NCBI GenBank assembly: GCA_003576845.1
Contig: QEVJ01000023.1
Location: 1 to 51,207 of the forward strand
DNA from: Planctomycetota bacterium
GTDB lineage: Bacteria > Planctomycetota > Planctomycetia > Pirellulales > PLA5
Length of the DNA stretch: 51,207 bases
Reading direction: 5' to 3'
In this document: one piece after another, positions 1 through 51,207 of the stretch
Layout of the letters: each line of letters starts with the position of its first letter
How positions within the stretch are numbered: position 1 is the stretch's first letter
Notes under the pieces: generated by a model
Database searches by the model: none
Seen by the model: only the letters and a program-made list of their open reading frames with translations
Told to the model about the DNA's origin: nothing
Translations under genes and position numbers: made by a program

Positions 1-1841
1 TGCGGAGCAAGGCGCAGGCCGACCTCTCCCTGTGAGTCGAACTGCTCGGCGAGCGCGCTGCCCGGTCCGTGCCAGCGCCGATCGGCCGAGTCGAGCGCTT
101 TGATCCACGTGCCGCGGGGGAAATGAACGGTAAGCGACACTTCGTGGGGTCCGAAGTGAATCACCGTACTCGCTTCGTGGTCGCGCGTCCAGCGGCGGAC
201 GACCATGACGTGTTCCGTTTCGTAGGCGGTGACTTCGATCCGGTCGCGGCGCGGAAAGGCGAGCGCTGGGTCGGTCTTGCGGAGCGCGATGAGCGCCCGG
301 TAATACTCGAAGAGCGCGCGATTGGCGCTTTCCTGCCGCAGGGCCCGGTTGAGCTTCGAGCGGGCGAAGGTCGCTTCGTCCTGTGGGTCGGGCGGCGTGC
401 CTTGCCACTCGAACCTCGCGAATTCTTCCTTCCGCCCGCGGCGCACGGCGTCGACCAGGCCGGGGTCGAGATGGCTGATAAAGAACTGGAACGGGGCCGT
501 CTCGCCGTATTCCTCGCCCATGAACAGCAGCGGTTGATAAGGCGAGAGAATCACCGTGGCCGCGGCAAGCTTGAGTTGCTCGAACGACACGGCCGCGCTC
601 AAGCGTTCGCCGAGCATCCGGTTACCGACCTGGTCGTGATTCTGCGCGCAGACGACGAGCCTGGCCGGTTCGACGTCGCGGGCCGAGTTGCCGTGACGGC
701 GGCCACGATACTCGGAATAGTCGCCGTCGTGCACGAAGCCCTCGCGGTACGCTTTGACCACGTCGTGGAAGCCGTGGAAGTCGGCGAAGTAGCCGGCGCG
801 GTCGCCGGTGAGGGTCGTGCGCAAGGCGTGGTGCAGGTCGTCTTCCCACTGGGCATCGAGACCGATGCCGCCCATTTCCTTGGGCTGGATTAGCCGGACG
901 TCGTTAAGGCTGCTTTCGGCGATCGTGTAGACGCGGCGGCCGAGGCGTTCGCCTTCGGTGCGGACGGCGTCGGCCAGCTCTTGCAGGAACGGCCGGGCGG
1001 CGAAGTCGAAGATCGCGTGCACGGCGTCGAGCCGCAGGGCGTCGACGTGGAACTCGTCGATCCAGTAGAGGGCGTTTTCGATGAAGAACCGCCGCACTTC
1101 ATCGCTGTGGCGGTCGTCGTAGTTGATCGCTTCGCCCCAGGGCGTGCGGTGCCGCTTGGTCGAATAGTAGCCGAACTCGCCGAGGTAGTTGCCTTCGGGA
1201 CCGACGTGGTTGTAGACGACATCGAGCACGACGGCGAGGCCGCGCCCGTGGGCCGCGTCGACGAGCCGCTTCAGGCCGCCGGGTCCGCCGTAGGTGTTCT
1301 GCACGGCGAACGGATGCACGCCGTCGTAGCCCCAGTTGCGGCCGCCGGGGAACTGGGCGACCGGCATGAGCTCGATCGCGGTTACGCCGAGATCGACGAG
1401 CGCGCCGAGGTGTTCGATCGCGGCTTCGAACGTGCCGGCGTCGGTGAACGTGCCGATGTGGAATTCGTAGATGATGTATTCGTGCAGCGGAATGCCGCGC
1501 CACGCGGCGTCGGTCCACGCAAACTGCGGATCGACGACCGCGCTCGCCGCGTGAACGCCGTCGGGTTGAAAGCGCGAAGCGGGGTCGGGACGCGCGCGGC
1601 CGTCGGCGAAGCGATAGAAATAACGCGCGCCCGGCAGTACGTTGTCGACTATTGCCTGAAAATAGCCGCGCGGCAGCGGATCCATCGGCACGACCCGCTT
1701 CGCCGGCGCGACGATGTCCAGGTCAACCTGCTCGTGCCGTGGCGCCCAAACCAGGAAGCGGCAGCGGCCATCGCCAAGGTAGCGCGCGCCGAGCGTCGGC
1801 GGATAGTCGGGATGTCGCGGCGTTATGCGTTGCTCGGTCAT
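1..1841 (-). CDS. treZ: Malto-oligosyltrehalose trehalohydrolase, 3' end cut by window edge
   Basis: This GH13 enzyme releases trehalose from maltooligosyl-trehalose, the second step of the TreY/TreZ route. The reading frame stays open from the ATG at 1841 to the left edge (about 613 codons). TreZ proteins are usually about 580-620 residues, so only the extreme C-terminus should be missing. An N-terminal carbohydrate-binding-type beta domain (RYLGDGRCRFLVWAP) is followed by the GH13 barrel. The barrel has VVYNHVGPEGNYL, the nucleophile region ALRLDAVHAIFDF, the acid/base region TIAESS and the NHDQVGNR motif. The barrel core also contains NWGYDGVHPFAVQNTYGG, which is typical of TreZ and GlgX-type enzymes. 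It starts 32 bp after the glgB stop on the same strand, as the last visible gene of the glucan operon. The partner treY is not in the window and may lie further left. The call is firm; a debranching enzyme is the main alternative. Confidence 0.9.
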   Translation of the reverse strand, partial: MTEQRITPRHPDYPPTLGARYLGDGRCRFLVWAPRHEQVDLDIVAPAKRVVPMDPLPRGYFQAIVDNVLPGARYFYRFADGRARPDPASRFQPDGVHAASAVVDPQFAWTDAAWRGIPLHEYIIYEFHIGTFTDAGTFEAAIEHLGALVDLGVTAIELMPVAQFPGGRNWGYDGVHPFAVQNTYGGPGGLKRLVDAAHGRGLAVVLDVVYNHVGPEGNYLGEFGYYSTKRHRTPWGEAINYDDRHSDEVRRFFIENALYWIDEFHVDALRLDAVHAIFDFAARPFLQELADAVRTEGERLGRRVYTIAESSLNDVRLIQPKEMGGIGLDAQWEDDLHHALRTTLTGDRAGYFADFHGFHDVVKAYREGFVHDGDYSEYRGRRHGNSARDVEPARLVVCAQNHDQVGNRMLGERLSAAVSFEQLKLAAATVILSPYQPLLFMGEEYGETAPFQFFISHLDPGLVDAVRRGRKEEFARFEWQGTPPDPQDEATFARSKLNRALRQESANRALFEYYRALIALRKTDPALAFPRRDRIEVTAYETEHVMVVRRWTRDHEASTVIHFGPHEVSLTVHFPRGTWIKALDSADRRWHGPGSALAEQFDSQGEVGLRLAP

Positions 1842-1873
1842 CGCGTTCGTTTACTCGACATTTGGTGGTCACC

Positions 1874-3823
1874 CTACGGTTCTTGGTTGCCGTCGGATTT
1901 GAGGAACACGGCGCCGAGCGGGGGTAGGTTGAGGTTGAGCGAGTGTGGGCGGCCGTGATGGCCGACGGGGGTTGCTTCGACGCCGCCTAGGTTGCCGTGT
2001 CCGCTGCCGCCGTGTTCGATCGCGTCGCTGTTGAGGATTTCGCGCCAGAAGCCGTCGCGGGGGACGCCGATGCGGTAGTTGGTGCGGGGCACCGGCGTGA
2101 AATTGCAGACGACGGCCACCAGATCGCCGCGGGCGCCGCCCTTGCGCAGAAAGCACAGCACGCTTTCCTCCCAATCGCCCGCGTCGATCCACTCGAAGCC
2201 CGCCGGTTCGCAGTCGAGTGCGTGCAGCGCCGGCTCGTGGGCATAGGCGCGGTTGAGAGCCGCGATCCAGCGCGAGATGGCGCTGTGCCGCGGGTGTTCC
2301 AGCTCGCTCCACGCGACGCTGGCGTCGTGGCGCCACTCGTCGCTTTGCCCGAGCTCCGCGCCCATGAACAGCAACTTCTTGCCGGGCATGGCGTACATGT
2401 ACCCATACAACAGCCGCAGGTTCGCGAACCGCTGCCACTCGTCACCCGGCATCTTGCCGAGGAGCGAGCCTTTGCCGTGGACGACTTCGTCGTGCGACAG
2501 CGGCATCACGAAGTTTTCGTTGAACGCATAGATCATCCGGAACGTAAGCTCGTTGTGGTGGAACTTGCGATGCACCGGATCGTGGGCCAGGTACTTGAGC
2601 GTGTCGTGCATCCAGCCCATGTCCCACTTCATGCCGAAGCCCAACCCGCCGACGTCGATCGGCCGCGAAACCATCGGCCACGCCGTCGATTCCTCGGCGA
2701 TCGTCTGGACGTCGGGATGTCGGGCGTAGACAGTGGCGTTGAACGTCCGCAAGAAGTCGACCGCGGCGAGGTTCTCGCGGCCGCCGTGCTCGTTGGGGAT
2801 CCACTCGCCCGGCTTGCGCGAGTAGTCGAGATAGAGCATCGAAGCGACCGCGTCCACGCGGAGCGCGTCGGCATGATACTCTTCGAGCCAGAACAGTGCG
2901 CTGTTGAGCAGGAAGCCGCGGACTTCGCTGCGGCCGTAGTTGAAGATGTAGCTGTTCCAGTCGGGATGGAACCCTTGCCTCGGGTCGGCGTGCTCGAACA
3001 GGTGCGTCCCGTCGAAATACGCTAGCCCGTGCTCGTCGCCGGGAAAGTGCGACGGCACCCAATCGAGAATCACGCCGATTTCGTGCTGGTGGAGCTGGTC
3101 GACGAGGTACTTGAAATCCTGCGGCGTGCCGTAGCGGCTGGACGGGGCGAAGTAGCCCGTCGTTTGATAGCCCCAGGAGCCAAAGAACGGATGTTCCATC
3201 GCCGGAAGGAACTCGACGTGCGTGAAGCCGTGCCGCTTGACGTGGTCGACGAGGTCGGCGGCCAGTTCGCGATAGCCGAGCGAGCGGTATCCCTCGGCGG
3301 CGACGCGCTTCCAACTGCCGAGATGGACTTCGTAGATCGAGATCGGCGCGTGCAGACTATTCCGTCCGCCGCGATGCCGCATCCAGTGCTCGTCGTTCCA
3401 CGAATAGTCGAGGTTCCACACGACCGACGCGGTTTTCGGCGGCACTTCGTGCAGAAAGCCGAACGGATCGGCCTTGTCGACGCGAAAGTTGCGCTCTCGC
3501 GAGCGAATGTGATACTTGTAGACCGCTCCCTGGCCGACGCCGGGCATGAAACCTTCCCAGATGCCGCTCGATGCGTGCGGGCGGAGGGGATGGCTTTGTT
3601 GGTTCCAGGCGTTGAAGTCGCCGGCGACGTGGACCGACCTTGCGTTCGGCGCCCAGACGGCGAAGTACGTGCCCGGACCGTTGCCGTCGTGGGCCGAGTG
3701 CGCGCCGAGCTTGCGATACAAATCGTAGTGCGTGCCCTGGTTGAACAAGTAGACGTCGTCGGGCGTGAGGAGCGTGAAATCGTGGTTCACGCGCGAGGCG
3801 GAAGATTGCGGCTGCGGATTCAT
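1874..3823 (-). CDS. glgB: 1,4-alpha-glucan branching enzyme
   Basis: This cytoplasmic GH13 enzyme introduces alpha-1,6 branches into glycogen-like glucan. The protein is 649 residues. It has an N-terminal CBM48 domain ([21 protein letters not shown]), the long GlgB insert [14 protein letters not shown], and the signature [21 protein letters not shown]. The nucleophile Asp324 lies in [17 protein letters not shown], the acid/base Glu in IAEEST, and the third acidic residue in [14 protein letters not shown] chose the ATG at 3823 because an AAGGAG ribosome-binding site lies 7 bp upstream. An in-frame ATG 18 bp further up lacks this site and sits inside the end of malQ. The malQ stop is only 4 bp upstream, so the two are co-transcribed and probably translationally coupled. 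In this operon GlgB would branch the chains made by GlgE. Confidence is high. Confidence 0.96.
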
Positions 3824-3827
3824 GGCG

Positions 3828-6107
3828 TCACTCCTTCGCACTCGAAACGGCGGCCGGCGGAGGTTCGGTCGCTGGCGACCGCGCGGCGCGGAGCCGGTCG
3901 ATCGCCGAAAACAGTTCGCAAATGCCGGCGTCGGAGCGGAGCGCTTCGAGCGAGCGACCGGCCTTGCGACGCCAGTTGGGACGTTCCGTGCTGGTGCCGG
4001 GGACGTTTTGCGGGCGGCGTTCGAGCCACAGGTCTTCGAGATTCACGAGCACGCTCTCGGCGGGACTGGCCGCGAGGAACCTGACGAGCGCGAAGAGCAC
4101 GGCTTGCGTGTCGTCGTCGCCAGCGGTCGTCGCCGGGTCGAGCCAACTTTCGCGGCGCAGCCAGGCGATCGTGCGGCGGCGGATGTCGGCGCGGGCGGCG
4201 ATTTCGGCCGAGGCTTCGCCGGGGGTCATCAGGCCGAGGTCCACGCGGTCCGGTACGTCGTCGGCATGCCACCAGGCGGCGAACGTCGGCATGTCGTGGG
4301 TGTTGATCGACGCGATCGTCGCCTCGGGCACGGCGTTGAGCGGGGATCGATCTTCTTCGTGCTGTAGGAGGCGAATCCTTTCGCCGATCGACTCCGTTGG
4401 CGGTTCCGTCGGCGGAAGGATTCGCCTCCTACAGTTCTCGGTGGCCGCGTCGACGGCCGCAGAATCGTACTCGTACTGCACCACGAACATCCGGCGGACG
4501 CCGTGGCGATCCATTTCGAGGTTGACTTCTTTCGGCACGGTGCCGAGGTTTTCGCCGATGATCGCCGTGCGGCTCCAATGAGATTCGATGCTGAGCACGG
4601 CGTACAGCTCGTCGGCCCGATAGCGGACGTAGACGCCGTCGGCCGCCGAGAGTCCGTGAGGAATCCAGTACAGCCGGTGCAGGCCCATCACGTGGTCGAT
4701 GCGGAGCGTGCGGGCGAAACGCATGTGGTGGGCGAGATATTCGCGGACGTGGCGATAGCCGTTTTCGCGGATGGTTTCGGGATGCAGCGGCGCGAAGCCC
4801 CAGTCCTGGCCCTTTGTGTAGACCGCGTCGGGCGGCGCGCCGGCGGATGCCGCGGAAGCGAAATCGCGCTGGTTTCGCCAGACGTCGTAGCCGTCGTGAC
4901 GGACGCCGAGCGGGAGGTCGAGATACAAGCCGTCGCCGGCCGCGGCGGCCTCGCGCGAAAGCGAATCGAGTTGCTCGGCGGCGAGCCATTGGACATAGCG
5001 ATGATACTCGGCCACGCGCGGATCGAAGTCGCCGGCCGCGATTTTACCGCTACGAAGGGCGACGGGCCATTGCGGCCAAGGCTCGCGGCGGCGCTCGTAC
5101 ACGGCCCGAAACGTGGCGTAGTTGTCGAGCCGCGGGTGGTCGCGCAGGTAGCGCGAAAAATCGGCGAACCGCGGCAGGCGGCGGGCGTGAAAATCGGTGG
5201 AGAGAAGTTCGAGCACGCGACGCTTGAGCGCCATGAGCGCGCGGTAGTCGACGAACTCGCTGTTTCGCAAGTCGGCAATCGTTTGCTGCGACTCGGCCGA
5301 AGCGAGTAGCTCGCGTGCGGCCGGGCAATGCTCCAACTCAGGAACTCGCTCGACGTCGACGTAGAATTCGTTCCAGAACAGCCGGCTTGCGGGCGAGTAG
5401 GGGCTGGGGTCGAACGGTTCGTCGAGAAATGCGGCCAACAGGGGCAATGTGCCGACGAGCCGTCCGCCGCGCGAGCGCAGCCACGCGGAAAGGTCGGCGA
5501 GGTCCGTGAAGTCGCCCGCACCCCAGTTGCGCTCGGAGCGGACGGCGTAGAGCGGCAGAAACCCGCCCCAGATGCGCTCGCCGCCGTCGTTAGGGCAATA
5601 GACCTTCGACGGCGCGGCGATGACCTGCGAACGAAACGAGCGATCTTCGACGTGAACGGTCAATTCGTAATAACCGAGGTTTACCCGCTGGGGCAAACGC
5701 AAGCCGTAGGTTGCGAAGTCGTGTGCGCCGTTCTCCGTTGCAACGCTCGAATCCGCTGCGTCGCATAGGTCGCTCCGCCATTCGACGAAACCCGCGTCCA
5801 TCTCTCCGCGCAGGAAACACGACGCGCGTTTCAGAGTTCCTTTTGGAACCGTTAGCGAGAACTCGATCGGCTCGCCGTCCCAGGCGACGAGCACCGGCTC
5901 GATGCCACGAAACGCGAGTTCGCAGCGCCGCTTCGCGAGGGCCTTCGGGACGTCCGCCATCGACGCGACGTTCGCGCCCAAGTCGCCCAGCACGCGGAGG
6001 AGCGCTTCCTGCGAGGCATGGCGGCGCACGTGCCGCACGTCTTCGTACGAAGTTTGCACTCCGTAGAGCGCGGAGAGCTCTTCGAATTGGCGGCGTTCGA
6101 GCGTCAT
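3828..6107 (-). CDS. malQ: 4-alpha-glucanotransferase (amylomaltase) carrying an in-frame palindromic insert
   Basis: This GH77 enzyme transfers alpha-1,4-glucan segments between maltooligosaccharides. The protein is 759 residues. The N-terminal part is a divergent beta domain. The barrel starts near [21 protein letters not shown] and includes [17 protein letters not shown], the nucleophile region with Asp471 ([17 protein letters not shown]), the acid/base Glu519 in [10 protein letters not shown] and Asp605 in INTHDMPTF. Residues 559-582 (CRRRILPP to ERIRLLQ) are encoded by a 72-base palindromic repeat, also present elsewhere in the window, which sits between Glu519 and Asp605. The insert keeps the frame, and all three catalytic regions remain. 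The start overlaps the treS stop by ATGA, and glgB follows after 4 bp. The enzyme may still be active because the insert falls in a segment expected to be a surface loop; that is inference. Confidence 0.95.
4362..4434. repeat. Palindromic element copy 1, inside malQ
   Basis: Perfect 19-base arms (CTGTAGGAGGCGAATCCTT and its complement) flank a centre of about 35 bases with a second partial palindrome (TCGCCGA...CGGCGGA). Copies or remnants of the same arms occur at 13867, 35595 and 41868. Read on either strand, the element encodes a closely similar peptide beginning RRRIL and ending RIRLLQ. Confidence 0.9.
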
Positions 6108-9100
6108 GAGGCGTCGAGCAAACGAAGGATGCCGTCGAGCGGGATCTGGACCCAGGTGGGCCGATTGTTGAGTTCGTAGGCCAGTTCGTACACGGCCTTT
6201 TCGAGGACGTAGGCGCTCAGCAGCATTTCCAACTGCCCGCGGTCCTTAGGCAGGAAATCGCCACGTCCGGCTTCTTCCAGGTAGGCTCCTAAAAATGCGG
6301 CGGCGTTCCACACGTACCAGGCCGATAACCACTCGGTCACCGCGCCGGCGCTTTCGGCGGGCAGCATGGACGGACGCTGCGGTCCGAGGACCGACGCCGC
6401 GGCGGCATAGTGAAGCGAGCGGAGCATGGAGGCCACATCGCGCAGCGGCGACGTTTTGATGCGTCGGGCGCTGATCGGGCGGGCCGGTTCCCCTTCGAAG
6501 TCGATGATGACGAAGTCTTTGCCCGTATAGAGCACCTGGCCCAGGTGATAGTCGCCGTGGCAGCGGGTGCGATCGGCGTCGATCGGGTTGTTCTTGATCG
6601 TCTGATAGCGGTCGAGCAGCGCGGACTCGCGCTTCAAGACCTCGGCGGCCTTGCCCTTGGCGGCTTCGTCCAAGTGTGCTTGCTGGCGGCGCAAGAGGGT
6701 GAAGCTCCGCCGGGCTTCGGCCCGCATCGATTGATACAGGCTGCGCTGGTAGAGCTTGGAGAAGGGCTCGGACTTGAAGGCCGGGTCATCGGTCTTCGCC
6801 GCGAGGGCCAGGTGGAGCTCGGCGGTGCGCTTGCCCAACAGGGCGGCGGACTGCAAGTACGGGCCGATCATATCCTGGGCCGCTTCCGGCGGCTTCGTGC
6901 CGGCGAGGGCGACGAGCGACGCGCCCTTGGGCAACACGTCGGCCGGCGGATGCGAGCCGGCGAGTTCCGATTCGATCCGCTCCAGATATCGGTCCAATTC
7001 GTCGAGTGTATAGACCCAGGCGTCGCTTTGATTGGCGACGAACTCGTGGAGCACCGCGAGGGTATAGCGGTCGCCGTCGGCCGCGCGGTATTCGAGCGCG
7101 CCGGCGACCTGCGGCACGCAGGTGAGTCGGGTGTGTTCGGTCAGATAGCGGCCGATTTCAAGGTCGGGGTTTTCGCCTTCGCCGACGCGGCGGAAGATCT
7201 TGAGAATGAACTTGTTGCCGAGAAAGGCCGACGTATTGCTCTGTTCGCCGCCGTGGACGGACACGTCGAGCGAGATCGTCTTGCCCAGGCGTGCGAGGGC
7301 CTTCGTGCGGATGGCCTCGACCTCGCCGAAACGGCCGGGAATCGTGCGGCGGCCGGCGATGGCGTCGAACAGCAACAGCCAGAACTCGTCCTCGTAGGAG
7401 GTGTCGCAGAGCACGGCGGGCTTTTCGCCGTCGCTGCGCTCGACGCGGACGAGCCCGGCGCTGGGATGATCGCCCAGCAGGTTGGCGGCTTGGTTGTCTT
7501 GGGCGAAGACGACGGGCAGGGCGTAGATTTCTTCGTCGCCTTCGACGTAATCGACGCGGACGAGCAACAGCCGCGTCGGGGGCAGGCCGCCGATCAGGTG
7601 CGGCGCGGATTTGGTAAGCTCCTTCGTAATCTTCGGCACGTCGTGAATCGAGAGCACGTCGACGATCTTCGTCTGGCGGATCGTCCGCGCCTTGCCGGCG
7701 AACCAGCGGTGGCGGGCGAGGTAAGCCGGGAGCGTCGACTCGAATTTCCGCAGCGTGCGTCCCTCGAACAACTGGTCCCAGTCGCCGACCACGGCGCAGG
7801 CGGGCAAGTTCACGTCGAGCGACGGCTGTTCGCTTTTGACCCAGCTAAGCTGGAACCAGTAGAACGCATACGGCCCGAGCGTGAGGAAGTACGGCAGTTC
7901 GCCGATCGGCGGGAACTTTGTCTGGCCGAACAATTCGACGGGGACGCGGCCGCGGAATCGCGACAGGTCGATCTCGGCGCATTGGGCGAAACGGCAAAGA
8001 TTCGCGACGACGAGGATCGTTTCGCCTTGATACTCGCGGAGGAAGACGAGCACCTTGCCGTTTTCGGGCGTGAGGAATTCGATCGTGCCGCGGCCGAATG
8101 CGGGATGTTGTTTGCGGAGCGCGATGAGCCGGCGGGTCCACCACAGCAGCGAGTGGGGCCGGCTCTGTTCGACTTCGACGTTGCGCGAGGCGAAGTGATA
8201 AGGCGCGTCGATGATGACCGGCAGGTAGAGGCGTTGGGGATTCGCCCGCGAGAAGCCGGCGTTGCGGTCGTCGTTCCACTGCATGGGCGTGCGGACGCCG
8301 TCGCGGTCGCCCAAGTAGATGTTGTCGCCCATGCCGATTTCGTCGCCGTAATAGAGGACGGGCGTGCCGGGAAGCGACAGCAGCAGGCCGTTCATAAGCT
8401 CGATCTTGCGGCGGTTGTCGCGCAACAGCGACGTGAGGCGGCGGCGGATGCCGAGGTTGACGCGGGCCCGTGGGTCTTCCGCGAACGTGCGATACATGTA
8501 GTCGCGTTCTTCGTCGGTGACCATTTCGAGCGTCAACTCGTCGTGGTTCCGCAGGAAGATGCCCCACTGGCAATTCTCCGGCACGCTCGGCGTCTGCTCC
8601 ATGATGTCGATGATCGGGAACCGGTCTTCGCGCTCGATCGCCATGTACAGCCGCGGCATGAGCGGGAAGTGGAAGTTCATGTGGCACTCGTCGCCCGCGC
8701 CGAAATACGCCACGGCGTCTTCGGGCCACTGGTTCGCCTCGGCGAGCAGCATTTTGTCGGGATAGCGCTCGTCGACGTGATGGCGGAGTTTTTTGAGGAA
8801 GGCGTGCGTCTCGGGCAGATTCTCGCAGCTCGTGCCCTCGCGCTCGTATAAGTACGGCACCGCGTCGAGCCGCAGGCCATCGACGCCCAGATCGAACCAG
8901 AAATCGACCACGTCGAGCATCGCCTGGTGCACGGCCGGGTTGTCGAAGTTCAGGTCGGGCTGGTGGTGATAAAAGCGGTGCCAGAAATACGACTTGGCGA
9001 TTGGATCCCAGGTCCAGTTCGAGGCCTCGAAGTCCTGGAAGATGACGCGGGTTTCCTTGTACGGCTCGGCCGTATCGCTCCAGACGTAGAAATCGCGCCA

Positions 9101-9520
9101 TTTGTCGCCGGGTTTGGCCCGCCGCGCGCGTTGAAACCACTCGTGCTGGTCCGAGGTGTGGTTCATCACGAGTTCGGTGATGACCCGCAAGTCGCGGCGA
9201 TGGGCTTCGGCGAGCAGCGTCTTGAAGTCGCGGAGTGTGCCGTAATTCGGATTGATTTGGAGATAGTCGGCGATGTCGTAACCGTCGTCGCGGAGCGGGG
9301 AGAGGAAGATCGGCTGGAGCCAGATGGCGGTGACGCCGAGTTCCTGGATGTAGTCGAGCTTTTCGGTGAGGCCGCGGAGGTCGCCGATGCCGTCGCCGTT
9401 GCTGTCGTAGAAGGCGCGGACGTGGAGCTGGTAGATGATGGCGTCCTTGAACCACAGCGGGTCCGCGGCCGCTACCGGCTTTACGCTCGACATCCGTTTC
9501 TTGGGCGCCTGTCCGGTCAT
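6104..9520 (-). CDS. treS: Trehalose synthase fused to maltokinase
   Basis: This bifunctional enzyme is 1138 residues. The N-terminal GH13 half interconverts maltose and trehalose, and the C-terminal kinase half phosphorylates maltose to maltose-1-phosphate, the GlgE substrate. The first half (about 20-570) shows LWFKDAIIYQLHVRAF, the nucleophile Asp219 in GLRLDAVPYLYEREG, the acid/base Glu in LLAEANQWPED, and FLRNHDELTLEM. The second half (about 600-1130) begins PAYLARHRWFAGKARTI and carries the phosphotransferase motif CHGDYHLGQVL followed by VIIDFEGEPARP. I chose the ATG at 9520 because AAAGGA lies 7 bp upstream. Longer in-frame starts would translate the AT-rich repeat lying upstream. The stop overlaps the malQ start (ATGA). 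With GlgE upstream, the whole trehalose-to-glucan route is in one operon. The fused arrangement is known in many bacteria. Confidence 0.96.
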   Translation of the reverse strand: MTGQAPKKRMSSVKPVAAADPLWFKDAIIYQLHVRAFYDSNGDGIGDLRGLTEKLDYIQELGVTAIWLQPIFLSPLRDDGYDIADYLQINPNYGTLRDFKTLLAEAHRRDLRVITELVMNHTSDQHEWFQRARRAKPGDKWRDFYVWSDTAEPYKETRVIFQDFEASNWTWDPIAKSYFWHRFYHHQPDLNFDNPAVHQAMLDVVDFWFDLGVDGLRLDAVPYLYEREGTSCENLPETHAFLKKLRHHVDERYPDKMLLAEANQWPEDAVAYFGAGDECHMNFHFPLMPRLYMAIEREDRFPIIDIMEQTPSVPENCQWGIFLRNHDELTLEMVTDEERDYMYRTFAEDPRARVNLGIRRRLTSLLRDNRRKIELMNGLLLSLPGTPVLYYGDEIGMGDNIYLGDRDGVRTPMQWNDDRNAGFSRANPQRLYLPVIIDAPYHFASRNVEVEQSRPHSLLWWTRRLIALRKQHPAFGRGTIEFLTPENGKVLVFLREYQGETILVVANLCRFAQCAEIDLSRFRGRVPVELFGQTKFPPIGELPYFLTLGPYAFYWFQLSWVKSEQPSLDVNLPACAVVGDWDQLFEGRTLRKFESTLPAYLARHRWFAGKARTIRQTKIVDVLSIHDVPKITKELTKSAPHLIGGLPPTRLLLVRVDYVEGDEEIYALPVVFAQDNQAANLLGDHPSAGLVRVERSDGEKPAVLCDTSYEDEFWLLLFDAIAGRRTIPGRFGEVEAIRTKALARLGKTISLDVSVHGGEQSNTSAFLGNKFILKIFRRVGEGENPDLEIGRYLTEHTRLTCVPQVAGALEYRAADGDRYTLAVLHEFVANQSDAWVYTLDELDRYLERIESELAGSHPPADVLPKGASLVALAGTKPPEAAQDMIGPYLQSAALLGKRTAELHLALAAKTDDPAFKSEPFSKLYQRSLYQSMRAEARRSFTLLRRQQAHLDEAAKGKAAEVLKRESALLDRYQTIKNNPIDADRTRCHGDYHLGQVLYTGKDFVIIDFEGEPARPISARRIKTSPLRDVASMLRSLHYAAAASVLGPQRPSMLPAESAGAVTEWLSAWYVWNAAAFLGAYLEEAGRGDFLPKDRGQLEMLLSAYVLEKAVYELAYELNNRPTWVQIPLDGILRLLDAS

Positions 9521-9550
9521 CCTTGGTCCTTTCGCGTGGTCAAGCGGGCG

Positions 9551-9660
9551 ATGAAGAATGCAGAATGAAAAATGCAAAATGAAGAATGTCGTGTTGGCGA
9601 CGTAAGCGTGGCTTGGCTTACGTCCATTTTTCATTCTTCATTTTGCATATTGCATTTTTC
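9551..9660. repeat. AT-rich inverted repeat around a 9-bp palindrome, glgE-treS gap
   Basis: Outer arms built from repeats like GAAGAATGCAGAATG (9551-9588) are mirrored by CATTTTTCATTCTTC (9624-9660). Inside them lies a perfect 9-bp stem, GACGTAAGC (9599-9607) with GCTTACGTC (9616-9624). The AT content contrasts with the GC-rich flanks. It separates glgE from treS and could form a strong mRNA hairpin. Confidence 0.8.
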
Positions 9661-9692
9661 TCAGACCTCGTATCAAAGCTCCCGCCGAGCTC

Positions 9693-11786
9693 TCACAGGT
9701 AATACTCGAAGTCGCGTTCGGAGCGGACGCGGCGGCGGACTTGGAAGATGTGGGCGGGGACGTGCGGATCGAGTTGCACGAAGTTCTTCCGGCCGTTCCA
9801 CAAGTACCGGGCGTCGCTGAGCAGGTCGTGAACCTGGTACGGGTGTTCGTCGTCCACGTCGAGCGCTTCGAGCGGCAAGTCGATCCAGCCCGACTGCGTG
9901 TGGTGCGGGTCGAGATTCACCACGACGAGCAAGCACTCGCGTTTGTCGGGCGACGATTTGGTGTAGCAGATCAACTGGTCGTTATCCACCGCGTGGAAAT
10001 GGACGTTGTCGAGGGTGCGGAGGACCGTTTGCTCGCGGCGGATTTCGTTCACGCGGGCGATGAAGTCGCGGAGACTATCGGGGCGGTCAAGGTCGTGATA
10101 ATGAATCTGGTACTTCTCGGAGTCGCGGTATTCCTCGCTGCCCGGCTCGCGGGGCGCGGTCCAGCAGTGCTCGAACGGCGGGCCGTAGATGCCGTAGTTC
10201 GGCGACAGCGTGGCCGCAAGCACGAGCCGGGCCATGAACGCCGGGCGGCCGCCGACTTGCAGGTATTCCGTGAGGATGTCGGGCGTGTTCGGCCAGAAGT
10301 TGGGATAGAAGAATTCGTGAACGTTCGACTTGGTGAGCTCCGCCATGTATTCGGTCAGTTCCTGCTTCGTATTCCGCCAGGCGAAGTAGGTGTAGGACTG
10401 CGTGAAGCCGAGTTTTGCCAACCGATACATGATCTTCGGCCGCGTGAAGGCCTCGGCGAGGAACAACACGTCGGGATGCTCGCGGCGGATTTCGCCGAGG
10501 CACCACTCCCAGAAGGCGAACGGCTTGGTGTGCGGATTGTCGACGCGAAAGATCTTGACGCCTTCGGCGATCCAGTAGTCGAAGATGCTCTTAAGCTCGT
10601 CCCAGAGGGCCCGCCAATCGCGGCACTCGAAGTCGAAGGGGTAGATGTCCTGATATTTCTTGGGCGGATTCTCGGCGTATTGGATCGTCCCGTCGGGCCG
10701 CTGGCGGAACCAGTCGGGATGGTCCTGGACGTAGGGATGATCGGGGGCGCATTGCAGGGCGACGTCGAGGGCCAGTTCGATGCCGCGGTGTTGGGCGGCT
10801 TTGACGAGGCGGCGGAAGTCGGCGATCGTGCCGAGGTCGGGGTGAATCGCCTTGTGCCCGCCTTCCGACGAGCCGATGCCCCAGGGGCTGCCGACGTCGC
10901 CGCGCTCGGCGGTCGTGACGTTGTTTTTGCCTTTGCGAAACTTGCGGCCGATGGGATGGATCGGCGGCAGGTACAAGACGTCGAAACCCATTGCGGCGAC
11001 GTAGGGCAAGCGGGCTTCGACGTCGGCGAGCGTGCCGTGCCGACCGGGTTCGCTGGCGGCGGAGCGGGGGAACATCTCGTACCAGGTGCTGAATCCGGCC
11101 CGTTCCCGTTCGACCGACACGGACAGGACGCGGTCGTATTCGGAGACCAGCGAGCGATCGGGATGGCGCTTCATGAGCCGCGGCAGTTCCGAATCCTCGC
11201 AAACCTGCTGGGTGTGGACGATGGCTTCGACGTTGGAAAGCCGCGCGGCCCAGCTTTCGAGCGCGACGCGGTCGCTGCCGGCGGCGCGTTTGGCGGCGTC
11301 GGCGATCAGTTCCGCGCCGATGAGCAAATCGACCCGCGCAGCCTGATTGGCGGCGGCTCGCTTCTGGAAGTCGCGATGCCAGGTGAAGAACCGATCGACC
11401 CAAGCGACGACGGTGTACTCGCACGCGCCAAGCTGGTCGACGACGAACTCGGCGGTCCACTCGTCGTTATAGAGCGGCGTCATTTCGACTTCGCGCCACT
11501 GGGTCTCGCCGGCGTTGCGATGGCGGAGCACGGCGGCGACGACGTCGTGCCCATCGGTGAAAACGTGGGCGTCGACGGCGACCCGCTGGCCGACGGTGCG
11601 TTTGATCGGGAAGCGTCCGGCGTCGATCTCGGGCCGCACGCGTTCGACGATCGCGCGACTGCGTCCTTCCATCGGTTTGGCCCTCGCGACGGCGGCGCCG
11701 GTTGGAGTGGAAACTTGCACGGATAGTGCAAACGTCGTGCCGGCCGTTTCGACCGGGTCGGTCATCATCTGATTATCCACGTTCAT
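9693..11786 (-). CDS. glgE: Alpha-1,4-glucan:maltose-1-phosphate maltosyltransferase
   Basis: This GH13_3 enzyme adds maltosyl units from alpha-maltose-1-phosphate to the ends of alpha-glucans. The protein is 697 residues, the usual GlgE size. An N-terminal domain (VRPEIDAGRFPIKRTVGQRV, with DEWTAEFVVD) is typical of GlgE. The family signature STWYEMFPRSA is followed by GFDVLYLPPIHPIG, ELALDVALQCAPDHPYV and the nucleophile Asp416 in IFRVDNPHTKPFAFWEW. The acid/base Glu lies in LFLAEAFTRPK and the third acidic residue in FWPNTPDILTEYL. The ATG at 11786 is 10 bp after the marR stop; a second ATG pair lies 18 bp further in, and neither has a strong ribosome-binding site. The maltokinase that makes its substrate is encoded immediately downstream. 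Confidence is high. Confidence 0.96.
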   Translation of the reverse strand: MNVDNQMMTDPVETAGTTFALSVQVSTPTGAAVARAKPMEGRSRAIVERVRPEIDAGRFPIKRTVGQRVAVDAHVFTDGHDVVAAVLRHRNAGETQWREVEMTPLYNDEWTAEFVVDQLGACEYTVVAWVDRFFTWHRDFQKRAAANQAARVDLLIGAELIADAAKRAAGSDRVALESWAARLSNVEAIVHTQQVCEDSELPRLMKRHPDRSLVSEYDRVLSVSVERERAGFSTWYEMFPRSAASEPGRHGTLADVEARLPYVAAMGFDVLYLPPIHPIGRKFRKGKNNVTTAERGDVGSPWGIGSSEGGHKAIHPDLGTIADFRRLVKAAQHRGIELALDVALQCAPDHPYVQDHPDWFRQRPDGTIQYAENPPKKYQDIYPFDFECRDWRALWDELKSIFDYWIAEGVKIFRVDNPHTKPFAFWEWCLGEIRREHPDVLFLAEAFTRPKIMYRLAKLGFTQSYTYFAWRNTKQELTEYMAELTKSNVHEFFYPNFWPNTPDILTEYLQVGGRPAFMARLVLAATLSPNYGIYGPPFEHCWTAPREPGSEEYRDSEKYQIHYHDLDRPDSLRDFIARVNEIRREQTVLRTLDNVHFHAVDNDQLICYTKSSPDKRECLLVVVNLDPHHTQSGWIDLPLEALDVDDEHPYQVHDLLSDARYLWNGRKNFVQLDPHVPAHIFQVRRRVRSERDFEYYL

Positions 11787-11796
11787 CGCGGGCTCG

Positions 11797-12243
11797 CTAC
11801 CGGGTTGGTTGGGGGATCTCTTCGCGGTCCATCATTGCGGCGACGCGTTCCAGGGCGGCACAGAGCCGGCGTTGTTCGGATTTCGGCAGTTCGCTCAGCC
11901 GCGCGCGGAACCCGGCAGGCAGCGGCGACGGGTTACGGCCGAGCATGCGCTTGCCGGCGGGAGTGAGGGCAATAAGCACCTGGCGGCGGTCGGCCGGGGT
12001 TCGGACGCGGGCGACGAGGCCCTGGCGTTCGAGGCGGTCGACAACGCCCGTTACGGTCGGCGCGCCGATGTACGTCGCCTTGGCCAGCGCGCCGATGGGC
12101 GCCGGGCCTTGTCGGGCGACTTCTTTGAGGAGGGCCAGTTGCGGCGCGGTGAGCCGGTGGTCGCGGAAGAGCGTCCGAGAATGGACCTCGGCGGCGCGGG
12201 TGATGCGGCGGATCGCAGCGAGCGACGAATCTTCGACGTTCAT
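11797..12243 (-). CDS. MarR-family transcriptional regulator
   Basis: This small winged-helix protein (148 residues) is expected to bind DNA as a dimer. The recognition region reads LTAPQLALLKEVARQG, then IGAPTVTGVVDRLERQGLV, followed by the wing VRTPADRRQVLIALTPAGKR, which is the MarR signature. It is the first gene of the glgE-treS-malQ-glgB-treZ operon and stands back to back with glgC, with 291 bp between the starts. That position makes local control of both transcripts likely. Two tandem palindromic motifs and a separate AACACA/TGTGTT inverted repeat lie in the shared intergenic region and are candidate operators. The ligand is unknown. The family call is firm; the regulatory target is inferred from position. 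Confidence 0.9.
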   Translation of the reverse strand: MNVEDSSLAAIRRITRAAEVHSRTLFRDHRLTAPQLALLKEVARQGPAPIGALAKATYIGAPTVTGVVDRLERQGLVARVRTPADRRQVLIALTPAGKRMLGRNPSPLPAGFRARLSELPKSEQRRLCAALERVAAMMDREEIPQPTR

Positions 12244-12286
12244 GGCGCGGCACTCGGCGTGGCGGCAAGCGTGCGGCAGCGGACGG

Positions 12287-12324
12287 GTCGATTCCGCGGA
12301 AGTCAGTCGATTCCCGCGGAAATC
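12287..12324. promoter_or_regulatory. Two tandem 19-bp near-palindromic motifs upstream of marR
   Basis: GTCGATTCCGCGGAAGTC at 12287 and GTCGATTCCCGCGGAAATC at 12306 are spaced 19 bp apart. The first contains the perfect palindrome TTCCGCGGAA. They lie 44-81 bp upstream of the marR start, where an autoregulatory operator would be expected. Function is inferred. Confidence 0.5.
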
Positions 12325-12354
12325 TGGGGAAATCTAGCACGCGCGACGATGCTT

Positions 12355-12369
12355 TCAACACAAAATGTG
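12355..12369. promoter_or_regulatory. Inverted repeat AACACA-AAA-TGTGTT between marR and glgC
   Basis: This is a perfect 6-bp inverted repeat with a 3-bp spacer in an AT-rich patch of the shared marR/glgC region. Its size suits a dimeric winged-helix regulator. It is a candidate operator only. Confidence 0.35.
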
Positions 12370-12534
12370 TTTTCTGGAAAGTGTTGCGCCGGCAAGGTAT
12401 TTTTTAAGGGGGGAAAACCTGCGAAATCGGTGCAATGCAACGTATGATAGAGGCGACTCGCGGCCGCTGGATCCGCCTGCGAGCGCACCTCACGATTCAA
12501 GCCTCTGGCCTTGGGCCATTTTGCGGAGCAAGCA

Positions 12535-13764
12535 ATGAAAGATGTGCTGACGCTGATCCTTGCCGGTGGCAAGGGGACGCGGCTCGAACCGCTGACTCAG
12601 GATCGCAGCAAGCCCGCCGTCCCGTTCGCCGGCGCTTACCGGATCATCGACTTCACGCTGTCGAACTGCATCAACAGCAACCTCCGCCGCGTGCTCGTGT
12701 TGACGCAATACAAGGCCGCGAGTCTGGATCGGCACATCGACGTGGGTTGGAAGTTTCTGTACCGCGAACTCAACGAGTTCATCGACGTCGTGCCGCCGCA
12801 GCAGCGAATCGACGAGAACTGGTACTTGGGCACGGCCGATGCGGTCTACCAGAACATCTACATGATCGAACGGCATCAGCCGAAATACGTGCTGATCCTT
12901 TCGGGCGATCACGTTTACAAGATGGACTACCGCCCGCTGGTCGAGCAGCACAAGCGGACGAAGGCGGCCGCGACGCTGGCGTGCATTCCGGTGGAGTTGG
13001 AGCACAGCCGCGAGTTCGGGGTGATCGAGGTCGACGCCGATTGGCGGGTCAAGAAGTTCGTCGAGAAACCGGCCAAGACCGCCCCGATGCCGGACGATCC
13101 GAAGCGGTTTTTGGCGAATATGGGCGTGTACGTGTTCGACGCGCGGTTCTTGTACGAGTTGTTGTGCAACGACGCGAACAAGCCGGAGAGTTCCCACGAT
13201 TTCGGCAAGAACATCCTTCCCTCGATCATCGACAAGTTCCGCGTGCAGGCGTATCCCTTTCGCGATGCGGAGACGGGCCAGACGTGTTACTGGCGCGACG
13301 TAGGGACGATCGAGGCGTTCTACGAAGCGAACCTCGACATGGTCGCCGTCAAGCCGGAGTTGAACCTGTACGATCTGACGTGGCCGATTCATACGTACAT
13401 TCCACCGTATCCGCCGGCCAAAACGGTGTTCACAACGATGGAAGGGCCGGAGCGGCGGGTGGGCGAAGTGCTCGGCAGCGCGGTGTGCAGCGGGTCGGTG
13501 ATTTCCGGCGGGCGGGTGCGGCATTCGCTGCTGTCGTACAACGTCCGCGTCAATAGTTGGGCGGAGGTCGAGGACTCGATCCTGTTCGACGACGTGCAGA
13601 TCGGCCGCCATGCGAAGGTGCGGCGGGCGATCATCGACAAGCACGCCCGTATTCCGGAAGGGGCGCGCGTCGGCTACGACCCGGCGGAGGATATCGCCAA
13701 CGGGTACACGGTGACGGAAAGCGGCATCGTCGTCGTGCCGAAAGGGACGCCGGAGTTGAGTTAG
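12535..13764 (+). CDS. glgC: Glucose-1-phosphate adenylyltransferase (ADP-glucose pyrophosphorylase)
   Basis: This enzyme makes ADP-glucose, the donor for bacterial glycogen synthesis. The protein is 409 residues from the ATG at 12535, which has GGAG 8 bp upstream. The nucleotide-binding N-terminus LILAGGKGTRLEPLTQDRSK is followed by PAVPFAGAYRIIDFTLSNC and WYLGTADAVYQNIYMI. The motifs ILSGDHVYKMDY and TCYWRDVGTIEAFYEANLDM are characteristic of GlgC. The C-terminal left-handed beta-helix contains SGSVISGGRVRHSLLS. It is transcribed away from marR and the glgE operon. ADP-glucose can feed either a glycogen synthase, not present here, or a GlgM-type maltose-1-phosphate synthase, also not present, so the acceptor branch must be encoded elsewhere. 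The call is firm. Confidence 0.96.
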   Translation: MKDVLTLILAGGKGTRLEPLTQDRSKPAVPFAGAYRIIDFTLSNCINSNLRRVLVLTQYKAASLDRHIDVGWKFLYRELNEFIDVVPPQQRIDENWYLGTADAVYQNIYMIERHQPKYVLILSGDHVYKMDYRPLVEQHKRTKAAATLACIPVELEHSREFGVIEVDADWRVKKFVEKPAKTAPMPDDPKRFLANMGVYVFDARFLYELLCNDANKPESSHDFGKNILPSIIDKFRVQAYPFRDAETGQTCYWRDVGTIEAFYEANLDMVAVKPELNLYDLTWPIHTYIPPYPPAKTVFTTMEGPERRVGEVLGSAVCSGSVISGGRVRHSLLSYNVRVNSWAEVEDSILFDDVQIGRHAKVRRAIIDKHARIPEGARVGYDPAEDIANGYTVTESGIVVVPKGTPELS

Positions 13765-13866
13765 CCCGGCGAGCGGCTGGCGGAGGTTCGGAGGATGCTC
13801 GTGTTTGGCGGCGCGTTCGGCGGTTTCAACTCAGTTTGACGAAGAGCCTATCCGAAACCGGAACCC

Positions 13867-13935
13867 GTAGGAGGCGAATCCTCTCGCCGACCGGCCCGGT
13901 TAGCGATTCAATCGGCGAAGGGATTCGCCTCCTAC
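13867..13935. repeat. Palindromic element copy 2, between glgC and the next gene
   Basis: GTAGGAGGCGAATCCTCTCG at 13867 is mirrored by GGGATTCGCCTCCTAC ending at 13935. It lies between convergent genes and may also act as a bidirectional terminator. It matches the insert in malQ. Confidence 0.9.
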
Positions 13936-13952
13936 AATTCTAGGGTATGCTC

Positions 13953-16010
13953 TCAGCCAGAGAGGCCGACGTTGGGTTGTCGGGGTTTGGCGCGGATCGT
14001 TGGGCGGTTGGGGACCGGGCGGAGGCGTTTGGCTGGCTCGACGGGTTCGGGGGCAATGCCGTCACCGCCGCCGCCGGGCGGCAGTTCGATCGCGCCGGGG
14101 AGAAACTCGATCCCGCCGTCGTCGATATCGAAATCGAAATCCTCGATGCCGAAGTCCTCGAACTGTTGCTGCGGAATCGCCTCCTGATGGTGTATGCCCG
14201 CGCTCCTCACGCCGAAGAACATCATCGGCAACGCCTGCCACGCGCCGATGGCCATGGGGAGCGTCTGGTGCGTGGTGATTTCGAGGCCGTCCTTGGTTGG
14301 GGCAAGCGTGGTAATGCTCGGTTGGATATGCGGCAGGATTGCGCCGGCCGACGGGAAGGCCGACATGTCGATTTCCGCGCCTTCGCGCTGGATCGCGCCG
14401 CAGACGACGTTGGCGAGGACTTGCAGCACCGGGTACGCGATCTTCGCCATCTCGCGCGTGTCTTGATAGGCGACGACGGTCGGCGGGTTTGCACTTTTGA
14501 GCGCCGCGGCGACCTCGGGCACGTTGGCCGCGGACTTGAAGTCGCTCTTGCGGTTCAAGTAGTTCTTCACGTGGCCGGGGAAGAGCGAAACGATCAGTTC
14601 CTTATCCGTCACGCACCACGCGGGCGAGACGGGTGAATCGTCGCCGACGAAGTTGACGAAGTAGATCGTCTGGCCGTTGTGGTCGAAGTGCTTGACGGTG
14701 ACGTGGCGGGGAACGCGGCCGAACTCGTTGGGCTGGCCGGCGGTTTCGGCCATTTTTTGGGCGAATCCTTCGATCTTGGAGGACGCTTTGACGAGCGCCG
14801 AGCGGTCGCGGACGTTGGCGACGGCGGTGAGGCCGGTGACGAGCAGCCCGCCGTCGCTGGGGGCGTTGTAGATGCGCCACGTGTCGCCGATCGCTTGGAG
14901 CACGTCCTTGGACAGGTCGATGCCGAGCTCGCTCTTCATGTCTTCCATTTCCTGCTCGAACGCGGCCTGACCGCGCGGGTCGACGGAGCCGACGACCGTT
15001 TTAATCAACTCGAACGCCTGGTTCGCATCGAAGCGAGCGGCGAAGGCGAGCGTCGCGTCCTGCGGAATCGGGGCGAGGTCTTCGGCCGTGAGCGGCTTGC
15101 CGGCGACGAGCTTGAAGAGGCCCTCCGCCTGGCCGTCGATGGCGACGTGCGACCGCGTGACGCAGCCCTTATCGTCGAGGCCGGTGACGCTGGCAAGGTG
15201 CGAGACGTTGGCAAAGCCGAGCGCCTTGACGACCATTTGCACTTGCGGCGGGGCGCCGATTTTGGCGGGCAGTTCCGCGAGTTTCTTGGCGTTGATATAC
15301 GTCACGCTCGCGAGGCGATCGACCTTGTTCCGCTCGCGGACGGCGGTGAGCCACTTGGGGGTTTCGCCGCGGGCCCGCTTGACGATGTTTTCGACGGCGC
15401 CTTCGCCGATGCCGAGGATGAAGTATTTTCCTTTAAAGCCCCACAGGACTTGCGGAGCGCCCGGCGGAAGCGGCGGCTGCTTCCACTTCTGGCCGGCGAC
15501 TTCGACTTCGGAGATGTTGCCGGCGGCCTGCTCGAGGCGGGCGATCGAGGTCATCAGGGCCGCGGTGTCATCGCCCGTGCCGACGATGAGTCCGCCTTCG
15601 ACGGTCGGGCCGCCGGGACCGATGCCGACGTCACCCAAAAAAATCGCGGTCGGCTTGGTCAACAGGGCCTTAACGACCTTGGGCATTTCCGTGGCGATGA
15701 TCTTGTTCTGCTCGATGTCGCGGGCGTCTTTGGCGAGGGCCGTGGCGATGGCCTTTTCGACGGCGGCCGCGAACTTTTGGATTTCCGCTTCCGCGAGGAG
15801 TTGTTCCGTGTGGTTCTTGCTCGCCGGGTCGGGCTTGGCCATGCCGGCCCAGCAGAGATAGAGCGTGCAGTCTTCCGGCGCGACCTTGGCGAGAAGCGGA
15901 TCTTCGGGAGCGGGCGGGATGCCGAGGGGCAAGCCGGTTCCGCCGATGCCGAACAGCGCGACGATCACGAGTTCCCAGATACCGAGTCCGAACATGGTTG
16001 GCGCTGCCAC
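13953..16010 (-). CDS. Large secreted or membrane-anchored protein of unknown function
   Basis: I do not recognise this family. The protein is 685 residues from a GTG at 16010, chosen because AAGGAGG lies 7 bp upstream. An ATG at 15995 is an alternative. The N-terminus MFGLGIWELVIVALFGIGG is one hydrophobic segment resembling a TatA-type or signal anchor. A short motif DCTLYLCWAGMAKPDP follows, then a long alpha/beta body without obvious catalytic motifs. A proline- and acid-rich tail contains DFGIEDFDFDIDDGGIEF and is probably disordered. The GTG lies in the loop of a hairpin with 6-bp stem (GCTGCC/GGCAGC) that also follows the ribosome-binding site, so start choice or translation may be structure-dependent. 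The gene converges with glgC across the palindromic repeat. It is likely lineage-specific to planctomycetes. Confidence 0.8.
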   Translation of the reverse strand: MAAPTMFGLGIWELVIVALFGIGGTGLPLGIPPAPEDPLLAKVAPEDCTLYLCWAGMAKPDPASKNHTEQLLAEAEIQKFAAAVEKAIATALAKDARDIEQNKIIATEMPKVVKALLTKPTAIFLGDVGIGPGGPTVEGGLIVGTGDDTAALMTSIARLEQAAGNISEVEVAGQKWKQPPLPPGAPQVLWGFKGKYFILGIGEGAVENIVKRARGETPKWLTAVRERNKVDRLASVTYINAKKLAELPAKIGAPPQVQMVVKALGFANVSHLASVTGLDDKGCVTRSHVAIDGQAEGLFKLVAGKPLTAEDLAPIPQDATLAFAARFDANQAFELIKTVVGSVDPRGQAAFEQEMEDMKSELGIDLSKDVLQAIGDTWRIYNAPSDGGLLVTGLTAVANVRDRSALVKASSKIEGFAQKMAETAGQPNEFGRVPRHVTVKHFDHNGQTIYFVNFVGDDSPVSPAWCVTDKELIVSLFPGHVKNYLNRKSDFKSAANVPEVAAALKSANPPTVVAYQDTREMAKIAYPVLQVLANVVCGAIQREGAEIDMSAFPSAGAILPHIQPSITTLAPTKDGLEITTHQTLPMAIGAWQALPMMFFGVRSAGIHHQEAIPQQQFEDFGIEDFDFDIDDGGIEFLPGAIELPPGGGGDGIAPEPVEPAKRLRPVPNRPTIRAKPRQPNVGLSG

Positions 16011-16259
16011 GAGGCAGCCTCCTTCGCGGTACGAAGCGGAAATAGGAAACCGGCGCCGCCGGCGATGCCGCGGCGCAACGTAGGCCGGGTAATTCGCCGG
16101 TGGCGGGGGATTCTTGGACGCAAAGATGCACGAAATCGGTCCGAAAATCCCCGCCGGAAAAGACGGCCGACGGCGGATTGGCGTCACGATACGGCAGCGC
16201 GGGGAGATTGTCTACGCTCGCGTCAATCGCCGAAATGCAGATTTGCAGCCGCGGATGGC

Positions 16260-16703
16260 TCAGACGGCGGAGGTGTCGACCTGCGAGATCATGGTCGGCG
16301 TGGGCCCGGCGTCGCAGGGGCGGATGTCGAAGGCCTGGCAGTTGGGGCGGCGGAGCGGCGTCGGCTTGATTTCGGCTTGAGCGGGCATCGGCTCGTCGGC
16401 GGTGTCGTCGCTGCGGTCTTTGATCAGGTTGGCGATCGTGGCGTCGGCGGAAAACTCTTCGGCCAGTTGGCGGATCGCTTCGTCCAGGCAGTTGAGATAG
16501 GCCTGCACGTCGCGTTGGGGAATCGGCGGCGTTTCGGCGTTGGCCTTGTCGTTCGGGCCGATCGCGCCCAAGCCCATGCGGTTGCGTTCGAGCTTGTCGA
16601 AGGCCGCCTCGAACCGCATCAGGTCCTCGGCGAGCCGCTTCGACGCACGGCGCTCCGGTCGGGCGGTGTCGGAGGCTTTGGTTTGCTTGCTGGAATTGGC
16701 CAT
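16260..16703 (-). CDS. Hypothetical protein, 147 residues
   Basis: No family was recognised. From the ATG at 16703 (GAGG 6 bp upstream) the protein starts MANSSKQTKASDTARPERRA, is basic at first, then forms a predicted helical segment (LAEDLMRFEAAFDKLERNRMG) and a second helical stretch (VQAYLNCLDEAIRQLAEEF). The C-terminal third is proline-rich and contains Cys residues (RRPNCQAFDIRPCDAG). No signal peptide or membrane segment is visible. The frame stays open for 193 codons further upstream, but that region has no good start site and looks non-coding. It lies on the same strand as the preceding unknown gene, 249 bp away, so co-transcription is possible but not shown. Confidence that this is a real gene is moderate. 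Confidence 0.6.
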   Translation of the reverse strand: MANSSKQTKASDTARPERRASKRLAEDLMRFEAAFDKLERNRMGLGAIGPNDKANAETPPIPQRDVQAYLNCLDEAIRQLAEEFSADATIANLIKDRSDDTADEPMPAQAEIKPTPLRRPNCQAFDIRPCDAGPTPTMISQVDTSAV

Positions 16704-17236
16704 GACGCGCCTCAACGGGGTTCCGGGAACGGGCGGAGTACAGGCTGACTCTTTGCTTGCTGCGGCGGGGGAAATGCCGGCACGGGCGGACTTCCCTCCC
16801 GGCAACACTAGGTTGCCGCGAGGGCGCGTCAAGGAACGTGCGGTCGAAGGCGTTTCGTTATTGCAGCGCACCGCGGGCCGGACGTGCGGGTCGTGCGGAA
16901 GGCGCGGCGTCGCATTCAGCCGCGATGGCCGGATGTTCGGTACAGGCGACAGATCGCGGTTTGCGGCGGCAACACGGACCCGCCCGCGCGCCCGCCGTGG
17001 CGTAGCGGCAACGTGCCGGGGGAATCGGGCAGTTCGACGCATTCGGACTGTGCGAAAAGCGCGCGATTGGCAGATTCGCACTTGACATTCAATCGCCTTG
17101 AATCGACGATAAGACCGCACCTCGATTGAGCCGCGGTCTCGCGTTCTGCCCTGGAGCGGCGTGCGACCGTCGGCCGAGCATCTCTGGCATCCGGCAACGT
17201 GCGGCCCGGCGAAATCTATGACGTGGAGACAACACG
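16704..17236. other. Intergenic region of 533 bp between divergent genes
   Basis: I see no convincing gene here; the frames on both strands lack good starts. A TTGACA at 17082-17087 followed by the small inverted repeat ATTCAA...TTGAAT (17087-17103) is the only promoter-like feature in front of the giant secreted protein. No clear -10 box is at the right distance. Confidence 0.5.
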
Positions 17237-20200
17237 GTGACATTGGGCCGCCGGTCGTTCGTTCGATTGCCGTTTTCTCCAAGAGATCGGAAGCCGCGAG
17301 GGCGGCGGCGGCTCGGCATCGAGGCGCTCGAAGCGCGGCAATTGCTCTGTGCCGAACATCTGCTCGCCGCGGGTCTGCTGGCGACGGCCGACGAGCTGGC
17401 GGCGACTTCGATTGCGATTCCGCCGGAGGGTCTGCCGCCGGTCGAACTCGGCCCGGAGCCGATTCGCGTCGGTGGCGCCGCGGCCGCTCCGCCGCCCACC
17501 GCTGCGAATGGCTTGCCGCTGTTGGAAAGCCGGCCGGGCGCGCCCGTGGCCCTGTACCTCGACTTCGACGGCTTTTCGGGCAACGGCTACGGCGGACAGC
17601 AGACGCACGCGCCCTACAGCATCGACGGCGACAGCACGACCTACAACGCCCAAGAGCAGACGAACATCATCGAAGGCTGGCGGCGGATCTCCGCCCACTT
17701 TGCGCCGTTCGACGTGAACGTCACCACGATCGTCCCGACGATTCCCAAAACGTGGACCGTCATCACGCCGAGTTTTGGTGGGCCGGGCTATAGCTGGGGC
17801 CAGTTCAACGGGTTTGCGCCCAGTTCATTCAATCCGCAGGGAGACCTGCTGAGCCGCACGACCGGCATTCTGCACGAGATCGGCCACGACTTCGGCCTCG
17901 CCCACCAGTCGGAATACGATCTTCTCGGAAACAAGACCAAGGAGTATCGCAACGGGTACGATTCGCTCCACGGCCCGATCATGGGCGTCGACTACGACGG
18001 GAGCGTGCCGAAGTGGTACATCGGCCACCCGGCGAACAGCCCGAGCGCCTTGCAAGACGACGTGGCGATCATCGCGGCGAAGATCAGGCCGCTGCAAGGT
18101 GCGGGCGGCGATGGCTTTCGCGCCGACGACCACGGCAACGCGATCGGCACGGCGACGGTGCTCGCGTCCGAAGGCGGCGTGCAGCAATCGCCCGGCATCA
18201 TCGAGCGGCTCACGGACCGCGACGTGTTCGCGTTTACGTCCGCCGGCGGCGCCGTGTCGATCGACGCCACGCGCGATTCGATCTCCGGCGTCGACATGAA
18301 GCTCGAAGTCTACGCCGCCAACGGCACCCTGCTCGCCGCCAGCGACACGACGCCGAACAATCAGTTCCTGACGCTCGCGCTCGACGCGGGCACGTATTAC
18401 GCCGCCGTTTCGAGCCACGGCGACTACAGCGACATCGGGCCATACAACCTCACGGTGCAATCGCTGCCCGCGAACTGGCAGCATCAAGACGTAGGCAACG
18501 TCGGCCAGGCGGGGTACGTGCGCTATGACGCGGCGACCGAGACGTTCGCGGTCGGCGGCAGCGGGACGCGGATCGGCGAGACGTCGGACTCGTTCCACTT
18601 TGCCTATCAGCAGCTTACGGGAGACGGCGAGATCGTCGCCCGCGTCACGGCGATCGAGAACACGAACAATTCGGCGAAGGCGGGCGTGATGATCCGCCAG
18701 TCGCTGGCGAACAACTCGCCGCACGCCTACATGCTGGCCGCGACGGCGAGCGGGTCGTGGCTTCGTTCGCGGACGACGACCGGTGGCAGCTCCAGCGATT
18801 CGCCGCGCGCGGATGAGCCGTTCGCGCCGATCTGGGTGCGCCTCGTTCGCAGCGGCGACACGCTGACGGGTTACACCTCGGCGAACGGCGTCGACTGGAC
18901 GCTCGAAGGGTCGACGACGATCGGCGGGCTGCCGGCCCAGGTTTTCATTGGCCTCGCAACGACGGCGACGAACAACAGCGTGGTGAACGATTCGACGTAC
19001 ACGAACGTCACGGTCACGGGCAACGTCGGCACGCCGCCGGAAGTCGTCAACGCCCTGCCCGCGCCGACCGGTCTCGCCGTGACGGCCACGACGCGCAACA
19101 GCATCGCGCTCGGCTGGGACGCCGTCGATGGCGCGACCGGTTATACGATCGAACGCTCGGCCGACGGAACGCAGTATTCTCAGGTCGGCACGACGAGCGC
19201 CGCGACCACCACGTTCAACAACACGGGCCTTACGAGCTTTCAGCGGTACTTCTATCGCGTGCGGGCGAGCGATGCGTCCGGCGTTTCGGTCGCGTCGAAC
19301 TTCACGAGCGGCGTGACGCGGCCCGGCGCGGTGACGAGTTTCAGCGTTACCAGTTGGAACGAGACGCAACTCATCCTCAACTGGCGCGACACGAGCGGCG
19401 AAACGGGCTATCGCATCGAGCGGTCGACGGATGGGACGAACTTTTCGACCGTCGCGACGGTCGGCATCAATGTGCCGAGCTACACCGACGGCGGACTCAC
19501 GCCGGGCGCGAACTACACGTATCGCGTCGTGACGCTCGATGCCCAAGGCGACGCGACGACAAGCGGCACGTCGTCGAGTTCGACGCGGCTGCCCGCGCCC
19601 AACGTTTCGTTCAGCGAAGTAGCGGCCGATCACATCACGCTCGGGTGGGCCGATTTGAACGGCGAGACCGAGTACGTCGTCGAGCGCTCGACCAACGGCA
19701 CGGACTACGCCGCCGTTGCGACGCTGCCCGCGGGCACGACGACCTATCGCGACGAGAGCGTCGCGCCGCTCGGCGAATATCACTATCGAATGGCGGCGCG
19801 GAACGGGTCGATTCCCGGCATTGAGAGCGACGTTCTTTTCGCCGGCACGCCGGGCGGAACGCTGCCTGCGCCGTGGATTTCGCAGGACGTGGGCAACGTG
19901 CCGGGAACGGGCGCGGCGGGCTTCGACGGCGAAACGTTCACGCTGATTTCGGCCGGAACCGATCTTTCGGGCACGACCGACTCGCTACACTTCGTCCGGC
20001 AGCCGCTCGTGGGCGACGGCACGATTCTCGCGCGGCTCGCGTCGCTCGAAGAGACGTCGGTCGACGCCGAAATCGGCTTGATGGTCCGCGAAACGCTCAA
20101 CAACAACTCGAAGAGCTTCGCGGTCGTCGCCGCGCCGGGCGAGGAGGCCCATCTGCGATATCGCACGAGCACCGGCGGGAGCAGCACGAGCCCGGGCGCC

Positions 20201-22597
20201 GGCCCGATTGGGCCGCAATGGCTCAAGCTAACACGCTCGGGCAACACGTTCACGGGGTATACGTCGGCCGACGGCAAGACCTGGACGCAGCTCGGCAGCG
20301 CCGTGACGATTTCGATGAGCGAGACGGTTCACGTCGGCCTGGCGTCGACGAGCGCCAACTCGGAGGCTTTGAACCTAGCGACGTTCGACAACGTGTGGGT
20401 CGGGTTGGACATGCCGCTCGCCCGGCCGGATGCGGTCGCGCTCGACGAGGACACGACGTATGTCGGCGCTGGCGGCGGCGTGTTGACAAACGACTTGAAT
20501 TTTGCGGCGGGATCGACGGCGGAGCTCGCCGACGGGCCGCTCTCCGGCGATCTCACGCTGACAACTACCGGCAGCCTAATCTATACGCCAGACGACGACT
20601 ATTTCGGCGCGGATTCGCTGACATACCGGGTGATTTCGCCGGCGGTGGCGATCGTCCCGCTCAGTGCGCGATGGAAGTATCTCGACAACGGCTCGAATCA
20701 GGGCACGGCCTGGCAGGCGACGGCGTTCGACGACGGCGGTTGGGCTTCGGGTCCCGCGGAATTGGGTTACGGCGACGGCGGCGAAGCAACGGTGGTTGCC
20801 GGCGGACCGAACAACAGCCGCTTTGCAACCACGTATTTCCGCAAGACGATCGTTCTGCCCGAAGGCGTTTCGGCGAGCGACCTGGCGATGCGGCTGCAGC
20901 GCGACGACGCGGCGGCGATTTATCTCAACGGAGTGGAGGTGTATCGCGACGCCAATCTTCCCGCCGATGCCGAATTCGACGACTACGCGACGAGCAGCAT
21001 TCCTAATTCAGAGGAAAGCACGCTGGTGTCGATTCCGCTGCCGGGGCACGCGCTTGCGTCGGGGGCGAACACGATCGCCGTCGAAGTGCATCAAGGCGCG
21101 GCCAATAGCAGCGACGTGAGCTTCTCGCTCGAGCTAACGGGGCGGTACCGTTCCGCGCCGGCGACGGTGACATTCGACGTGCGGCCCGTGGCGGATTTAC
21201 CCGTTGCGGTCGCGGACGATTATGAGGCTGCGGGCGGTTCGCTCGACATCGCCTCGCCGGGCGTGCTCGGGAACGACACCGATGCCGACGGCGATTCCCT
21301 GGTGGCCCTGCTCAAGTCGCCGACGACGAACGGCGCGCTCGTCTTCAACGCCGACGGCTCGTTCAGCTACGCGCCGAACGCCGGCTTCTCGGGCGAGGAT
21401 TCGTTTGCGTATGCCGTGACGGACGGAACGCCGCTCGCGCTCGTGCCGGCCCAGAGCGATTGGAAGTATCTCGACACGGGCGTCGATCCCGGCGCGGTGT
21501 GGCGCGAGCTCGGGTTCGACGACGCGGCGTGGGCGAGCGGCCCGGGCCAACTCGGCTACGGCGACGACGACGAAGCGACGATGGTCAACTGCGGCCCGAC
21601 GGCGCCGGACTGTAACGCGAACAACTTCGCGACGACGTACTTCCGCCGCAAGTTTACGGTCGAAGATCCGGCGCTCGTCGATTCGCTCGTCGTCGATCTC
21701 GTGCGCGACGACGCGGCGGCGGTGTTTCTCAACGGCGTGCAGATTTTCCGCGACGCCGATCTGCCGGCCGCGGCGGGACATGGAACTTATGCGACGGGCA
21801 CGTCCGACGAGAACGAGGCGTCTTCGTTTGCGGTCGCCGCGTCGTTGCTCGCAGCGGGCGAGAACATCCTGGCCGTCGAAGTGCACCAGGCGTCGGCGAC
21901 CAGTTCGGACGTCAGCTTCGATTTGGGCCTGCGCGGCCGCGTGCTTTCGGCCGCGGCGACGGTGACGATTACCGTGCCGTCGACCGCGACGCCGGGCGAT
22001 TTCAACGCGGACGACCGCGTCGACGTGGCCGACCTCGATCTGCTGCTCGCGGCGATCCAGAATGGCAGCGTGGACCCGCTGTACGATGTGACCGGCGACG
22101 CGCAGGTGACGCTGGCCGATCTGGACTACGTCGTGGCGAATCTGGTGGAGACCAGCGCGGGCGTCGGCACACGCTACGGCGACATCGACCTCGACGGCGA
22201 CATCGACCGCCGCGACGCCGCGCTGCTGTCGCTGCAATTCGGCCGTTCCGGTCCGGCGACTTGGGGCGGGGGCGATTGGAACGCATCCGGCGCGACCGAT
22301 CTGGCCGATCTCGCGGTGCTTCAGGCGAATCTCGTTCCGCCAGCGCCGCCAAGTCCGCAAGCGGCGAGCGCCGAGGCGATCGTCGTCAAGACGGTCCGCT
22401 CCGGCGCGGGCGTTCGCAGCGACGTTTCTCGAACGGCCGCGACGCTCGTGCGGGCCGCGCGACGAACGCCGGCCGGGAACGATACGCCGCTGCGAGCGGT
22501 GCGTCGAGCGCGGGAGATTATCGCATCGCAGACGCTCGATCTGCTCGCGACCGACGCGGCGACGGAGCATCTCCAACGCGCAGCGCGTTATTCGTAG
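17237..22597 (+). CDS. Giant secreted multidomain protein with metzincin-like protease domain
   Basis: The protein is 1786 residues from a GTG at 17237 (GGAG 9 bp upstream). The N-terminus is basic and carries LGIEALEARQLL, the motif seen at the start of many large exported planctomycete proteins. Residues about 90-270 resemble a zinc metalloprotease of the metzincin clan, with HEIGHDFGLAH (His213, Glu214, His217, His223). A PPC-like beta domain follows (about 290-410), then a jelly-roll of the DUF1349 type (414-600), three fibronectin type III repeats (605-872), a second jelly-roll (877-1059), a cadherin-like segment, a galactose-binding-like module (about 1145-1300), another cadherin-like segment and a second copy of that module (about 1409-1571). 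Dockerin-like calcium repeats (GDFNADDRVDVADLDLLL and DIDLDGDIDRRDA) lie at 1587-1698. No PEP-CTERM tail is present. It probably acts outside the cell; substrate is unknown. Confidence 0.93.
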   Translation: MTLGRRSFVRLPFSPRDRKPRGRRRLGIEALEARQLLCAEHLLAAGLLATADELAATSIAIPPEGLPPVELGPEPIRVGGAAAAPPPTAANGLPLLESRPGAPVALYLDFDGFSGNGYGGQQTHAPYSIDGDSTTYNAQEQTNIIEGWRRISAHFAPFDVNVTTIVPTIPKTWTVITPSFGGPGYSWGQFNGFAPSSFNPQGDLLSRTTGILHEIGHDFGLAHQSEYDLLGNKTKEYRNGYDSLHGPIMGVDYDGSVPKWYIGHPANSPSALQDDVAIIAAKIRPLQGAGGDGFRADDHGNAIGTATVLASEGGVQQSPGIIERLTDRDVFAFTSAGGAVSIDATRDSISGVDMKLEVYAANGTLLAASDTTPNNQFLTLALDAGTYYAAVSSHGDYSDIGPYNLTVQSLPANWQHQDVGNVGQAGYVRYDAATETFAVGGSGTRIGETSDSFHFAYQQLTGDGEIVARVTAIENTNNSAKAGVMIRQSLANNSPHAYMLAATASGSWLRSRTTTGGSSSDSPRADEPFAPIWVRLVRSGDTLTGYTSANGVDWTLEGSTTIGGLPAQVFIGLATTATNNSVVNDSTYTNVTVTGNVGTPPEVVNALPAPTGLAVTATTRNSIALGWDAVDGATGYTIERSADGTQYSQVGTTSAATTTFNNTGLTSFQRYFYRVRASDASGVSVASNFTSGVTRPGAVTSFSVTSWNETQLILNWRDTSGETGYRIERSTDGTNFSTVATVGINVPSYTDGGLTPGANYTYRVVTLDAQGDATTSGTSSSSTRLPAPNVSFSEVAADHITLGWADLNGETEYVVERSTNGTDYAAVATLPAGTTTYRDESVAPLGEYHYRMAARNGSIPGIESDVLFAGTPGGTLPAPWISQDVGNVPGTGAAGFDGETFTLISAGTDLSGTTDSLHFVRQPLVGDGTILARLASLEETSVDAEIGLMVRETLNNNSKSFAVVAAPGEEAHLRYRTSTGGSSTSPGAGPIGPQWLKLTRSGNTFTGYTSADGKTWTQLGSAVTISMSETVHVGLASTSANSEALNLATFDNVWVGLDMPLARPDAVALDEDTTYVGAGGGVLTNDLNFAAGSTAELADGPLSGDLTLTTTGSLIYTPDDDYFGADSLTYRVISPAVAIVPLSARWKYLDNGSNQGTAWQATAFDDGGWASGPAELGYGDGGEATVVAGGPNNSRFATTYFRKTIVLPEGVSASDLAMRLQRDDAAAIYLNGVEVYRDANLPADAEFDDYATSSIPNSEESTLVSIPLPGHALASGANTIAVEVHQGAANSSDVSFSLELTGRYRSAPATVTFDVRPVADLPVAVADDYEAAGGSLDIASPGVLGNDTDADGDSLVALLKSPTTNGALVFNADGSFSYAPNAGFSGEDSFAYAVTDGTPLALVPAQSDWKYLDTGVDPGAVWRELGFDDAAWASGPGQLGYGDDDEATMVNCGPTAPDCNANNFATTYFRRKFTVEDPALVDSLVVDLVRDDAAAVFLNGVQIFRDADLPAAAGHGTYATGTSDENEASSFAVAASLLAAGENILAVEVHQASATSSDVSFDLGLRGRVLSAAATVTITVPSTATPGDFNADDRVDVADLDLLLAAIQNGSVDPLYDVTGDAQVTLADLDYVVANLVETSAGVGTRYGDIDLDGDIDRRDAALLSLQFGRSGPATWGGGDWNASGATDLADLAVLQANLVPPAPPSPQAASAEAIVVKTVRSGAGVRSDVSRTAATLVRAARRTPAGNDTPLRAVRRAREIIASQTLDLLATDAATEHLQRAARYS

Positions 22598-22652
22598 GTC
22601 GGACCGTGCGCACGACCGGCGATTGATTCGTGGCGGGCGTGCCTGATGGGCG

Positions 22653-22683
22653 CAAAAAGAACGGGGCCGAAAAACCGGCCCCG
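22653..22683 (-). terminator. Rho-independent terminator of the PEP-CTERM gene
   Basis: An 8-bp GC stem (CGGGGCCG 22662-22669 pairing with CGGCCCCG 22676-22683) has a six-base loop. On the minus strand it is followed by TTCTTTTTG, a U-rich tract. It lies 42 bp beyond the stop of the gene ending at 22725. Confidence 0.8.
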
Positions 22684-22724
22684 CTCAGAAGCTACCACGG
22701 GCGGCACTTTGGTGAATTGCGTAT

Positions 22725-23582
22725 CTACGCGAGCAAACGTCGCCGGAAAGCAACAATCGCGGCCAACGACGTTAACGTCCAGATGGCGAAGCTCGCCGGT
22801 TCCGGGACGACGTCGTCGGGAGTTTCACGTTGTAACTCGACTAGGAGGAGCTGACTTTGCTTAAGCTTGTCGTACTTTCCCGTTGAAGTGCTGTAGCTTC
22901 CCCAAAGGTTCATCGCGACAACATCATACCGCGCATCGGAATCGTAAGGATTACGACCGGTGTAACTTCCCTTTGAATTGGCCCAGCTGAGTAAGTCATA
23001 AAAAATGGCTTCGGCTGTTGGGTTTAATGCATTATTTGCCTGGATTTGCGTTCTTTCTTCTTGCAAATACCAGATGGCATACTGCAAAGCGTCGGCGCTG
23101 TTCGTGTTGTTCTCGCTGTACGACGACACGCCATACGTGACGTCATCGAGGATCCCTAGCGCAAAGAACTGATAAAGCCACTGCGTCATATCCCCCCACC
23201 GAACGCCACCGCTTTTCGCGTCTCCGCCGATTGGATCCCCATGCTTCGTCGGGTCGAACGTCGATCGATCATACGGCACAGCGACAAGTCCCAACGAGCC
23301 CTGCAATAAGCCGCCGCCCTGAAGGGCGTTCGGTTCGATAGTCACGTAGTAATTTGTATTGAAGTTTATCGTTTCACTATACTCCACGCAGAACGTATCG
23401 AAATCGCCGAATCCTTCTGCGCCACTCTGGAACTTCACCGTGAACTGACCGCCAGGTCCGGTTCCCGTACTATCAAATAGCTTAACCACGTCGCCGGTTT
23501 GAATTGCCGCGACGGCATGTTGCTGAACACTAAGTATTGCCCCTAAGACAATGCTGATACTCGCTAGCTTCGACAACCTCAT
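22725..23582 (-). CDS. PEP-CTERM protein with a probable internal thioester domain
   Basis: The protein is 285 residues with a signal peptide (MRLSKLASISIVLGAILSV). It ends in VPEPASFAIWTLTSLAA and RRR, the tripartite PEP-CTERM sorting signal, so it should be processed by an exosortase. The middle contains FDTFCVEYSE (Cys65) and SADALQYAIWYLQEE (Gln167). A Cys in an FC-x-E context paired with Gln in a Q-x-AIW context is the hallmark of thioester domains, in which Cys and Gln side chains form a reactive bond used for covalent attachment to surfaces. That assignment is my inference from the two motifs. The gene is visibly less GC-rich than its neighbours. It ends in a strong terminator and shares its upstream region with the TolC gene, transcribed the other way. 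Confidence 0.85.
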   Translation of the reverse strand: MRLSKLASISIVLGAILSVQQHAVAAIQTGDVVKLFDSTGTGPGGQFTVKFQSGAEGFGDFDTFCVEYSETINFNTNYYVTIEPNALQGGGLLQGSLGLVAVPYDRSTFDPTKHGDPIGGDAKSGGVRWGDMTQWLYQFFALGILDDVTYGVSSYSENNTNSADALQYAIWYLQEERTQIQANNALNPTAEAIFYDLLSWANSKGSYTGRNPYDSDARYDVVAMNLWGSYSTSTGKYDKLKQSQLLLVELQRETPDDVVPEPASFAIWTLTSLAAIVAFRRRLLA

Positions 23583-24011
23583 TGCTCCACTTCTCCAGTA
23601 GCTACGTCAGTGCGGGAAAAGCAATCGCCCGGCGAACGAGTCGTACTCGGGGGCCGAACAATCGCGACATCAAACAAAACGTCACCAGCCGCCATCCAAC
23701 AATGCTGCCCCGCGTTGGCGTTAGCTCGACCGTTCTTCTCTTACACACTATCTAGGCCGCCGGCTCACAACTCCTGACACCGCTTTGCGTTAGGTGAATG
23801 CTCGAAGCGTTTCTCGCGACTTTTTGAATACCCCCAATAAGTGGTGATGTCGTAATTGCGGCCACACGATCTCGCGCGGCGAGTCCGAGATTTTTCTCAC
23901 CGGCTAATGCGGCCTCCGCCGAAGCTTCCGATGTGGCCCGTCCGCAAGCGACGAATGGGTGCTATCGCCGCTATCGGACACGGCGGTCAGCCCTGCCCAC
24001 TTGAGGCCGTC
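23583..24011. other. Divergent intergenic region, PEP-CTERM gene to TolC gene
   Basis: This 429-bp stretch must contain promoters for both genes. It is relatively AT-rich, especially 23690-23860. No confident promoter pair or operator could be picked by eye. An in-frame extension of the TolC frame reaches back to 23856 but lacks a good ribosome-binding site. Confidence 0.4.
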
Positions 24012-25466
24012 GTGCGATTATTTCTCGTGTCGATCGCCTGGCTCGTTGCTGTGGGGAGCTCCCCAACGATCACCCTGCGCGCCGAGACGCTTGGGGATGC
24101 CTGGTCGAGCGCGTTGGCGGCGGATTATCGGTTGGCGGCTAGTCGGCAGGCGATTTCGGCGGCGGAGATGCGGTCGGCGGCCGCTTCGGCGGACCGTTGG
24201 CCGCAGGTTTCGGTGGAGACGGTGTACACGGTTCGCGACAACGAGCCGGCGTTTCAATTCACGGCGCCCGCCCTGGCCGGTCTGGGGTTTGGGGGACCGC
24301 TGACGTTTCCCTATTCGCAGCGCGACAACTTCGCGGCGGGCGCCACGGCGTCGCTGCCGCTTTACACGAGCGGGCGGATCGGGCATCAAATCGACGCGGC
24401 GCAGGCGCGTCTTTCTTCCGAGCACGCCGAAGCGGAGCGGACCGAGCTGGCGATCAAGATGGCGGTTGCCGATGCTTACGTGGGCGTGTTGCGGGCCCGG
24501 CAAGTCGCCGCGGTCGCGCGGCAGAGCTACGAGAACATGCTTGCCCACGAGCGCGACGTGGCGCAGATGTACGAGAACGAGATGGCGCCGCAGACGGACT
24601 TGCTCGCCGCGCAGGTTGCGCGGGCTCAAGCGCGGCATCGCGAGATTCAGGCCCAAAGCCAGCTCGACCAGGCGTGTGCCAGTTTCAATCGCCAACTCGG
24701 CCGGCCTCTCGCGGCACAAGTTGCGGTCGAAGAATTGCCGCTTTCGCCGCTGCACGACAACATCGACGCGCTCACCGAGCGCGCCTGGGCGAACCGGCCG
24801 GAACTTTCGTCGCTTGCGGCGCAGGCGCAGTCGCTGCGGCATCAAGCGGACGCGACCCGCGCCGCCCATGCGCCGCAGATCGAGCTGCGCGGCTCGTATG
24901 CGTTTGCGGAGAACGATTTTCAAACGCCCGAAGGCCTGGCGGCGGCGGGGGTCGTGTTGCAATACAACGTGTTCGACGCGGGCCGGCGGCGCTATGCGGC
25001 GGAGGCCGATTCGCTTTCGGCGGATCGCGCGTTGCTCTTGCACGAGGACCAAAAGCGGAGCATCGCGCTCGAAGTGCGTCAGGCGTGGCTCGCGGCGCGC
25101 GAAGCCCACAGCCGCATCGAAGTCTCGCGCGAGGCGGTGCAGCAAGCGGCGGAAAGTCTTCGCGTTTCGCGGCTCCGCTATTCGCAAGGCGTGGGCACGA
25201 ACACGGAGGTTCTCGACGCCGAAACGCGGCACGTCGAAACGGCCCGCGACCATCAGCTTGCGATTTACGATTACGTGCTGGCGGTGATTCGGCTGCGGTA
25301 CGTGGCGGGAGAAATCGACCTGGCGCTAGCGGCGCCGTCCGAGGCACGGCAATCGCATCCGAAGGCGAAGGCAGATCGTCCGACTTCGTCGCCGCCGGAA
25401 GAGATACCGCCGAGCCCCGGGCGATCGGCGTTTCGCCGCTTGCCGCCCGTGGATTCGCGCAAATAG
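24012..25466 (+). CDS. TolC-family outer-membrane efflux protein
   Basis: This protein would form a trimeric channel through the outer membrane for efflux or type I export. From the GTG at 24012 it is 484 residues, within the usual TolC range. The signal peptide reads VVRLFLVSIAWLVAVGSS after GAGG 5 bp upstream. The two long repeated helical hairpins are visible: TLGDAWSSALAADYRLAAS starts the first repeat, and the second begins near ALTERAWANRPELSSLAAQA and includes QYNVFDAGRRRYAAEADSL and RLRYSQGVGTNTEVLDAE, the classic TolC repeat signatures. The last 40 residues are rich in proline and charge. No membrane-fusion or inner-membrane pump gene is adjacent, so it is an orphan channel. Longer starts up to 23856 are possible. 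Confidence 0.9.
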   Translation: MRLFLVSIAWLVAVGSSPTITLRAETLGDAWSSALAADYRLAASRQAISAAEMRSAAASADRWPQVSVETVYTVRDNEPAFQFTAPALAGLGFGGPLTFPYSQRDNFAAGATASLPLYTSGRIGHQIDAAQARLSSEHAEAERTELAIKMAVADAYVGVLRARQVAAVARQSYENMLAHERDVAQMYENEMAPQTDLLAAQVARAQARHREIQAQSQLDQACASFNRQLGRPLAAQVAVEELPLSPLHDNIDALTERAWANRPELSSLAAQAQSLRHQADATRAAHAPQIELRGSYAFAENDFQTPEGLAAAGVVLQYNVFDAGRRRYAAEADSLSADRALLLHEDQKRSIALEVRQAWLAAREAHSRIEVSREAVQQAAESLRVSRLRYSQGVGTNTEVLDAETRHVETARDHQLAIYDYVLAVIRLRYVAGEIDLALAAPSEARQSHPKAKADRPTSSPPEEIPPSPGRSAFRRLPPVDSRK

Positions 25467-25537
25467 CGGATGCGACAGCAAGCGGTGGCCTTCGAGGCAA
25501 CGGAGCTTCGAACACCTTTACGCACGCGGATGATCCA

Positions 25538-25564
25538 TTGACAAGAGGCTTTTGAGTGTATAAT
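25538..25564 (+). promoter_or_regulatory. Sigma-70-type promoter with perfect hexamers
   Basis: TTGACA (25538-25543) and TATAAT (25559-25564) match consensus exactly, but the spacer is 15 bp, shorter than the usual 17. It lies 52 bp upstream of the 72-residue ORF and about 245 bp upstream of the SDH protease. Confidence 0.6.
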
Positions 25565-25615
25565 TTAACAGCCCCTTTTCGGAGGAGTGAAACCCTTGAT
25601 TTCGGGAGGTGCGAT

Positions 25616-25834
25616 ATGAATAACGCAGACGCCCTTCGGGACGCCGAAATGTGGGGACTGATCCAGCTAGCCCGCGAGGCGTTACCCAGTGGTGGAGCGA
25701 TCCAAACTGGCGGGGAGCGGTTGGTCTCTTTTCGCTACCGCGCCGAAGATTCTTCGCAGGCGTGTTTGACCGAGCTTTCAAACCAGGCATACCCGGTCGG
25801 AGTCTGTCATGCCAAATTGGAGCGAAATTCTTAA
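25616..25834 (+). CDS. Small ORF, 72 residues, overlapping the SDH protease start
   Basis: No family was recognised. The ATG at 25616 has a GGGAGG ribosome-binding site 7 bp upstream and a promoter with perfect hexamers just before it, which is stronger signal than most genes here show. The protein starts MNNADALRDAEMWGLIQLAR, is soluble-looking, and has two cysteines (QACLTEL and GVCHAK). Its last 26 bases overlap the start of the protease gene, which suggests translational coupling. It could be a small partner or substrate of the protease, or simply a leader that drives protease translation. Whether the protein itself is conserved cannot be judged from the sequence alone. Confidence 0.45.
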   Translation: MNNADALRDAEMWGLIQLAREALPSGGAIQTGGERLVSFRYRAEDSSQACLTELSNQAYPVGVCHAKLERNS

Positions 25835-26717
25835 GGAAATAGGCTCCTCGGTAAGCCCTCACGATCGACTTCGGCGTAAGTACCTGGTTCGACTTTGGAA
25901 GCACACGAAGCGTAACGTCATCGCCTATTACTCCGGTTGGCTGCAAAAAGGGGCCATTCGCCAAGGCGGCGTATCGTTCGAAATCGACGATTCGGACAAG
26001 AACGGCTTCATGACCGCCGTCCACAAGCTCGACCGATCGAAGGGGCTCGATCTGCTGCTTCACACGCCCGGTGGTCAGTTGTCCGCCGCCGAGTCGATCG
26101 TCGACTATCTGCGAACGCTGTTCGATAACGACATTCGCGCGATCGTGCCGCAATTGGCGATGTCGGCGGGCACGCTAATTGCGTTGGCGTGCAACGAAAT
26201 CGTCATGGGCAAGCAGTCGAGCATCGGTCCCATCGATCCTCAATTCGGCGGCACTTCCGCGCACGGCATCGTCGAAGAATGGGAAACGGCAAAGCGCGAA
26301 ATCGGGGCTAATCCGAACGCGGCGGCATACTGGCAATTCATACTATCCAAGTATGGGCCTTCGCTCGTCGGCGACTGTCAGAAGGCGATTGCCTGGAGCA
26401 ACACGATCGCCAAGGAATGGCTCATTTCCGGAATGCTTCGCGACGAAGGCGACGCGATACCGAAGGCCAACGCCATCGTCCAGGAACTCGGCGACCACTC
26501 GTTAACGCTCGCGCACGACAGGCATATCTCGATGGAAAAGGCGCTGTCACTGGGCTTGAAAGTGTCACCGCTGGAACAGGACCCGCAGCTTCAAGACGCC
26601 GTGTTGTCGGTGCATCACGCGATGATCCACACGTTGAGCGCCACGCCAGCCTACAAGATCATCGAGAACCACCTGGGGCACGCGTTCATCAACACGGTTC
26701 AACTATTGCCTCGTTGA
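25809..26717 (+). CDS. SDH-type serine protease (ClpP/crotonase fold)
   Basis: The protein (302 residues) belongs to the serine dehydrogenase proteinase group, distantly related to SppA/ClpP. The hallmark LLLHTPGGQLSAAESIVDY forms the oxyanion region. AMSAGTLIALACNEIVMGK holds the putative catalytic Ser119, and SSIGPIDPQFGG follows as in SppA-like enzymes. No signal peptide or membrane segment is present, so it should be cytoplasmic. The C-terminal 130 residues are helical. The start at 25809 overlaps the upstream 72-residue frame. The family members I know of are uncharacterised in planctomycetes, so the substrate is unknown. The downstream cytochrome-type gene starts 218 bp later and is probably independent. 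Confidence 0.85.
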   Translation: MPNWSEILKEIGSSVSPHDRLRRKYLVRLWKHTKRNVIAYYSGWLQKGAIRQGGVSFEIDDSDKNGFMTAVHKLDRSKGLDLLLHTPGGQLSAAESIVDYLRTLFDNDIRAIVPQLAMSAGTLIALACNEIVMGKQSSIGPIDPQFGGTSAHGIVEEWETAKREIGANPNAAAYWQFILSKYGPSLVGDCQKAIAWSNTIAKEWLISGMLRDEGDAIPKANAIVQELGDHSLTLAHDRHISMEKALSLGLKVSPLEQDPQLQDAVLSVHHAMIHTLSATPAYKIIENHLGHAFINTVQLLPR

Positions 26718-26935
26718 ACGGCAAGCGGGAGTTTTTCGCTTCGGATCGTGCCGGCAGGGCGTCGGTTTGCGGCGCGGCCAGCGGGCCAGTAGAATTGGTG
26801 GGGACTTCCCCGCTGGCCGTCGGATGCGTCTTGCCGCGCGGCAATTTGTCGTGTGTCGCATGGGCGCAGTGGCGGTCCTGCCTTGCGGAAACCCGGCGTT
26901 CGCGGTCGCCGGTCGTCTTACCGGGAGCGTTCTCG

Positions 26936-29900
26936 ATGCGTCGCGCGGTTGGCATCGTTGTGGTTGGGATCGCCGTTACGGTGTTGTCGGCGACCGCGTG
27001 GGTTGCTCGGCCGCACGCATTGGCGGCGAGCGAACCGGCGGGCGAACCAGCGAACGGAGCGGCCGATACGACGGCGTTGCCGCCCGCCGCGGAGGGCGCG
27101 ATCGACTACGCGAAGGACGTGAAGCCGATTCTGGCCAAGCACTGCTATGCCTGCCACGGGGCGGAGAAGCAGGAGTCGGGCCTGCGGTTGCACACGAAGC
27201 AGACCGCGTTGGCCGGCGGCGACGGCGGCATTGCGATCAAGCCGGGCGACGCGGCGGGCAGTCCACTGCTCGCTCGCGTGGCGGGAATCGGCGACGACGA
27301 ACGGATGCCGCCGCCGGACGAGGGCGACGCGCTTTCGGCGAAGGAAGTCGGGATTCTCAGAGCTTGGATCGAGCAAGGCGCGAAGTGGCCCGACGGCGCC
27401 GACGGCGACGGGAACCATGCGGGCAAGAACCACTGGGCGTACCGATCGCCAAAAGAGCAGATCCCGCCGGACGTGCGCGACGCCGCCTGGTCGCGCTCGG
27501 CCGTCGACGGGTTTATTCTCGCGCGGCTCGACGCGGAGGGCTTGCGGCCGTCGGCGGAACTCGATCGCCCGCGGCTGTTGCGGCGCGCGGCGCTCGACCT
27601 GGTGGGCGTGCCGCCGTCGATCGACGACGTGCAGGCGTTCGTCGCCGATCCGAGTCCGGACGCTTTCGAGCGGGCGGTCGAGCGGTTACTCGCCTCGCCG
27701 CAATACGGCGAACGCTGGGCGTCGATGTGGCTCGATCTGGCACGCTATGCCGACACGCAGGGTTATGAAAAAGACAATCGCCGCACGATCTGGCGGTATC
27801 GCGATTGGGTGATCGACGCTTTCAATCGCAATTTGCCGTTCGACCAGTTCACGATCGAGCAACTGGCGGGCGATTTGCTTCCCGACGCCACGCCGGACCA
27901 GATTCTGGCTACGGCGTTTCATCGCAACACGATGACGAACACGGAGGGCGGCACGGACAACGAAGAGTTCCGCGTGGCGGCGGTGGTCGATCGCGTGAAC
28001 ACGACGTGGGCCGTGTGGATGGCGACGACGTTCAACTGCTGCCAGTGCCACAGCCACAAGTACGATCCGTTCACGCAGCGGGAGTATTACCAGTTCTTGG
28101 CGTTCCTCAATCAGACCGAAGATCAGGACAACGACGACGAATCGCCGACGATGCCGATGCCGACGCCGGCGCAAGCGCGCGAGACGGTCCGGTTGCAGGC
28201 CGCGCTGGCGGAAGCCGACGCGAAGCTCGCGGCGATGGAGCCGCAGCTTGCGGCGGAAGCCGACGCCTGGGCGGTGCGGCTGCAAGGCCCGGTCGAGTGG
28301 CAGACGCTTGCTCTGAGCGAGATGAAGTCGACGGACGGGGCGACGCTGACGCTGCAGGACGATGGTTCGATTCTCGCGAGCGGCGAGCGGCCGGCGAACG
28401 ACGTCTATACGATCGCGGCCGAGGGCGATTGGGCAGGCGTGACGGCGCTGCGGCTCGAAGTGTTGCCAGATGCGTCGCTGCCGCACGGTGGCAGCGGGCG
28501 GGCAGACGACGGCAACTTCGTGCTGTCGCGTTTTGCGGTTGCTCTCGCTGATGACGGAGGGTCGCTGTCGATGGCGGCCGCTTTGGCCGATTTTTCGCAG
28601 AAGGATTTCGACGTTGCCGAAGCGATCGAGTCGAAGAACGTCAAGAAGAGCGGTTGGGCCGTTCAGCCGCGCGTCAAGGAACCGCACGAAGCCGTGTTCG
28701 TGCTTGCCAGAGCGTTGCCGGCGGGCGCGGGGCGGTTGCGGGTCGCGCTCGAACATCGCTACGAGCAACCGCACTACACGCTCGGCCGGTTTCGCCTTTC
28801 GGCTACGCGGGATGTCAACGTGCGGGAGAAACAGGCCCTGCCCGCCGCGGTGCGCGATGCCATCGCCGTTCCGCGAGACAAGCGAACCGACGCCCAAGGC
28901 GCCGCGATTCTCGCCTACTATCGCAGCATTGCTCCGCAGTCCAAGGCATTGCGCGACGAGCAGGACGCGCTGAAGAAGCAGCTAGCCGCCGTGGCGCCGC
29001 CGCGGATTCCCGTGCTGCGGGCGCTGACGGCGTCGAAGCAGCGCACGACGCGGATCATGAACCGGGGGAACTTTCTCGATTTGGGCGAGGAAGTTTCGCC
29101 CGGCGTGCCGGCGACGACGCATCCGCTGGCGAAAGACTTGCCGGCCGATCGGCTCGGCATGGCGCGTTGGCTCGCGCGAGCGGAAAACCCATTGTTCGGC
29201 CGCGTGCTGGTCAATCGGCTGTGGGAGCGGCTGTTCGGCATTGGCATCGTCGAGACGACGGAGGATTTCGGCACGCAAGGGGCGCTGCCGAGCCATCCGG
29301 AGCTGCTCGACTGGCTGGCGGTCGATGCGGCGCGGCAAGGTTGGGACATCAAAGGCATTTTGCGGCGGATGGTCACATCGAGCGTCTATCGCCAATCGTC
29401 GAACATCACGCCGGAGTTGCTCGAACGGGACGCCTACAATCGCCTGCTCGCCCGCGGGCCGAGAGTGCGGCTTTCGGCGGAGGTGATTCGCGACCAGGCG
29501 CTGGCGATTAGCGGGCTGTTGTCGCATAAGCAGCACGGGCCGAGCGTGATGCCGCCGCAGCCCGACGGCGTGTGGAAGGTGGTGTATAGCGGCGACAATT
29601 GGGCGACGTCGCCGGGCGAGGACCGGTATCGCCGCGGGGTGTACACGTTTTGGCGGCGGACGTCGCCGCACCCGGCAATGGTCGCGTTCGACGCGCCGAG
29701 CCGCGAGTTTTGCGTGCTGCGGCGGCCGAAATCGAACACGCCGCTGCAAGCGCTCGTCACGCTTAACGACCCGGCGTACATCGAAGCGGCCCAAGTGCTC
29801 GCCCGGCGGGTGGTGCGCGAGGGCGGGTCGACGACGTCGGAGCGGATTGCCTACGCGATCAAGCTTTGCGTCTGCCGGGATGCGACGCAGCAAGAAATCG

Positions 29901-30085
29901 CGCGGGTGGCCGCGCTGTTCGACGGCGAGCGAGCGCACTTTGCCCGAAACGCGGCCGCTGCCAAGAAAATGGCGGAAAGCCACGCGGGGCCGACGCCGGC
30001 GGGCGTGGATTCGTCGGAACTGGCGGCTTGGACGGTGGTGGCGAACGTGTTGTTGAATTTGGATGAAGTGGTTAGCAAAGGGTAA
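26936..30085 (+). CDS. Planctomycete cytochrome C / DUF1549 / DUF1553 protein
   Basis: This is a 1049-residue exported protein of a family hugely expanded in planctomycetes. The ATG at 26936 has GGGAG 9 bp upstream and opens a signal peptide ([19 protein letters not shown]). A planctomycete cytochrome C domain (about 55-140) carries the haem-binding CYACH motif (Cys70, Cys73, His74), with [13 protein letters not shown] nearby. DUF1549 follows (about 170-385; [34 protein letters not shown]). A beta-rich middle resembles a carbohydrate-binding module. DUF1553 occupies roughly 745-1015, with [17 protein letters not shown] and [20 protein letters not shown]. The DUF1501 gene lies immediately downstream, the usual pairing. 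Proposed roles include polysaccharide or sulfated glycan breakdown; no activity is established from this sequence. Confidence 0.96.
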
Positions 30086-30101
30086 CGCGAGACGGTGTGG
30101 T

Positions 30102-31565
<1,464 letters not shown>

Positions 31566-31587
31566 CGCGGATTGCGATCCGGGACGC

Positions 31588-32442
31588 TTACGGCCGATCG
31601 TAGGCGGCGATGACGGCGCTGTTGTCCGACGCGGCATGGCCGGCGCGTTCGGCGGCTTCGAGCAACCGATCGTGAGCCTCGGTGAGCGGTAGCTTGAGGC
31701 CGCATCGCGCCGCTTCGGCCGCGATGAGCCGCACGTCCTTGTGATGCTGCGCGAGCCGGGCCTCGGGCGAAAAGTCGCGGGCGAGCATCTTTTCGCCTTT
31801 GGCGTCCATTACGCGCGAGTAGGCCGCGCCGGCGCGGAGCACTTCGAGCGCAAGCCGCGGATCGAGGCCGATGGTTTGGGCGAAGGCCAGCCCTTCGGCG
31901 AGCGCGGCGCGGTTGAGACCGAGGACGAGGTTTACGGCCAGCTTCATGCGGCTCGCGGCGCTGAGTGGACCGACGCGAACGACCTTGCCGGCAAAGCAGC
32001 CGATGACTGCCTCGGCGCGCGTGAGTTCGCGGTCGTCGCCGCCGAGCATCGCGAGCGCGGCGGCGGTGCGGACGAGCTCGCTGGAGCCGAGGATCGTGGC
32101 TTCGACGTAGCTCGCGCCGCGGCTTTCGCAGAGTTCGCCCGCGCGCACGGCGTCGTCGGCGCTTCCGGTCGTCGTGTCGATGAACAATTGCCCGGCGTGT
32201 ATTGCGCCGGCACAGGCAGCGAGCACTCGGAGAATGTCGTCGGACGTCGGCAAGCTGAGAAGGACCGTGTCGCACTGGCCGACGACCGTGGCGGCCGATT
32301 CGCGCGGATGCCCGCCGAGTTTTGCGAGCCGTGCGGCGGCCGTCACGTCGATGTCGTAGCCCACGACGGAATAATCGGCCGCGAGGAGCCGCTCGGCGAT
32401 TGCCGTGCCGACGAGACCAATTCCAATCAGTCCGACCTGCAT
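31588..32442 (-). CDS. NAD(P)-dependent beta-hydroxyacid dehydrogenase
   Basis: This 284-residue enzyme of the 3-hydroxyisobutyrate/tartronate semialdehyde reductase family oxidises or reduces a short hydroxyacid. The Rossmann motif is GLIGIGLVGTAIAERLL at the N-terminus. The substrate region contains FIDTTTGSADDA, the catalytic-loop equivalent YVEATILGSSELV, and the catalytic lysine helix SRMKLAVNLVLGLNRAALAE. The start is 3 bp after the stop of the MFS transporter on the same strand, so they share a transcript. With the aldo/keto reductase upstream, the three genes look like a small uptake and oxidation pathway for a sugar, polyol or sugar acid. The exact substrate cannot be read from the sequence. 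Confidence 0.9.
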   Translation of the reverse strand: MQVGLIGIGLVGTAIAERLLAADYSVVGYDIDVTAAARLAKLGGHPRESAATVVGQCDTVLLSLPTSDDILRVLAACAGAIHAGQLFIDTTTGSADDAVRAGELCESRGASYVEATILGSSELVRTAAALAMLGGDDRELTRAEAVIGCFAGKVVRVGPLSAASRMKLAVNLVLGLNRAALAEGLAFAQTIGLDPRLALEVLRAGAAYSRVMDAKGEKMLARDFSPEARLAQHHKDVRLIAAEAARCGLKLPLTEAHDRLLEAAERAGHAASDNSAVIAAYDRP

Positions 32443-32445
32443 CGG

Positions 32446-33831
32446 TCAGTCCTCCAGTCCTTTTTTCGACGTGTCGGGCGCGAACAGGATGGCGACGAGG
32501 CCGATCGCGTACACGCCGCTGGTCCACAGGCCGATGCGGGCGTAGTTGACGTGCTCGGCGGAGAGAATGGCCGACGCGGTGACGATGGCGGCGACGGCGG
32601 CGACGACGCGGCCCGTGTTGAACGTCACGCCCGTGCCGGTGGCGCGGATGCGCGTGGGGAACAACTCGGGCAAGTAGAGCGGGAGCCAGCCGAAGTAGGT
32701 GACGCCGGCAAAGCCGAGCGCGAACACGAACCACGAAAACGACGGCATGGTCGGATCGAGACGGCCGTAAAGCGTGGCGCTGATGCCGAGCGTCGCGAGG
32801 CTGATCAGAAAGTACGCCACGCGGCGGCCGGCGAGCGTGGCGAGCCAACCGCCGAGCAGGCTGCCGAGCGCCGCGCCGCTGGACCGCGAGACTTGGGCCC
32901 ACGCGCCTTTCGCGCGGGGATCGTCGAAATTGGGCAGCCACGGGGAGCGCGATTCGCGGGTTTCCGACGGAGCGTTGCTCGTCGATGGCTGCGCGTTTCT
33001 GGGGCTGGATGTGGATTCGCCGGCCTTCTGTGATGCAACCTGGTCCGACCACGGCGTCACCCAGACGGCATTGACGGCCGTGCCGACGACCGGAACCGCG
33101 CCGAGGGTGACGCCCAACACGGTCCGTTTAAGGAACGGCGGGCGCCAAACTTCGCGGAGCGAGTTGGGCGGTTTCGTGCCCGCAGCGCGTCCGGAAAGCC
33201 ACCGCGCCGGCTCGCGAACGAAGACGAGCGTCGCCACGCCAATCGCGGCGGGCGCGGCCGTGGCGAGCGTCACCCAGCGCCAGTCGTCGGGCACGATGAA
33301 GCGATAGCCGCCGATCACGCCGAGCAACACGAAGCCGAAATTCGCCGCGGTCCCCAACACGCCAGCGAGCAGCGGGCGGGAGAAGTCGGACCACGTTTCG
33401 GAAACGAGCGCAACCGCCGTGGGCCATGCGCCGCCGACGCCCAGACACGACACGAAGCGGACGACGAGGAGGGCTTCCGGCGTGGTGGCGAAGTATCCCA
33501 AGCCGGCGACGAGCGAGTACGTCAAAATGCTGTACGCCAAGCCTTTTGCGCGGCCGATGCGGTCGCCGAGCCAACCGAAGAGCCACCCGCCGGCCGCCGC
33601 GCCCAAGAGGAACGCGGCCTGATACCACGTGAGCCAGACTTTGGCGTCGCGTTCGACTTGCTGCATACCTTCGGGCGATTCGAGCGCCGACGGTTCGGCC
33701 ATACTCAGGATCGCGTGGCGCGTGATGAGGATGTACGACGAGAACTGAAATCCGGCGAACATCCAGCCGAGAAACGCGGCCGCGAGCGCGAGGCGGCGTT
33801 GCGTGGCCGACGTGGACGCGGGTGTCGTCAT
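32446..33831 (-). CDS. MFS transporter
   Basis: The protein is a 461-residue inner-membrane permease with about 12 predicted segments, beginning RRLALAAAFLGWMFAGFQFSSYI. The loop 2-3 signature GWLFGWLGDRIGRAKGLAYSI and the mirrored GVGGAWPTAVALVSETWSD mark the sugar/organic acid porter type of the major facilitator superfamily. A charged, probably cytoplasmic loop (STSSPRNAQPSTSNAPSETR) splits the two halves. The ATG at 33831 is used; a longer frame reaching 33900 would overlap the aldo/keto reductase gene. It sits between that reductase and the hydroxyacid dehydrogenase with 37 and 3 bp gaps, so it probably imports their substrate. Confidence 0.9.
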   Translation of the reverse strand: MTTPASTSATQRRLALAAAFLGWMFAGFQFSSYILITRHAILSMAEPSALESPEGMQQVERDAKVWLTWYQAAFLLGAAAGGWLFGWLGDRIGRAKGLAYSILTYSLVAGLGYFATTPEALLVVRFVSCLGVGGAWPTAVALVSETWSDFSRPLLAGVLGTAANFGFVLLGVIGGYRFIVPDDWRWVTLATAAPAAIGVATLVFVREPARWLSGRAAGTKPPNSLREVWRPPFLKRTVLGVTLGAVPVVGTAVNAVWVTPWSDQVASQKAGESTSSPRNAQPSTSNAPSETRESRSPWLPNFDDPRAKGAWAQVSRSSGAALGSLLGGWLATLAGRRVAYFLISLATLGISATLYGRLDPTMPSFSWFVFALGFAGVTYFGWLPLYLPELFPTRIRATGTGVTFNTGRVVAAVAAIVTASAILSAEHVNYARIGLWTSGVYAIGLVAILFAPDTSKKGLED

Positions 33832-33868
33832 GGGGCACGGCCCGCACGGGAAGCGAGTTCCGGGTTCG

Positions 33869-34846
33869 TCAGTCCGCCGCAGCGGCCTGCATGATGGCAC
33901 GAATCGCGCCGTCGCTCAATGGCCCGGCGTCGACGTACCGCACGGTGTCGCGAACTTGCGCGGTGCTGGCCATGCCGATGATCGCGCTCGTCACGGCCGG
34001 ATGGTGCGCGGCGAAGCGGGCGGCCGCCTCGACGATCGACAAGCCCTGTGGCAGGACGGCGGCGATGCGATCCGCGCGGCGGCGGTCGCATTCGAAGACT
34101 GCCAGCGGAAAGTACGGCGTGCGTTTGGTGTGTTCGCTCGGCGGCTGGCCGGAAATAGCGCCGCCGGCAAAGACGCGAATCGCGAGCGCGGCCACGCCGC
34201 AGCGCCGGCAGTCGACGAAGAGTTCGTCGTAGTCGTCGATGCCGGTCCCGCGAACCGGATAGCCCGCGCTCGGTTGCACGATGCTGAACGGGATTTGCGC
34301 CGCGGCAAAGCGGCTGCTTTCGAGTACTTCGCGAAGGGCGGCGGGCGCGCCGATGCCGGTGAGGCCCAAGTGCGAGCACAGACCCTCGCGGCGGGCGGCT
34401 TCGAGGGCGTCGAGGATTCCGTGGGGCGCGAGAACGCGGGCGGCGCTCACGGACGAGGGCAAGTCGCCGTCGCGCTCGGTGATGGCATTGTGCAACTGGA
34501 GCAGCGCCAGCCGCGGGACTCTTAGCCGCCGCAGACTATCGCGCACGGTTGCGAGGACGAATTCGCGGTAATTGCCATCGTGCTGGAGATTGACGCGGAT
34601 TTTCGACGCGACGTGGACTTCGTTTGCGCCGAGTTCGGCCAGTGCGGCGCCGAGCGATTCTTCGGAGGCGCCGTCGCCGTAGGTCGGCGCCGTGTCGAAC
34701 CAGTTGATGCCGGCGCCGATGGCCGCGGCGACGACTTCGACCTGGCGCCGCCGGTCTTCGCCGGTTAGCAGCGCCGGCACCGGTCCGGCGCCGAACGCTA
34801 CGGCCGAGACGTGGATCGACGTTTGACCGAGCGGCCGATAAAGCAT
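33869..34846 (-). CDS. Aldo/keto reductase
   Basis: This is a 325-residue NAD(P)H-dependent oxidoreductase with the family TIM-barrel motifs. It starts MLYRPLGQTSIHVSAVAFGA, then GINWFDTAPTYGDGASEESL with the conserved Asp and Tyr, and VHVASKI with the catalytic Lys. SSRFAAAQIPFSIVQPS and the C-terminal cofactor motif ITSAIIGMAS-like segment (VTSAIIGMAST) complete the family pattern. The ATG at 34846 is chosen from alignment of the motif start; 57 further in-frame codons upstream are probably not coding. It heads the minus-strand trio with the MFS permease and the hydroxyacid dehydrogenase. A role in sugar or aldehyde metabolism is inferred from context only. Confidence 0.92.
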   Translation of the reverse strand: MLYRPLGQTSIHVSAVAFGAGPVPALLTGEDRRRQVEVVAAAIGAGINWFDTAPTYGDGASEESLGAALAELGANEVHVASKIRVNLQHDGNYREFVLATVRDSLRRLRVPRLALLQLHNAITERDGDLPSSVSAARVLAPHGILDALEAARREGLCSHLGLTGIGAPAALREVLESSRFAAAQIPFSIVQPSAGYPVRGTGIDDYDELFVDCRRCGVAALAIRVFAGGAISGQPPSEHTKRTPYFPLAVFECDRRRADRIAAVLPQGLSIVEAAARFAAHHPAVTSAIIGMASTAQVRDTVRYVDAGPLSDGAIRAIMQAAAAD

Positions 34847-35100
34847 GGCGGTTCGTGGCAATCGAGTGGCCGGTGCGTGGAGCGGCTCGGCGCGTTTGAC
34901 GACGTAAAAGTGGCGCGGTGCGTTGCGCGGTCGTTTCGTTCGAACAAGGTTTTCGCCCGGCGTCAAGGCGTCGGATGCAAGCATTTTCGACCGCGCCGTG
35001 CTAGCAAACCTCGCCACTGGTTGACGCCCGGCGGGCGAGTCTATAATCGAACTATTCCCTTCCCGATGCTCTCTTCCGGTTCGTAGTTCGTGGTGCTGTC

Positions 35101-35526
35101 ATGCCCGTCCAGATGGAATTGTCGCGGATCATCATCAGCGAAATCAACGACCAGCAGGTGATTTATCTTCGCGAGGTCGACGGCGATCGCACCTTTCCGA
35201 TTTTGATCGGCATCTTCGAGGCGACGAGCATCGACCGGCGGGTGAAGCAGCATTCGGGCCAGCTCGAACAATCGCCCCGGCCGCTGACGCACGATTTGAT
35301 CGTGAGCATCGTCGACCAGATGGGCGGTTCGTTGCAGGACGTCGTGATTAGCGAGCTGAAAAACCACACGTACTTCGCCCGGCTGCGGATTCGCTATGAA
35401 GGCGAACTGATCGAGATCGACGCCCGGCCTTCGGACGCGATCGCGGTGGCGGTGACGTGCGATCCGCCGCTGCCGATTTACGTGGCGGAGGACGTGCTGG
35501 ACGACGTGCTCGACGAAGAGGGGTAG
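35101..35526 (+). CDS. Bifunctional nuclease family protein (DUF151)
   Basis: The protein is 141 residues and shows the DUF151/bifunctional nuclease fold: MELSRIIISEINDQQVIYLR, then FPILIGIFEATSIDR, RPLTHDLIVSIVDQMGG, and EIDARPSDAIAVAVTCDPPL. The last motif, with IDARPSDAIALA-like residues, is the family hallmark. Homologues in plants and bacteria degrade RNA and DNA; many bacterial copies are stress-linked. The start at 35101 follows a short AT-rich leader (35040-35060 region). It converges on csrA across palindromic element copy 3. The family call is firm; the cellular role is uncertain. Confidence 0.92.
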   Translation: MPVQMELSRIIISEINDQQVIYLREVDGDRTFPILIGIFEATSIDRRVKQHSGQLEQSPRPLTHDLIVSIVDQMGGSLQDVVISELKNHTYFARLRIRYEGELIEIDARPSDAIAVAVTCDPPLPIYVAEDVLDDVLDEEG

Positions 35527-35594
35527 CGGGTTGGGGGTTAGTGGGTAGCGGGCGTCGAGTCTTGTTTTTTGGCGGCAGCGCGACGCGGTGATCG

Positions 35595-35664
35595 CGCGAC
35601 GAATTCTTTCGCCGACGAGAACGCCAGCCCGCCGCTGTCGGCGAAGGGATTCGCGTCCTACAGC
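35595..35664. repeat. Palindromic element copy 3, degenerate
   Basis: The left arm is partly decayed (CGACGAATTCTTTCGCCGA), and the right arm GGCGAAGGGATTCGCGTCCTAC retains one substitution. It lies between the convergent bifunctional nuclease and csrA genes. Confidence 0.75.
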
Positions 35665-35687
35665 GTCTGACCGTTACAGCCGAAGCG

Positions 35688-35894
35688 CTACCGCGGCAAG
35701 GGTTTGGACCGCGGGAGTTGGTCGCTTTCGGCGGCGAAGGCAGCGCCGTCGGCGAGTTCTTCGCGGACGACGGTCATGTCGTCGGGCGCGTCGATTCCAA
35801 TGCGGACGCCGCCCTGGCCGATGCGGACGACGGTAATGGCGATGTTTTCGCCGATCAGAATGCGCTCGCCAACTTTGCGTGAGAGGACTAACAT
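35688..35894 (-). CDS. csrA: Carbon storage regulator CsrA
   Basis: CsrA is a small dimeric RNA-binding protein that controls translation by binding GGA-containing hairpins. This copy is 68 residues and nearly textbook at the N-terminus: MLVLSRKVGERILIGENI, then ITVVRIGQGGVRIGIDAP, matching the RNA-contact strands. The C-terminal tail SDQLPRSKPLPR is longer than in E. coli. An ATG at 35894 has GGAGG 11 bp upstream. The gene stands alone, without the flagellar neighbours common elsewhere. A likely promoter lies at 35988-36015. It converges with the bifunctional nuclease gene. Given the large glycogen cluster at the other end of the window, a role in glucan control is possible but not shown. 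Confidence 0.96.
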   Translation of the reverse strand: MLVLSRKVGERILIGENIAITVVRIGQGGVRIGIDAPDDMTVVREELADGAAFAAESDQLPRSKPLPR

Positions 35895-35987
35895 CTTCCA
35901 TGACCCTCCGGCAAACGAGCCGCTCGGCCGGGCGCCGCCAAACTGCGGATCCCCTGCGGCCGCGCGACGTGGCTAGAATTAGCTGCT

Positions 35988-36015
35988 ATGATACTGCCTG
36001 CCGCTGGCATTGCAA
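35988..36015 (-). promoter_or_regulatory. Candidate csrA promoter
   Basis: On the minus strand TTGCAA (36010-36015) and TATCAT (35988-35993) are spaced 16 bp, about 94 bp upstream of the csrA start. Both hexamers are close to sigma-70 consensus. Confidence 0.4.
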
Positions 36016-36081
36016 GCAGTTTGTCGCTTGCGGGGGCGGGGATTTCGGGCGTGTTTTTGCTTCAATAAGCGTTGACCTATC

Positions 36082-36177
36082 AGCCCGTTGAAAAAGGGGA
36101 CAGACCCTTTGGAAAGTGCGTTTTTCGCCGCAGATTACGACGTGCCCGAGAGGGTCAGTCCCCTTTTTCAACAGGCT
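36082..36177. repeat. 27-bp inverted repeat abutting the nitrilase start codon
   Basis: The left arm at 36082-36108 (core GTTGAAAAAGGGGAC) pairs with 36151-36177, matching at 25 of 27 positions. The right arm ends 3 bp before the ATG at 36181. A remnant of a similar sequence (CCCCTTTTTCGGCAGGC) lies at 42772. Confidence 0.9.
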
Positions 36178-36180
36178 GCT

Positions 36181-37146
36181 ATGAAACGCCTTCGGGCCGC
36201 GGCCGTTCAGTTTCAGCACGCTCCCGGCGACAAAGGGGCGAATTTGGCCACGGTTCGCCGCTTCGTCGAGCGCGCCGCGAGCGACGGGGTGGAGCTGATC
36301 GCCTTTCCCGAGTGCTGCATCAGCGGCTACTGGCATTTGCGCAAGCTTTCGCGCGACGAACTTGCTGCGCTTGCCGAGCCGGTTCCGGACGGACCGACGA
36401 CGCGGGCGGTCGCTCAGATGAGCCTCCGGCAGCGGATGACGATTGGGGTTGGCCTGGTCGAGCTTGCCCCGGACGGGCGGTTGTACAACACGTACGTCGT
36501 CGCCATGCCCGACGGAGCGGTTCGGGCCCATCGCAAGCTCCATGCGTTCGTGAGCGAACATTTATCGAGCGGCGACTCATTTACGGTGTTCGACACGCCG
36601 CACGGTTGGCGACTGGGCGTGTTGATCTGTTACGACAACAACATCGTGGAGAACGCGCGGGCGACGGCGCTTGCGGGGGCGGAGATTCTGCTCGCCCCGC
36701 ATCAAACGGGCGGATGCCGCTCGGGGAGTCCGTATGCGATGAGCGCGATCGACGTGGCGCTCTGGCAGAACCGCGAGCGCGATCCCGATGCGTTGCGGCG
36801 GGAGTTTGCGGGCGTAAAGGGCCGCGAATGGCTCATGCGGTGGCTTCCCAGCCGGGCGCACGATAATGGGATGTTTCTCGTGTTCGCCAACGGCGTCGGC
36901 CAGGACGACGACGAGGTCCGCACGGGCAACGCGATGATTCTCGATCCCTACGGCCGTACTCTCGCGGAGTCGACGGCGCTTGCGGACGACATGGTCGTCG
37001 CCGATCTCGACGCGAGCTTGCGCGAACGGGCGACGGGCGTGCGCTGGATCAAAGCCCGCCGGCCGGAACTTTACGGCTCGCTCGCGGCACGGACCGGGAA
37101 GGAGCAGGACACGCGGACCGTGCGCTTCGAGTACGGCGGAAAGTGA
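36181..37146 (+). CDS. Nitrilase/carbon-nitrogen hydrolase family amidase
   Basis: The protein is 321 residues and hydrolyses a carbon-nitrogen bond, probably an amide. The catalytic triad is visible: Glu44 in LIAFPECCISGYW, Lys119 in RAHRKLHAF and Cys150 in GVLICYDNNIVEN. The rest of the fold shows TIGVGLVELAPDGRLYNTYV and GNAMILDPYGRTLAES, as in the omega-amidase/carbamoylase branches. The substrate cannot be chosen from these motifs. The start at 36181 has no ribosome-binding site because a strong hairpin ends only 3 bp before it, which may limit translation or point to a later start. The stop overlaps the next gene by GTGA, so the two are translationally coupled. Confidence 0.92.
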   Translation: MKRLRAAAVQFQHAPGDKGANLATVRRFVERAASDGVELIAFPECCISGYWHLRKLSRDELAALAEPVPDGPTTRAVAQMSLRQRMTIGVGLVELAPDGRLYNTYVVAMPDGAVRAHRKLHAFVSEHLSSGDSFTVFDTPHGWRLGVLICYDNNIVENARATALAGAEILLAPHQTGGCRSGSPYAMSAIDVALWQNRERDPDALRREFAGVKGREWLMRWLPSRAHDNGMFLVFANGVGQDDDEVRTGNAMILDPYGRTLAESTALADDMVVADLDASLRERATGVRWIKARRPELYGSLAARTGKEQDTRTVRFEYGGK

Positions 37147-37571
37147 GCGCGATGCAGTTTCCGCGGCGCGAGGCAACGGCGTTTTCCACGCTCGTCCGAC
37201 GGTTGGCGGCGGCATTGGCGGCGTTGGTACTCGTGTGCGTCGGTCCGGCTTTCGGCGAAATCGATCTCGCGGCCGCGCCGGATTGGGCGCGTGTCCTATT
37301 GCTCGTCGGCGGGCTGTTGCTCGTGTATCTGGTGTGGCTGGCGCTGCTGCCGTGCCGGGAGGCGCTTTGGACGGTTACGTGGGTATTCGCGATCGCGGCG
37401 TCGGGCGGCGTGTTGACGCTGGCCGTCGTGCTGTTTTCGCCGCGGGATCGGGCGTTGCCGCTGGGCCTGGGCAGCGACCGCGTGGTTGCGATCGCGTGGT
37501 GTGGCGTGTGTGCAACGCTGCTCTGCGCTGCGAGCGTCATGGCCGGACGCCTGGCGTCGACAAGGCGCTAG
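37143..37571 (+). CDS. Small membrane protein of unknown function
   Basis: The protein is 142 residues from a GTG at 37143 (ATG at 37152 as alternative). About four hydrophobic segments are seen, including LAAALAALVLVCVGPAF, VLLLVGGLLLVYLVWLALL and WVFAIAASGGVLTLAVVLF. No family was recognised. It overlaps the nitrilase stop by 4 bp (GTGA), suggesting a linked function or at least coupled translation. Its stop TAG shares a CTAG palindrome with the stop of the convergent gene, so the two coding regions overlap by 4 bp tail to tail. Confidence 0.75.
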   Translation: MSAMQFPRREATAFSTLVRRLAAALAALVLVCVGPAFGEIDLAAAPDWARVLLLVGGLLLVYLVWLALLPCREALWTVTWVFAIAASGGVLTLAVVLFSPRDRALPLGLGSDRVVAIAWCGVCATLLCAASVMAGRLASTRR

Positions 37572-38404
37572 CCTCGGGCGACGACGGCCACGATCACGCT
37601 TGCTTCGGCGTGGGATGCTTCGACGAGGCGCACGTCGAGCCGCACACCGAATGGCAGTGCCTCGGCTACCGCGACCGTCGCGGCGGGGCCGTCAATCGGC
37701 TCGGCGAACACTTCGGGCACGTTCGCAAACGGCGGACAGATGCCGACGTGAACATTCACGGCCCGTGCGCCCGCGGCAAAGCTTGCCCTGGCCATTCCTT
37801 CCAGGACGTCGGCTCCGTCGATGGTTCGCCGCGTCCAGTGCTGCGTCGCGTCGTCGGGCAGGTGCTCTTCGCCGAGTTCGTCGAACGACTGCGGCGCCGA
37901 TTCGCCGGGGGCCGACGTCGCGTCGGCAACGGGTAATTCCGGATCTCGCTGATGGGGCGCGATGGCGTGCGGCCGGTACAGCCACACGAGCGCCGCTTGT
38001 CCGGCAAGGAGCGGACTCCACAATAGCGCCGCGGCGGCGAAGCGCGTTCCGGGCAACGTGATCATCGCGGCGATCAGCACGGCGATCGCCGCCGGCGAGC
38101 CGAGGGCCGCGACATCGGCTGCGGTTATCGTGCGGCCGCGCGAGGCGACGATGCGTCGTGCATGCCGCCACTGTGCGAGCACGGTAAGCGTTGCGACGAA
38201 CATTCCCGCGACCAGCATCGGCGCGACAGGCAGCGGCGACGCGAGCATGCCTTGTGCTCGCCGCGCGGCCAGGACGGCGGCGGCGACGAGCAGCCCGGCC
38301 AGACATGCCCAGGTGACCACGTGAGCGAGGATCGCGGTTGCGGAGCGTCGCGCGAGCGTAAGGGGGCGCGGGGGCGCGGCGATTTCGAGCGGTGCGGCGT
38401 GCAT
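37568..38404 (-). CDS. Membrane protein of unknown function
   Basis: The protein is 278 residues. The N-terminal 140 residues contain about four hydrophobic helices (ATAILAHVVTWACLAGLLVAAAVL, LVAGMFVATLTVLAQW, AAIAVLIAAMITLPG, AALLWSPLLAGQAALVWLY). The C-terminal soluble half (PHQRDPELPVADATSAPGES onwards) ends in two alternating hydrophobic strands, MARASFAAGARAVNVHVGI and VRLDVRLVEASHAEASVIVAV. That half may be a periplasmic or cytoplasmic domain. No family was recognised. It is separated by 225 bp from the DegP gene on the same strand. The stop overlaps the convergent membrane-protein stop. Confidence 0.75.
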   Translation of the reverse strand: MHAAPLEIAAPPRPLTLARRSATAILAHVVTWACLAGLLVAAAVLAARRAQGMLASPLPVAPMLVAGMFVATLTVLAQWRHARRIVASRGRTITAADVAALGSPAAIAVLIAAMITLPGTRFAAAALLWSPLLAGQAALVWLYRPHAIAPHQRDPELPVADATSAPGESAPQSFDELGEEHLPDDATQHWTRRTIDGADVLEGMARASFAAGARAVNVHVGICPPFANVPEVFAEPIDGPAATVAVAEALPFGVRLDVRLVEASHAEASVIVAVVARG

Positions 38405-38563
38405 GTGGGCAGTTTAGCACCGCGGTGGGCCTTGGCGAAGCGCCGTAAACGACGCGACGCACGACGGCGAACCTGCAAGTTCACCGCCGGGCGTCGGTCT
38501 GGCCCGCGTTATGTTACCGCTCGATGTTTCTTTTCAAAGTTTCTTCTCGATGGCCGCCGCATT

Positions 38564-38587
38564 GCCCCCGGTGTGTTCACCGGGGGC
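38564..38587 (-). terminator. Perfect GC-rich hairpin after the DegP gene
   Basis: A 10-bp perfect stem (GCCCCCGGTG with CACCGGGGGC, 4-base loop) lies 43 bp beyond the DegP stop at 38630. There is no U-rich tract, so it is a hairpin that may stop transcription or protect the mRNA end rather than a classic terminator. Confidence 0.45.
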
Positions 38588-38629
38588 TAAATGGGCGACC
38601 GGGGGCCGAATTGGACTTCACTTTCGTTG

Positions 38630-40159
38630 CTACTTGGCGACGCGGAGGACGACGAATCGCGATCCTTGCGCGGATTCGACCAACAGCCGCACGCCTTCGC
38701 TGAGCGGCCGTTTGGCGAGCGTCTTCTCGAACTCGTCGACCGATGCCACCGGGGTTCCATTCACTTCGGTGATGACGTTGCCGGCGGCAAGACTCGCGCG
38801 GTCGGCAATGCTGCCGCGGTCGACCTTCGTGATGACGACGCCCTTGATGTCCTTGAGTCCGAGCTGCTCGGCGGTTTCGGCCGTCAATTCGCCGACCTCA
38901 AAGCCCATCGCGTTGACGCCCGCCGACTCTCCTTCGCCGCCCTCATCTTCGGAGGCGGCAATCCGCCGGCCATAGTCCTTGGGTTGCTCGCGGAGGGTCA
39001 CGTCGATCCGCTGCGGCTTGCCTTCGCGAATTACTTCGAGCGTCCGCGTCTGGCCCATCGGCGTCTGTTCGACTTCCGCGATCAGTTGGCTCGGGCTGGC
39101 GATTTCCTCGCTGCCGAAGCGGACGACGACGTCGCCTTGCTTGAGGCCGGCTTTCTCGGCCGGCGAGTTGGGCATCACCTTACTGACGAGTGCCCCGCCG
39201 CTCGACTCGACGCGAAACTCTTTGGCGAGGTCGGGCGTGAGCGGTTGGATCGCCGCGCCGAGATAGGCCCGCTTCACGGTGCCGTACTTGACGAGCGAAT
39301 CGCTCACGAAGCGGGCGATGTCGATGGGAATGGCAAAGCCGACGCCTTGATATCCGCCGCTGCGGCTGGAAATCGCCGTGTTGATGCCGACGACTTCGCC
39401 GCTGAGATTAATGAGCGGACCGCCGCTGTTGCCGGGGTTGATGGCGGCGTCGGTTTGGAGGAAGTCTTCGCGGTCGGTGAGACCCAAGCCGCGGCCTTTG
39501 GCGCTGATGATGCCGGCCGTGACCGTTTCGGAGAGTCCGAACGGGTTGCCGATGGCCAGGACCCAATCGCCGACCTCGAGCGCCCCGCTGGTTCCCATCT
39601 TCGCGGCCTTGAGCTTGCCTGCGCCCTTGATGCGGACTACGGCGAGATCGGTGCGGTCGTCGGTCTTGATGTCGGTCGCCTCGTACGAACGGCCGTCGCT
39701 CAAGTGGACCGTTACCTTGTCGGCGCCGGCCACGACGTGGCGGTTCGTCAGCACGACGCCGCTCGGGTCGATGATTACGCCGGAACCCATGCCCGATTGT
39801 TCGCGCGGCGAAAACGGCGCGTCGCCGAACATGTCGCCGAAGCGCTCGTCTTCGAAGAAATCCTCGAACGGCGTGCCCTTGAATTGGTCGGGCACGCGCG
39901 GCCGGTTGCCTCGTTCGGCGCCGCGCTCGGTGCGGTGCGGCGTCGTCATCGTCCGGATCGTGACGACGGAGGGAATGACTTCCTTTGCGGCGGCCCGAAA
40001 CGCCGTCGACAAACCTTCGGCGTGCTGCTTGGCTTCGCTATTAGGCGGGACGGCTTCACCGGCGGCCAACTGTCGCCACATGATCGCGGTGCCTCCGGCG
40101 GCGATGGCGACGATCGCCGCGGCCGTTACGAACGGTTTACGGAACGTGTTTGCTGTCAT
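38630..40159 (-). CDS. DegP/HtrA-type periplasmic serine protease
   Basis: The protein is 509 residues from an ATG at 40159 that has GGGAGG 7 bp upstream. It starts with a signal anchor (FVTAAAIVAIAAGGTAI). The trypsin-like domain has the catalytic triad His141 (LTNRHVVAGAD), Asp171 (DDRTDLAVVRI) and Ser245 (INPGNSGGPLINL). Two PDZ domains follow, with YLGAAIQPLTPDLAKEF, NSPAEKAGLKQGDVVVRFG, and GVVITKVDRGSIADRASL. A glutamate/glycine-rich linker (SEDEGGEGESAG) joins the PDZ domains. This is the standard envelope protein quality-control protease and chaperone. It is monocistronic here. Confidence 0.95.
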   Translation of the reverse strand: MTANTFRKPFVTAAAIVAIAAGGTAIMWRQLAAGEAVPPNSEAKQHAEGLSTAFRAAAKEVIPSVVTIRTMTTPHRTERGAERGNRPRVPDQFKGTPFEDFFEDERFGDMFGDAPFSPREQSGMGSGVIIDPSGVVLTNRHVVAGADKVTVHLSDGRSYEATDIKTDDRTDLAVVRIKGAGKLKAAKMGTSGALEVGDWVLAIGNPFGLSETVTAGIISAKGRGLGLTDREDFLQTDAAINPGNSGGPLINLSGEVVGINTAISSRSGGYQGVGFAIPIDIARFVSDSLVKYGTVKRAYLGAAIQPLTPDLAKEFRVESSGGALVSKVMPNSPAEKAGLKQGDVVVRFGSEEIASPSQLIAEVEQTPMGQTRTLEVIREGKPQRIDVTLREQPKDYGRRIAASEDEGGEGESAGVNAMGFEVGELTAETAEQLGLKDIKGVVITKVDRGSIADRASLAAGNVITEVNGTPVASVDEFEKTLAKRPLSEGVRLLVESAQGSRFVVLRVAK

Positions 40160-40565
40160 CGCAATTCCTCCCTTTGCTTGCTTGCGACTTTCCAACCAAT
40201 TTGCCCAATCTGGCCCGATTACCGGCCGTATCACGGATCGTTGCCGCGACCGGCGGAATCTTGCAGGCGGAATTACCGCCAAACTCGATCGAGCGCGAGT
40301 TCGTGGCAGGCGGACCCGCGAGCCTCAATTGGCTGGCCTGCAATCCTTGCATACGCGGGAAAGTTCGCGCCGGTTCGGACGAGCGTTTGCGCTTTCGGGA
40401 CGAGCATTGCGAGGGTGCGTAACTCGTCGAGGGGATGCTCGGGTTCTGCGGAGCGCGAAAAAGCGAGTCCGTGGCGCGGATCGCCCGTGTCGGCCGCCTC
40501 GGCGAGGGAATGGACGTGCGTACACACACGGGTTACACTTCTTTTTTTGCTCGCCGCTCTAGGTT

Positions 40566-40688
40566 GGGGTGGCACTGGTGGCTTGTCCACCAGTGCGGAG
40601 GTGCGAGTGGACTCGACTTCGTATAAGGCGTTTGCCTCGGCAGCGAATTGGCGACTCTCACTGGTGGACAAGCCACCAGTGCCACCCC
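40566..40688. repeat. Perfect 30-bp inverted repeat upstream of dprA
   Basis: A 30-bp arm at 40566-40595 is perfectly complementary to 40659-40688 with a 63-bp spacer (core TGGCTTGTCCACCAGTG). A related sequence lies at 47277. It sits 18 bp before the dprA start codon. Confidence 0.95.
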
Positions 40689-40706
40689 ACGCAACAGAAA
40701 GATCCG

Positions 40707-41846
40707 ATGACCCAAGCTGCCGATGCCGAACGGCCCGACGCTTCCGCCTGGGAGAACCTTCGCGCGGAAGTCCGCCTCGCGCTGACGCCCGGCGTCGGAC
40801 CGCGAACTCGGAATCTGCTACTCGCGCGGTTTGGGGACGCCGAATCGGTCTTCCGCGCCGCCCCGAGCGATCTGCAATCGGTCGGCGGCGTCGGGCCGAA
40901 GATCGCCTCGGCCATCGTCGCGGCACGCGAGATCGACATCGATGCCGAGATCGACATTTGCCGCGAGAACGGCATCGCCATCCTGACGCAAAACGATCCG
41001 CAATATCCGCGGCCGCTCCACGAGATTCCCGACCCGCCGGGCGTGCTGTTCGTTCGGGGCGCGTTGCAGCCGAGCGATGCGCTGGCGGTGGCGATTGTCG
41101 GCTCGCGCCATGCGACGCCATACGGACTGGCTCAGGCCGAACGGCTGGCCGGAGGCCTGGCTCGCGCCGGATTTACCGTCGTCAGCGGACTGGCCCGCGG
41201 TATCGACGGGGCGGCGCATCGGGCGGCGCTTGCTGCCGGGGGACGAACGCTCGCCGTGCTGGGCGGCGGCATCTTGCAGCTTTACCCGCCGGAGCACGCG
41301 CCACTGGCGGCGGAGGTGGCGAACTCGGGCGCGGTCATGAGCGAAGTGCCGCCGCGGATGGCGCCGATGGGCGGCGCGTTTCCGCAGCGCAATCGGATCA
41401 TCACCGGACTGTCGCTCGGAACGATCGTGGTGGAAGCGTCGGACCGCAGCGGGGCGCTCATTTCGGCAAAGCATGCCAACGAGCAAGGCCGCGAAGTGTT
41501 TGCCGTGCCGGGCCGAGTTGACAACCGGATGGCCCGCGGTTGCCATCGGCTCATTCGCGACGGGGCGCGGCTGGTCGAAACGGTCGACGACGTGCTGGAA
41601 GAGCTGGGTCCGCTCGTCGCCCCGGCGACGAAAGCCACGGGCGAGGAAATCCGTCATCCGGCCGAACTGCAACTCAACGAGATCGAGCAGCAGGTATTGC
41701 AGAACATCGACGGCGACGCGACGTCGATCGACGCGATCATCGCCCGCAGCGGATTGCCGACGCACCAGGTGCTGTCGACGATCAGCGTTTTGGAGGTACG
41801 GCGTGTGATCCGGCGGCTGAGCGGCAGCACAGTCGCCCGAATTTGA
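40707..41846 (+). CDS. dprA: DNA processing protein DprA
   Basis: DprA loads RecA onto single-stranded DNA during natural transformation. The protein is 379 residues. An N-terminal helical SAM-like domain (GVGPRTRNLLLARFGDAESVF) precedes the Rossmann core with VAIVGSRHATPYGLAQAERL, VVSGLARGIDGAAHRAALAA and GTIVVEASDRSGALISAKHA, all of which are DprA signatures. The C-terminal winged helix ends LSTISVLEVRRVIRRLSGS. The ATG at 40707 follows the large inverted repeat and lacks a strong ribosome-binding site. Its presence fits many planctomycetes whether or not they are transformable. Confidence 0.95.
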   Translation: MTQAADAERPDASAWENLRAEVRLALTPGVGPRTRNLLLARFGDAESVFRAAPSDLQSVGGVGPKIASAIVAAREIDIDAEIDICRENGIAILTQNDPQYPRPLHEIPDPPGVLFVRGALQPSDALAVAIVGSRHATPYGLAQAERLAGGLARAGFTVVSGLARGIDGAAHRAALAAGGRTLAVLGGGILQLYPPEHAPLAAEVANSGAVMSEVPPRMAPMGGAFPQRNRIITGLSLGTIVVEASDRSGALISAKHANEQGREVFAVPGRVDNRMARGCHRLIRDGARLVETVDDVLEELGPLVAPATKATGEEIRHPAELQLNEIEQQVLQNIDGDATSIDAIIARSGLPTHQVLSTISVLEVRRVIRRLSGSTVARI

Positions 41847-41847
41847 T

Positions 41848-41893
41848 CAGGGGTCGGGGGTCGGGGGTCGGCGAAAGGATTCGCCTCCTACAG
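41848..41893. repeat. GGGGTCGG tandem units followed by half of the palindromic element
   Basis: Tandem GGGGTCGGGGGTCGGGGGTCGG runs from 41850 into GGCGAAAGGATTCGCCTCCTACAG (41870-41893), which matches the right arm of the palindromic element. The left arm is absent, so this is a truncated copy 4. It lies between dprA and ispD. Confidence 0.75.
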
Positions 41894-41997
41894 CGCTTGC
41901 CGAAATGCGATTGTCGCGCCCCTAGCCCCGCGCCCCGCGCCCCGGTGTCCGCTATGATTGGGACACGCGACTTCCTCGACCGATCGAGAGGTGTTTC

Positions 41998-42738
41998 ATG
42001 GCGACGTTCGCAGTCATTCTTCCCGCGGCGGGGAAGAGCAGCCGGTTTGGCGACAAGAACTACAAGAAGCCGTTCGCGCCGCTCGACAGCCGGCCGGTGT
42101 GGATGTATCCGACCGAGAAGTTTTTGGCGCGCGACGACGTGAAGCAGGTGATCGTGGTCATTTCGCCGGAGGACCGCGAGTTTTTTAATTTCAAGTTTGC
42201 GTCGAACGTGGCGATTTTGGGCGTGGACGTGGTTGAAGGCGGCGCGGAGCGGGCGGAATCGGTGGAAAAGGCGCTCGCCCGCGTGAAGCCGGACATTTCG
42301 CACATCGCGGTTCACGACGCGGTGCGGCCGTGCATCACGAACGAGTGGATTTCGCGCGTGTTCGAGGAGGCGCGCAAGACGGGGGCGGCGATTCTTGGGC
42401 TTCCGGTGAGCGCGACACTCAAGCGGGTCGGGGCGAATCGGCAGATCGAAGAAACGGTCTCTCGCGAGCACCTCTGGGAAGCGCAGACGCCGCAGGTGTT
42501 CAAGCGCGAACTGCTGCTCGAAGCCTATGCCAAGCGCGGGTCGTTTGCGGCGACGGACGAAGCCCAGTTGGTCGAGCGGTTGGGCAAACCAGTGTCGGTG
42601 GTGATGGGTTCGGCGATCAATATCAAGATCACGACCCGCGAGGATTTGCGGCTCGCGGAGCAGGCGCTCAAGGCGCTGCCGAAGCCGAAGCTGCCGGGGT
42701 TTTCGCATCCGTTTGGGGATGACGATAAGTGGCGGTAG
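41998..42738 (+). CDS. ispD: 2-C-methyl-D-erythritol 4-phosphate cytidylyltransferase
   Basis: IspD is the third enzyme of the non-mevalonate isoprenoid pathway, making CDP-methylerythritol. The protein is 246 residues. It begins MATFAVILPAAGKSSRFGDK, then HIAVHDAVRPCITNEWI, GLPVSATLKRV and EAQTPQVFKRELL, and ends with TTREDLRLAEQAL. The second half carries TDEAQLVERLGKPVSVV. These match the cytidine-binding and substrate-binding regions. The PAAGKSSRFG motif replaces the usual GxGxRMG, a variation seen in this group. It is transcribed alone. A candidate terminator at 42753 follows. The call is good; a ribitol-phosphate cytidylyltransferase is the less likely alternative. Confidence 0.88.
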   Translation: MATFAVILPAAGKSSRFGDKNYKKPFAPLDSRPVWMYPTEKFLARDDVKQVIVVISPEDREFFNFKFASNVAILGVDVVEGGAERAESVEKALARVKPDISHIAVHDAVRPCITNEWISRVFEEARKTGAAILGLPVSATLKRVGANRQIEETVSREHLWEAQTPQVFKRELLLEAYAKRGSFAATDEAQLVERLGKPVSVVMGSAINIKITTREDLRLAEQALKALPKPKLPGFSHPFGDDDKWR

Positions 42739-42752
42739 GCGGATGGCAAATC

Positions 42753-42780
42753 GGGACAAAAAGACTCCCGTCCCCTTTTT
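42753..42780 (+). terminator. Candidate terminator after ispD
   Basis: A short stem (GGGAC 42753-42757 with GTCCC 42770-42774) is followed by CTTTTT on the plus strand. It resembles a remnant of the repeat at 36082. The stem is only 5 bp, so strength is doubtful. Confidence 0.4.
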
Positions 42781-42790
42781 CGGCAGGCCG

Positions 42791-44167
42791 TCAGCAGCGG
42801 CGATCCCGCTTGCGGATCGATGCACACGCCAGTGCGAACAGTCCTCCCGCGCATAACAGCGTGGCGCTTGCCGGCTCGGGCACCAGCGCGGCCTCGGCAC
42901 GAATGCGCAGATGGGCCACGCCGTCTTCGGCAAACGTCAGACCCGTGACAAACGGTGGATCGGCCAGGGGGTCGGGAACAACGTCGAGGTCGAGGCCGGA
43001 AAGCACAAACCACGATACGCCTTCCGGTACATACGCGTCGAAATCGAACACGACGCCTGCGGTGACAGGATACGTGTGCTCTCCGTTTTCGCCGAAGCGG
43101 ACCGCGAACTCGGTGTCGCCGCCCGGCAGGGCACTGGGAATAAGGAGTTCCGTGGCGCGATTGTGGGCGATGGTGTAGAGATAGGAAGCGGACCACGCCG
43201 GGTCGAAGAACAGCATTCCGTCTTCCCCCTTGCCAAAACCGGCCTCGGCGATGATGGGCGTGGAGAATTCGGCCGATGGCGCGGTGAGGAATGCACCTGA
43301 CACTTCCGCCGGGGGAACTCCCGGTTTGTCGTCGTCGTCGTCATCGTCGTCGTCACCGCCACCAGCGTCGTCGCTTTCTGGGTCAAGCGTGCCCGGGGTC
43401 ACGGCGGCAATCGGCCATTGCGGAGTCTTTCCCGGCAGGCCGCCGCCCGCTGGGCCCGCGACCCAAAGGTATGAAAAAACCAGGAAGTCGTGATTTTCCG
43501 CGTAAGCGGCGCCCAATTCAGCCGCAAAGGACGCATGCCCCTCGTACCCTGGCTCGCTGTAACGGATTCCTGATCCGGATCCGCTGCCGAAATACTGTTT
43601 GCCCGATCCAGGAATGTCAATCGAGAGAACCGTGTTGCCAGTTGATATGTAGCCGTACAGCAGCTTGAAGTCGGTACTTCCGGTGTTGTCATCGTAGTAG
43701 GCCGGCACCGCGATGCTTCCAAAAATGTTGGCCCCTGCGCTAAATCGCTGCCACGGGTCGTTGCTACCGGCGCCAACGTCAAGCGATGCGTTCATAAAGC
43801 CGATGCCAACAGGCGGCGACAAGGTCGAATACACACCCGCAGGAGGAAAAACATGTCCCCCTGACGCGTGAGCACTCGCGCCAGCTATCGCGGCACTCGA
43901 GCCGCCGTATATCCACTCGTCTACCGTAAACCCTTCTTCATCAACGTAGTGCCAGGCCGCGGAGGTGGAAGCATTGAACTCGCCCACGGCTTGGTCCAGA
44001 ATGATCGCCGCCGCCTGGCACCGCGGCGCGGGCGCTAGCCCAAGAAGCACGCCCCAAGCGGCCATCAGCACGAGTCGCTTTGCAGCGGCGAAATTCGTCC
44101 GCCTACGGTCACTGCGGATATTGATTTCGTTCTGGTTCAGGCCCGATCCCATTTGGCGCATCGTCAT
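42791..44167 (-). CDS. PEP-CTERM protein with poly-aspartate tract
   Basis: The protein is 458 residues from the ATG at 44167 (AGAGGA 5 bp upstream). It has a signal peptide (AAKRLVLMAAWGVLLGLAPA) and ends in VPEPASATLLCAGGLFALAC followed by a basic tail (RKRDRRC), a PEP-CTERM sorting signal. The body is glycine-rich and beta-strand-prone, with FMNASLDVGAGSNDPW and KLLYGYISTGNTVLSIDIPG. A run of nine aspartates (GGGDDDDDDDDDKPG) encoded by GTC/ATC triplets on the plus strand links two halves and might bind calcium. No enzymatic motif was recognised. It is the second PEP-CTERM protein in the window, supporting an exosortase system elsewhere in the genome. Confidence in the sorting signal is high. 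Confidence 0.88.
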   Translation of the reverse strand: MTMRQMGSGLNQNEINIRSDRRRTNFAAAKRLVLMAAWGVLLGLAPAPRCQAAAIILDQAVGEFNASTSAAWHYVDEEGFTVDEWIYGGSSAAIAGASAHASGGHVFPPAGVYSTLSPPVGIGFMNASLDVGAGSNDPWQRFSAGANIFGSIAVPAYYDDNTGSTDFKLLYGYISTGNTVLSIDIPGSGKQYFGSGSGSGIRYSEPGYEGHASFAAELGAAYAENHDFLVFSYLWVAGPAGGGLPGKTPQWPIAAVTPGTLDPESDDAGGGDDDDDDDDDKPGVPPAEVSGAFLTAPSAEFSTPIIAEAGFGKGEDGMLFFDPAWSASYLYTIAHNRATELLIPSALPGGDTEFAVRFGENGEHTYPVTAGVVFDFDAYVPEGVSWFVLSGLDLDVVPDPLADPPFVTGLTFAEDGVAHLRIRAEAALVPEPASATLLCAGGLFALACASIRKRDRRC

Positions 44168-45297
44168 TGTGTTCCTCTTCCGACCCGAGCGACTGCGAGG
44201 ATTACTGCCGGAATTGCGCGACATCGTCTGTCTCGTGCGAATGAGCCTGGCGATTTGCAAACTCGCCGGTGAAACGCCGTCGCCGAGCCGATAATGCGGT
44301 CCGTATCCCCTCATTAGCCTGCGGTCATGTTGCTGGAATGTTGCTGGAAAACGATGCGGCTGCCGCCGCGGGTGGACCGTGCTCAGCGTCGGACTCGCGC
44401 TTGACCGCCAGATGCCTGGCAGAGTTTCGCGCCGCACGCAGCACTCGCCGGATACGTCCGCGTTTGAGCCGCTGTGTCCCCTATTGAACCTTGGCCCGAA
44501 ACCGTTTCGAGCCGCGCCGCCAATTAGCGTAATCAAACGTGCCCTCAGTATCCAGTTCCTTTCCGTCGGCGGGCTGTGTCCAGCGAAAGCGCGGAGCAGG
44601 AGCCGCGTAGAATTGGCCCGCGAGGCGCGAGCACGTTCTGGTCGCTTGGGACATAATCCCGACGTCGTTCAACGTGGGACGAAAAGGATCGGCTGGTGGG
44701 CGGAGCCTACCGTACGTTCGCGATTTGCGGGGATGGCTGGGATTTTGTTGCTTGAAGGTGTGCCAATCGTTTGGTATGACGGTGGGGTGCGGAGATGGTG
44801 CGCCGCTGCGTGGAGTTGGTTGGTGCGGGGCGGCGGTTGGTTCCCGCGGATGCTGGTTGGGAATTTGCTTTTTTCGGTCGAAAAGAGTGGACGGTTGGAT
44901 TTTTTTGTTGACCGATTAGGACGCAGAGAAGTGCGGGGGTTTTTGAACGTTACCCCCTCGATTCCCCAGGAGTTTGTTTAATAACTCCCTCGCGTAGGCG
45001 GTGCGAAAGGCGGGGGTTTGGGGCGTGTGGGTGGCGTGGTGGTGCAAGATTTTTTTGGCGGGTGGGTTGTCGCGGCGCGGAGATCGGAGGCGGTCTTGGC
45101 GGGCGGGGGTGTTGAGGCGCGCAAAGGGTAGGTCAATCGCCGTCGCTTGTCAGGCCGGCGCGGGTTGGGGTTTGTGAGCATGGGGAGTCGATTGCCGCTT
45201 GGCCTGACCTACGAGAGTGACGGGGTTTAGCGGGGGTTTGCGGTGTAGGGAGCGCGTCGACGCGCCGCGGGTTTGGCGGCGGGCGAAGGAGTGTCCC
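44168..45297. other. Gene-poor stretch of about 1.1 kb
   Basis: No gene was recognised. The first 0.5 kb has normal composition; 44880-45110 is unusually rich in G and T on the plus strand (long T and G runs). A tandem ATGTTGCTGGA pair lies near 44327-44348. A short inverted repeat (GTAGGTCA 45128-45135 with TGACCTAC 45204-45211) lies close to the next gene. A 200-residue open frame at 44379-44981 has no good start or coding bias and is probably not a gene. Confidence 0.55.
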
Positions 45298-47178
45298 ATG
45301 CGTTTGCGAGTAGCCGAGCGCCGCAATTTATCCGTGAGTGTGGTCGTGACTGCGGTCGCGGTCTTTGCTCTGATTGCGCGCAGCGGATTGGCTCAGGCGC
45401 CCGCCGTGCCCAACCTTGTGGGTCTGGCGCCCGAAGTTGCCGCGGCAAAACTTTACACGGCCGCCGTGGAAGCGGAACTAGCCGGCAACGGTCCGGAGCG
45501 GAATCTCTTGCTGCGGCAGGCGCTGCGGTTCTCGCCGGATCTTGCTCCGGCGCGTTGGCGGCTGGGCGAGCTTCGCGACGGCGACGCTTGGCGGACGATC
45601 GACGACGCGGCGGCTCGCTGGGCAGTCGATCCGCGGCTTTTCGAGTATGAAACGCGGCGCAATGCCGCGACCGACGACCTGGCGAACAACCTCGCGCTCG
45701 CCCGGTGGGCGAAGAAGTCGGCCCTGGCGAACGAAGCAGCGGTCCATTGGCGACGGGTGCTGCGCGACGATCGGGGGAACGAGGAGGCGGCCCGATCGCT
45801 CGGCCTGCGAAAGCTCAACGGGCGGTACTATCCCCACGACGACTACAGGGTTGCGGCCGCCAATGTGCGCCGGGCGAAGCAAGCGGCGAAAGACTGGGCG
45901 CCGAAGCTGGCCGCGATTCGCCGGGATCTTGCCAGTCCGGTTATTGCCGAACGGAACCGGGGGCTGGCCGAGCTTCGTGCGATTACGGACCGCGATGCTC
46001 TGGCGACGCTGCAAGCCGAGTTTTCGATCGCCGACCCGCGCGAGCCGTTCCGGACGGTCGACGAAACGGCGGCGACGTTCGCCCGCGACAAGGCGTGGAA
46101 TCTCGAATACGTCGCGTTGCTCGCACGCTGGCCGGAAGTTGCGGCGACGAACGCGTTGGTTCGCGAGGCGGTGCTTTCGCCGGTCGAGGACGTGCGACTG
46201 GCCGCGGCCGACGTCCTTGCTGAGCGCCCGGCGCATCATTACGTGCCGCGTCTGCTCGCGGGACTGGTCGCGCCGATCGACGCCCGGATTACGCTGACGC
46301 TCGACGGCCGCGGGCGGGTGTTCTACCGCCGGACGTTTTTCCGCGAAGGTCCGCTGGCGGACGCGGTGGCGACTTACGACGACTTCTACCAGAACTTCGT
46401 CGTGGCGCCGGTTTTCTATGCGGATGGGTACGTCGAGGACGTCGTGTTCGAGGAGCCGGTTCCGCGGTCTCAGGTGAACGCGTTGGCGTCGAACGCAGTC
46501 GCCGTGCGTGCGGCCGTCAAGCGGTCGAACGCCCAAATCGAGCGGATGAACTCGCGAATTGTTGCGGCGGCGAGCCGTGCGACGGGCGTGGACCTTCCCG
46601 TCGACGCGGCGACGTGGTGGAGTTGGTGGCAAGAGTACAACGAGCTGTATGTACCGGCCGTCAAGCCGCTCTACGAGCGGACATACGCCAACTATTATGC
46701 GCCGTATCCCGTCGCGGGTTACTACTATCCGGTCTCGTGTTTTGCGGCCGGCACGACGGTGATGACCAAAGTCGGTGCGCGTCCGATCGAGACGATCCGC
46801 GTTGGCGACTCGGTGCTCGCGCAGAACGCCGAGACGGGCGAGTTGGCGTTCAAAGCGGTGCTCGACCGCACGACGCGGCCGGCGGCGCCGCTGTTGTCGA
46901 TCGGGCTCGGGCAGCAGACGATTCGGGTGACGCGGGGCCATCCGTTTTGGGTCGTGGGCGAGAACTGGCAGATGGCCAAGCACCTGCGACCGGGGGACCG
47001 GCTGCACACGGTCGCCGGTCCGATTCCGATTACCGAGATTACCGAGTCTGCGCCGGCCGCCACGTACAATCTCGTCGTCGACGATTGGCACAATTACTTC
47101 GTCTCCGACCGCCGCGTGCTCGTACACGACAATGCGCCGCAGCGGCCGACGGTGATGCGGCTGCCGGGCGTGCGGTGA
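45298..47178 (+). CDS. Secreted protein with C-terminal HINT (intein-like) domain
   Basis: The protein is 626 residues from the ATG at 45298, which has AAGGAG 6 bp upstream. A signal peptide (VVVTAVAVFALIARSGLAQA) precedes a helical, repeat-like N-terminal half (AAKLYTAAVEAELAGNG, LLLRQALRFSPDLAPARWRL) reminiscent of TPR/HEAT units. A beta-rich linker (NYYAPYPVAGYYYPVS) leads to a HINT domain of the pretoxin or hedgehog type. It starts at Cys481 (CFAAGTTVMTKVGARPIETI), has VGDSVLAQNAETGELAFKAV, the TRGHPFWV block with its conserved His, and ends VVDDWHNYFVSDRRVLVHDN at Asn612. Only 14 residues follow Asn612. Such domains can cleave themselves at the first cysteine. No toxin domain follows, unlike polymorphic toxins. 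Function is unknown. Confidence 0.85.
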   Translation: MRLRVAERRNLSVSVVVTAVAVFALIARSGLAQAPAVPNLVGLAPEVAAAKLYTAAVEAELAGNGPERNLLLRQALRFSPDLAPARWRLGELRDGDAWRTIDDAAARWAVDPRLFEYETRRNAATDDLANNLALARWAKKSALANEAAVHWRRVLRDDRGNEEAARSLGLRKLNGRYYPHDDYRVAAANVRRAKQAAKDWAPKLAAIRRDLASPVIAERNRGLAELRAITDRDALATLQAEFSIADPREPFRTVDETAATFARDKAWNLEYVALLARWPEVAATNALVREAVLSPVEDVRLAAADVLAERPAHHYVPRLLAGLVAPIDARITLTLDGRGRVFYRRTFFREGPLADAVATYDDFYQNFVVAPVFYADGYVEDVVFEEPVPRSQVNALASNAVAVRAAVKRSNAQIERMNSRIVAAASRATGVDLPVDAATWWSWWQEYNELYVPAVKPLYERTYANYYAPYPVAGYYYPVSCFAAGTTVMTKVGARPIETIRVGDSVLAQNAETGELAFKAVLDRTTRPAAPLLSIGLGQQTIRVTRGHPFWVVGENWQMAKHLRPGDRLHTVAGPIPITEITESAPAATYNLVVDDWHNYFVSDRRVLVHDNAPQRPTVMRLPGVR

Positions 47179-47276
47179 CGCCCGTGCTAGCACCGAGCAA
47201 ATCGGCCTATCCTTCGCGTTCTTTGCGGCAATTGCCGTCGCTCTCGGCGAGCGGTTTTGAGTATTATCCGCGCGAC

Positions 47277-47420
47277 GGGGCGGCACGAGTGGCTTGTCCC
47301 GTGCGAAGCGCGGACGAACTCTCGATTGCGTTGAGTTGGACGGCGGTTACCACGGGTGGACAAGCCACCCGTGCCACCCTGTCGCCACCCGTGCCACCCT
47401 GTCGCCACCCGTGCCACCCA
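47277..47420. repeat. Degenerate inverted repeat with a 20-bp tandem unit
   Basis: GGGGCGGCACGAGTGGCTTG at 47277 is partly mirrored by GGACAAGCCACCCGTGCCAC ending near 47377. The right arm is extended by two copies of a 20-bp unit (CCTGTCGCCACCCGTGCCAC). It belongs to the same family as the repeat at 40566 and sits directly before the 2H phosphoesterase gene. Confidence 0.85.
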
Positions 47421-47427
47421 CCGCGCA

Positions 47428-48132
47428 ATGACTCGCGATAGCGTCCCGATGCCAGCAAGCTCTCTCAACCCGGCGACGTTGTTCCTCGGCCTGGAGCCAG
47501 ATGTGGCGCTTGCGCGGCTGGTTTTGGAATACAAGGAGCGGGTGCATGCGCTCGTGGGGCCGCAGACGTTCCTCGATCACGCGCCGCATTTGACGCTCTA
47601 TCTGGCGGCGTTCGGCGATGTTGCAGCGGTGCTCACGGCAGCGGAGGCGTTGGCTGCGTCGACCGCGCCGATTGCCGTTCGCGTCGAAGGGTGGCACGTG
47701 TTCTGGGCGGACCAGCTCACGGGTAGCCACACGCTCGTTCTCAAGCTCGACGCCGCGGCCGTCGTTTCGCTGCGCGCGTTGCAAGCCCGCGCGATCGGCA
47801 TTCTCGCTCCGCTGCGCGCCGCCGCAGAAAGCGCGTCGCGGTATGACGACCGCCGCGAGTACCTTTCGCCCAACGAACAAGCGTCGATCGACCGGACCGG
47901 GTTTCCGTACACGGGCGAGCATTGGCATCCGCACGTGACGATTGCCTCGATTGCGGCCGACGACTGGCCGGCGATCGCGCGCGAACTCCTGACCGAATCC
48001 CCGCGACTTGCGGCGATGGTGCCGACGCTCACTTGTTATCGGATCGACGACGAACAACCCGCGCCGTTTGGATCGTTCGCTTTGGGGCGAGTTGGCGCCG
48101 CGTCGAGAGATACCTCGCCCCTCGCCTTATAG
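47428..48132 (+). CDS. 2H phosphoesterase family protein (2'-5' RNA ligase-like)
   Basis: The protein is 234 residues. The two histidine motifs of the 2H superfamily are clear: HLTLY (His54, Thr56) in DHAPHLTLYLAAF, and HPHVTIA (His169, Thr171) in GEHWHPHVTIASI. They form the active site that opens 2',3'-cyclic phosphates or related bonds. Between them lies WHVFWADQLTGSHTLVLKL. The start at 47428 has no strong ribosome-binding site; an ATG at 47449 is an alternative. The next gene follows after 24 bp on the same strand, so it is likely the first gene of a four-gene operon. The substrate is unknown; proximity to nucleotidyltransferases suggests nucleotide or phosphodiester chemistry. Confidence 0.82.
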   Translation: MTRDSVPMPASSLNPATLFLGLEPDVALARLVLEYKERVHALVGPQTFLDHAPHLTLYLAAFGDVAAVLTAAEALAASTAPIAVRVEGWHVFWADQLTGSHTLVLKLDAAAVVSLRALQARAIGILAPLRAAAESASRYDDRREYLSPNEQASIDRTGFPYTGEHWHPHVTIASIAADDWPAIARELLTESPRLAAMVPTLTCYRIDDEQPAPFGSFALGRVGAASRDTSPLAL

Positions 48133-48156
48133 ACACTGCCCGTGCCTCGACGAGAA

Positions 48157-49725
48157 ATGAACTCCCGGACTTGCCGCATGGATGCTGCCTCGGTCAAGCA
48201 ACAGATCGTTTTCGCGCTTGGCCGCGCCGTCGAACCGCTCGCGTGGGTCGATTCGGCGACGATCGCCGGCAGCTTTCTCGCGGCGGCCGATCTCTCCGGC
48301 ATCAGCGACATCGACTTCGTGGTCGTGGTGGAGAACCTTTGCGGCCGGCGATTCGAGGAACTTCAGAAGTCGTGCGGCGAGGCGCTGGAACCGGTCGTGC
48401 GCGCCGCGGGCTATCGGCTGCGGATCAACCCGACGCTCGGCCCGCTGAAGTTCAACGACGCGGACACGGCGGTGCTGCACTTGATGGTGTACTCGCGAGC
48501 GGGACACGTCGAGCACGCCGTCAACAGCCCATTCACGTGCTTCGACTGGCAGCGTTCGCCGACATGGTTCAAGCGGCCGCTCGGCGACGTGTTTGCCGTG
48601 TTCGGTTTGGCGCCGCGGCATTTTCTTTCTGCGCGCCGGGGCGTCGGCGACTACCTTCGCGATTACCGCGCGGGCCGAGTGTCGTATCGCGAACTGGACT
48701 GCGACGACAGGCAGTGCCGCGAAGTCCGCCGCGAGCTACCGATGCAGCTTCGCGACCGCGTCGAGTTCGCGTGGCACATCGTGCGGTTCTTGATGCAGAA
48801 TTTTCTCAAGCTCGTTCGCCGCCGCAACGAAGCGCTCGAAGGCCGAACGCTCTGCCGGGCGTATCTCGCCGAGTTTGGCGAAGAGGCCGGGGAAGTCGAA
48901 CGACTGTTCGACGATCTTGCGGCCGCCAAGAAGTCGCAGGACTTTTCGGCCGCGCCGCCGCACATGGACGAGCGTCTCGAACGGTTCGTGCTCGGGTTCG
49001 AGCGGCAATTCTGCCGGGCGTTCGTCGACGAGGCGACGCGGCATGTCGTCTTTCGCCATGCGCCGACGGCTTGGAACCGCGGCGAACTGGAATCGCGGCG
49101 GTTCCTCGGCCGCACGGATTTGCCGACGGAGCCACTCGGGCACGATGCCGTCGCGCCGCTCGTCGAGCGACTCCGCGAGCATTCGTTCGCCGCCGCGTTC
49201 ACGTCGCCGCTGCTGCGGTGCCGGAAATCGCTGGCGACCGTTGCCCGGCACGTCGCGCTGCCGGCGGCGGAGATCGACGAACGTCTCGCGGAAATCGACT
49301 ACGGCGAGCTGGAAGGGATGGCGGTTGCGGAAGCGCGGCGGGACCACGCGCATCTTTTCGCAGCGTGGCAGCGCGGCGAAGACCCGGCGTTCCCGGGTGG
49401 AGAAAGCACGAGCGACGTCCGGCACCGCGTTCTCGCTTTTTTCGACGAACACTGGGACCGCCGCGGCCTTGCGAGTCGCGGCGACACACTTGTCTGTACG
49501 CACAACGTCCCAATCCGCGTCCTCATTGGCCACGCGCTTGGCGTGGCACCGGCGCTCTGGCACAAGCTGACGATCGATCACTTGCGGCCGTACAAGTTCC
49601 TCGATACCGAGCGCTACGGTCTCTTTGCGGACCTCGACGAAGCCACACACCGGGCCACGTTTGCCAACTTCGTGATGCAGTCAAGCGCCTCGCAGCGAGC
49701 GCATCCGGCTGCATTGGTCGCTTAG
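48157..49725 (+). CDS. Nucleotidyltransferase fused to histidine phosphatase
   Basis: This 522-residue protein has an unusual domain pairing. The N-terminal part is a polymerase-beta-type nucleotidyltransferase with TIAGSFLAAADLSGISDIDF (Gly38-Ser39 and the Asp51/Asp53 metal ligands), followed by a helical domain to about residue 290. The C-terminal part is a histidine phosphatase (phosphoglycerate mutase-like) with VVFRHAPTAWNRGE (His301), FTSPLLRCRKSL, IDYGELEGM and the second histidine in CTHNVPIRVLIGHALGV (His449). Both active sites look intact. The start may be 48142, 48157 or 48178. It is sandwiched between a 2H phosphoesterase and a sugar nucleotidyltransferase. A role in making or trimming a phosphorylated sugar or nucleotide-linked surface glycan is possible, but I cannot assign a reaction. 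Confidence 0.85.
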   Translation: MNSRTCRMDAASVKQQIVFALGRAVEPLAWVDSATIAGSFLAAADLSGISDIDFVVVVENLCGRRFEELQKSCGEALEPVVRAAGYRLRINPTLGPLKFNDADTAVLHLMVYSRAGHVEHAVNSPFTCFDWQRSPTWFKRPLGDVFAVFGLAPRHFLSARRGVGDYLRDYRAGRVSYRELDCDDRQCREVRRELPMQLRDRVEFAWHIVRFLMQNFLKLVRRRNEALEGRTLCRAYLAEFGEEAGEVERLFDDLAAAKKSQDFSAAPPHMDERLERFVLGFERQFCRAFVDEATRHVVFRHAPTAWNRGELESRRFLGRTDLPTEPLGHDAVAPLVERLREHSFAAAFTSPLLRCRKSLATVARHVALPAAEIDERLAEIDYGELEGMAVAEARRDHAHLFAAWQRGEDPAFPGGESTSDVRHRVLAFFDEHWDRRGLASRGDTLVCTHNVPIRVLIGHALGVAPALWHKLTIDHLRPYKFLDTERYGLFADLDEATHRATFANFVMQSSASQRAHPAALVA

Positions 49726-49782
49726 CCCAATTGGTTGCTCGCAGATCAACCGAATCCTGATTCCTGACCCCTGAACCCCGAC

Positions 49783-50571
49783 ATGCAACTCATCGTTCCC
49801 GCCGCCGGTCTCGGTCAGCGATTCGCCGATGCGGGCTACTCGCTGCCCAAGCCACTGGTCGAGGTTTCCGGCTTGCCGATGATCGTTCGCGTGGTTCGTG
49901 ACTTGCCCACGTGCGAGCGGATCGCGTTCGTGGTCCACGCCGAGCACGTCCGGCGGTTTGCCATCGACTCGGTTCTCCGCGCCCACTTTCCACAATGTCG
50001 CGTGGTGGTTGCGCCTGGCTTGACCGCGGGCCAGGCTTGTACGGTCCGTCTTGCCGCCGAGGCGATCGACCTCGACGACGACGTTCTCGTCGCGGCCTGC
50101 GATGCGACGCATGTTTACGACGCGGCGGACTTCGAGCGCGTTCGTAGCGACGCAACGGTCGACGCTTGCGTCTGGACGTATCGCGGCGAACCTCGCGTGC
50201 TCGCCAAGCCGCAGAGCTTCGGCTGGGTCGCCGCCGACGCCGCCGGCAACGTCGAGCGCGTCTCGTGCAAGTGGCCGATCTCGGACAACCTGCTCGCCGA
50301 CCGCGTGGCGAGCGGCTTTTTCTGGTTCCGCTCCGCCCGACGCATGATGGGGGCCATCGACGAGCTCGTTGCGGACGATGAGCGCGTAAGCAACGAGTTC
50401 TATCTCGACGTCGTTCCGAACCGTTTCATCGCCGCGGGCCGCCGCGTGGTCGCCTTCGACGTGGCCAAGTACATCGGCTGGGGCACGCCCGAAGACTTGC
50501 AAGACTATCGGCGTTGGGAGCGTTATTTCGCCCAACTTGCACGAGCCCAAGTCCACCGGAAAGCATCGTAA
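49783..50571 (+). CDS. Sugar nucleotidyltransferase (NTP_transferase fold)
   Basis: The protein is 262 residues and shows the nucleotide-binding start MQLIVPAAGLGQRFADAGYS followed by LPKPLVEVSGLPMI, as in glucose-1-phosphate thymidylyl/uridylyl-type enzymes. It further contains AGQACTVRLAAEAIDLDDDV, VAACDATHVYD (the metal-binding Asp) and YIGWGTPEDLQDYRRWERYF. It should activate a sugar-1-phosphate with a nucleoside triphosphate. The upstream gap of 57 bp contains a short C-rich repeat (CCTGATTCCTGACCCCTGA). The gene is in line with the NTase-phosphatase fusion and the GtrA-like gene. The identity of the sugar is not readable. Confidence 0.88.
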   Translation: MQLIVPAAGLGQRFADAGYSLPKPLVEVSGLPMIVRVVRDLPTCERIAFVVHAEHVRRFAIDSVLRAHFPQCRVVVAPGLTAGQACTVRLAAEAIDLDDDVLVAACDATHVYDAADFERVRSDATVDACVWTYRGEPRVLAKPQSFGWVAADAAGNVERVSCKWPISDNLLADRVASGFFWFRSARRMMGAIDELVADDERVSNEFYLDVVPNRFIAAGRRVVAFDVAKYIGWGTPEDLQDYRRWERYFAQLARAQVHRKAS

Positions 50572-50652
50572 CGTAATTCGCAGCGTGGGCTGTGGCAGCC
50601 GACACCTGAGAGCGGAACAACCATAACACCCAAAGGCGCCTGCTTCTTGATA

Positions 50653-51165
50653 ATGGCCTCCCCGCAAACACTAAGACGAAGCTCCGACGGCGACGACGCC
50701 GCGATCACCCCGCCGGCGTGGAGCGAGCGCCGCGAGACGCGCAAGCAGCTTCTGCGGTTCCTCGTCGTCGGCAGCATGAGCGTGGCCGTCGATTTCGCCG
50801 TCTATCGCGTGCTGGCCGTCGCGATGCCGCCCGACGTCGCCAAGGGCGTATCGTATCTGGCGGGCGTGGTCGTAGGGTTTTTCGGAAACAAGTGGTGGAC
50901 GTTCGAGTCGTCGCGGCGTTCGGCCGCGGAGCCGCTTGTCTATCTCGCCCTCTACGCCGTGACGCTTGGCGTCAACGTGGCGTGCAATCGCGCCGCGCTT
51001 GCCGTGCTCCCTGCGCTCGCCGTTGTGAGCAGTAATGGCACCGGTCTCGCGTTCCTCTTCGCCACGGGCGTGACGACGATTCTCAACTTCCTCGGAATGA
51101 AGAAGATCACGTTCCGCCGCGGCATCGCCGAGCGCCGCGCAATCGAAGTCCGCAAAGCCGCCTGA
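50653..51165 (+). CDS. GtrA-family membrane protein
   Basis: The protein is 170 residues and has four predicted membrane helices with the GtrA signature: QLLRFLVVGSMSVAVDFAVY, GVSYLAGVVVGFFGNKWWTF, LVYLALYAVTLGVNVACNRA, and TGLAFLFATGVTTILNFLGM. Members help move lipid-linked sugars or related glycans across membranes. The ATG at 50653 is preceded by a short AT-rich leader and no strong ribosome-binding site. It lies 81 bp after the sugar nucleotidyltransferase gene and probably belongs to the same operon, supporting a surface-glycan role for the cluster. The window ends 42 bp after its stop. Confidence 0.88.
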   Translation: MASPQTLRRSSDGDDAAITPPAWSERRETRKQLLRFLVVGSMSVAVDFAVYRVLAVAMPPDVAKGVSYLAGVVVGFFGNKWWTFESSRRSAAEPLVYLALYAVTLGVNVACNRAALAVLPALAVVSSNGTGLAFLFATGVTTILNFLGMKKITFRRGIAERRAIEVRKAA

Positions 51166-51207
51166 TGCTACGGAGTCTATTCCGGAACCCGAACCCCGCG
51201 CCCCGCC

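Follow-up and report, generated by a model that had tools for sequence, protein, structure and literature searches.

Four genes at the end of a planctomycete contig are half of a conserved cassette of seven or eight genes that is found in distant bacteria and archaea. The window, i.e., the whole stretch of 51,207 nucleotides analyzed here, is the complete contig C201 of a genome with a size of 7.05 Mb. The cassette consists of a GtrA protein fused to ribulose-phosphate 3-epimerase (GtrA–RPE), an AraD-type epimerase, a fusion of a nucleotidyltransferase (NTase) with a histidine phosphatase (NTase–phosphatase), a 2H phosphoesterase, a sugar nucleotidyltransferase, a GtrA protein, a GDPD-fold phosphodiesterase, and a GT2 protein, and it often adjoins a large polytopic membrane protein. 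It is real and conserved, with recognizable folds and kept active sites, and the reading that it makes a surface sugar is supported. On this reading, eight widely annotated, unconnected proteins ("histidine phosphatase," "2'-5' RNA ligase," "GtrA," "ribulose-phosphate 3-epimerase," and others) would be tied into one pathway, the hosts of which are ocean bacteria (SAR11 and Actinomarina), freshwater Planctomycetes, and DPANN archaea.

The four ORFs lie head-to-tail on the plus strand at positions 47449–51165, and 42 bases remain to the contig end (51207). They encode a 2H phosphoesterase (47449–48132), a fusion protein with an N-terminal polymerase-beta-type NTase plus helical region (48178–49029) and a C-terminal branch 1 histidine phosphatase (49030–49725), a sugar or polyol-phosphate nucleotidyltransferase of the NTP_transf_3/NTP_transferase fold (49783–50571), and a GtrA-family membrane protein (50653–51165), which is a probable lipid-linked sugar flippase. 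The start codons are uncertain; the 2H gene begins at 47449 or at an alternative ATG at 47428, the fusion (in an ORF open from 48142) probably at 48178, and the GtrA gene probably at 50653. The gap between the 2H gene and the fusion is 9 bp, or 45 bp with the later fusion start, followed by gaps of 57 bp after the fusion and approximately 75–81 bp before the GtrA gene. Pfam and NCBIfam gave names to three of the ORFs and to the phosphatase half of the fusion ORF. Relatives with 70, 50, and 47% identity along their full length demonstrate that the ORFs are real. The preliminary description of four genes in line on one strand with short gaps, and of their domains, was therefore correct, but the set was incomplete: the two epimerases, the GDPD-fold enzyme, and the GT2 protein of the cassette are off the contig or elsewhere in the genome.

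The 527-residue fusion ORF gave a confident structural model (pLDDT 92). Its C-terminal half is a histidine phosphatase of the branch 1 superfamily: His_Phos_1 (PF00300) matched residues 303–480 at 3.6e-36, residues 286–487 of the model matched 4ij6_B in a fold search (Z 21.8, rmsd 2.3, 191 aligned), and Arg293, His294, Thr297, Arg347, Glu372, and His442, corresponding to the RH...T motif, the second Arg, the catalytic Glu, and the second His, are invariant in 30 sequences. Stand-alone histidine phosphatases, such as phosphoserine phosphatase, PhoE, and the mycobacterial glucosyl-3-phosphoglycerate phosphatase, have the same fold and catalytic residues, but they lack the nucleotidyltransferase fusion of the cassette protein. 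No Pfam model matched the NTase half of the window protein; NTP_transf_2 was matched by 25 of the 30 full-length relatives in the alignment. The GS followed by DxD of polymerase-beta-type nucleotidyltransferases (NTP_transf_2) is present and kept, with Gly31, Asp44, and Asp46 in all 30 sequences and Ser32 in 29 of them (S/T). In the model, the strand of residues 97–106 has no conserved Asp or Glu, and His101 is invariant there. By position, His101 appears to sit where the third catalytic acid would be expected, which is unusual, and classical NTase chemistry is thus not assured. Profile comparison of the NTase half with solved structures gave nothing convincing (best E 0.089), and in the fold search with the whole fusion model the matches listed were taken up by the phosphatase half. 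A PF01909 search of the host genome likewise failed to detect the NTase of the fusion. Apart from this third acid position, the core active-site residues of both halves are kept in 30 of 30 sequences; the loss of such residues from one half in all relatives, which would have refuted the preliminary description, was not seen. The two halves form one ORF in every complete relative except that of Micrarchaeota, where they are adjacent ORFs. The earlier prediction that the two halves share a substrate gains support from this constant co-occurrence and from larger fusions that add GtrA–RPE or 2H.

The other window enzymes also keep the residues of their families. The 2H protein matched 2_5_RNA_ligase2 (PF13563) at 2.5e-13 and DUF1045 at 1.5e-7, and both HxT/S motifs of the 2H phosphoesterase superfamily (His47-x-Thr49 and His162-x-Thr164) are kept (T/S) in 26 sequences. 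The sugar nucleotidyltransferase was assigned by Pfam (NTP_transf_3, 6.6e-11), NCBIfam, and its kept residues, of which Gly9, Gly11, Arg13, Lys23, Gln84, Asp107, and Asp209 are invariant in 27 sequences. GtrA_DPMS_TM (PF04138) matched the GtrA protein at 4.9e-18.

A genome_contigs scan with the NTase half found 30 loci, in Planctomycetes, Sumerlaeia, Cytophagales and other Bacteroidota, Neomarinimicrobiota, Verrucomicrobia, Gemmatimonadetes, SAR11 and other alphaproteobacteria, Actinomarina, and the DPANN archaea Woesearchaeota, Micrarchaeota, and Pacearchaeota. Because the scan relied on two NTase motifs only, the neighborhoods were not selected for. Among 39 genomes (the host and related ones), full-length relatives came from the congener G001 and from members of two further families of the order. 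In profile searches, the partners found at 37 NTase–phosphatase loci were GtrA–RPE (34), the NTP transferase (34), 2H (34), the GDPD-fold protein (31), GT2 (29), and AraD (29), most of them encoded on one strand; in some cases a partner is missing because the contig ends (e.g., L021, L029, L044, and L014). The common order is GtrA–RPE, NTase–phosphatase, 2H, NTP transferase, (GtrA), GT2, and GDPD, with AraD at either end. The gene-neighborhood and domain-architecture search called for in the preliminary description thus gave a nearly constant context across the 37 loci, not unrelated neighborhoods. AraD was missing near L033, L035, L039, and L043; by phylum, the gene is lacking around the cassette, despite long flanks, in the two Verrucomicrobia loci, Micrarchaeota, and Gemmatimonadetes, so the L-ribulose branch may be optional. 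Further fusions join the same partners: GtrA–RPE–NTase–phosphatase is a single ORF in L047 and L029, L035 has a GtrA–RPE–NTase fusion with a separate phosphatase adjoining, and 2H is fused to either end of NTase–phosphatase in L021, L022, L034, L042, and L045. Two single-contig genomes (G329 and G346) have the full set of GtrA–RPE, AraD, 2H, NTase–phosphatase, NTP transferase, GtrA, GDPD-fold protein, and GT2; AZOBR_p60025-type membrane proteins flank this set at each end.

Within the order, the NTase was found in 12 of 296 genomes from seven genera, and the GtrA–RPE fusion (E ≤ 1e-50) in exactly those 12; the genomes are partly related, and they represent fewer than 12 independent events. Only 3 of 246 genomes of the phylum have the NTase, which indicates that the cassette is patchy. 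The tree of the fusion separates a planctomycete/Sumerlaeia/DPANN clade from a clade of other bacteria (100/100), and since the phyla mostly form their own groups, the gene association looks old and not the product of recent spread. The relatives in other phyla rule out a local oddity of one metagenome-assembled genome. A viral origin was also rejected: no relative of the NTase half was present in the viral contigs searched, and, among the matches listed, those to phages and plasmids cover the phosphatase part only.

In the host genome, GtrA–RPE, AraD, and GT2 are on contig C248, apart from the window half. On C248, GT2 is followed by an unrelated gene on the opposite strand, and the window half comes after a Hint-domain gene. 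GT2 is directly upstream of 2H at the congener locus L014. Either the host cassette has apparently been split, with retention of both halves, or this part of the assembly contains an error. No GDPD-fold gene was found in a search of the host genome; in the congener G001, it is the next gene after GtrA, and the host copy is expected just past the contig end. Further features were observed in the window. The Hint-domain gene just 5' of the cassette half (45217–47178) encodes a protein of 653 residues with a C-terminal pretoxin-type Hint domain (PF07591, 4e-21). Immediately 5' of the 2H gene, at 47364–47419, a tandem repeat has 2.8 copies of a 20-base unit, GCCACCCGTGCCACCCTGTC, and the genome contains 16 copies of its 15-base core but none of the reversed control; the repeat sits near the point where the host cassette parts from its other half. 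At 42791–44536 on the minus strand, a protein with a PEP-CTERM-like sorting signal at its end was found (weak, below the cut-offs).

The partner enzymes outside the window were examined in the same manner. GtrA–RPE matched PF00834 at 3.5e-22, and the metal-binding and catalytic His and Asp residues of the RPE TIM barrel (His175, Asp177, His210, and Asp317) are invariant in 18 proteins. In the AraD-type enzyme, Asp77, His96, His98, Asp121, His159, and Tyr213 are invariant in 22 sequences. We take these to be the residues shared with Escherichia coli AraD, and they would supply the metal-binding His triad and the Asp and Tyr of that family. Both AraD-type members scanned scored above the cut-off of NCBIfam NF005123, an l-ribulose-5-phosphate 4-epimerase subfamily (258.7 and 251.5 versus 251). 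The GDPD-fold protein had no Pfam match at the sequence level. Its model (pLDDT 96) resembled glycerophosphodiesterases (Z up to 18.0, rmsd 2.3, 189 aligned), and its HR, ExDxR, H, K, and E are invariant; the predicted TIM barrel with HR, ExD, and His points to the GDPD superfamily. GT2 resembles ArnC and other polyprenyl-phosphate transferases, with scores below their NCBIfam cut-offs. PMT_2 or GT87 proteins were found near other cassette loci. The flanking membrane proteins belong to several families; some match PMT_2, GT87, or NF046093, and most match no Pfam or NCBIfam model.

Here, we propose that the cassette uses a pentose phosphate to build a lipid-linked sugar, which it exports, a reading to which we give an even chance as a class of pathway, not for its single steps. 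RPE and AraD-type enzymes interconvert d-ribulose-, d-xylulose-, and l-ribulose-5-phosphate, and the membrane-tethered RPE and the AraD-type enzyme of the cassette would do the same. The fused NTase may then transfer a nucleotidyl group onto a hydroxyl of the ketopentose phosphate, and the phosphatase half would remove the original phosphate. The GDPD-fold and 2H enzymes would cut the phosphodiester, probably via a cyclic phosphate, so that the sugar ends up phosphorylated at a different position, and the sugar nucleotidyltransferase would convert the newly phosphorylated sugar to an NDP-sugar. GT2 proteins of the ArnC/DPM1 kind and GtrA make and flip polyprenyl-phosphate sugars, which GT-C enzymes use outside. 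Accordingly placed in the scheme, the GT2 would transfer the sugar from the NDP-sugar to polyprenyl phosphate, GtrA would flip the lipid-linked sugar across the membrane, and an extracytoplasmic GT-C-type enzyme would attach it to a surface glycan. Because the flanking membrane proteins are of different families, mostly without a family match, it is their size and topology that suggest this last step. The proposed step order employs every conserved enzyme. Pentose-phosphate input, a lipid-linked donor, and flipping are suggested by knowledge of the families and by the context, and we put forward more tentatively the sequence of the phosphate reactions and the nature of the product, which would be a ketopentose or a ketopentose-derived pentose. 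A bolder form of the proposal, which we regard as doubtful, is an undescribed, kinase- and mutase-free activation of ketopentoses common to bacteria and archaea. There, the 5-phosphate sugar would be nucleotidylated, the fused phosphatase would take off the 5-phosphate, and the GDPD and 2H enzymes would open the diester to leave a phosphate at a new carbon, the route leading through an NDP-ketopentose to a polyprenyl-phosphate-ketopentose. Known bacterial glycans seldom contain ketopentoses, which counts against the pentose-phosphate reading. A ketopentose, xylulofuranose, occurs in the N-glycans of chloroviruses (PMC9614988).

The phosphate chemistry can also be read in terms of CDP-polyols. 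If the sugar nucleotidyltransferase activated the 5-phosphate of a pentulose or pentitol, a phosphopentitol or phosphopentulose, and not a glycosyl group, would be added to a surface polymer, with the phosphatase, 2H, and GDPD enzymes trimming or recycling phosphodiesters. Pentulose 5-phosphates as inputs (by family), a nucleotidyltransferase fold common to IspD-type enzymes acting on polyol phosphates, and several phosphodiesterases in the cassette all agree with such a route. It is nevertheless unlikely, since neither a reductase nor a CDP-polyol phosphotransferase is among the conserved cassette genes, and GT2 and GtrA point to a polyprenyl-phosphate glycosyl donor. CDP-ribitol and CDP-arabinitol synthesis by TarI-like cytidylyltransferases resembles the cassette in having a nucleotidyltransferase that acts on a polyol phosphate derived from a pentose 5-phosphate, but it uses a reductase and phosphotransferases, not GT2/GtrA, NTase–phosphatase, or 2H. 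The constant partners of the fusion (pentose-phosphate epimerases, sugar nucleotidyltransferase, GT2, and GtrA) and the lack of recurring RNA-processing or effector genes at the loci make it very improbable that the NTase adds a nucleotide mark to a protein, RNA, or lipid and that the phosphatase, 2H, and GDPD enzymes remove it in a regulatory or repair cycle. That idea draws on the frequent occurrence of 2H and polymerase-beta-type NTases in RNA repair and conflict systems and on weak NCBIfam matches of the NTase half to CBASS cyclases (best 0.0038). The preliminary description had left a choice between building and moving a surface sugar and removing a nucleotide modification; the wider locus, which contains GtrA and a GT2 resembling ArnC and has GT-C-like membrane proteins and polysaccharide genes close by, agrees with the former, and the latter found no support.

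Among described systems, Gtr-type glycosylation and the three-component pentofuranose systems come closest. As in GtrA/GtrB/Gtr(GT-C) glycosylation, the cassette has a GT2 resembling polyprenyl-phosphate glycosyltransferases and a flippase-like GtrA, with a GT-C-like membrane protein at many loci; it differs in the fusion of GtrA to RPE and in having its own precursor enzymes (AraD-type, NTase–phosphatase, 2H, GDPD-fold, and sugar nucleotidyltransferase). With the GT136 pentofuranose systems (PMC11127046) and mycobacterial decaprenyl-phosphate-arabinose, it would share a pentose origin, a lipid-linked donor, a flippase, an extracytoplasmic GT-C enzyme, and auxiliary epimerases. The cassette might itself be such a system, making a polyprenyl-phosphate pentofuranose, with the upstream genes merely tuning the pentose supply. 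Known systems do make lipid-linked pentofuranoses with a flippase, a GT-C enzyme, and epimerases (PMC11127046), and GtrA and GT-C-like proteins accompany pentose-phosphate enzymes here. We consider this quite improbable, because the known systems start from PRPP and polyprenyl phosphoribose synthase, whereas a sugar nucleotidyltransferase and GT2 are conserved here instead. The cassette overall combines epimerases for pentulose phosphates with two nucleotidyltransferases and phosphoesterases of three types, and polyprenyl phosphoribose synthase was not among its recurring genes.

In a literature search covering sources other than subscription journals and preprints, no report paired GtrA with ribulose-phosphate or l-ribulose-5-phosphate 4-epimerase. 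The cassette is apparently undescribed, a negative search being weak evidence of novelty. If the proposed pathway is true, it predicts a surface sugar derived from a pentose or ketopentose by a route without description in the literature searched, and its protein set is small enough for reconstitution. Homologs of TylF-like methyltransferases were observed in or near six cassettes (L047:8258–8929, L045:7929–8756, L015, L028, L034, and L038), and they could modify the cassette product by methylation. Two paralogous AZOBR_p60025-type membrane proteins lie one on either side of the complete planctomycete cassette (L078:4313–6187 and 13292–15094; L016:4033–5871 and 12971–14773).
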